A stretch of DNA of 34,820 nt, taken from Deltaproteobacteria bacterium. GTDB lineage: Bacteria; Desulfobacterota; Desulfobulbia; Desulfobulbales; SURF-16. Both the position numbers and the translations under genes were made by a program. The notes under the pieces are model-generated. The model did no database searches. It saw only the letters and a list, made by a program, of their open reading frames with translations, and was not told where the DNA came from. Location: assembly GCA_029933005.1 (NCBI GenBank), contig JAOZOY010000029.1, forward strand, positions 1 through 34,820, written 5' to 3'. Positions within the stretch are counted from its first letter, which is position 1. Every line of letters begins with the position of its first letter. Positions 1 to 34,820 of the stretch are shown here, in pieces.

Positions 1-1
1 T

Positions 2-196
2 CGTGAAGAATTAAAGATCCAAATTGATCGAGTTAAGGATTTGCACCAGCAAGATCTTGAGGAGGGATTCGGCGAGGTCTTTATTCCCGAGGCTCTGGGC
101 CGGAAATATCCTGATGCGGCCAGGGAAAGACACTGGTAGTATGTCTTTTCAGCGAAAAAGAGGTCCGTAGAACCAATATGGGGCACTACTGAATAG
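2..196 (+). pseudogene. integron-type integrase (IntI-like tyrosine recombinase), C-terminal remnant
   Basis: The frame enters from the left edge and reads LHQQDLEEGFGEVFIPEALG followed by RKYPDAARERHW. It then meets TAG at 137-139 and continues YVFSAKKRSVEPIWG to a second stop at 194-196. Integron integrases (IntI) have an extra helix with the pattern LHxxDLxxGxGxVxLPxALxRKYPxA, followed by a conserved WQYVF. The match is residue for residue, and the amber codon sits exactly where the conserved Gln (CAG) is expected. The rest of the catalytic domain, including the HxxR and Tyr motifs, is missing, because the reading frame runs into a dispersed repeat end at 181-199. This is therefore a dead gene. 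Its 5' part lies outside the window. Family assignment is confident from the IntI-specific patch. Whether a cassette array once lay nearby cannot be told. Confidence 0.8.
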
Positions 197-199
197 TTA
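181..199 (+). repeat. dispersed palindromic element, right-end fragment (copy A)
   Basis: The sequence GGGGCAC-TACTGAATAGTTAC matches the right ends of the complete elements at 20964-21073 and 12051-12118. No left half is visible. It supplies the last codons and stop of the integrase remnant, so the element is probably linked to the truncation. Confidence 0.55.
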
Positions 200-217
200 C
201 AATTTTGCAACGATGAT

Positions 218-244
218 TTAAGTTTGTTTGTTAGATGCCGATAT
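218..244 (+). promoter_or_regulatory. sigma-28 (FliA) type promoter of flgM
   Basis: TTAAGTTT at 218-225, an 11-base spacer and GCCGATAT at 237-244 match the enterobacterial-type FliA consensus TAAAGTTT-N11-GCCGATAA at 14 of 16 positions with exact spacing. Transcription would start near 251, about 60 bases before the flgM start codon. Because FlgM inhibits sigma-28, this would be an autoregulatory loop. Confidence 0.75.
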
Positions 245-309
245 GATAATCAAGGCACGCTTTCCAGATAAAACACGATCGCCTCCAATGGCTGGCAGAG
301 GAGCCGGTG

Positions 310-618
310 ATGAAACTGACAGATGCAATTTCCCAAATTCAGACTGACAACAAAATCAGTTCCAAAAAGAAATCCCAGGACGTTAATGACGCCATCCCTT
401 CAGCGGCTGCCGGAAGAGACCGGGTGGAACTTTCCTCCGGTTCCCTGGATGTCCAAAAAATCCAGGAAATTCTTCAGGAAACGCCTGATATCCGTCTGGA
501 TAAAATTCAGGAACTCAAGGAAAAGATTGAAAAAGGCGAATATCATGTCGATTCCCTTCAACTTGCCGATAAAATGCTTATGAGTCTGCTGTCAGAAGAA
601 GCTCCCGTCGACAAGTAA
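310..618 (+). CDS. flgM: FlgM, anti-sigma-28 factor
   Basis: The 102-residue protein carries the FlgM pattern: DRVELS near residues 38-43, a linker, then IRLDKIQELKEKIEKGEYHV and a final helix with LADKMLMSLL. This C-terminal region binds and inhibits sigma-28 (FliA) until the hook is finished and FlgM is exported through the flagellar secretion system. The ATG at 310 is preferred over the GTG at 307 because AGAGGAG at 297-303 is spaced about 6 bases from it. A sigma-28-type promoter lies at 218-244. The gene converges on fliW, with 18 bases between the two stops. FlgM N-termini are usually disordered for export, and this one is rich in Lys, Ser, Asp and Asn. Confidence 0.9.
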   Translation: MKLTDAISQIQTDNKISSKKKSQDVNDAIPSAAAGRDRVELSSGSLDVQKIQEILQETPDIRLDKIQELKEKIEKGEYHVDSLQLADKMLMSLLSEEAPVDK

Positions 619-636
619 CCCCCTTTTCCTCCTTTT

Positions 637-1146
637 TTAATCCTCCTTCCCGTCGTTAAATACGGGCTGGCAGGGATCATATCGGGCTGGATCCAGCAGA
701 ACCTGTCTGGCCAGCCTTTTTCTCGTATTGATCATCACCGGGCCAAGCAGATTGGCGGTCATTTCCCTTGGTTTTCCTTCAGGTACGGTAAGGATCAGCA
801 GTATATCCATCTCCGTCGGGGAAACGATCTGCAACTCTTTTTTGATGAATCCCGCTATCACGGGCTTGTAGTCCGGCATGATCATGACCGCCTGAATGAC
901 CACAAAGGCAAGGTTCGGATTATCAACGGACTGCAGCCACATAAAAGGGGAATCCGGCTTGTGGGGCCGGAGGACAAAACGGAACGACTCCGGAAAACCC
1001 AAAAACGGGGACGTCAGGGTAATCAGCTGCTCCGGATTCACTTCAATCTCGCCAAAACGGCTGGTCTTCACTTTCATGATCTTTTCCGTCCCATCGTTTT
1101 TTTCCTGAGGATCGTATTCATTTGTCTGCACGGATACCTGAACCAT
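637..1146 (-). CDS. fliW: FliW, flagellar assembly factor and CsrA antagonist
   Basis: The core from residue 24 (MKVKTSRFGEIEV) through FLGFPESFRFVL, ANLLGPVMIN and ARQVLL is the full FliW domain of about 145 residues. FliW binds flagellin and, when free, binds CsrA non-competitively and releases flagellin mRNA from repression. The annotated ATG lies 2 bases after the csrA stop, with AAGGAA inside the csrA end as ribosome site, which implies coupled translation. The internal Met24 matches the usual FliW start and is a reasonable alternative, so the 23-residue acidic extension may not be real. Stop-to-stop convergence with flgM leaves 18 bases and no visible hairpin terminator. Confidence 0.92.
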   Translation of the reverse strand: MVQVSVQTNEYDPQEKNDGTEKIMKVKTSRFGEIEVNPEQLITLTSPFLGFPESFRFVLRPHKPDSPFMWLQSVDNPNLAFVVIQAVMIMPDYKPVIAGFIKKELQIVSPTEMDILLILTVPEGKPREMTANLLGPVMINTRKRLARQVLLDPARYDPCQPVFNDGKED

Positions 1147-1148
1147 TC

Positions 1149-1406
1149 TTATTCCTTGTTATGATATTTTATCAAACTTGCATCCTTGAAAACATCGGCC
1201 AGCCCTGAAAGGTCGGACGTAGCCTCCATGGCCGCTTTTCTGTTTTCCTCAAGAATGCGGAGATAAATTTCTTCACGGTGGACAGCAATATGATCTGGGG
1301 CATCAACCCCGAGCTTGACCTGCCCCCCCTTTATTTCAAGCACCCTGACTGTGATATTGTCAGCTATGACGATAGCTTCGTCCGCCTTCCTGGCAAGAAT
1401 TAACAT
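1149..1406 (-). CDS. csrA: CsrA, carbon storage / translational regulator
   Basis: The start MLILARKADEAIVIADNITV, followed by VKLGVDAPDHIAVHREEIYL, is the canonical CsrA beta-strand fold, including the RNA-binding Leu4 and the VHREEI segment. The protein represses translation by binding GGA motifs in leaders such as that of flagellin. At 85 residues it is longer than the enterobacterial 61-residue form, with a C-terminal tail of about 25 residues. C-terminal extensions are common in CsrA proteins that pair with FliW. A strong ribosome site (AGGGAGGG) precedes the ATG. The neighbour fliW encodes its antagonist and starts 2 bases after the csrA stop. Confidence 0.95.
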   Translation of the reverse strand: MLILARKADEAIVIADNITVRVLEIKGGQVKLGVDAPDHIAVHREEIYLRILEENRKAAMEATSDLSGLADVFKDASLIKYHNKE

Positions 1407-1484
1407 CAGCCGCCCTCCCTGGCGATTGGGTTATCTGATTTCTTACTTTTATCTTCTGACTTAATGTCGTTAACTCAAACTCAC

Positions 1485-1516
1485 AATCCCCCTTTTTCCA
1501 AGGGGGACTTTTTCGG
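1485..1516. repeat. CCCCCTT/AAGGGGG hairpin in the csrA-flgL gap
   Basis: CCCCCTT at 1488-1494 pairs with AAGGGGG at 1500-1506 across a 5-base loop, and ACTTTTT follows on the + strand. The 165-base gap between flgL and csrA also holds TTCTGAC-type low-complexity repeats (around 1454 and 1545). Similar C-run/G-run hairpins are widely dispersed in many environmental bacterial genomes. It could stop transcription in either direction, but only weakly on the - strand, where flgL transcription arrives. Confidence 0.5.
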
Positions 1517-1571
1517 AGATGTGCTCAAGTTCATGACATTATATTCTGACTCCTGTATTCTGATTTCAATC

Positions 1572-3584
1572 TTACAGATAATCAACCAGACTGATCTGCA
1601 TGGTCTTGGCAGCCGCCGACAGGGCAGCCTGATAAGCCACCTCTTTGGCCTTCAGCTGCATTAATGCCTCAATCATGTCGGTATCCTGCTGTTCGGAAAG
1701 ATTTTCCGCAGTGGACAGTTCAAGATTTTCATAAATTCGGCTTTGCACCTGAAGACGATTTGCCCGGGCGCCAAAATCCGTAATCTGTGTGGTCAGTGAG
1801 TCCAGAAGTTCATCAAGTTCGGTAAGAGACTGATCAAGGGCCTGATGCTGTATTTGACCAAAGTCCGTGCCGGTTGTTCTAAGAAAATTACTGTATTTAT
1901 CCGTCATGGAAAAGGTGTAGCGTTCCTCATCCGTGGTGTTGATCTGCAAATGTCCAGTGTCGTCCCAGGAGGCCATAAGACCGGGAACGCCATTTATTTT
2001 TGTGGCTACCGAGTTCAATGTATCCTCGGTTATGTCAATGGGTATTTCCATGATCACAGGCCTTGGAGGAAAATAGGAATGATCAGTTACAGTAATCTCC
2101 AGAGAGCCGCTGGCAAGCGGATAATCACTGTTTTCCACCTCAAGCCCGGTTACTCCGCTGTCCAGGGTGACATTGAGATCCGCAGCCTGATGAATGCCGG
2201 TCACTGTCCTGAAATTAATACCCATTAACGCATCTTCCAGATGGTTAAAAGCGTCAAAGACGCCGAGATCCATGATGGCATCCTGACCGTTTTTCGTCAC
2301 GTCAATGGTGCTCAGTTTGCCGACCTTAATTTGAATATCATTGTCCCGATCTCCGCAATATCGGATATTACCCTCTTCTTGATGTATGTACTGGACGGCT
2401 ATCCTGCCGTCACTGCTGACATCTTCAGGTTCTCCTGAGTAAGTAACACCGCCTGCCACTCCCAGAGCCTCCAGCCCTGCTTCATAATTGTTGACGCCAA
2501 ATGGTGTTGATTCCAGGATAAAAGAGTGCTCGGAATGGAGCTGGATACTGCCTTTATACACCATGCTTGCTCCGACCGGATCACTTCCGTTTAAATGGCT
2601 GATTTGTTCCCCATTGGCCGAGGTCTCGACATGGAGATTCCTGCCACTGCCCATGTTATCCGGACTGACTGCGGGAGTTGGGCTCAGGATAAGGGCTCCA
2701 TTTGCGTCACGACTGGCCATGATGCCGGTCTGTGCCTCCTTGGCATTAATGGCATCCATCAGGACATTGTCCGTGTCCTGATCAACAACAGCCGTGGCTG
2801 AAGAGAAAATGTCAATACCGTTAATAATCAAATCGCCACTGTCCATGCTGCCGGCTTCCACTGCTCCCGAGGCCTGAAGGGAGACCGGAGTGAATCCGGC
2901 AGTAACGCCGGTCTGGTCGCTAACGGAATTAACGGCATTGGCAATGGCCTCGGCTGATGAATCACCATAAATGGTGGAATAGCCATCATCGCTGGCTGCG
3001 GGAATATTAATGCCGTTAATCTTCAGGTCAAAATCCGCCAAACTACCCAGGGAAATCCACGTCGGAGGTGACAAGGCGTCAAACGCTTCCGGGTTGCCGT
3101 TCAAACGGTAACCATCAATGAACCCGTCCACAAAGGGCGCCGGTTCAAGATCCGTATAACCGGTAGTTCGGTAACCGCCGAAAATATATTTGCCGTTCAT
3201 TTGGGTGTTTGCCAGGATAAGGGCCTCTTCATACAGACTATGAATTTCTACAGCCGCGTTTTGCCGATTTTTTATGTTTTTATCGTCATTGATCAGCTGC
3301 AGATCAAGAGTTTTGGCCCGCATAACCAGATCCTTGATCTGGGTCAGGGAACTTTCAGACGCAGTGATCATGGAGTCGCCATACAACAGATTGTCCTGGT
3401 ACTGACCGATCTCGGCCAGGCTGCTGCGCAGACTGAGGGCGCTGACCAGATTTACAGGATCATCAGAAATCTTTGACATTTGCCGGCCGGACGATATCCG
3501 GCTGTTGATCCTGTTCAGCTCCGAGGTGATATTGTTCAGGTTTCCCTGGATATTCTTGTAAACCGTGCTCATTGTGGTTCGCAT
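1572..3584 (-). CDS. flgL: FlgL, hook-filament junction protein (HAP3), enlarged
   Basis: Residues 1-135 form the flagellin-like N-terminal D0/D1 part (MRTTMSTVYKNIQGNLNNIT, ISSGRQMSKISDDPV, GKYIFGGYRT). The last 90 residues form the matching C-terminal coiled-coil part, ending in ALMQLKAKEVAYQAALSAAA. FlgL joins the FlgK ring to the flagellin filament and is exported by the flagellar type III system. At 670 residues it is about twice the enterobacterial length (317). The central insert, roughly 150-570, contains at least two hook-IN-like units beginning LKINGINI (about 187) and LIINGIDI (about 252). These would form surface-exposed domains. AAGGAT is 7 bases before the ATG. The gene follows flgK after a 141-base gap that holds a 47-base dispersed repeat. 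Confidence 0.92.
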   Translation of the reverse strand: MRTTMSTVYKNIQGNLNNITSELNRINSRISSGRQMSKISDDPVNLVSALSLRSSLAEIGQYQDNLLYGDSMITASESSLTQIKDLVMRAKTLDLQLINDDKNIKNRQNAAVEIHSLYEEALILANTQMNGKYIFGGYRTTGYTDLEPAPFVDGFIDGYRLNGNPEAFDALSPPTWISLGSLADFDLKINGINIPAASDDGYSTIYGDSSAEAIANAVNSVSDQTGVTAGFTPVSLQASGAVEAGSMDSGDLIINGIDIFSSATAVVDQDTDNVLMDAINAKEAQTGIMASRDANGALILSPTPAVSPDNMGSGRNLHVETSANGEQISHLNGSDPVGASMVYKGSIQLHSEHSFILESTPFGVNNYEAGLEALGVAGGVTYSGEPEDVSSDGRIAVQYIHQEEGNIRYCGDRDNDIQIKVGKLSTIDVTKNGQDAIMDLGVFDAFNHLEDALMGINFRTVTGIHQAADLNVTLDSGVTGLEVENSDYPLASGSLEITVTDHSYFPPRPVIMEIPIDITEDTLNSVATKINGVPGLMASWDDTGHLQINTTDEERYTFSMTDKYSNFLRTTGTDFGQIQHQALDQSLTELDELLDSLTTQITDFGARANRLQVQSRIYENLELSTAENLSEQQDTDMIEALMQLKAKEVAYQAALSAAAKTMQISLVDYL

Positions 3585-3661
3585 GGGCTTATCCTTTTAG
3601 TGCCATATTTCTGAAAGTCCGCCATAAAAAACAAGAAACTGGAAGTCGCTTTTGAAACAGG

Positions 3662-3691
3662 GGATAAGTCGCTACGACAAGGCACTTATCC
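3662..3691. repeat. inverted repeat GGATAAGT / ACTTATCC
   Basis: GGATAAGT at 3662-3669 pairs perfectly with ACTTATCC at 3684-3691, partly inside the 47-base repeat downstream of flgK. There is no T-run directly after it on the transcribed (-) strand, so terminator function is uncertain. Confidence 0.5.
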
Positions 3692-3724
3692 TAAACAATC
3701 TGATGTTTTCTTCCGCTTTAGTGG
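3678..3724 (-). repeat. 47-base dispersed repeat, copy 1
   Basis: Read on the - strand this stretch aligns without gaps to 20825-20871 on the + strand, with 42 of 47 bases identical by eye. It begins with CCACTAAAG and ends with ATAAGTGCCTTG. It lies one base beyond the flgK stop codon. Confidence 0.7.
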
Positions 3725-3725
3725 A

Positions 3726-6209
3726 CTAGACCGAATTCAGCAGAGTCTGCAACATTTCATCGGACATGGTAATCAGTTTTGCCGCTGCCGAATAGGCATG
3801 CTGAAATTTGATGAGGTTGGCCATCTCCTCATCCAGGGAAACACCGGAGGTGTTGTCCCGCATGGCATTCATCTGATCGATAACCAGGGAGTTGAATTCC
3901 AGATCCCGGTCAACAGTTTTTCCGGTCAGGCCGATTTCGCCCACCAGGGCGTTATAAAAGCCGTCAAGGGTGTCGGTAATGCCGCCGGTAAATTGCACAT
4001 ATTCATTTCGCTGGATATTGGTGGCCAGTAACCCGTTGGAGTTGTCTCCCCGGAATATTTCACCATTTTCATTCACAGTGCCCACGGCCAGATTGTTCAG
4101 ATCATTGACGATCAGCTCATTGACGCCGATAGTGGAGGCGCTGTGACCGGAAAAAAAGGTGTTAATCCCTGCGGTTGCCAGCAGATTGGTTTCATCGCCG
4201 CCAAAGGCGAATTTGTGACCGGCGGCCGGGGTCAATACGAGTTTATTCTCAGCGATCGTGGCTGCAACCCAGGACGGATTCTCGCCGCTGGCATTGATAA
4301 TCGCCGCATTAATGGCATTCGCCACATCTCCCAGCGTGTAGGCCCGCTCAATGGAAACTTCAACCGGCTGGCCCAGGGCCAGGGAGTCATCTTCATTATA
4401 GAGCCAGATTTTAAAACTGGTGTCATCGGTCTGCAGCTCATCAGCGTATTTGTATCCCTGCAGTGAGGCCGCCACCATATTATCTTCCTTGGTAAAGAAG
4501 AGCTTGCCGTCACCGCTGTCATCAGTTGAGCTGATATTGCCGCCGCCCAGGCCAAACTGCTCAAGATAACGGTCATCCGTGCCCGCCGCAATGGTGATGG
4601 ACTCAACGGAAAACATGGAGACAATGCCGGTATTATGGGTGGCATCCGCCACATAAGTGCCATTTGTAAGACCGAGCTGCAGCTCAAGGGCCGTGTCTTC
4701 AGCCTCATCAATGATAATTCTCGACTCATCACCCGCGTTGGTATTGCGCAGGATGACGGAATCCACCGTGCCGCCGTTATTCCCATCGCCGTAAACCGCT
4801 TCAAGGGTCATCTTGGGGTAATGAGTTGCATCAAGATTATAAGCATTGATGGCGCTGTTAATCTCCCCGACAATATTATTGGCCGTCTGGGTCGTTGTTT
4901 CGTTTGCCGCGGCCGTGTATGAAACGTCAATCCCATTGATTGTAAAGGCAACGCTTTCCCCTGCCAACAAACCCGTGGTGATCACGTCTCCGGCCACCTG
5001 GGTGGTCAGTTTTGCATTCACGCCACAGATGGCATCGTTGATGGCCGTGGCCGTGTTATAGGCCTTGCCCATGGCCAGGCCTTCCGTGGCAAAGCTGCCT
5101 TCAATTCTGCCGATAGTTCGACCGTTGATTTCCATGTTGCCGGCATTAATGGTCGTAGAAGCAAGAGTTTCATCGATATCAGCGTTGAGCAATGTCGTAT
5201 CGACCGCAAGCTCTGAGCCTGTGATCTGTTCCGAGAAACGAACCATGCCCACACCCTGGGCATGCTGCTGATTGACTTCCCGGATAAAGGCGTTGGCCAA
5301 AGCATTGAGACGGCCAAAATAGTTATCAGGGTCATCCTCTGCCAGATGGCTGTACACTTCCATCTGACCGCCGATTGCGCCGCCGAGTTCCTGTCCCGAG
5401 CCGATGGGGATCTCCGTCTCCGTGCCGTCGGCTGTCTTGCTCAGCCAATGAAGCTTGTCATCTTTCCATTTTACGCCCCAGTATTCATTATTTTCCACCA
5501 GGGTATGACCGTCGTTGAGCATGATGGTGTAAGCGCCGGTATTGGTTTCGAAATAGTTGATTTCCACGGCCTCGGACATTTCCGTCAACAGCAGATCACG
5601 GGTATCCCGCAGATCGTTCTGTTTCTTGGTATCAGTTTCATTAGAAGAAATCTGGCCATTCAGCTGGGCAATCTGCTGGGCCAGGGAGTTAACGTTATCG
5701 ACGTTGGACTGAATGCTGATGCCGATATCATGGCGGGCCTGGATCACTTCAGCGCTCATGGACTGGAGCTGGGCATTGATCAACTCGGCCTGCTGCACCA
5801 GATTCTGGCGGGCAGAAAGAAGTTCCGGATGATCGGTCAGCTTCTGCCAGCTTTCCCAGTAAGCACTCATCAGGTCATTTAAGGCCAGTCCTGGAGCCTC
5901 ATTAAAAATAGTCTCCACCACCCGCATGGATTGCTGTTGAGATTTAAGGCCACTGACAACGGCATTCTGATCCGTCAGGCTTTGCACCATGAACTGATCA
6001 TAATGGCGGGCAATTCTTTCACCACGAACCCCATTGCCGAAAAAACCCACTCCTTCCGGGGTAGGGGTAGAGGTCTGCAGGGCCAGTGTTTGGCGGCTGT
6101 ATCCTGGTGTGTCGACGTTGGCGATATTGTGTCCGGACACACTGATTGACATCTGGTGGGCCAGCAATGCTTCCTTGGCAATATTCAAGACACTGGAAAT
6201 TCCAGGCAT
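3726..6209 (-). CDS. flgK: FlgK, hook-associated protein 1 (HAP1), enlarged
   Basis: The N-terminus (SSVLNIAKEALLAHQMSISV, SGHNIANVDTPGYSRQ) is the conserved rod/hook/HAP signature with the ANVDTPGYSR motif at about residues 30-39. The C-terminus (SGVSLDEEMANLIKFQHAYS followed by AAAKLITMSDEMLQTLLNSV) is the paired D0 helix typical of FlgK. FlgK caps the hook and begins the junction to the filament. The protein has 827 residues against 547 in Enterobacteria, with the extra mass in the middle (about 330-720). That part has flagellin-IN-like stretches such as VAFTINGIDVSYTAAANETT. Its ribosome site GGGAGG lies within the last codons of flgN, and only two bases separate the flgN stop from the ATG, so translation is probably coupled. 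Confidence 0.95.
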   Translation of the reverse strand: MPGISSVLNIAKEALLAHQMSISVSGHNIANVDTPGYSRQTLALQTSTPTPEGVGFFGNGVRGERIARHYDQFMVQSLTDQNAVVSGLKSQQQSMRVVETIFNEAPGLALNDLMSAYWESWQKLTDHPELLSARQNLVQQAELINAQLQSMSAEVIQARHDIGISIQSNVDNVNSLAQQIAQLNGQISSNETDTKKQNDLRDTRDLLLTEMSEAVEINYFETNTGAYTIMLNDGHTLVENNEYWGVKWKDDKLHWLSKTADGTETEIPIGSGQELGGAIGGQMEVYSHLAEDDPDNYFGRLNALANAFIREVNQQHAQGVGMVRFSEQITGSELAVDTTLLNADIDETLASTTINAGNMEINGRTIGRIEGSFATEGLAMGKAYNTATAINDAICGVNAKLTTQVAGDVITTGLLAGESVAFTINGIDVSYTAAANETTTQTANNIVGEINSAINAYNLDATHYPKMTLEAVYGDGNNGGTVDSVILRNTNAGDESRIIIDEAEDTALELQLGLTNGTYVADATHNTGIVSMFSVESITIAAGTDDRYLEQFGLGGGNISSTDDSGDGKLFFTKEDNMVAASLQGYKYADELQTDDTSFKIWLYNEDDSLALGQPVEVSIERAYTLGDVANAINAAIINASGENPSWVAATIAENKLVLTPAAGHKFAFGGDETNLLATAGINTFFSGHSASTIGVNELIVNDLNNLAVGTVNENGEIFRGDNSNGLLATNIQRNEYVQFTGGITDTLDGFYNALVGEIGLTGKTVDRDLEFNSLVIDQMNAMRDNTSGVSLDEEMANLIKFQHAYSAAAKLITMSDEMLQTLLNSV

Positions 6210-6211
6210 AC

Positions 6212-6748
6212 CTAAACCTCCCGGCTGATCAAGGCCGGTCCTCCGCCCAATCGGCTCACACCGTCGGCATGATATCGTTTGTCCGCCTCAATCCCGCCGG
6301 TGATTAATGCAATCCCGTTTTCAATATAATTCAACGTATCCATGGTGAACTTCCGGTTGATGATATTTCTGTCACGAATTTCCTCACGCAGACCGGCCAA
6401 CGTGCGAATATGACGTTGGAGAGTCACGCTGTCGCCTTGATCAAAAAAGGCAGGCAGGGAGGACAATTTTTCAATCTTTTCCTGTCCCAGAGTTTTGCTG
6501 ATTTCCGCAACCTTCTCCCGTGCCATTTTGTCGAGATGCGTCAGCCGCTTTAGCTGATACTCTTTTTTGGCGGTAATAGAGATCAGACGCGGCATATCCA
6601 TATCAACCAAAGCCTGTTTTTCTTCCTCCAGAGTCCGCAAAAAGCTCCGGCAATGCCCGGTCTGCATGGTAAGGAGTTCTTCTAATGATGCCAGCCCCGC
6701 GTATTGATCGGCAACAGGCTCTTTCTTTCTGCTATCTTGTCCGCTCAC
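6212..6748 (-). CDS. flgN: FlgN-family flagellar export chaperone
   Basis: The 178-residue protein is largely helical: LASLEELLTMQTGHCRSFLR, then EEEKQALVDMDMPRLISITA, leading into a Lys-rich coiled region. This is the FlgN pattern. FlgN chaperones FlgK and FlgL to the flagellar export gate. Location supports this, as it lies directly upstream of flgK with a 2-base gap and follows the rod-binding protein gene by 22 bases, making flgJ-flgN-flgK one unit. The start codon is GTG with GGGAG 6 bases upstream. Sequence conservation in this family is low, so the assignment leans partly on context. Confidence 0.85.
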   Translation of the reverse strand: MSGQDSRKKEPVADQYAGLASLEELLTMQTGHCRSFLRTLEEEKQALVDMDMPRLISITAKKEYQLKRLTHLDKMAREKVAEISKTLGQEKIEKLSSLPAFFDQGDSVTLQRHIRTLAGLREEIRDRNIINRKFTMDTLNYIENGIALITGGIEADKRYHADGVSRLGGGPALISREV

Positions 6749-6770
6749 ACCTATCTCCCGCTGTTACTGT

Positions 6771-7085
6771 TCACCTGTCGGTTAATTTTTGGTAAAGAAG
6801 CTCTCCCAGCCCTGTTCCCCGACCGCTTGCCATTTGCCGGCTCAACTCTTCATCATGCATGGACTGAAACATCTTTTCACCGAAACTTTTTTCAAAAAGA
6901 CCGCCCTCGGGAACAGACTTCCGCATGGACGACACCAGTTTATTTAAAAGAAGGGCCTCAAAATCCGCGCAGGCCTGACGTAATTTTTTATTTTCAGAAC
7001 CAGCTGAAACACGTTTGTCATGAAGCGTATCGGCAGACTCGGCTCTTCCCTTAAACTCATTTATGACTGGCGATGTAATCTTCAT
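6771..7085 (-). CDS. flgJ: FlgJ-type rod-binding protein, without the hydrolase domain
   Basis: The 104-residue protein contains the rod-binding domain CADFEALLLNKLVSSMRKSV then GGLFEKSFGEKMFQSMHDEE, ending GLGELLYQKL. In Enterobacteria this is the N-terminal third of FlgJ, where it caps the growing rod in the periplasm. The C-terminal peptidoglycan hydrolase domain is absent, as is usual outside the gamma/beta proteobacteria. A separate wall-cutting enzyme must open the wall. The lytic transglycosylase at 32900-33511 is one candidate but shows no flagellar linkage. The start codon abuts the dispersed element at 7087-7210, so the element's 44-base left module lies where the leader and promoter would be. 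Confidence 0.88.
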   Translation of the reverse strand: MKITSPVINEFKGRAESADTLHDKRVSAGSENKKLRQACADFEALLLNKLVSSMRKSVPEGGLFEKSFGEKMFQSMHDEELSRQMASGRGTGLGELLYQKLTDR

Positions 7086-7086
7086 T

Positions 7087-7210
7087 GTAATTGCTCAGGC
7101 AGGGCTATAAACTGCCCTTAACTCCGTAGTGTAACTGTTCAGCAGTGCTCCAGGTAAGCGAGTTAGCGAGACTCCGAAATGGGCAAAGATGGGGTGCACC
7201 TGAACAGTTA
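7087..7210 (+). repeat. dispersed palindromic element, copy B
   Basis: The main module spans 7131-7210. Its ends, GTAACTGTTCAGCAGTGCTCC (7131-7151) and its inverted partner GGGGTGCACCTGAACAGTTA, are near-complementary. A second left end, GTAATTGCTCAGG, begins at 7087, exactly 44 bases before the first. The 44-base module contains a small hairpin (GGCAG / CTGCC). The right end lies 8 bases from the flgI stop, and the left module starts one base from the flgJ start codon. Confidence 0.75.
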
Positions 7211-7218
7211 TGTTTCAT

Positions 7219-8310
7219 TTAAATAATCTCCAGCTCCGCCTGCAGAGCCCCGGATGCCTTAATCGACTGGAGAATGGCGACGAGATCCCTTGGGGTGGCG
7301 CCCAGGGAATTAAGAGCTTTGACCAAATCTCCCAGGGAGACGCCAGGGGGAAGATGAATGAGTTGATTTACTTCCTCGCCGACCTTAATATCTTCCTCAG
7401 CCCCTTTGCTCTCCCCCCATTGCCTGCTCACGCTGATAGTGAGATCGCCGTGGGTCAAGGCCAGCTCCGCAATCCTGACATTATCACCTAAAACAACTGT
7501 ACCGGTACGTTCGTTGATAATGACTCTGGCCCGGTTGTCCGGGGCAATTTCAAGTTCTTCCAGGGCGGCAATAAAGGACACCTCGTTATTTGAGTACTCT
7601 TCCGGTACTGTTATTTCAATAGTGGCCCCGTCCAAAGACTTTGCAAAAGAACCATTCAGAAATCCGTTTACTGCTTGCACGGTACGTGTGATGGTCGTGA
7701 AATCAGGCCGGTCCAAGTTAAAAAAAATGGACTCCTTGCCGGCAAAGGAGACCGGAACTTCACGCTCCACTGTGGCGCCGTTTGGAATAAGCCCGACAGT
7801 AACATGATTTTTCTGTACCTGTTGATCAAAAACGCCCGAGACCTCAAAACCTCCAACACTTACCGGGCCCTGGGCCATCCCATACACCTTGCCGTCAAGA
7901 GCCTTTAGAGGCGTAGCGACCAATGTTCCTCCCTGGAGTGAATCGGCATCGCCCAGGGAAGAAAGGGTGACATCAATCGTCTGACCGATCTTGACAAAGG
8001 GCGGCAAGCTTGCCGTAATCATAACCCCGGCAACGTTTTTAACTTTGAGGTCATTCTGGTTGACATGGACCCCCATGTTCTCAAGCATATTTGCCATGGC
8101 CTGGGTCGTAAAGGCTGACTTCTTGCCGTCACCTGTTCCCTCAAGACCGACAACCAGTCCGTAGCCGACAAGCTGGTTGTTCCTGACCCCCTTGACTGAA
8201 ACCAGATCCTTGATCCGGGCCGATTCGCATTCTTGCGGAATGCTGAATAAAACAAAACAAAACAGCGTTAGAAGCGGTATTATTTTTCTCGATTGAATCG
8301 GTTTAATCAT
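7219..8310 (-). CDS. flgI: FlgI, flagellar P-ring protein
   Basis: A signal peptide (IIPLLTLFCFVLFSIPQECE, cleaved near residue 30) leads into the P-ring domain: ARIKDLVSVKGVRNNQLVGY, then GLVVGLEGTGDGKKSAFTTQ, and at the C-terminus PPGVSLGDLVKALNSLGATP. FlgI polymerises around the rod in the periplasm, in the peptidoglycan layer. Length (363) is normal. AGGTCG is 6 bases before the ATG. It has its own sigma-54 type promoter at 8350-8364, which fits a class of genes expressed after the export apparatus is made. The stop codon lies 8 bases from a dispersed repeat. Confidence 0.96.
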   Translation of the reverse strand: MIKPIQSRKIIPLLTLFCFVLFSIPQECESARIKDLVSVKGVRNNQLVGYGLVVGLEGTGDGKKSAFTTQAMANMLENMGVHVNQNDLKVKNVAGVMITASLPPFVKIGQTIDVTLSSLGDADSLQGGTLVATPLKALDGKVYGMAQGPVSVGGFEVSGVFDQQVQKNHVTVGLIPNGATVEREVPVSFAGKESIFFNLDRPDFTTITRTVQAVNGFLNGSFAKSLDGATIEITVPEEYSNNEVSFIAALEELEIAPDNRARVIINERTGTVVLGDNVRIAELALTHGDLTISVSRQWGESKGAEEDIKVGEEVNQLIHLPPGVSLGDLVKALNSLGATPRDLVAILQSIKASGALQAELEII

Positions 8311-8349
8311 AATTTTCGACCTGTTTTTTGATGTTACCCGAAGAAAACA

Positions 8350-8364
8350 GCAAGGGGTATGCCA
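8350..8364 (-). promoter_or_regulatory. sigma-54 promoter of flgI
   Basis: On the - strand the sequence is TGGCAT-ACCCC-TTGCT, which matches TGGCAC-N5-TTGCW with one change and exact GG-N10-GC spacing. The start point would be near 8338, about 28 bases before the flgI ATG. The gene for sigma-54 (rpoN) is in this window at 16374-17825. Confidence 0.75.
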
Positions 8365-8444
8365 ACTAACACTTTCAATGATGTCATGCTTGTATCATTA
8401 TGAAATGATAAATAAAAAAATAAAAAATATGCAGAGATTGTCCT

Positions 8445-8593
8445 AAGCGGTCTTTTCCTTCACCAACGCTGTTGGCAAAAAAGGGAATTTTTTGCCTACC
8501 TCATTTTGGCAGACACCGCTTCGCTGTTATAGCCCCTCTATGCGACAAGGCTCAGGTAAGCGAAGACTCCATGAGGTACTGGTGAACGATTAG
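8445..8593 (+). repeat. nested inverted repeats with a dispersed-element right end (copy C)
   Basis: AAGCGGT (8445-8451) pairs with ACCGCTT (8515-8521). Inside it GGCAAAAAA (8474-8482) pairs perfectly with TTTTTTGCC (8488-8496). Then comes CTCAGGTAAGCGAAGACTCC, an interior sequence shared with copies B and H, and a right end GAGGTACTGGTGAACGATTA resembling copy F. No clean left end could be placed. It fills most of the 313-base flgH-flgI gap. Confidence 0.55.
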
Positions 8594-8610
8594 CAAATTT
8601 CCTTATGTGG

Positions 8611-8625
8611 AGGCCCAAAGGGCCT
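8611..8625. terminator. GC-rich hairpin at the flgH stop
   Basis: AGGCCC-AAA-GGGCCT is a perfect 6-bp stem at 8611-8625 overlapping the flgH stop codon. It has no T-run on the transcribed strand (CCACATAAGG follows), so it may pause or protect the 3' end and is not a classical terminator. Confidence 0.4.
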
Positions 8626-9334
8626 AAAACGGCCAGATCACATCAAGCCCCCTGGCAAACCATCCAGGCTGCTGTTTTTCGCTGATAATACCGGTGCCGC
8701 TGTACTCAATGCGAGCTTCGGCAATCTTCGAAGATTGGATCGTATTGTTGGCGGTGACGTCCCGGGGCCTGACAATGCCGGAGAGAATAATGAACTGAGT
8801 TTCGTTGTTAACCCTGATTTCCCGATAACCCCGAATCACCAGGTTGCCGTCCATGGTTTTATCGATAACCCTGGCGGAGATCGTTGCCACCAAAGTGTCG
8901 TCCCGGTTTGTTTCGCCGGTACCATCAAAATCATTGATCATTTTAGCGCTCAAACTATGATCCGAAGGTATAAAATTGGAATTTTTGTTTGCCAGCCATG
9001 TCTCAAAACCGAAAAACGAGGTAATCCCGGCCTTGACTTCGGACTCCCGTTCGGTTGTGGTTTCCGCCTTCTTTTTACCACTTGATTTTTCAACAATTTC
9101 CACCATGAGAATATCACCTACATTTCGCGCCCTGCTGTCCTTATAAAGATCCGGGGAATTGTCGCTGAAAAGAGATCCTTCCTCCGGTTGAATTTTTTCC
9201 TCTTTGACAGACGGCAGACTATAGCGATCCGGCATGGCAGATTCCTTGCTTTCCTGTGGAACTGCACAGCCGGCCAGGATAAACGCCAGACTGACACTCA
9301 CAAACCTCTTTTGCCAGATATTCATTGTCATCAT
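8624..9334 (-). CDS. flgH: FlgH, flagellar L-ring lipoprotein
   Basis: The chosen start gives MMTMNIWQKRFVSVSLAFIL followed by AGCAVP, a lipoprotein signal peptide whose lipidated Cys follows the AG. The mature part has the L-ring pattern: LYKDSRARNVGDILMVEIVE, later DGNLVIRGYREIRVNNETQF and LSGIVRPRDVTANNTIQSSK, with IEYSGTG near the end. FlgH forms the outer-membrane bushing around the rod. ATG at 9334 is preferred over the longer frame beginning at 9370 because ACGGAG lies 5 bases upstream and the extra 12 residues would overlap flgA and spoil the signal peptide. flgA ends 10 bases upstream. Confidence 0.94.
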   Translation of the reverse strand: MMTMNIWQKRFVSVSLAFILAGCAVPQESKESAMPDRYSLPSVKEEKIQPEEGSLFSDNSPDLYKDSRARNVGDILMVEIVEKSSGKKKAETTTERESEVKAGITSFFGFETWLANKNSNFIPSDHSLSAKMINDFDGTGETNRDDTLVATISARVIDKTMDGNLVIRGYREIRVNNETQFIILSGIVRPRDVTANNTIQSSKIAEARIEYSGTGIISEKQQPGWFARGLDVIWPF

Positions 9335-9344
9335 AAAAACTCCG

Positions 9345-10067
9345 TTAAAAACGGACCTCGACCAGACCACTGTCCTTTACCCTGGCAAGAAGCAATTTTC
9401 GGCTCATTAAATTTTTAACCCGAATCATTTCACCTTTGCCCCCCGCTGTTTTCGCTTCACCAAGTGCCGTAATCCGGAACCGGTCAGATTGGGCTAAAAT
9501 AACCACCTGATCCCCCCTCTTGACCAACACCGGAGCTATAAGAAAACGGTCAAGCAGCACTGTGCCTGCTTTCAGGGAATTTTTAAGCTGTTTTCCCACC
9601 GCCTCTTCTGGATCTATAAGAAAATTTTGCCTCCAGCCGGAAATATCACGACTCTCAATCTGCAGATCATTAGCGCTCAAAACCGTATTACGGGCCAAAT
9701 CTCGACCCGCACAGACAACATTATCATAAAGATGAAGATCTCCTGACATCCGCATCTTGCCCTCCTCCTTCCCGTCAACAAGAAGAATGAGAGAAATTGA
9801 CTTTCTTCCCAGATGGCCGGGGTGGATCTGATTTTTTAATCGATAATCAATCTTTCCGGCAGGAATCGTGATCGAAGAGGGCTGAGATGAGAAATTGGCA
9901 ACACGCAGATCACTGCCGGGCCGGTTTGAATTTGCCAAAATTATTTCCGTAAAAATATCCTGAAGCTCATCATGGCCGAGCTCTGTTATCCCTGTTTCAG
10001 CCATAGCCGTCATAGCAAGACAACACAGTGCCAGGCAGTGGAGAATGACGAAAATTCTAATGTTCAT
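9345..10067 (-). CDS. flgA: FlgA, P-ring assembly chaperone
   Basis: The signal peptide (FVILHCLALCCLAMTAMA) precedes a variable N-terminal region. The C-terminal SAF-type domain runs from about residue 110: VVCAGRDLARNTVLSANDLQ, VGKQLKNSLKAGTVLLDRFL, VKRGDQVVILAQ and VKNLMSRKLLLARVKDSGLV. FlgA is a periplasmic chaperone that helps FlgI assemble the P ring. AAGGA lies about 5 bases before the ATG. It is followed 10 bases later by flgH, so flgA-flgH form one unit. The whole gap to flgG upstream is occupied by a dispersed repeat. Confidence 0.92.
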   Translation of the reverse strand: MNIRIFVILHCLALCCLAMTAMAETGITELGHDELQDIFTEIILANSNRPGSDLRVANFSSQPSSITIPAGKIDYRLKNQIHPGHLGRKSISLILLVDGKEEGKMRMSGDLHLYDNVVCAGRDLARNTVLSANDLQIESRDISGWRQNFLIDPEEAVGKQLKNSLKAGTVLLDRFLIAPVLVKRGDQVVILAQSDRFRITALGEAKTAGGKGEMIRVKNLMSRKLLLARVKDSGLVEVRF

Positions 10068-10081
10068 GAGAATCCTTAGCG

Positions 10082-10202
10082 GTAAATATTAAGCTTGATG
10101 CTGATAAATAGCTGGAATCACCAAGTTATAAATGTTTGGCAGCGCTTCACAGGGAGGTAAGCAGGCTGATCACCTTTCTGAGAAATGCTGCCGAATATTT
10201 AC
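10082..10202 (+). repeat. dispersed palindromic element, copy D
   Basis: The main module at 10128-10202 has ends ATAAATGTTTGGCAGCGCTT and, inverted, AAATGCTGCCGAATATTTAC. A second left end (GTAAATATTAAG) starts at 10082, about 46 bases before. This is the AT-richer subfamily also seen in copy G. The element fills the flgG-flgA gap. Its right end is 2 bases from the flgG stop codon. Confidence 0.7.
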
Positions 10203-10204
10203 CT

Positions 10205-10987
10205 CTAGCGAACCAGGTTATTTGTAATTTCAAGGAGCTGGTCCGCTGTGGTAATGCCCTTTGAATTGGACTCGAAGGCACGCTGGGTAATGATAAGATT
10301 GACCATCTCCTCGGTGACATTCACATTAGATGTTTCAAGAAAACGCTGGGCAATGGTTCCGGCTCCGTCCACTCCGGGATCCGAGTCGACAGGATCACCG
10401 GATGCCTCGGTGGGCAGAAAAAGATTCCCACCCCTTGCCTTCAGGCCGGCCGGATTGATAAAGGTGGTCAGGGTGATCTGGGTGGAGGCAACAATCTGTT
10501 GCTGGTCATCCAGGGCAATGAGCAATCCGCCGGAATCAATAGCAATCTCGGTCGTTTCATCGGGAACGCTGAACTCGGGCTGCAACCGGTCGCCGTTACT
10601 GGTAACAATATAGCCATCACTATCGAGTTTAAAGGATCCGGCCCGGGTATAATATTCCTCTCCGTCCCGCAAAATCTTAAAAAAACCATCGCCTTCAATG
10701 GCCCAGTCCAGTTCATTACCGGTTTCAGTGTAATCTCCCTGGGTAAAGATCTTCTGCACCGCAGTGGGACGGACGCCGAGGCCGACCTGGATGCCGGTGG
10801 GAACCTGACCGCCGTCAGCGGTTTCCGCGCCAACGGCCCGAAGAGTCTGGTAGTAAAGATCCTCAAACTGAATTCTGCTCTTTTTGAAGCCCCCGGTGTT
10901 GACATTGGCAAGATTATTGGCAATCACGTCAAGCTGAAGCTGCTGGCCGTTCATGCCGGTTTTGGAAGTATATAGGGCACGTATCAT
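10205..10987 (-). CDS. flgG: FlgG, distal rod protein
   Basis: At 260 residues it matches FlgG length exactly. Residues 1-45 (MIRALYTSKTGMNGQQLQLD, VIANNLANVNTGGFKKSR) carry the rod-protein signature, the middle contains DGDGFFKI-type and YTRAGSFKLDSDGYIV segments, and the C-terminus (LETSNVNVTEEMVNLIITQR AFESNSKGITTADQLLEITN) is the conserved D0 helix. FlgG polymerises as the distal rod through the P and L rings. GGAG is 8 bases before the ATG. It lies downstream of flgF with a 122-base gap. Confidence 0.97.
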   Translation of the reverse strand: MIRALYTSKTGMNGQQLQLDVIANNLANVNTGGFKKSRIQFEDLYYQTLRAVGAETADGGQVPTGIQVGLGVRPTAVQKIFTQGDYTETGNELDWAIEGDGFFKILRDGEEYYTRAGSFKLDSDGYIVTSNGDRLQPEFSVPDETTEIAIDSGGLLIALDDQQQIVASTQITLTTFINPAGLKARGGNLFLPTEASGDPVDSDPGVDGAGTIAQRFLETSNVNVTEEMVNLIITQRAFESNSKGITTADQLLEITNNLVR

Positions 10988-11109
10988 AATAAAATCTCCA
11001 TAACGGTTTACCAGCTGACAGAGGAAGAAGCCGGCTAAGATTTTGTTGTTAATTTACAACCTGAAAAATTATATTCATTTTCAAAATATTCTGGTCAAGA
11101 AAATGGTTA

Positions 11110-11835
11110 TCATGTCAATTTCCCGACCTTCCTGATGGCCTCGTCATCCATCTCATCAATGGTGTGGATCAATTTCTGCTGAGTTTCATAAGCCCTGTGC
11201 AGATCGATCATTCTAGTCATCTCCATGACCGTATTAACATTGGACTTCTCCACAACACCCTGTTTAACTGTAAAATTTTCAGCCTCAAGCTCCTGATTTC
11301 CCTCTGTCAGCCGGAAAAGGTTTAAACCCTCTTTCTCAAGACCTGCAAGATCTGAAAAGGTGACAATATCAAGTCGTCCAGCGTCCCGACCATCCACAAG
11401 CAACCCTCCGTCCGAACTGAGGGAAACATCATCGCCTTGAATGGTTATGGATCCGCCCTCGCCTAAAACCAGATGGCCGCTTGGCGTAATAAGCTGACCT
11501 TCGCTGTTCAAATCAAAACTTCCGGCCCTGGTGTAACGCACGCCATCAGGAGTCTGTACCTTGAAAAAACCATTGCCATTGATGGCAAAATCAAAGGTAT
11601 TGCCGGTTGTCAAGGCTGCGCCTTCTTCCTGATTTATCAATAATTTCAATCCTTTTCCAACACGATTCCGGTCATCACTTGCGTTAAAAATCATTTCCCA
11701 GAAAGTCAAATCCTCCCGTTTATAGCCTGGAGTATCAACATTGGCCAGATTATTGGAGACCTGATTCAAACGCTGCTCCTGTGCCATCATGGTTTCAGTG
11801 CTTTCAATTAAGCCCAGGCGATTACTGATATACAT
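11110..11835 (-). CDS. flgF: FlgF, proximal rod protein
   Basis: The 241-residue protein has the rod N-terminus (ETMMAQEQRLNQVSNNLANV followed by DTPGYKRED), the central NGNGFFKV and YTRAGSFDLNSEGQLI blocks, and the C-terminal helix (KSNVNTVMEMTRMIDLHRAY ETQQKLIHTIDEMDDEAIRK). Its shorter length and position directly upstream of flgG make FlgF the best call over a second FlgG. It forms part of the proximal rod in the periplasm. GAGGAC is spaced 5 bases from the ATG. A near-perfect sigma-54 promoter lies 40-54 bases upstream. Confidence 0.94.
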   Translation of the reverse strand: MYISNRLGLIESTETMMAQEQRLNQVSNNLANVDTPGYKREDLTFWEMIFNASDDRNRVGKGLKLLINQEEGAALTTGNTFDFAINGNGFFKVQTPDGVRYTRAGSFDLNSEGQLITPSGHLVLGEGGSITIQGDDVSLSSDGGLLVDGRDAGRLDIVTFSDLAGLEKEGLNLFRLTEGNQELEAENFTVKQGVVEKSNVNTVMEMTRMIDLHRAYETQQKLIHTIDEMDDEAIRKVGKLT

Positions 11836-11874
11836 AAAAAGTCCTCTTTAGGTGGTTTGCAATTGTTGCCTACT

Positions 11875-11889
11875 GCAACTCATGTGCCA
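11875..11889 (-). promoter_or_regulatory. sigma-54 promoter of flgF(-flgG)
   Basis: The - strand reads TGGCAC-ATGAG-TTGCA, a perfect match to TGGCAC-N5-TTGCW. The predicted start is about 12 bases downstream, near 11863, leaving a leader of about 27 bases that contains the GAGGAC ribosome site. No activator-binding site was recognised. Confidence 0.88.
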
Positions 11890-12050
11890 AAAGGACCTGA
11901 CTGATGGAATTGACTGCTTATGAAGGAATATGAAGGGAAAGGAAAGTTATATTCAAGAAAAAAGAAAGGGCTGTACAAGTTGAACCGGAAGCGAAATCAA
12001 CCTTCCTGGCATTTTTTTCCTACTCAGGACACAAAATGTCAGGAATATTT

Positions 12051-12118
12051 GTAACTGTTCAGCTGCACAGTTACAGTCTGGAGTAAAAGGTAATTCCCAG
12101 CCTATGCTGAATAGTTAC
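12051..12118 (+). repeat. dispersed palindromic element, short copy E
   Basis: GTAACTGTTCAGCTGCACAG at the left pairs with the inverted right end ATGCTGAATAGTTAC (12104-12118). Another left-end-like GTAATTCCCAG begins at 12090. The right end supplies the TAA stop of the upstream FlhB-like gene (12115-12117). The rest of the gap, to 11890, is A/G-rich with no gene. Confidence 0.65.
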
Positions 12119-12402
12119 GAATATTTTTCATTGGTTCGGTAAATAAAAGCCAGAATCTCGGAGACAATGATGTAGGTGGAGGGGGGGATTTCCTCATTAA
12201 GATTAAGACGGGAAAGAATTTCGACGAGATCGGAATCCTCTTGGATCGGAATATCGTGTTCCCTGGCCAATTCGATAAGTCTTTCAGCCAACTTTCCGCT
12301 GCCAGTTCCTATGATTCTGGGCGCGTTCTCTCTCTCGAAGTCATACCGCAGGGCCACCGCCTTTTTTATCGGTGGCCGATCTATCTTTTTTTTCGCTGTC
12401 AC
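12115..12402 (-). CDS. FlhB C-terminal-domain-like protein (FhlB/YlqH type)
   Basis: The 95-residue soluble protein matches the cytosolic domain of FlhB after its self-cleavage site: KKAVALRYDFERENAPRIIG, then LAERLIELAREHDIPIQEDS, DLVEILSRLNLNEEIPPSTY and VSEILAFIYR. It lacks the NPTH cleavage motif and the FlhB membrane segments. Such free-standing proteins occur in many flagellar clusters and may substitute for or modulate the FlhB C-domain in export substrate switching. The start is GTG with GAGGAT upstream, 26 bases after the VCBS gene. The final codon and TAA come from a repeat element, so the original C-terminus may have been altered by one or a few residues. Confidence 0.82.
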   Translation of the reverse strand: MTAKKKIDRPPIKKAVALRYDFERENAPRIIGTGSGKLAERLIELAREHDIPIQEDSDLVEILSRLNLNEEIPPSTYIIVSEILAFIYRTNEKYS

Positions 12403-12428
12403 CTAATCCTCATCGGCCTGTTGCAGGA

Positions 12429-14204
12429 TTATTCAAAATAAACAGGATACATAAATATCGCATGCTCCTGCCCAGAGAAAAAATCACGCCAACCACGTTG
12501 AGAGACAACGCCGGCATAAAGTTGGGCCGGTTGAGACTCATCACCGGCAAAAAATTGATACCCACTGATATAGCCCATAATTTCCTGGGATTGCCAGATT
12601 GTGATCAAGTCCAAGCCATCCCAGCTCATGCCATATATGGTTCCCTGGGAAAAATCTTCCGGCTTCCCTATCTTTTGAGGGGACACAGCCGTATTCTGTT
12701 TGATAATAATATCCGGCAGCTGATCGCCATTCATATCGGCAATAAGGATCCGGGTCGGCAGCGACCACCTTTCGGCGCTCCCCTCATCCAGGCTCAGTTC
12801 GATTGAACCGCCATACGGACCATCACTTTCCCAAAGAACTTCGCCTACCATATTCATCACCTTGAGAATATGATCCCTGTCCATCAAAATGATTTCTTCG
12901 CTGCCGTCGCCGTCCAGATCCGCCATGGAAAAATTAAAAATATTCACGGATTCGGGAACAGGAAATTCTTCCCTATGCTGAATCACCTGACTGATCACCT
13001 CGAGGCGGAAAATCCCGGGAGCAAACCTTGTATCCTTTCCCGGCTCCTGCCCGGCAAGAATAAGGCCCTGACCATCCATATGCATGACATTGATATACCA
13101 ACTTTCATTTTTGAAAAGATAGGCGAATTGACTGCCATCCCATTCAAGACCAAAAGCGACTGGTCCTTCACTGGTAACGGCTGAAACATAGATTTCACTT
13201 TTACCGTTACAATTCAGGTCAGCCAGTCCCAAAGTCAAAATTCTGCTTGAGGGAGGGGCCATGATTTCCTCAATCCCACTTAAGCGCATGCCATCCAGAC
13301 GGAAAATCCCCAATTTGTCCTCACCGGCAAGAACTGCATCCAGCTGGCCGTCACCATCAAGATCACCTAGCTCCATGCTCTCCATAATCACTTCGATATC
13401 CACAATTTTTCGTGAAGCGAAAGTTCCCACGCTGAGCCCCCCGGATGTCCGGAGAGAAGACGTCAGGCTGGATCCGGTTGTCTGATCCGGAGGCAGACTC
13501 TTTTTCGAATAGGCCGGCAGAAGGGGAGGCAACGGACACATATCTCCCGGCAGAACAGGCTTCAAGGCCCTGTCCGGATGGGCGGACTTAAATGAAGTAA
13601 GGGAAGATTCATCAGCCGGCTGAATTTGCGGCTCAAGGCCCCTGTCCGAAGGAGGAGTCGACTGAAATGAAGAAGATGATGGTTCCGCGACAGGACTCTT
13701 TTCCCTGGGAGCAGGCCGTTTACTGCCAAATATTTTCTCAGCAATCTGCCAGGCCAGAATGTCCGCGGCGAAAACAAACTGGTCTTCCGGGCATTCCATT
13801 GTAAAGGTCTCCAGAGGGGCGCTGCCGCCCTTTGCATAGACATCCGCCTCAGCCATAAAAACATTCTGCTGTTGATCAAGGCGGCCGGTGAGCAGATAAT
13901 CTACCTGTGTGTCCTTCATGAGTTGCTGTAAACGTGCAATTGACCGATCTCCATCCGTTAAATCATAAGCTGTCCGGGAAATATCGACAATTTTAACCTT
14001 GGCCCTGGTGGCGATACGGCTGATCAACATACTTTTCAGTCCATGACGCTGGGCGATGATATTGGTTTCGCTGGAACCACCAAAGGCCACCACGCCAAGA
14101 CTTATAGGATTTTTCTCCAGACTGTATGCCGGAAAGGCAAAAAGGCAACTTATCAGTATGCATGAAAAAATTCGGAGAAATGGATAAAAGACTTGATCAA
14201 ACAT
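12429..14204 (-). CDS. exported FG-GAP/VCBS-repeat protein of the flagellar cluster
   Basis: The 591-residue protein has a signal peptide (FLRIFSCILISCLFAFPAYS). A roughly 130-residue N-terminal domain (ISLGVVAFGG, LLTGRLDQQQNVFMAEADVY) is loosely like the CsgG/TolB/FlgO type of envelope proteins. A Pro/Ser-rich linker follows (about 165-250), then a propeller-like half with four calcium-loop repeats: DLDGDGQLDAVL, DLNCNGKSEIYV, DLDGDGSEEIIL and DMNGDQLPDIII. The role is unknown; it probably acts in the periplasm or at the outer membrane. It heads the - strand flagellar run, 26 bases before the FlhB-like gene. The ATG at 14204 is preferred over a TTG at 14231 because it starts the signal peptide cleanly. 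A weak sigma-54-like site at 14298-14312 was not accepted. Confidence 0.75.
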   Translation of the reverse strand: MFDQVFYPFLRIFSCILISCLFAFPAYSLEKNPISLGVVAFGGSSETNIIAQRHGLKSMLISRIATRAKVKIVDISRTAYDLTDGDRSIARLQQLMKDTQVDYLLTGRLDQQQNVFMAEADVYAKGGSAPLETFTMECPEDQFVFAADILAWQIAEKIFGSKRPAPREKSPVAEPSSSSFQSTPPSDRGLEPQIQPADESSLTSFKSAHPDRALKPVLPGDMCPLPPLLPAYSKKSLPPDQTTGSSLTSSLRTSGGLSVGTFASRKIVDIEVIMESMELGDLDGDGQLDAVLAGEDKLGIFRLDGMRLSGIEEIMAPPSSRILTLGLADLNCNGKSEIYVSAVTSEGPVAFGLEWDGSQFAYLFKNESWYINVMHMDGQGLILAGQEPGKDTRFAPGIFRLEVISQVIQHREEFPVPESVNIFNFSMADLDGDGSEEIILMDRDHILKVMNMVGEVLWESDGPYGGSIELSLDEGSAERWSLPTRILIADMNGDQLPDIIIKQNTAVSPQKIGKPEDFSQGTIYGMSWDGLDLITIWQSQEIMGYISGYQFFAGDESQPAQLYAGVVSQRGWRDFFSGQEHAIFMYPVYFE

Positions 14205-14439
14205 ATGAATACCTGTTGCAACCGGGTTCAATAAATCAGTATAACCTAACCACCTGAAGTGAAGGCTCTAAATTAAGAAGTTCGGAGATGCGGAAGGGCT
14301 GTCCATTTGCCACTTACCAGCAACATACAGAAAAGGCAAAATATTTACAAAACCACAAAGATAATCTCTTCAATTGAGTAAGTTAAAACCTATTAATCTT
14401 ACCGGTATTCAAGAGTTAGTCCAATACTTTTTTCATCGA

Positions 14440-15006
14440 ATGAGTAAAACAATGATCTCTCTGATTCGCCATGGCCTGACGCAGGCCAACAAAGAAAACC
14501 GTTTTGCCGGCCGCAGCAGTGAACCTCTCTGTGCGGAAGGAGTTGCCCAGCTGCGTGAGATTACAAAAAAAATTCAACCTACGGGAATAAACCGTATCTT
14601 TTGCGGACCGCTGCCCCGAACACGCCAGTCAGCGGATCTAATCAGTCAAGCCTGCGATGCAGCGGTTGAGTCGTGTGAGGGGTTGAATGAAATTTTTCTG
14701 CCCCATTGGGATGGCCTGACCAAGGATGAGATCCGGGAAAAATTCGGCCCGGAGTATCCCACATGGCTCAGTCATCCCGAGAGATTTCAGGTAGAGGGCT
14801 GTGAAACTCTGGAGGATGTTCTGAAACGGGCCGTGGACTGTGTGAAAAAAATCGTCTCGTCGCATCCGGACAAAACCGTTTTACTGGTGACCCATCTCAT
14901 TGTGGCACGCTGCCTGGTTTTGTATGAACGGCAACTGCCTATTGCCCAATTCAGATCAATTCAAATTGTCAATGGTGAAATCGTCCCCTTACACCATTTT
15001 TCGTAA
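14440..15006 (+). CDS. histidine phosphatase (phosphoglycerate-mutase-like) family protein
   Basis: The motif LIRHGLTQAN (phospho-acceptor His) lies a few residues from the start. FAGRSSEPLCAEGVAQLREI, FCGPLPRTRQSADLI (the RxxQTA-like arginine block) and LLVTHLIVARC with the second active His follow. The fold is branch 1 histidine phosphatase. Relatives include alpha-ribazole phosphatase and sugar-phosphate phosphatases, and the substrate cannot be told here. The second-His block reads VTHLIVAR and lacks the usual Gly after His. No good ribosome site is visible for any start. ATG 14440 or 14452 is more plausible than the far-upstream TTG at 14374. It converges on rapZ with only 6 bases between stops. 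Confidence 0.82.
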   Translation: MSKTMISLIRHGLTQANKENRFAGRSSEPLCAEGVAQLREITKKIQPTGINRIFCGPLPRTRQSADLISQACDAAVESCEGLNEIFLPHWDGLTKDEIREKFGPEYPTWLSHPERFQVEGCETLEDVLKRAVDCVKKIVSSHPDKTVLLVTHLIVARCLVLYERQLPIAQFRSIQIVNGEIVPLHHFS

Positions 15007-15012
15007 TCATCC

Positions 15013-15867
15013 TCACTCTCGATCAATATCCCTGTGGGTCAGAGTTAAAGAAATATTCCGATCAGACAGAATCTGATACAATTCCCGGGCAATCACTACT
15101 GATCGATGCTTCCCCCCTGTGCAACCAATACCGATCGTCAAATTAGCCTTTCCCTCCCAGTCAAATTCGGGAAGAAGAAAAGAGAGCAGGGGCTTGACCA
15201 GACCAAAAAATTTTTGTGTTGTCTCATTTTCCTTGACAAACAGGGCAACTTCTTCATCAAGTCCGTTGAGCTCTTTCAGGTCGGCAACATAATACGGATT
15301 CGGCAAAAAACGGACATCCCAGACCATATCCGCTTCCTCGGGAACTCCGTTTTTAAATCCGAAAGAAATGAGATGAACCTGCATCAAGGAATCCGGCGAT
15401 CCCCTATAAAGTTCAAAAAGTCTTCTTCGCAGATCCTGCTGTTTCAGCAGAGATGTGTCAATTATCCGGTCCGCCTTTTCCCGCAGAGATGCAACTTGTT
15501 TTTTTTCCGTTTCGATTCCCTGCCGGATCGAACCGGACCCAGCCATAAAATGGGGACGGCGCAGCTGGGTAAATCGGCGCAGCAGAACAGAATCCGACGC
15601 TTCAAGAAACAGGGTTTTCAAATCAAAAGAATTATCCTGGAGAAAATTACCAAGAATGGTTGGCCAGGAAGAAAAAAATGACGGGTCTCTGCCATCCATA
15701 ACAATGGCAAGTTGCTTCTGGATGTGATCTTTTTTCTGCAAAAGATCAGAAAGTAAAAGAAGAGGCAGATTATCGATACAATAATAACCCATATCTTCGA
15801 ATGTCTTAAGCGCCGTGCTTTTACCGGCACCGGACAGTCCCGTGATGATGATCGTCTGGCTGGCCAT
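15013..15867 (-). CDS. rapZ: RapZ-family RNase adapter / nucleotide-binding protein
   Basis: The 284-residue protein starts MASQTIIITGLSGAGKSTAL with the Walker A P-loop, followed by EDMGYYCIDNLPLLLLSDLL, MDGRDPSFFSSW, and the C-terminal block TIGIGCTGGKHRSVVIAREL. This is the RapZ (YvcJ) family. In E. coli RapZ directs RNase E to the small RNA GlmZ and so controls glucosamine-6-phosphate synthase. In other phyla its role is less clear. The ATG at 15867 is preferred; a TTG at 15876 overlaps the ptsN stop. It follows ptsN by 5 bases, the conserved rpoN-ptsN-rapZ arrangement. Confidence 0.94.
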   Translation of the reverse strand: MASQTIIITGLSGAGKSTALKTFEDMGYYCIDNLPLLLLSDLLQKKDHIQKQLAIVMDGRDPSFFSSWPTILGNFLQDNSFDLKTLFLEASDSVLLRRFTQLRRPHFMAGSGSIRQGIETEKKQVASLREKADRIIDTSLLKQQDLRRRLFELYRGSPDSLMQVHLISFGFKNGVPEEADMVWDVRFLPNPYYVADLKELNGLDEEVALFVKENETTQKFFGLVKPLLSFLLPEFDWEGKANLTIGIGCTGGKHRSVVIARELYQILSDRNISLTLTHRDIDRE

Positions 15868-15872
15868 ATTTT

Positions 15873-16328
15873 TCAAATAAGCTTTTCTGCTTCCGCAAAA
15901 ACTTTCATTATCTCATCGCTATTCTCGGCCAGAGTCAGTCTGGAGCGGATGTGAGATTTTTTGAGAAAACGGGACAATTGAGCAAGGCAACGCAGGTAGG
16001 GGCTGGCGAACTGCGTGGGGGCCAGAAGAAGAAAAAAAAGATGAGCCGCTTTATTGTCGACCGAGTCAAACGCTATCCCCTTGACAGACCTGCCGAAACA
16101 GATTTCAATACGATCAATTCCGTCGATCTTGCCGTGGGGCAGGGCGATCCCGTCACCAACACCGGTTGAGCCGAGCATTTCCCTTTCCCACAGAACAGAA
16201 AAAAGTTTATCAATATCGATTTCCGGCAGACTTTTCCGGCACAATATCGCAAGCTCTAGGAGAACCTCTTGTTTTGTTCCGGCCTCAAGAGATGGGATAA
16301 TCCGGCTTGCGCTAATCTGATGAATCAA
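15873..16328 (-). CDS. ptsN: PTS IIA-like nitrogen-regulatory protein (EIIA-Ntr)
   Basis: The 151-residue EIIA domain has the phosphorylation motif GDGIALPHGKI with the active His at residue 65. The beginning (SRIIPSLEAGTKQEVLLELA) and AAHLFFLLLAPTQFASPYLR are typical. PtsN accepts phosphate through the Ntr phosphotransfer chain and regulates potassium, nitrogen and envelope functions. No sugar permease is nearby, which fits a regulatory rather than transport role. The start codon is TTG, supported by AAGGAG 8 bases upstream. It is 45 bases downstream of rpoN. The hibernation factor gene hpf, usually found between rpoN and ptsN, is absent. Confidence 0.93.
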   Translation of the reverse strand: MIHQISASRIIPSLEAGTKQEVLLELAILCRKSLPEIDIDKLFSVLWEREMLGSTGVGDGIALPHGKIDGIDRIEICFGRSVKGIAFDSVDNKAAHLFFLLLAPTQFASPYLRCLAQLSRFLKKSHIRSRLTLAENSDEIMKVFAEAEKLI

Positions 16329-16373
16329 AAGTGGAACTCCTTCCTGTTCATTTTCGGCACATTTTTCTTGCCG

Positions 16374-17825
16374 TTAGATACTCATTTTAGGCCGCTTGCG
16401 GTATTTCGAGGGTAATATGCCAATCTGCTCCCGATATTTGGCCACGGTACGACGGGCGACTTTAATGTGTTCCCGGGCAAAAATTTCAGCTATTGCCTTA
16501 TCACTCAACGGTTTGTCAGGGTCTTCAGACTGGGTAATAAGACGAATTCTCTCTTTAATACTTTCAGATGAAAGAGCTTCCCCGCCTTCTCTTTGAATTG
16601 ATGAAGTAAAAAAATATTTTAATTCAAAAATTCCCTGGGGAGTATGAACATATTTATTGGTGGTCACCCGGCTGACCGTTGACTCGTGCATGGAAATATC
16701 TTCCGCCACATCCCGTAAAACCAGTGGTTTGAGAAAAGCCACACCCCGCTCAAAAAACTCTTTCTGGAAATTCAGGATGCTTTCAACGACTTTATAGATT
16801 GTCCGCTGACGCTGATGAATACATTTAATCAACCATGCCGCTGATTTTAATTTGTCCTGTATATACTCTCTGGTTTCTGTCGGTGTTGACTTCTTATTTT
16901 TAAGAATTTCCTTGTAATAATTACTAATCCTTAAACGGGGCAGCCCCTCATCATTTAGAAGAATAATGTATTCACCACTCACTTTCTGGACATAGACATC
17001 CGGAATAATATATTGTGGCTCTTCATCAGAATAAAATCGACCGGGATGTGGATCAAGGCCTATGATGATTTTGACGGCGGCAAGCACATCAGCCATGGAA
17101 TGACGAATGGCTCGCCCAATGGCAGCATAATTTTTTGTTTCCAGTAAATGCAGATGATTGCTGACAATATCACTTGGCAGAGAGTTGCCAAGATTCAACC
17201 TCTCCAGCTGAAGCAGGAGAGACTCCCTGACATCTCTTCCCCCTACCCCGGCAGGATCCATCTGCTGAATTCTTTCGATCATTTTTTGCGCGACGGCTTC
17301 CCCGCAGTTCGTTGCATGGGATATCTCCTCCAGGCTCACATCAAGAAAACCATTCATGTTCAGGTTACCAATGATGAAAAGGCCGACATCCAGCTCCTTC
17401 TCCGTGACTTCAGACAGATTTAACTGCCATTTTAAATGACTTTGCAGATTCGGTTTCTTGGTCAGGATATCGAAACGGGACGGCTGCTCTGAAAAATCTT
17501 TTGCCCTGTACTGAGGAACGGCTTCATACTCATTGGCATAATCCGACCAGTTAATTTCAGACAACGTGGTATCGCCAATGTCGACTTCACTGGTTTTTTC
17601 CTTTGTCTCAGCCGTTTCCGTCTTTTGAGGCGTCTCCTGATCGGAGTCGGCATCTGATTCCGGGAGAGAGACTTCCTCTTCCAGAAGGGGATTCTGTTCA
17701 ATTTCCTGTTGAATTGATTCCGCCAACTCCAGTCTGGAAAGCTGAAGAAGCTTGATGGCCTGCTGCAACTGGGGTGTCATGACCAGTTGCTGAACCAATT
17801 TAAGCTGTTGCCTGATTTCAAGCAT
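16374..17825 (-). CDS. rpoN: RNA polymerase sigma-54 factor
   Basis: The 483-residue protein shows region I (QQLVMTPQLQQAIKLLQLSR, IQQEIEQNPLLEEE), an acidic region II (about 55-110), the core-binding region (LQSHLKWQLNLSEVTEKELD and FIIGNLNMNGFLDVSLEEIS), the helix-turn-helix that reads the -12 element (RDVAEDISMHESTVSRVTTN), and the RpoN box ARRTVAKYRE at about residues 457-466 that reads the -24 element. It directs transcription at -24/-12 promoters with AAA+ activators. Two such promoters occur in the flagellar part of this window. The ribosome site is weak. The 299-base gap upstream to lptB holds a dispersed element. Confidence 0.97.
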   Translation of the reverse strand: MLEIRQQLKLVQQLVMTPQLQQAIKLLQLSRLELAESIQQEIEQNPLLEEEVSLPESDADSDQETPQKTETAETKEKTSEVDIGDTTLSEINWSDYANEYEAVPQYRAKDFSEQPSRFDILTKKPNLQSHLKWQLNLSEVTEKELDVGLFIIGNLNMNGFLDVSLEEISHATNCGEAVAQKMIERIQQMDPAGVGGRDVRESLLLQLERLNLGNSLPSDIVSNHLHLLETKNYAAIGRAIRHSMADVLAAVKIIIGLDPHPGRFYSDEEPQYIIPDVYVQKVSGEYIILLNDEGLPRLRISNYYKEILKNKKSTPTETREYIQDKLKSAAWLIKCIHQRQRTIYKVVESILNFQKEFFERGVAFLKPLVLRDVAEDISMHESTVSRVTTNKYVHTPQGIFELKYFFTSSIQREGGEALSSESIKERIRLITQSEDPDKPLSDKAIAEIFAREHIKVARRTVAKYREQIGILPSKYRKRPKMSI

Positions 17826-17913
17826 TTACATCTACACCTTGATGACCATTTTTTTGAAACTGAAGGCCAATGCTCTGAAGTTTCATTTTACTGAATAATT
17901 TCCCTGAAAATAC

Positions 17914-18065
17914 GTAACCGTTCACCAGACCACCAATTTACGGGAGCCACAGTCCTTGTAACCGTTTACCAGCACCTTAGGTTCGTTCATTTAGTCCTGC
18001 GAAGCATACTGGTGTTATTCAAGCAGGTCGAAATGGACGAAGATGAGGTGCTGGTGAACGGTTAC
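17914..18065 (+). repeat. dispersed palindromic element, complete copy F
   Basis: The main module is 17958-18065 (108 bases). The left arm GTAACCGTTTACCAGCACCT is inverted at the right as AGGTGCTGGTGAACGGTTAC (one mismatch in 20 bases), and complementarity continues inward (TTCGTTCATTT against AAATGGACGAA). A second left end, GTAACCGTTCACCAG, begins at 17914, exactly 44 bases before. This is the best-preserved copy of the GTAACYGTT subfamily. It makes up half of the lptB-rpoN gap. Confidence 0.85.
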
Positions 18066-18124
18066 GAAAATACCTTCAGATGAATTCCGAGTGCCGTATA
18101 AAGCAAACGTGAGGGAAGAGGCAT

Positions 18125-18847
18125 TCAAAGACTAAAATCACGACCAAGATACATTTTCCTGGCCATATCATTGTTAATGATCTCGCTTGCCTCTCCACTT
18201 ATTAAAATCCGGCCGTTGTTGACAATATAGGCAAAATCGCAAACCGCCAGTGTCTCCCGGACATTATGGTCCGAAATAAGAACTCCTAACCCTTTGTTTT
18301 TCAATTCCTTGATAATAACTTGCAAATCCGCAACCGCAAGTGGATCAATTCCGGCAAACGGTTCATCAAGCAAAATAAAACGCGGATTGGTCGCCATGGC
18401 ACGCATGATCTCCACCCTTCTTCGTTCTCCACCGGAAAGGGCATGACCTCGATTTTTGGCCAGATACTCAATCTTGAGTTCAGCCATTAAATGCTCAATA
18501 CGCTCCTGGATTACCTTCCTGGACAATCCCAGTGGTTCCAGAATAATCCTGACATTTTCCTCGACGGTGAGCTGTTTAAAGACCGATGGTTCCTGGGCCA
18601 GGTAGGAAATACCCTTCAGAGCTCTTTTATGAATGGGTAGCCCGGTAATATCTTCGCCATCAAGCAAAACCCTGCCGGAATCAGGACGGATGAAACCGGC
18701 AATGACATAAAAGGAAGTGGTCTTGCCGGCCCCATTAGGTCCGAGCATACCGATAATCGATCCGGATTCGACCTTCAGGTTGATACCGTCAACAACCCGC
18801 CGCTTATTATACTGTTTAACAATATTTTCCGTTTCTAAAACAGACAT
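18125..18847 (-). CDS. lptB: LptB, ATPase of the lipopolysaccharide exporter
   Basis: This 240-residue ABC ATPase has Walker A GPNGAGKTT (36-44), the signature LSGGE (137-141), Walker B ILLDEP (158-163), and the LptB-specific stretch AGIDPLAVADLQVIIKELKN followed by GVLISDHNVRET. LptB powers LPS extraction by LptFG and movement along the LptC-LptA bridge. AAGG lies 6 bases before the ATG. lptA is 55 bases upstream in the same direction, so they are probably cotranscribed. The gene order lptA-lptB-rpoN-ptsN-rapZ is widely conserved. Confidence 0.96.
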   Translation of the reverse strand: MSVLETENIVKQYNKRRVVDGINLKVESGSIIGMLGPNGAGKTTSFYVIAGFIRPDSGRVLLDGEDITGLPIHKRALKGISYLAQEPSVFKQLTVEENVRIILEPLGLSRKVIQERIEHLMAELKIEYLAKNRGHALSGGERRRVEIMRAMATNPRFILLDEPFAGIDPLAVADLQVIIKELKNKGLGVLISDHNVRETLAVCDFAYIVNNGRILISGEASEIINNDMARKMYLGRDFSL

Positions 18848-18902
18848 GCAAGGCCTTTATCATCGCATAAAACAGGTGAAAAATCAAAACTGTTTATTCC
18901 TT

Positions 18903-19436
18903 TCAATTTGGATAGAAATAAGCCTTAACCCTTTCTCCACTTTTCTTGTCCGGTTCTATAACGGTTGTATTTGCTTTTAAATCCAGCAGGACGCTTGCAC
19001 CGGTAATAATGTTGTTCCCCTGCCAGACTTTGGCATTTCCGCTGAGTAACACTTTTTTTTCCTCGGTAAAAAATTCGACCTGATTCCCTGTGGCCACCCA
19101 GTCTCCTTTGGTCAACTTGACATTTCCGGTGGCAAATATTTTCTTAAATTTTCCCGGACCCGACTCTTGCCGATTCGTCTTTTGGCTGTCCTGTTCATGG
19201 TACACCGTCATCTTGTCGGCATACAAAACAATATCCCCTTGAACGGCCTTCACATGGCCTATAAAAATTATAGCATTTTCTTTCTGGTGTGACAGCATTT
19301 TGTCGGCTTCAATGTTAATTGGCGCGTTCTCCCCGCCATCGGCAGCGTGAACAAAATCAACATGAAACAGGATAGTAAGCAAAAATGAGAAAAGAAAAAT
19401 AACAGCCGGTAAACGAGAAATAAATTGATTTTTCAT
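18903..19436 (-). CDS. lptA: LptA-like periplasmic LPS transport protein (OstA domain)
   Basis: From ATG 19436 the protein is 177 residues: a signal peptide (LPAVIFLFSFLLTILFHVDF, cleaved near VHA-AD), then an OstA/LptA beta-jellyroll: PINIEADKMLSHQKENAIIF, IGHVKAVQGDIVLYADKMTV, FATGNVKLTKGDWVATGNQV and VLLSGNAKVWQGNNIITG. LptA forms the filament that carries LPS across the periplasm. A TTG at 19523 in the same frame would add 29 residues before the signal peptide and is unlikely. The usual upstream neighbour lptC is not here. The divergent gene argB follows after about 350 bases. Confidence 0.88.
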   Translation of the reverse strand: MKNQFISRLPAVIFLFSFLLTILFHVDFVHAADGGENAPINIEADKMLSHQKENAIIFIGHVKAVQGDIVLYADKMTVYHEQDSQKTNRQESGPGKFKKIFATGNVKLTKGDWVATGNQVEFFTEEKKVLLSGNAKVWQGNNIITGASVLLDLKANTTVIEPDKKSGERVKAYFYPN

Positions 19437-19782
19437 AGAGGATTTCAACCTGTTTAAATATCTGTTGTCCCTGGCAGGGAGACATAAAGAGATTATTGCC
19501 AGAATCTTTAACAAATTTTCCAATTATCGACGCGAAAGCAAGCACCCTGCAAAACAGGGCATTATCCAACTCCGGTACGCATTATACACTTAATAACATT
19601 TTACAAAACATACCGACAGTGCAAAATAAAGTAAAGAGAAGCGAAAAGATATCTTTTTTAAGGAGGCTTTTTCTCTCCCATTTCTTTACAACTCCGGGGA
19701 GTACAAGTAATATAAGCATCTTTTCCGGCGACGGATGGTCATCGTTCGGTTTTCAAACAATTTCAATACACTTACAATACTC
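19437..19782. other. divergent lptA-argB intergenic region
   Basis: The 346 bases between the chosen lptA and argB starts hold no recognisable gene, ArgR box or consensus promoter. A 96-residue + frame from 19496 has no family features and runs into argB; it is not supported as a gene. The region is AT-rich toward argB. Confidence 0.4.
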
Positions 19783-20667
19783 ATGAAAAAAGGACTCGAC
19801 ACAGCACACATACTGATTGAATCTCTTCCATATATTAAAGAATTTTACAACAAAACCGTTGTCATCAAGTATGGCGGCCATGCCATGGTGGATGAGGAAC
19901 TGAAAAAAAACTTTGCCCTTGATATTATTCTCATGAAATATGTGGGCATCCATCCGGTAGTGGTTCATGGCGGCGGTCCACAAATTAATCAGTTCCTGAA
20001 AAAAATGAATATCCAGTCTGATTATATTCAGGGAATGCGGGTGACGGATGGGGAGACCATGGATGTAGTGGAGATGGTCCTTGTCGGCAAGGTTAATAAG
20101 GAAATTGTCGGCCTCATCAATTTTAATGGTGGCAAGGCCGTTGGTTTCTCTGGACGGGACGGCGACCTGATACAGGCAAAAAAAATGACCATCCTGAAGA
20201 GTCAGGAAAAAGACGCGCCGCCCGAGCTCATTGACCTCGGCCGGGTTGGATCGGTTACCCATATCAACCCGGATGTTTTAAGTGTTCTGGGAAGGAAAGA
20301 TTTTATTCCCGTCATCGCCCCGGTAGGCGTAGGTGAAGACGGCAGGGCATATAATATCAATGCCGATCTGGTGGCCGGAGCTATTGCTTCCTGCCTGGAG
20401 GCGGAAAAACTGGTGCTTCTCACCGATGTTGAAGGGGTGCTTGATCAGGACGGTAAACTGATCATGTCGATGAGTTCCAGCGAGGCGGACAAACTTATTT
20501 CTTCGGGCACAGCGGCCGGCGGCATGATTCCCAAAATAAAATGCTGTCAGGATGCCATTAGCGCCGGGGTGGGCAAGGCTCATATCATTGATGGTCGAAA
20601 GCTCCATGCCGTGCTGCTGGAAATTTTCACCCGTGACGGCGTGGGAACGGAGATTGTGGCATGTTAG
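19783..20667 (+). CDS. argB: acetylglutamate kinase
   Basis: The 294-residue enzyme phosphorylates N-acetyl-L-glutamate in arginine synthesis. Family blocks are present: [11 protein letters not shown] near residue 25 (phosphate-binding Lys), [30 protein letters not shown], and near the end [25 protein letters not shown] and [14 protein letters not shown]. The ATG at 19783 fits the family N-terminus (a short helix before [20 protein letters not shown]). The same frame extends to 19735, but there is no ribosome site for either. The N-terminal segment with [13 protein letters not shown] resembles the arginine-sensitive hexameric type. It starts the arg cluster. The next gene, argF, is 609 bases away, where argD would often be. 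Confidence 0.95.
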
Positions 20668-20824
20668 ACAACTGTGTGATTAGCATGACCTAAGGAAGGT
20701 ACATTAAATAAATTATTCTAAATTATTGTCTTTTCCGTTCCTTCGTAAAATTTGAAAAAGAAATACTTCCCAAAAACAGCGTTTTTTGTTTTGATTCAAA
20801 ATTCCGTTGAATCAATGAACTAAC

Positions 20825-20871
20825 CCACTAAAGTGGAAGAAAACATCAAATTTCTTAGAATAAGTGCCTTG
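20825..20871 (+). repeat. 47-base dispersed repeat, copy 2
   Basis: Matches 3678-3724 (opposite strand) without gaps at about 42 of 47 bases. It lies 157 bases downstream of argB and 49 bases before the dispersed element at 20920. The flanks of the two copies differ, so the repeat seems to be a unit of about this length. Confidence 0.7.
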
Positions 20872-20919
20872 GAGAAAGATATAACTATCTTAGTTTAAAA
20901 GTATTTCCTGAATTTCTTA

Positions 20920-21073
20920 GTAAATATTCGGCTTGTGTGAAAAAGTTTCGAAAAACTCGGTCTGTAAATGTTTGGATAGTGCCCCAAGTTCGTTCAAGTC
21001 GCCTTGCGAGCTATATTAGTCATATGTGAGTAAGACGAATTGGACGAAATTGGGGTGCTAGCCGAATATTTAC
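20920..21073 (+). repeat. dispersed palindromic element, complete copy G
   Basis: The main module is 20964-21073 (110 bases). Left GTAAATGTTTGGATAGTGCC pairs with right GGGGTGCTAGCCGAATATTT-AC, and inner arms AGTTCGTTCAAGTC and GAATTGGACGAAATT continue the stem. A second left end, GTAAATATTCGGC, begins at 20920, exactly 44 bases upstream. It belongs to the GTAAATRTTYGG subfamily with copy D. Confidence 0.85.
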
Positions 21074-21088
21074 ATTTCTTATTCTTTT

Positions 21089-21229
21089 GTAACTCTTCAG
21101 GAAGGTCACAAATTGGCCGAACCACTGTTCTGTAACTGTTAGGAATGCCCCATATCGGAGGTTCATTTAGGACTTCTAAGCATACTTGTGCTATTCGAGA
21201 AGGCCAGGTAAGCGAGGTACGAGACTACG
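21089..21229 (+). repeat. dispersed palindromic element, copy H with altered right half
   Basis: Left ends GTAACTCTTCAGG at 21089 and GTAACTGTTAGG at 21132 are 43 bases apart. The interior GTTCATTTAGGACTTCTAAG followed by CATACTTGTGCTATTC aligns with the interior of copy F (GTTCATTTAGTCCTGCGAAG, CATACTGGTGTTATTC). The right half instead ends CCAGGTAAGCGAGGTACGAGACT, a sequence shared with copies B and C, so it looks recombined or deleted. It ends about 50 bases before argF. Confidence 0.75.
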
Positions 21230-21276
21230 TTTTTTTATGACAATTTTTCAGGTGTAACGCACTAAAGAGCAAACCC

Positions 21277-22191
21277 ATGACAACGCACTTATTATCTCTT
21301 GGCAATTTTACAAAAAAGCAGCTGACCGGTTATATCGACCAAGCCATGATCCTCAAAAAAGAGGCTCGGTCCGGACAGCGTCATCAGCAACTGGCCGGTA
21401 AAATCATCGGTTTAATTTTTGAAAAACCGTCCACCCGGACCAGGGTTTCCTTTGAATCGGCAATGTACGGCCTTGGGGGTCAGGTTATTTACCTGTCGAG
21501 CCGAGACACACAGTTGGCCAGGAATGAACCTTTGAAGGATATGGCCAGGGTCATGGCCCGCTATGTCGATGGCGTCGTTGTCCGCACATTTGGCCAGGAA
21601 ATTGTCGATGAGCTGGCCCGCTATTCGTCGGTGCCGGTCATTAACGCCCTAACCGACCTGTTTCATCCCTGTCAGATCTTAAGTGATATCATGACGGTGA
21701 TGGAAAAAAAGGGATCCATTGAGGATCTGAAAATAGCCTGGGTCGGCGATGGCAATAATATGGCCAACACCTGGATCCAGGCTGCCGCCATTATTGGTTT
21801 TGAGTTGATTCTCGCCTGTCCGGAGGGCTATGATCCTGATCCGGATATTCTGGCAGCGGCCAAAAAACAGGCGACCAAACCCATCACGGTGGTACGCAAC
21901 CCCAAGGAAGCGGTGCGGGAAGCCGATGTGATAAACTGCGATGTCTGGGCCAGCATGGGTCAGGAAGATGAGCAGAAAGAGCGGGAAAAGATTTTTCAGC
22001 CATTTCAGGTCAATTCCGCCCTGCTGACGGCCTCCGGACCGCAGACCATCGTCCTCCATTGTCTCCCTGCCCACCGCGAAGAAGAAATTACGGAGGAAGT
22101 ACTGGAAGGGGAGCAGTGTGTGGCCTTTGACCAAGCGGAAAACAAACTCCATATCCATAAAGCGATACTGGAAAAACATTTGATTGGTTAG
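21277..22191 (+). CDS. argF: ornithine carbamoyltransferase
   Basis: This 304-residue enzyme joins carbamoyl phosphate and ornithine to give citrulline. The carbamoyl-phosphate site KPSTRTRVSFE is at about 50-60. FHPCQILSDIMTV (the HPxQ motif), WVGDGNNMANTWI, and the ornithine-side motif VLHCLPAHREEEI near 250-262 are all intact. Length is typical. Only a weak AGAG precedes the ATG. Upstream are the repeats of the 609-base argB-argF gap, so this gene probably has its own promoter, which was not identified. Confidence 0.96.
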   Translation: MTTHLLSLGNFTKKQLTGYIDQAMILKKEARSGQRHQQLAGKIIGLIFEKPSTRTRVSFESAMYGLGGQVIYLSSRDTQLARNEPLKDMARVMARYVDGVVVRTFGQEIVDELARYSSVPVINALTDLFHPCQILSDIMTVMEKKGSIEDLKIAWVGDGNNMANTWIQAAAIIGFELILACPEGYDPDPDILAAAKKQATKPITVVRNPKEAVREADVINCDVWASMGQEDEQKEREKIFQPFQVNSALLTASGPQTIVLHCLPAHREEEITEEVLEGEQCVAFDQAENKLHIHKAILEKHLIG

Positions 22192-22303
22192 ATTAGTTTT
22201 ATTAGTTTGACTGATTCTATTGGTTTTACTTGGTTGGATAATCGAAACCAGTTTAACCAATTCAACCAACTAAACCAGTTCAACACAATACAACTAGTTC
22301 AAC
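22192..22303. repeat. palindromic low-complexity repeat between argF and argG
   Basis: The left arm is built of GATTAGTTTTATTAGTTTG and ATTGGTTTTACTTGGTTGG. The right arm carries the complementary words AACCAGTTTAACCAATTCAA and CAACTAAACCAGTTCAAC. It begins at the base after the argF stop and fills nearly the whole 128-base gap. No gene is seen in it. Confidence 0.65.
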
Positions 22304-22319
22304 AAAACAAGGTGTTCAT

Positions 22320-23510
22320 GTGAATAAAATCGTTCTTGCCTATTCAGGCGGTCTCGATACCTCGGTCATTCTGCGCTGGCTGAAAGAGGAATATCAATGC
22401 CCGGTGGTGGCCTTTGCCGCCGACGTGGGCCAGGAAGAAGACTGGGATCAGGTTCATGAAAAAGGGATGGCCACCGGCGCTGAAAAAGTGGTGATCTCCG
22501 ATCTCAAAGAGGAATTTGTCAGGGATTACGTCTTTCCGGCCTTTAGGGCTAATGCCATTTATGAAGGCTCCTATCTTCTTGGCACCTCCCTGGCCCGGCC
22601 CATTATTGCCAAGGAGCAGGTCCGGATTGCAGAGGAAGAGGGTGCGGACGCCGTGAGCCATGGGGCCACCGGTAAAGGTAATGATCAAGTTCGTTTTGAG
22701 ATGGGCTACCTGGGCCTTAACCCCAAATTGACGATCATTGCGCCTTGGAGGATCTGGGACTTGAATTCCCGTACCAAGTTGGTCGCCTATGCTCAAAAAC
22801 ATGACATTCCTGTTCCAGTGACCAAGGAAAATCCGTATAGTTCCGATGAGAATTTGCTGCATATCAGCTTTGAGGGTGGACTTCTGGAAGATCCCTGGAA
22901 TGAACCAGAGGAGAGGATGTTTAAGCTAAGTGTTTCCCCGGAAAAGGCGCCGGACAAGCCAACCTATATTGAAATGAAGTTTTATAAAGGCAACCCGGTG
23001 GCCATTGACGGGGAAGCTTTGTCAGCGGCCACGTTGCTGGCCAGGCTGAACAAGCTGGGCGGCAAAAACGGTATCGGCCGGCTGGATATGGTGGAAAACC
23101 GTTTTGTCGGCATGAAGTCGCGAGGGGTTTATGAAACACCGGGCGGCACTATCTTACGCATTGCCCACCGCGACCTTGAGACCATCACTCTGGATCGCGA
23201 GGTCATGAAGATCAGGGACAGCCTGATTCCGCGTTATTCGGAGATTATTTATAATGGTTTCTGGTTTTCTCCGGAGATGGAGTTTCTGCAGAAAACCATG
23301 GATGTGAGCCAGGAGCGGGTCAATGGCGTGGTCCGGCTGAAACTCTATAAAGGCAATTGCATTCCGGTAGGCCGCAAATCAGACCAGTCTCTTTACCAGG
23401 AGAGCTTTGCCACCTTTGAAGAGGATGAGGTCTATACCCAGGCTGATGCAGGGGGCTTTATCCGCTTGAACGCCTTACGCATGACAATGCAGGCGCTGGG
23501 GAAAAAGTAG
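22320..23510 (+). CDS. argG: argininosuccinate synthase
   Basis: This 396-residue ATP-dependent enzyme condenses citrulline and aspartate. The N-terminal nucleotide loop reads [40 protein letters not shown] (citrulline/aspartate site), [20 protein letters not shown] and the C-terminal [13 protein letters not shown] complete the family pattern. Length is typical. The start is GTG at 22320 with AAGG 7 bases upstream. An overlapping ATG two bases earlier is out of frame. Confidence 0.97.
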
Positions 23511-23567
23511 GCAGAGACGCAATTTAACAGCATGGGAATTTTCACTTTTTATTTTACTTAAGTTACT

Positions 23568-23664
23568 GATTTTGGAATTCGGCTTTCAGAATTCGGAATT
23601 GAAGGAAATATCTGATTAGAAAGTACCGCAATTCCGAAATCAAAAATCCGAAATCTGAAATTTT
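23568..23664. repeat. inverted repeat of GGAATTCGG/CCGAAATC words between argG and argH
   Basis: GATTTTGGAATTCGGCTTTC plus AGAATTCGGAATTG on the left is complementary to CAATTCCGAAATC plus AAAAATCCGAAATCTGAAAT on the right, around a centre of about 26 bases. It fills the 169-base gap and ends about 15 bases before the argH ATG, where no good ribosome site is visible. Confidence 0.65.
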
Positions 23665-23679
23665 ATTTTTTTAGCCAAA

Positions 23680-25095
23680 ATGCCAGAAAAAAAAGACCAA
23701 AATCAAACCCCTCCGGCAAAACTCTGGGGTGGCCGTTTTGCCGAAAAAACAGCGGCCTCGGTGGAGGCCTTCACCGCCTCGATTCATTACGACTCCCGGC
23801 TTTACCGTCATGATATTGCCGGCAGCCGCGCCCATGCCCGGATGCTGGCCAGACAGGAGTTAATCTCCCATAATGAACTGGGCCTGATCTTAGGTGGACT
23901 TGACGAGATTGAACAGGAGATCGACCAGGGGGTCTTTGTTTTCCGGCCGGAACTGGAAGATATTCACATGAATATCGAAAAAACCCTGGTTGAAAAAATC
24001 GGTCCGGCCGGAGCCAAACTCCATACCGCCCGCAGCCGTAATGATCAGATCGCCCTGGATATCCGTCTTTACCTGCGGGAGGTGAGCGGTCAACTCGAAG
24101 GACTTCTCATCAATCTCCAGACCGCCTTTGTCAAACTGGCCCGAAAATATCTCGGCGCAGTCATGCCGGGCTATACTCATCTGCAACGTGCCCAGCCCCT
24201 GCTGATTTCCCATCATATGCTGGCCTATTTCGAGATGTTCGGCCGGGACAGGCAAAGGCTGGTCGACGGCCTGAAAAGAATTAATGTTCTCCCCCTTGGC
24301 GCCGCTGCCCTGGCCGGAACCGGCCTGCCGATTGACCGAGAATTTGTCGCCCGTGAACTCGATTTCCTATCCGTGTCCGCCAACAGCATGGATAGTGTGG
24401 CAGACCGGGATTTTGCCGTGGAGTTTGTTTCCACCTGCACCCTGATCCAGATTCATCTCAGCCGGTTTTCCGAAGAACTTGTCCTCTGGGCCAGTGAGGA
24501 GTTTTCCTTTGTCAATCTTGCCGACAGCTTCTGTACCGGCAGCAGTATCATGCCCCAGAAAAAGAATCCGGATATCCCAGAACTGATCCGCGGCAAAAGC
24601 GCTCGGGTGACGGGCAACCTCATGGCCCTGATCACCCTGCTTAAGGGTCTGCCCATGACCTATAACCGTGATCTGCAGGAAGATAAGGAGCCGATTTTCG
24701 ATACCGTAGATACGGTTACCCAAAGCCTGGCGATCATGGCGGAACTCCTCGACAACACTGAATTTAACACCGGACGTCTTGAAGAAGCGACTATTGGCGG
24801 CTACATGACCGCCACCGACCTGGCCGATTATCTTGTCCGAAAAAATATCCCTTTTCGCAAGGCTCATGAAATCGTCGGCCGCACTGTTGCTTATTGCATT
24901 CAAAAAGAAAAAGAGCTGGCCGAACTGGAGCTGGCCGAACTGCGCCAATTTTCAGATCAAATTGAAGAAGATGTCTTTCCTGTTCTTTCCGTCCAGGGTT
25001 CGGTTAACAGCCGGACATCGGCGGGAGGAACCTCTGCCATCCGGGTCGCCGAGGCCTTGGCCGTGGCGGAAAACAGTCTGGATTTCACGCCATGA
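23680..25095 (+). CDS. argH: argininosuccinate lyase
   Basis: This 471-residue member of the fumarase/aspartase superfamily releases arginine and fumarate. It starts with KLWGGRFAEKTAASVEAFTA. It has HTARSRNDQIALDIRLYLRE (about 111), MPGYTHLQRAQPLLISHHML (catalytic His of TxxQxAQP type), and the signature loop GSSIMPQKKNPDIPELIRGK. The C-terminal VNSRTSAGGTSAIRV is normal. Its TGA overlaps the ATG of the following lipoprotein gene (ATGA), showing translational coupling into the downstream lysA unit. Confidence 0.97.
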   Translation: MPEKKDQNQTPPAKLWGGRFAEKTAASVEAFTASIHYDSRLYRHDIAGSRAHARMLARQELISHNELGLILGGLDEIEQEIDQGVFVFRPELEDIHMNIEKTLVEKIGPAGAKLHTARSRNDQIALDIRLYLREVSGQLEGLLINLQTAFVKLARKYLGAVMPGYTHLQRAQPLLISHHMLAYFEMFGRDRQRLVDGLKRINVLPLGAAALAGTGLPIDREFVARELDFLSVSANSMDSVADRDFAVEFVSTCTLIQIHLSRFSEELVLWASEEFSFVNLADSFCTGSSIMPQKKNPDIPELIRGKSARVTGNLMALITLLKGLPMTYNRDLQEDKEPIFDTVDTVTQSLAIMAELLDNTEFNTGRLEEATIGGYMTATDLADYLVRKNIPFRKAHEIVGRTVAYCIQKEKELAELELAELRQFSDQIEEDVFPVLSVQGSVNSRTSAGGTSAIRVAEALAVAENSLDFTP

Positions 25096-26126
25096 AAGCT
25101 AATTCGATCCATCTTTTTTTCTGCTGCCTGATCATTCTTCTTGTTGGCGGCTGCGGCATAAAAACCATGCCCATCCCACCCCAGGCCGTCATTCCGGAGG
25201 CTATTTCAGATCTCAAGTGCAAACTGGATGAAAAAAGCGCCAACCTGAGCTGGTCATACCCGGGCAGATCCATCCAAGGGGAATCAATCGACAACATCAG
25301 AAATTTTAAAATTTTCAAGGCTGAAGTCGCCGAGAAAGACTATTGTCCTAATTGTCCGATAATCTATAACTTTCATTTTGAGATCAATGCTTCTCGCCTT
25401 AAGCCGCGGAAAAAAATCCATTTTTCCGACACCGACCTGAAAACCGGTTATCATTATACTTATATGGTGCAATCCCATTCGGGCTGGAATATTAAAAGCC
25501 GGGATTCAAACCGGGTGGCCTTTGTCTGGCAGACTCCGCTGGCCGCGCCGCTGAGCCTGGAGGCCGAGGCCGGGGATCAGCTGGTAACGTTAAACTGGAA
25601 TGCGGCCCATTCCCCGGCACAGGAGGTGTCGTACCAGATTTTACGAAGCAAAGACGGGAGAAAGTTTAAATCCATCGGGCCACCGGTGGCAGAGACCTTT
25701 TTTGTGGACGGCAGTGCTATCAACGGCAAGACCTATGCCTACAAAATCCGAGCGATCCGTCACGCGGATGATACGGCATATCCAGGTCTGCTCAGTGAAC
25801 CTGTTTCGGCAACACCAAAGGACAGGACGCCGCCCGCTCCTCCCTTCCAGATTCATTGTATATCCACTGCCGAGGGAGTCAGGATCGTCTGGAGTGGTGG
25901 CAGTGAAAAAGATCTTGGCGGCTACCGAATTTACAGACGGTCTGCCGGTAAAAAAACAGCAATGATGATTGGCAAAACCAGTTCGACAGGTCACTTTTTC
26001 ATGGACAAAAATCTTCCCGTAAATGTTGCTGTCTGGTATTACTCGATAACGGCCGTTGACCAGGCCGTGCCAGCCAATGAAAGTGCATTTTCTCCTGAAA
26101 TAAAATTTGACAGGCGTATAAATTAA
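25092..26126 (+). CDS. lipoprotein with LptM-like N-terminus and fibronectin type III-like repeats
   Basis: The 344-residue protein has a lipoprotein signal peptide (HLFFCCLIILLVGGC), with the lipid-bearing Cys at about residue 21 followed by GIKTMPIPPQAV. This resembles the CGxKGPLxxP start of LptM/YifL lipoproteins, which in many genomes lie just upstream of lysA or dapF as this gene does. Unlike the short LptM, it continues into about three beta-sandwich segments of FnIII type: ISDLKCKLDEKSANLSWSYP, LEAEAGDQLVTLNWNAAHSP, and FQIHCISTAEGVRIVWSGGS EKDLGGYRIYRR. It overlaps argH by 4 bases and is one base from lysA. The LptM link is inference, and the function is not established. Confidence 0.75.
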   Translation: MKANSIHLFFCCLIILLVGGCGIKTMPIPPQAVIPEAISDLKCKLDEKSANLSWSYPGRSIQGESIDNIRNFKIFKAEVAEKDYCPNCPIIYNFHFEINASRLKPRKKIHFSDTDLKTGYHYTYMVQSHSGWNIKSRDSNRVAFVWQTPLAAPLSLEAEAGDQLVTLNWNAAHSPAQEVSYQILRSKDGRKFKSIGPPVAETFFVDGSAINGKTYAYKIRAIRHADDTAYPGLLSEPVSATPKDRTPPAPPFQIHCISTAEGVRIVWSGGSEKDLGGYRIYRRSAGKKTAMMIGKTSSTGHFFMDKNLPVNVAVWYYSITAVDQAVPANESAFSPEIKFDRRIN

Positions 26127-26127
26127 G

Positions 26128-27381
26128 ATGAATGATTTTAATTATATAGGCAACAAACTGCATTGTGAATCAGTGCCGGTGGACAGTATTGCAGCTAAAG
26201 TGCGAACCCCTTTTTATCTTTACAGCACGGAAACCCTGACCCGGCATTTCAAAGCCTTTGATTCGGCTTTCAGCCTGCCGCATATCACCTGTTTTGCCGT
26301 TAAATCATGTTCGAATATTGCCATTCTTCGTCTGTTCGCGAGATTAGGCGGCGGCGCGGATATTGTTTCCGGCGGAGAACTCTTCCGGGTCCTGAAAGCA
26401 GGCATGGACCCAAAAAAAATTGTCTACTCCGGAGTCGGCAAAACCGAAGATGAACTACGCTTCGCCCTGGGCGCAAAAATCCTGCTCTTTAACGTCGAAT
26501 CCATCCAGGAACTGGAAACTCTGCAAGGGGTAGCAGCGGAGATGGGGATCAAAGCGCCGGTTTCCTTCCGGGTGAATCCGGATGTCGATCCAAAAACCCA
26601 TGCCTACATCTCCACCGGACTGGCCAAAAACAAGTTCGGCATCCCTATTGAACAGGCCCTGGAAGTTTATCAACAGGCCGAAGAAATGGCCAATATTGAT
26701 ACTCTTGGCGTCAGTTGCCATATCGGCTCCCAGCTCACCGATCTTTCACCCTTTGTTGAATCACTAAACAAAATCAAAGGATTCATCCGAAAATTAGAGG
26801 GGGATGGAATTGCCATCTCCTATCTTGATCTGGGCGGAGGTCTGGGTATTCGCTACGATGACGAGGAACCGCCCCATCCGTCTGCCTATGCCGATGCCAT
26901 CATGAAAGAAATGGGAGAATTTGACTGCACCTTGATCCTGGAGCCGGGACGGGTTATAGTTGGCAACGCCGGAATCTTGGTGACCAAGGTTCTTTATACC
27001 AAGACAGGCGAAAAAAAATTTATCATCGTTGATGCCGGTATGAATGACCTGGCCCGGCCGAGCCTTTATGGTGCTTTTCATTCCATTCAACCGGTGGAGC
27101 GGCGTGATCAGGGAACCGAAATTGTCGATGTGGTGGGGCCAATCTGCGAAACCGGCGATTTCCTGTCCAAAGGCAGAGAATTGCCGATCTGTGAAAGAGG
27201 AAATCTGCTTGGTGTGATGAGTGCGGGAGCCTATGGCTTTACCATGTCCTCCAATTACAACTCCCGGCCCAGGGTCTGTGAAATTCTGGTGAATGATGAT
27301 TCGTTTCATGTGATCCGAAAACGGGAGACCTATGATCAGCTTATTGCAGGTGAATCGATTCCTGATTTTTTAAAAAAATAG
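26128..27381 (+). CDS. lysA: diaminopimelate decarboxylase
   Basis: This 417-residue PLP enzyme of the alanine-racemase fold makes lysine from meso-DAP. The PLP lysine is at residue 59 in ITCFAVKSCSN. GGGADIVSGGELFRVLKAGM, FRVNPDVDPKTHAYISTGLA KNKFGI, LDLGGGLGIRY, LILEPGRVIVGNAGILVTKV, and the substrate motif ICETGDFLSKGRELP follow in order, with the C-terminal Tyr block SAGAYGFTMSSNYNSRPR. It begins one base after the lipoprotein stop and is followed by dapF after 10 bases. Confidence 0.97.
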   Translation: MNDFNYIGNKLHCESVPVDSIAAKVRTPFYLYSTETLTRHFKAFDSAFSLPHITCFAVKSCSNIAILRLFARLGGGADIVSGGELFRVLKAGMDPKKIVYSGVGKTEDELRFALGAKILLFNVESIQELETLQGVAAEMGIKAPVSFRVNPDVDPKTHAYISTGLAKNKFGIPIEQALEVYQQAEEMANIDTLGVSCHIGSQLTDLSPFVESLNKIKGFIRKLEGDGIAISYLDLGGGLGIRYDDEEPPHPSAYADAIMKEMGEFDCTLILEPGRVIVGNAGILVTKVLYTKTGEKKFIIVDAGMNDLARPSLYGAFHSIQPVERRDQGTEIVDVVGPICETGDFLSKGRELPICERGNLLGVMSAGAYGFTMSSNYNSRPRVCEILVNDDSFHVIRKRETYDQLIAGESIPDFLKK

Positions 27382-27391
27382 CGCTGACGGG

Positions 27392-28234
27392 ATGTTATAT
27401 GTGAATTTTCCAATTCCATTTACCAAAATGAGCGGCACGGGCAATGATTTCATTATCATTGATCATCGCAAACCATTGCTTGATCAAGATGAATTCGGCT
27501 CGTTTGCCAAGGCTGTCTGCCGGCGGAAATTTTCCGTAGGTGCTGACGGCCTTATTCTTATTGAAGACAGTAACGAAGCGGATTTTCGCTGGCATTTTTA
27601 TAATGGTGACGGCAGTGTGGCCGAAATGTGCGGCAACGGCGCAAGATGCGCGGCCCGTTTTGCCTGTGAAAAAAAAATAGCCCCGGCCGCCATGCGCTTT
27701 CTGACCATTGCCGGCGAAATCCGGGCCGAGGTCAGGGGAGAATCGGTAAAGCTTGCCATGACTCCACCGGCAGATCTTGCCCTTAATCAGCAGATTGAGA
27801 TTGACGGCAAGCAGCAGACCATCCACAGCCTCAACACCGGCGTCCCCCATGCCGTTCTCTTTGTCGAGGACGGAAACAGAGCGCCGGTGCTGGAATGGGG
27901 CCGGCACATCCGCTTTCATGATCTTTTTCAACCGGCCGGAACCAATGTGAATTTTGTCCAACCGCTTGGTTCGAACTCCCTCCATGTCCGCACCTATGAA
28001 CGCGGCATAGAGGATGAGACCCTGGCCTGCGGCACAGGCGCCGTGGCTTCCGCCATTATTGCCGGACTCCTCGGCCAGGTTAAAAGTCCGGTCACGGTGA
28101 CAACATCCGGCGGAGAACAGCTGATCATTTATTTTTCGATTCAAAACAGCTCCCCGGCTGAAATTACTGATGTCTTTCTGGAAGGGCCGGCCCATTTTAT
28201 ATATGAAGGGCAATTGAACAGGGAAGCCCTTTAA
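27392..28234 (+). CDS. dapF: diaminopimelate epimerase
   Basis: This cofactor-free epimerase converts LL-DAP to meso-DAP. Both catalytic cysteines are present: MCGNGARCAARFAC (Cys80) and ETLACGTGAVASA (Cys213), numbered from the ATG used. KMSGTGNDFIIID is the usual N-terminal motif. A GTG at 27401 (starting NFPIPFTKMSG) is an alternative. ACGGGA lies 10 bases before that GTG but almost touches the ATG, so the first three residues are uncertain. The gene follows lysA by 10 bases. Confidence 0.96.
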   Translation: MLYVNFPIPFTKMSGTGNDFIIIDHRKPLLDQDEFGSFAKAVCRRKFSVGADGLILIEDSNEADFRWHFYNGDGSVAEMCGNGARCAARFACEKKIAPAAMRFLTIAGEIRAEVRGESVKLAMTPPADLALNQQIEIDGKQQTIHSLNTGVPHAVLFVEDGNRAPVLEWGRHIRFHDLFQPAGTNVNFVQPLGSNSLHVRTYERGIEDETLACGTGAVASAIIAGLLGQVKSPVTVTTSGGEQLIIYFSIQNSSPAEITDVFLEGPAHFIYEGQLNREAL

Positions 28235-28249
28235 AAAAAAGAACCACAG

Positions 28250-28320
28250 AATATCGAACAAGGAATTTCGAATGTCGAAATAAGGATAAATCTTTACAGA
28301 ACTTCATAATTCGACATTTT
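28250..28320. repeat. inverted repeat with TCGAA words between dapF and dapA
   Basis: AATGTCGAA (28271-28279) pairs with TTCGACATT (28310-28318), preceded by ATATCGAACAAGGAATTTCG. Such ATTTCGAA/TCGAAAT repeats fill half of the 156-base dapF-dapA gap. Confidence 0.6.
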
Positions 28321-28390
28321 TATTCAATACTGAAGACTTTTGCCCACTACCTACTGAAATAACAGTTAATTTTCATATAAGGAGAAAAAT

Positions 28391-29278
28391 ATGACCCCTT
28401 TTCGTGGAGCTTTTGTTGCGATTGTTACTCCGTTCTTTGACGGCAAAATTGACGAGCAGGGACTGATTGACCTGATCAAGTTCCAGATTGAAAACGGTAC
28501 CCATGGTATTGTTCCATGCGGCACAACCGGCGAATCCGCCACCATGAGTCATGAAGAACATCACCGGGTGGTGGAATTGACCATCAAAACGGTGAACGGC
28601 AGGGTTCCCGTGCTGGCCGGCACCGGCTCCAACAGCACCAGTGAAACCATTGAATTAACCAGACATGCCAAGGAAGCTGGTGCAGCAGGTGCCCTGGTTA
28701 TTACTCCTTACTATAACAAACCCTCCCAGGAGGGCTTGTATCAGCATTTCAAGTCCGTTGCTGACGAGGTCGATATTCCCATTATCATGTACAATGTGCC
28801 AAGCCGAACAAGCATCAACATGCTGCCGGCCACCGTGGCCCGCTGTGCTGAAATCAAAAATGTTGTCGGCATCAAAGAGGCTACCGGCAACCTGAACCAG
28901 ATCAGCGAAGTGATCCACCTCTGTCCAGATGATTTTGCCGTGATGTCCGGTGATGATTTCACCTCCATGGCCACGGTTGCCGTGGGCGGGACCGGTGTGA
29001 TCTCAGTCACCTCAAATGTTGAACCAAAAGGCATGGCAGCCATGATGGACGCCGCCCTTAGCGATGATATGGTGAAAGCCCGGGAACTCCATTATCAGCT
29101 CTTCCCGCTGATGCAGGCCATGTTCTTTGACACCAATCCAGTACCGGCCAAGACCACCTTGGAGCTCATGGGCAAGATCAAATCGGCAACACCGCGTCAG
29201 CCATTATGGACCATCGGCGATGACGCCCTGGCCAAAATGAAAAAAGTGATTATTGAATACGGTTTGATTTCGGGCTGA
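28391..29278 (+). CDS. dapA: 4-hydroxy-tetrahydrodipicolinate synthase
   Basis: This 295-residue TIM-barrel aldolase condenses pyruvate with aspartate semialdehyde. The Schiff-base lysine is Lys162 in VVGIKEATGN. The catalytic triad partners Thr45/Thr46 (CGTTGES) and Tyr134 (MYNVPSRT) are present, as is Arg139. The start MTPFRGAFVAIVTPF is typical, and AAGGAGA is spaced 6 bases from the ATG, one of the strongest ribosome sites in the window. The neighbouring dap genes complete the DAP route. Confidence 0.97.
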   Translation: MTPFRGAFVAIVTPFFDGKIDEQGLIDLIKFQIENGTHGIVPCGTTGESATMSHEEHHRVVELTIKTVNGRVPVLAGTGSNSTSETIELTRHAKEAGAAGALVITPYYNKPSQEGLYQHFKSVADEVDIPIIMYNVPSRTSINMLPATVARCAEIKNVVGIKEATGNLNQISEVIHLCPDDFAVMSGDDFTSMATVAVGGTGVISVTSNVEPKGMAAMMDAALSDDMVKARELHYQLFPLMQAMFFDTNPVPAKTTLELMGKIKSATPRQPLWTIGDDALAKMKKVIIEYGLISG

Positions 29279-29365
29279 AAGGGGGCCCGGAAAAATTAGT
29301 CACCGAGTCGCAGAGATCACAGAGAAAACAACTGATTCAACAAGTTACAGAACAAGGACACAAGC

Positions 29366-30175
29366 ATGACAAAGGTTATTGTTGCCGGAGCAGCCGGCCG
29401 GATGGGAAAGCGTATTGGTTACATGGTCACCCAAAATCAGGACCTGGCCCTGACCGCAGGATTTGAACAAAACTCAAATCCTGAGGTGGGTCGAGATATT
29501 GGTGAAGTGGGCGGCTATGGTACTGTCGGCATCGCCATCGCTCCTGATCTTGATTCCGTCATTGATCAGGGTGATGTGATCATTGATTTCACCTTTCACG
29601 AGGCCACCATGAAGATCGCCAGTAAGGCGGCTGAAAAGAAAAAAGCGATGGTCATCGGCACCACCGGTCTCAGCCGGGAAAACCTGGCCGAATTGCAGGA
29701 ACTTGCCAAAAACATGGTCATTGTCCAGGCACCTAATATGGCAATTGGCGTCAATGTCCTCTTCAAAATCACCGAAAAGGTGGCATCCATTCTCGGCGAT
29801 GACTATGATATTGAAATTGTCGAAGCCCATCATCGTATGAAAAAGGACGCGCCCAGCGGTACAGCCCTGAAGCTTGGTGAAATGGCGGCCAAGGGCGTCA
29901 ACCGCGATCTGAACGAAGTCGGTGTTTATGAACGTTACGGCATTATCGGCGAACGGACGGACAAGGAAATCGGCATTCAGACCATTCGTGGCGGTGATAT
30001 CGTCGGCGAGCATACGGTTTATTTTGCCGGACCGGGAGAGAGAATTGAGCTGACCCACCGAGCCCATAACCGCGATAATTTCGCCCGTGGCGCTGCCTTG
30101 GCTGCAGCCTGGGTAAGCGGGAAGGAAAACGGCATGTACACCATGTTCGATGTCCTGGGGTTGAATGATTTATAA
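29366..30175 (+). CDS. dapB: 4-hydroxy-tetrahydrodipicolinate reductase
   Basis: This 269-residue reductase has the N-terminal nucleotide loop VAGAAGRMGKRIG, the hinge VIIDFTFHEA and IGTTGLSRENLAEL, and the signature EAHHRMKKDAPSGTALKLGE with the catalytic His and Lys. The C-terminal IGIQTIRGGDIVGEHTVYFA is normal. AAGGA is 7 bases before the ATG. The 87-base gap after dapA contains a CACCGAGTCGCAGAGATCAC word of the common CACAGAGA repeat type. dapL follows 23 bases later. Confidence 0.96.
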   Translation: MTKVIVAGAAGRMGKRIGYMVTQNQDLALTAGFEQNSNPEVGRDIGEVGGYGTVGIAIAPDLDSVIDQGDVIIDFTFHEATMKIASKAAEKKKAMVIGTTGLSRENLAELQELAKNMVIVQAPNMAIGVNVLFKITEKVASILGDDYDIEIVEAHHRMKKDAPSGTALKLGEMAAKGVNRDLNEVGVYERYGIIGERTDKEIGIQTIRGGDIVGEHTVYFAGPGERIELTHRAHNRDNFARGAALAAAWVSGKENGMYTMFDVLGLNDL

Positions 30176-30198
30176 AATATTTATAGAGTTACATAAAA

Positions 30199-31368
30199 AT
30201 GATCAAAATTGAAAAGGCAGACAGATTAAAACAGCTTCCCCCTTATCTTTTTGCCGAGTTGGACAGAAAAAAGGCGGAGGTTATGGCCCGTGGTGTCGAT
30301 GTGATTGACTTGGGGGTCGGCGACCCGGATCAGCCTACGCCGCAAAATATAATTGACAGCCTGACGGCAGCGGCTCAGAAACCGGAGCACCATACCTATC
30401 CCAGTTATTCCGGCCTTAATTCCTTTCGTGAAGCCGTATCCGCCTGGTATAAAAAAAGGGCGGGGGTCAGCCTTGATCCGGTGAAGGAAATCGTCTCCCT
30501 GATCGGTTCAAAGGAGGGTATCGCCCATATCCCCCTGGCATTTATCAATCCCGGAGATGTGGTCCTGGTTCCAAGTCCCGCTTATCCAGTCTATAATGTC
30601 GCCACCCTTTTTGCCGGTGGCGAAGTTTATGAAATGCCGCTTCTGAAAGAGAATGATTTTTTGCCTGATTTCAGTACAATCCCTGCGAACATTCTTGAGC
30701 GGGCCAAGATGATGTTTCTCAATTATCCCAACAACCCGACCTCGGCCACGGCCGGGTCTGATTTTTTTGCCGAGGTTGTTGAGTTCGCCAAAAAGAATGA
30801 TATCATGGTCTGCCATGATTTTGCCTATTCGGAGATGACCTTTGACAACTATGAAGCTCCTAGCTTTCTGGAAACTCCCGGCGCCATGGAAGTCGGAATG
30901 GAATTCCATTCACTCTCCAAAACCTACAACATGACGGGCTGGCGAATCGGCTGGGCAGCCGGCAACGTCGAGATTATCGGCGGATTGGGCCAGATCAAGA
31001 GCAACATTGATTCGGGTATCTTTGAGGCCATTCAGATTGCCGGGATCGAGGCCATGCGGGATGACGTATCCTGGCTTCAAGAAATGCGGCAACTCTACAC
31101 GGAGCGCCGTGACGTGGTCATGGCCGGACTCGAAAAAATAGGCCTCAAGGCCCGAACCCCCAAGGCCACCTTTTACATTTGGGTTGAAACACCGGAAGGC
31201 TATGATTCCACAAGATGTGTTGCCCATCTCCTGGAAAAAGCCGGAATCGTCACCACGCCGGGCAGTGGATTCGGCGCTCCAGGCGAGGGCTATTTCCGCA
31301 TTGCTCTGACCGTGTCAAAAGAGCGGCTGCAGGAGGCCTTGGACCGGATGGCCGAGGTCGGCTTTTAA
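30199..31368 (+). CDS. dapL: LL-diaminopimelate aminotransferase
   Basis: This 389-residue fold-type I aminotransferase converts tetrahydrodipicolinate directly to LL-DAP with glutamate as donor, bypassing dapD/dapC/dapE. It has LGVGDPDQPTP near residue 38, GSKEGIAHIPLAFINPGD, MFLNYPNNPTSATA, and the PLP lysine at about 241 in SLSKTYNMTGWRIGWAAGN, with the C-terminal Arg in GEGYFRIALT. Placement directly after dapB strengthens DapL over a generic aspartate aminotransferase. Only a weak AGAG precedes the ATG. Its stop is immediately followed by the folK ATG. Confidence 0.93.
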   Translation: MIKIEKADRLKQLPPYLFAELDRKKAEVMARGVDVIDLGVGDPDQPTPQNIIDSLTAAAQKPEHHTYPSYSGLNSFREAVSAWYKKRAGVSLDPVKEIVSLIGSKEGIAHIPLAFINPGDVVLVPSPAYPVYNVATLFAGGEVYEMPLLKENDFLPDFSTIPANILERAKMMFLNYPNNPTSATAGSDFFAEVVEFAKKNDIMVCHDFAYSEMTFDNYEAPSFLETPGAMEVGMEFHSLSKTYNMTGWRIGWAAGNVEIIGGLGQIKSNIDSGIFEAIQIAGIEAMRDDVSWLQEMRQLYTERRDVVMAGLEKIGLKARTPKATFYIWVETPEGYDSTRCVAHLLEKAGIVTTPGSGFGAPGEGYFRIALTVSKERLQEALDRMAEVGF

Positions 31369-31860
31369 ATGGGGCTGGCCTTTATCGGCCTGGGCTCCAA
31401 CCTGGGAAACGGCAGGAAAAATCTGCTCAAGGCCTGGCAGCAGCTCAAAAAAGGCAACAGGGTAAGCCTGTTAACCTTGTCTTCACCCTATTTGACCGAA
31501 CCGGTTGGTATGGAAACCGATTACTGGTTTACCAATGGCGTGGGTGTGCTGGAAACAAAGCTTTCTCCCCTGGAACTTCTTGATCTTCTTTTGCAAACTG
31601 AAAAAGAGATGGGCCGGGACCGTGCCAGCGGGCTTGACCGGATCATCGATATTGATCTGCTTTATTATGATGATCTGGTAATTTCAAGCCCGGAGCTGAC
31701 CCTGCCGCACCCGGAAATTGCCAACCGGATGTTTGTCCTGGCGCCCATGAATGAGGTGGCTCCCGACCATCTTCATCCGGTTCTGCAAAAAACCACGCGT
31801 CACATGCTCAAACAGCTTCCAAAGGGAGAGGTAGTCAAAAAAGAGGTCTGGCAAAAATGA
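31369..31860 (+). CDS. folK: HPPK, hydroxymethyldihydropterin pyrophosphokinase
   Basis: This 163-residue enzyme transfers pyrophosphate from ATP in folate synthesis. It begins AFIGLGSNLGNGRKNL. It has SPYLTEPVGMETDYWFTNGV and the signature GRDRASGLDRIIDIDLLYYD with the two metal-binding aspartates and substrate arginines, followed by LPHPEIANRMFVLAPMNEV. It abuts dapL with no spacing and overlaps the next gene by 4 bases (ATGA), so it is translated as part of this run. Confidence 0.95.
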   Translation: MGLAFIGLGSNLGNGRKNLLKAWQQLKKGNRVSLLTLSSPYLTEPVGMETDYWFTNGVGVLETKLSPLELLDLLLQTEKEMGRDRASGLDRIIDIDLLYYDDLVISSPELTLPHPEIANRMFVLAPMNEVAPDHLHPVLQKTTRHMLKQLPKGEVVKKEVWQK

Positions 31861-32114
31861 ATCCTGTCCGCTTCATTGTCCTTGCCGTCCTGTTTTATCT
31901 TCTTTATCGGTTACTCTTCGGCAGAAAAAAAGACAACCTGCCGCCTAAACCTGCACCGGATCAGGTCGAGTCTCCGGCCCAGGACGTTCTGGTTCAGGAT
32001 CCGGTCTGCAAGACCTATGTCCCCAAAAGCCAGGCCCTGCATGAAACAAAAGATGGCAAAACATACTATTTTTGCAGCGAAGAGTGCCGAAAACGTTTTT
32101 TAGATCAGGACTGA
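31857..32114 (+). CDS. small membrane protein with YHS-like metal-binding domain
   Basis: The 85-residue protein has an N-terminal membrane helix ([16 protein letters not shown]), a short basic/Pro-rich linker, and a C-terminal YHS-like domain: [38 protein letters not shown]. Its three cysteines (DPVC, FCSEEC) are arranged as in the TRASH/YHS family, thought to bind metals. The domain would face the cytoplasm or periplasm depending on topology. The positive residues after the helix (GRKK) suggest the cytoplasm. Function is unknown. It overlaps folK by 4 bases. Confidence 0.8.
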
Positions 32115-32145
32115 TACATTTAAAATTGACTCAAGGAGCCGACAC

Positions 32146-32790
32146 ATGAAATTTTTTATTGATACCGCCAACATCGACGAAATCAAAAAAGGCCTTGATA
32201 TGGGGATGGTTGATGGTGTGACCACCAACCCCTCTCTTGTGGCAAAAGAAAATAAAAACTTTGAAACGATTCTCACGGAAATCTGTGCAATCGTCGACGG
32301 CCCCATCAGCGCCGAGGTGGTCAGTCTTGAGGCCGAGGGAATGCTAGAGGAAGGGCGGAAGCTTGCAGCCATGAACCCGAATATCGTCATCAAAGTGCCG
32401 ATGATCATCGAGGGTTTAAAGGCTGTGAAGCAGTTTGCCGCTGAAAATATCAAGACCAATGTGACCCTGGTTTTTTCTGCAGCCCAGGCCCTGCTGGCGG
32501 CCAAGGCCGGCGCCACCTTTGTCAGTCCCTTTGTCGGACGGCTGGACGATATTGCCCAGGAGGGCATGGATCTAGTCAGTGATATTATGACCATTTACGA
32601 AAATTACGGTTACCAGACCGAAGTCATTGTGGCCAGTGTCCGCTCTCCCATGCACATTATGGCAGCCGCTTTGACGGGCGCTGACATCTGCACCATCCCC
32701 TATAAGGTCATAGCTCAGCTGGCAAAACATCCTCTCACTGACATTGGGATGGAACAATTCCTGGCGGACTGGGAAAAAAGAAAAAAATAA
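32146..32790 (+). CDS. transaldolase / fructose-6-phosphate aldolase family protein
   Basis: The 214-residue protein matches the short transaldolase subfamily. [20 protein letters not shown] and [13 protein letters not shown] form the start. The Schiff-base lysine is at residue 83 in [39 protein letters not shown] and [20 protein letters not shown] complete it. The family includes true transaldolases (pentose phosphate pathway) and fructose-6-phosphate aldolases, and these cannot be separated securely by eye. AAGGAG is 8 bases before the ATG. It is separated from the preceding gene by 31 bases. A GTCCC/GGGAC inverted repeat (32810-32832) follows. Confidence 0.93.
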
Positions 32791-32866
32791 AAAATTTTCA
32801 TGATGTAACGTCCCGTAATTATTGCAAGGGACTTGCTGCTAGATTTTTTGTTAATTTTTGCAATTT

Positions 32867-32893
32867 GTTTCCGGCTGCCTCCAAATGTATAAT
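32867..32893 (+). promoter_or_regulatory. sigma-70 type promoter abutting the transglycosylase start
   Basis: TATAAT at 32888-32893 is a perfect -10, preceded by a 17-base spacer and a weak -35 (TTGTTT). The transcription start would fall at about 32900, the ATG itself, and no ribosome site lies upstream, so a leaderless mRNA is possible. Confidence 0.5.
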
Positions 32894-32899
32894 GTATAA

Positions 32900-33511
32900 A
32901 TGAAACGGAGGTTGCTTGAAAATATAGTTGCGGCGTGGCTGCTTGCGGGAACACTTGGCCTGCTCATCTTGCCCTGCACGACAAAGGCACAGATGTATAC
33001 CTTTGTGGATAAAAAGGGCATAATGCATTTTTCCAATGTGCCGACTGATTCTCGTTATAAATTAATCCGCAGCAAACGTTTAAGTCGCAAGAAATACAGA
33101 AAAATTTCTCCCGGGCAGTGTTCGCTTCACATCAATAAGGCAGCCAGACGGTATGGTGTTGATCCATGTCTGGTAAAGGCTGTCATCAAGATGGAATCGA
33201 ATTTTAACTGCCGGGCCGTATCGAAAAAAGGCGCTCAGGGGCTCATGCAGTTGATGCCTGGCACGGCCAGGGACATGCGGGTGGCCAATCCCTTTGACCC
33301 GAAGGATAATATTTTTGGCGGCACCCGTTATCTACGGAAGATGCTTGACTTGTTTCAGGGCGACGTTAAACTGGCACTGGCAGCCTACAATGCCGGTCCG
33401 GAACGCGTCAAAGCCCTCGGCTGCATCCCGCCGTTTCCGGAAACAATGAACTATGTTGACAAGGTACTGTATCATTACCAGAAATACAAAATCACCTCGC
33501 CGGATGCTTAG
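32900..33511 (+). CDS. lytic transglycosylase (Slt type) with DUF4124-like N-terminus
   Basis: The 203-residue protein has a signal sequence (IVAAWLLAGTLGLLILPCTT). A DUF4124-like segment follows (QMYTFVDKKGIMHFSNVPTD), then a soluble lytic transglycosylase domain: AARRYGVDPCLVKAVIKMES with catalytic Glu99, KGAQGLMQLMPGTARDM, NIFGGTRYLRKMLD, and LALAAYNAGPERVKALG. It cleaves peptidoglycan glycan strands in the periplasm. The combination of both domains is common in Desulfobacterota and proteobacteria. The transcript may be leaderless. pgsA follows after 30 bases. Confidence 0.92.
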   Translation: MKRRLLENIVAAWLLAGTLGLLILPCTTKAQMYTFVDKKGIMHFSNVPTDSRYKLIRSKRLSRKKYRKISPGQCSLHINKAARRYGVDPCLVKAVIKMESNFNCRAVSKKGAQGLMQLMPGTARDMRVANPFDPKDNIFGGTRYLRKMLDLFQGDVKLALAAYNAGPERVKALGCIPPFPETMNYVDKVLYHYQKYKITSPDA

Positions 33512-33541
33512 CACCGAGGGAACACCACTGGAAAATCCGGC

Positions 33542-34114
33542 ATGAAGCATAATATTTACACCTTACCCAATATCCTTACCGGCTACCGTTTTTTCGTTGT
33601 GCCGTTTCTATTATTCTGTCTCAGGCCCGGAGTCGGGCAATGGATCGGTCTCCTGGGATTTTTTCTTTTCCTGACCGGCGCCCTTTCCGATCTTGCCGAC
33701 GGCTACCTGGCACGGAAGTATCATAGCGAGTCGGTTCTTGGCAAGCTGATGGATCCTTTGGCCGACAAGGTGCTTGTTACTGTTGCCCTGGTGATGCTGA
33801 TTCCCATGGGCAGGATTCCAGCCTGGATCACTTTCCTGATCCTGTCCAGGGAAATGATTGTCACCGGCCTGCGGGGCCTGGCCGCCGCATCCGGCATTGT
33901 CATGGCCGCAAGCCAGCTGGGAAAACTGAAAAGTGTTTTCCAGCTCATCGCTCTCAACATCTTGGTTTTTCCTCCGAATCTGCTGCCGATCCCGTTCCTG
34001 CATGACATCGGCACAATCGTCCTTTATATTGCCCTTGGCCTTACCCTCTGGTCCGGAATAGATTATTTTCTTCGTTTTCAAAAGGTGTTTCTTGAGTCGG
34101 CTGGGTCAAAATAG
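33542..34114 (+). CDS. pgsA: CDP-diacylglycerol-glycerol-3-phosphate 3-phosphatidyltransferase
   Basis: This 190-residue inner-membrane enzyme makes phosphatidylglycerol phosphate. NIYTLPNILTGYRFFVVPFL is the usual start. The catalytic CDP-alcohol motif D-G-x2-A-R-x8-G-x3-D-x3-D is complete in DLADGYLARKYHSESV-LGKLMDPLADKV. ILSREMIVTGLRGLAA is the PgsA-specific block. About five or six membrane segments can be seen. The ribosome site is weak. The gene ends 10 bases before the -35 box of the tRNA-Leu promoter. Confidence 0.94.
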   Translation: MKHNIYTLPNILTGYRFFVVPFLLFCLRPGVGQWIGLLGFFLFLTGALSDLADGYLARKYHSESVLGKLMDPLADKVLVTVALVMLIPMGRIPAWITFLILSREMIVTGLRGLAAASGIVMAASQLGKLKSVFQLIALNILVFPPNLLPIPFLHDIGTIVLYIALGLTLWSGIDYFLRFQKVFLESAGSK

Positions 34115-34123
34115 TCTTTCTCC

Positions 34124-34152
34124 TTGACAGCGGAACATAAGGTTTTTATAAA
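34124..34152 (+). promoter_or_regulatory. sigma-70 promoter of tRNA-Leu
   Basis: TTGACA (34124-34129), a 17-base spacer and TATAAA (34147-34152) make a near-consensus promoter. Transcription would begin near 34159, a few bases before the mature tRNA. Confidence 0.85.
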
Positions 34153-34164
34153 ATAACTTTGATT

Positions 34165-34252
34165 GCCGGAGTGGTGAAATTGGTAGACGCACTGGACTCA
34201 AAATCCAGCGGGCCTTGCGCCCGTGTCGGTTCGATTCCGACCTCCGGCACCA
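34165..34252 (+). tRNA. tRNA-Leu (anticodon CAA)
   Basis: The acceptor stem GCCGGAG (34165-34171) pairs with CTCCGGC (34242-34248), followed by encoded ACCA. The anticodon stem CTGGA/TCCAG encloses the loop CTCAAAA with anticodon CAA. A long variable arm (GGGC-CTTGC-GCCC type) marks a class II leucine tRNA. The T arm is TCGGTTCGATTCCGA. The 3' half of such tRNAs is a frequent integration site, and a broken integrase start lies 375 bases downstream. Confidence 0.97.
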
Positions 34253-34261
34253 GTATGAAAC

Positions 34262-34300
34262 AAGGCTTTGTCCCAGTAATAGCGGGGTAAAGCCTTTTTT
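34262..34300 (+). terminator. intrinsic terminator after tRNA-Leu
   Basis: AAGGCTTT-GTCCC pairs with GGGG-TAAAGCCTT, followed directly by TTTTT. Stem, loop and T-run are all present 10 bases past the tRNA. Confidence 0.85.
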
Positions 34301-34400
34301 GTTGCCTTCCGGATTTTCCACGCCTCCTGCTTTCTTTTGCTGTTTCATGCTATCTCAATTTTCCGGGTTAATGTATTGTATGGATTTAATGATGTTTTTT

Positions 34401-34530
34401 CGTAGGTTGGGTTAAATTTTAATACCCGCCGGAATTGTTGGGTTTGAGTAAATACAGGCTATTTACTGATTTCCCAGCATCTCAAACCCAACAAACTTGG
34501 CAGCATGAAATAACATCAACCCAACCTGCG
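34401..34530. repeat. 130-base nested palindrome of GTAGGTTGGGTT type
   Basis: Three nested inverted pairs share one centre region: CGTAGGTTGGGTT (34401-34413) with AACCCAACCTGCG (34518-34530), TTGTTGGGTTTGAG (34435-34448) with CTCAAACCCAACAA (34481-34494), and AGTAAAT (34447-34453) with ATTTACT (34461-34467). Repeats with GTAGGTTGGGTT and AACCCAAC arms are scattered in many bacterial genomes. It occupies the gap between the tRNA terminator and the integrase remnant. The rest of that gap (34301-34400, 34531-34626) shows no gene. Confidence 0.8.
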
Positions 34531-34626
34531 CTATAATAATCGCGAAACAACAACGGGTTATGCCAAGTCGGAAAGTTGAGATGCTATCTTTTTTTGAAAA
34601 AGTGGAACAAAAAAAGGCGGAAATAA

Positions 34627-34764
34627 ATGGCACGGATTCTAAAGCGGAAAAATAAGAAAGGCTGGAGCTATACGGCCACTATCCGCGTAAAAGGCCCTCC
34701 TTCTGTCAGCCGGTTCACTGGGCCAGGGCAAAGAGTAAACCGGCCAGGTTTCGTGGATCAATAA
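34627..34764 (+). pseudogene. phage-type integrase N-terminus, truncated
   Basis: The ATG at 34627, with AAAGGCGG about 6-8 bases upstream, opens a 45-residue frame: MARILKRKNKKGWSYTATIR then VKGPPSVSR, and ends at TAA 34762-34764. The start is that of tyrosine-recombinase integrases with an Arm-binding domain (MAxIRKRxxxYxAxVRxKGxPxxSK). After PSVSR the family resemblance is lost, so a deletion or frameshift probably destroyed the gene. The sequence to the window edge is open in another frame (ending EFCELAAEAE), but this could be chance. Position downstream of tRNA-Leu fits the scar of an integrated island or prophage. Confidence 0.6.
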
Positions 34765-34820
34765 CTTGCCTGCAGATAAGCGTAGACTTCGAGTTTTGCG
34801 AACTGGCGGCAGAAGCAGAA

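Follow-up and report, generated by a model that had tools for sequence, protein, structure and literature searches.

An LptM-like lipoprotein extended by FnIII domains at the argH-lysA locus of a Desulfobacterota bacterium

The lipoprotein gene and its neighbours

The window, by which we mean the whole stretch of 34,820 nucleotides that was analysed, carries on its forward strand an open reading frame (25092–26126) that starts with ATG and encodes a protein of 344 amino acids, with the N terminus MKANSIHLFFCCLIILLVGGCGIKTMPIPP in the ORF listing of the window. The product consists of a lipoprotein signal, followed by GGCGIKTMPIPP and then by about 310 more residues. From a reading of the sequence, the signal peptide comprises residues 1–20 (25092–25151, +) with the lipobox LVGG/C, and residues 3–18 form a helix in the structural model described below; GGCG occupies residues 19–22, and the mature protein has 324 amino acids. 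Mature residues 1–10 (25152–25181, +) make up the LptM-like motif CGIKTMPIPP, which is delimited by its conservation in orthologues.

The gene is tightly packed between its neighbours. Its ATG overlaps the stop codon of the upstream argH (23680–25095, +), and lysA (26128–27381, +) starts one base past its own stop, with dapF next (27392–28234, +; assigned as an ORF) and then dapA and dapB. In E. coli, lptM adjoins dapF. Approximately 6 kb upstream of the lipoprotein gene, 18125–19523 holds what we take to be an ABC ATPase gene resembling lptB and a gene for a periplasmic protein resembling LptA/OstA. Farther away, adjoining the flagellar cluster, 12429–14231 (−) encodes a 600-residue protein with repeated DLDGDG/DMNGD segments, which are presumably FG-GAP-like.

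An orthologue of the lipoprotein gene was found in 19 of the 22 family genomes, and in all 19 loci it is flanked by argH and lysA, as judged by tblastn. The lipobox cysteine is followed by glycine in every one of these orthologues, which all carry the pattern GCGxKTxxxPP. A profile built from the 19 orthologues matched 183 of 192 genomes of the class and 265 of 297 genomes of the phylum at E ≤ 1e-3, the weak matches including unrelated Fn3 proteins.

FnIII domains and their number

The first-pass annotation had read the part of the protein after the motif as an extension of about 300 residues of beta-sandwich repeats, and Pfam, AlphaFold2 and fold searches bear this out as FnIII, with three domains in the model. 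The Pfam fn3 model (PF00041) matches residues 37–131 at 26.8 bits, over its cut-off, and an AlphaFold2 model (mean pLDDT 89) computed from a 19-row alignment contains three beta-sandwiches at approximately residues 37–147, 150–244 and 248–341. Domain 1 (25200–25532, +) is thus placed by both Pfam and the model, and domains 2 (25539–25823, +) and 3 (25833–26114, +) by the model and its PDB matches. With Foldseek and VIA-align, the model matched PDB entries with arrays of FnIII domains as well as individual FnIII domains, which domain 2 fits at an rmsd of 1.6–1.9 over 86–92 residues. Sequence searches of the PDB with the window protein returned general FnIII proteins only, and a contig scan for named relatives gave one Fn3 match, from a Fibrobacterota MAG, which covers residues 108–334 only and not the motif. 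Matches to the SusE, RGI_lyase and exoglucanase models of Pfam and NCBIfam were read as FnIII cross-matches and set aside.

Domain 1 contains a CxxC (Cys-85 and Cys-88; 25344–25355, +), identified by conservation, that is invariant across the 19 family members. It is present, usually as CxxCP, in 67 of 77 Fn3-bearing members, and in 41 of these 67 the pair provides the only cysteines apart from the lipidated one. Such persistence would suit a redox-active or redox-sensing partner whose CxxC takes part in forming the disulfides of LptD, but the pair is absent from 10 of the 77 members, FnIII is not a thioredoxin fold and a plain structural disulfide explains the CxxC equally well. We consider the redox role highly improbable, and the CxxC is most simply a structural disulfide.

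The mature lengths of 79 members fall into steps of 22–34 (n = 2), 124–143 (n = 9), 229–242 (n = 6) and 303–348 (n = 62) amino acids, which fit 0, 1, 2 and 3 Fn3 domains at one locus, the domain count of each member being taken from mature length together with profile coverage. A tree built from lysA for 69 of the 83 loci (14 were dropped as having no usable lysA) calls for at least 10 changes in the number of domains. The tree is weakly resolved, with 27 of its 66 inner branches open, and because many of the deep branches are weak the order of gain and loss cannot be deduced from it.

Resemblance to LptM within the phylum

The first-pass annotation had also likened the N terminus of the protein to the start of LptM (YifL), a likeness that does not emerge from LptM profiles run on the window protein itself. 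Against PF13627 (LptM_cons) it scores 11.0 bits (E 0.41; Pfam cut-off 27.3) and against the NCBI LptM model NF047847 10.9 bits (cut-off 27.7), and direct membership was rejected because both values fall below the curated cut-offs. In a genome-wide scan with PF13627 the window protein came second at 15.2 bits, after another lipoprotein-like frame at 16.2 bits, and its own genome holds no PF13627 match at E ≤ 1e-3. Taken singly, the LptM score of the window protein (11–15 bits) is noise and not above chance. The motif does have Lys at mature position 4 and prolines up to position 10; the Gly-Pro of CGxKGP at mature positions 5 and 6 is absent, with TM there instead, so that the glycine of LptM at position 5 is replaced by threonine.

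The resemblance is significant because of the scores of the orthologues, not that of the window protein alone, and it is through them that the proposed LptM-like N terminus stands. Over 297 genomes of the phylum, PF13627 gave 14 matches at E ≤ 1e-3, and four genomes passed the Pfam cut-off. All 14 matches lie in the arg/lys-dap locus, each within less than 2 kb of argH or lysA, the farthest (in G342) being 1.7 kb from argH. Twelve are the N termini of Fn3 lipoproteins and two (G224 and G366) are short LptM-like peptides, whose mature forms are 22 and 34 residues long, respectively. The PF13627 model carries no Fn3 information and is therefore independent of the Fn3 domains. At more permissive thresholds, the orthologue is the top PF13627 match in 13 of the 19 family genomes (E ≤ 10), and the Pfam model matches 41 of the 79 members at E ≤ 1; the NCBI model matches 41 of the 79 at E ≤ 0.01 and 6 at E ≤ 2e-6, which is about NCBI's own threshold.

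A second model was built from E. coli LptM together with six short peptides of the phylum, none of the seven having an Fn3 domain. Ranked against 27–126 first-look candidates per genome, the Fn3 gene was its best match in all 19 family genomes that carry the gene (E 1e-9 to 8e-3), including the genome of the window, where the window gene was the top match at E 0.002. This test is partly circular, since the six phylum peptides were chosen by their CGxK motif at this locus, and the PF13627 test is not. As to a separate true LptM elsewhere in the same genome, which the annotation had entertained, no clearly better candidate was found, although one lipoprotein scores slightly higher by PF13627.

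Short LptM-like peptides occupy the same locus in several genomes (loci L172, L173, L194–L197, L191 and L192). The last six of these belong to genomes without a match to the 19-orthologue profile, and there the short peptide sits just before lysA. Three further loci are kept outside the short-form counts, namely L190, where a CGKKAPPKPP peptide is not beside lysA, and L185 and L193, with about 126 residues after the cysteine. In seven genomes without a profile match (L181–L184 and L187–L189), the 1.5 kb inspected next to lysA contained no LptM-like gene. With the lysA/dapF neighbourhood found in the window, in all 19 family loci and for E. coli lptM, and with short peptides in the same place, the earlier argument that the gene sits at an lptM locus is upheld.

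The noise-level scores of the window protein are what would be expected of an ordinary outer-membrane Fn3 lipoprotein, an adhesin or scaffold in which CGxKxPPxPP is no more than a linker, rich in Lys and Pro, behind the lipid and resembles LptM by convergence. Proteins of this architecture are on record; FlpA of Campylobacter jejuni (Cj1279c) is described as an outer-membrane lipoprotein of 411 amino acids with three FnIII-like domains and is reported to be a fibronectin-binding adhesin (PMC7161372). Its likeness to the window protein is one of described architecture, and it differs in lying in the operon Cj1280c-flpA-Cj1278c and in being described as a fibronectin adhesin (PMC7161372). Against an ordinary lipoprotein stand the phylum-wide PF13627 matches, every one of which falls at a single locus, and the Fn3-less short peptides that fill the same slot. 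A third argument comes from 60 distant loci, picked for diversity from the matches to the orthologue profile and to PF13627, of which 56 have argH upstream or lysA downstream at a distance of ≤400 nt. Here the mature protein keeps C1 in 60/60, G2 in 59/60, K4 in 58/60 (R in the other 2) and P7 in 55/60, whereas G5 and P6 occur in 21/60 and 33/60; K4 is thus retained despite a tail that varies from 0 to 3 domains. On this evidence we think it unlikely that the gene encodes an ordinary Fn3 lipoprotein. The window gene is, as far as sequence comparison can indicate, very probably homologous to lptM at its N terminus, and on the same footing the proposed homology extends beyond the window gene to the phylum.

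LptD and a possible role at the translocon

LptM was described in 2023 (PMC10567701). The features that the window protein and its orthologues share with it (YifL; PF13627/NF047847) are the lipobox Cys-Gly, CGxK with prolines, the dapF/lysA locus and the passing of the Pfam cut-off by orthologues. The differences are those of length and distribution. Reported LptM proteins have fewer than 70 amino acids beyond the motif (PMC10567701), whereas the window protein has about 300, in three FnIII domains. As described by Yang et al. 2023, lptM-like genes are virtually absent outside the Gamma- and Alphaproteobacteria, where their frequencies are ∼79% and 57%, respectively (PMC10567701), whereas the gene described here is phylum-wide, with the Pfam cut-off passed in 4 of 297 genomes. 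We take the phylum to be Desulfobacterota on the basis of gene content, and the small number of genomes over that cut-off is our reason for not placing it in Pseudomonadota. In the open-access literature of PMC we found no account that links an Fn3 lipoprotein with LptM or LptD, or of an Fn3-bearing LptM.

The prospective partners are encoded in most of the family, with LptD (PF04453) in 21 and LptE (PF04390) in 17 of the 22 genomes and both in the genome of the window, LptD at G000:C5:11502–12620 and LptE at G000:C8:60282–60683. When 41 LptD loci were aligned to E. coli LptD, which is itself excluded from the counts, the E275 column held Glu in 39 and Asp in 1; cysteine was found at 173 in 39 and at 725 in 40, and at 31 or 724 in none, the missing alignment cells being truncated loci (L104, L120 and L235). 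Since the LptD of the phylum keeps C173 and C725 and is without C31 and C724, it is expected from these residues that it should form one inter-domain disulfide.

Two further observations on LptD were considered and do not decide the matter. The Glu at E275 is also kept in four genomes (G209, G231, G262 and G298) where no LptM-like gene was seen beside lysA, so its conservation is permissive evidence only and does not discriminate. Co-occurrence of the gene with LptD is not clean either. There are 41 LptD-negative genomes, and among the 20 of them listed, five (G196, G205, G272, G277 and G314) match the lipoprotein-gene profile strongly. Also among the 20 are four near-complete genomes of one genus (G268, G300, G328 and G354), which have no LptD match, no lipoprotein gene and a diverged lysA.

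The absence of C31 and C724 is relevant to the possibility that the gene is a true descendant of lptM in which the motif now serves only for sorting to, and anchoring in, the outer membrane, with the Fn3 array in a new role such as surface display or envelope spacing. The disulfide shuffling that LptM assists in E. coli may not arise in such an LptD, and the frequent gain or loss of Fn3 domains on the weakly resolved lysA tree would also suit a descendant of this kind. However, the conservation of K4 and P7 goes beyond what sorting seems to need, and LptD keeps its Glu at the E275 column. We regard a sorting-only motif as quite unlikely.

We return to the reading that we favour, and hold with somewhat better than even confidence, in which the gene is a diverged, domain-extended lptM orthologue at the lptM locus whose tip acts at LptD and whose Fn3 rod acts at the beta-taco. 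By analogy with E. coli, a role of the lipoprotein at LptD is likely, and docking of the tip to LptD by the mechanism set out here seems marginally the more probable outcome. In E. coli, LptM residues 20–29 (mature 1–10) are described as resolved at the lateral gate of LptD, and deletion of residues 44–67 spares binding, whereas deletion of 22–30 strongly impairs it (PMC12644819). K23 of LptM has been modelled as pairing with E275 of LptD (PMC10567701), and LptM is reported to promote gate opening and LptY to stabilise the beta-taco (PMC12644819). Extrapolating from these structures, the lipidated cysteine and mature residues 1–10 would insert at the lateral gate and barrel lumen of LptD, the conserved Lys would pair with the conserved Glu equivalent to E275, and docking of the tip would loosen the gate and aid LptD assembly. 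At a further remove, FnIII domain 1 would have to lie where the barrel opens into the periplasm, beside the beta-taco, because only about 15 residues separate the domain from the lipid, in our view too short a distance for a folded domain to be placed elsewhere. The rod might then brace the beta-taco, which is the job of LptY in E. coli, or reach toward the LptA bridge.

LptY (YedD) offers an analogy only; it too is a lipoprotein, and next to the beta-taco of LptD it has a folded domain in the periplasm and a Cys pair (PMC12644819). Unlike the window protein, it has a lipocalin-like fold and is the product of a separate gene. To our knowledge LptY contains no LptM motif. More speculatively, the LptM of this phylum could consist of a gate-docking tip and a modular rod of 0–3 Fn3 domains, combining LptM and an LptY-like brace of the beta-taco in one polypeptide, and the same translocon subunit could also be represented by related lipoproteins with three Fn3 domains that are known as adhesins, e.g. 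FlpA of C. jejuni; this wider proposal we put forward only tentatively.

A domain-extended LptM present throughout the phylum would push the origin of LptM far back and would suggest that LPS export generally involves a lipidated peptide that opens the gate. The occurrence of forms with 0, 1, 2 and 3 Fn3 domains provides a natural series for studying the function of the region that follows the motif.
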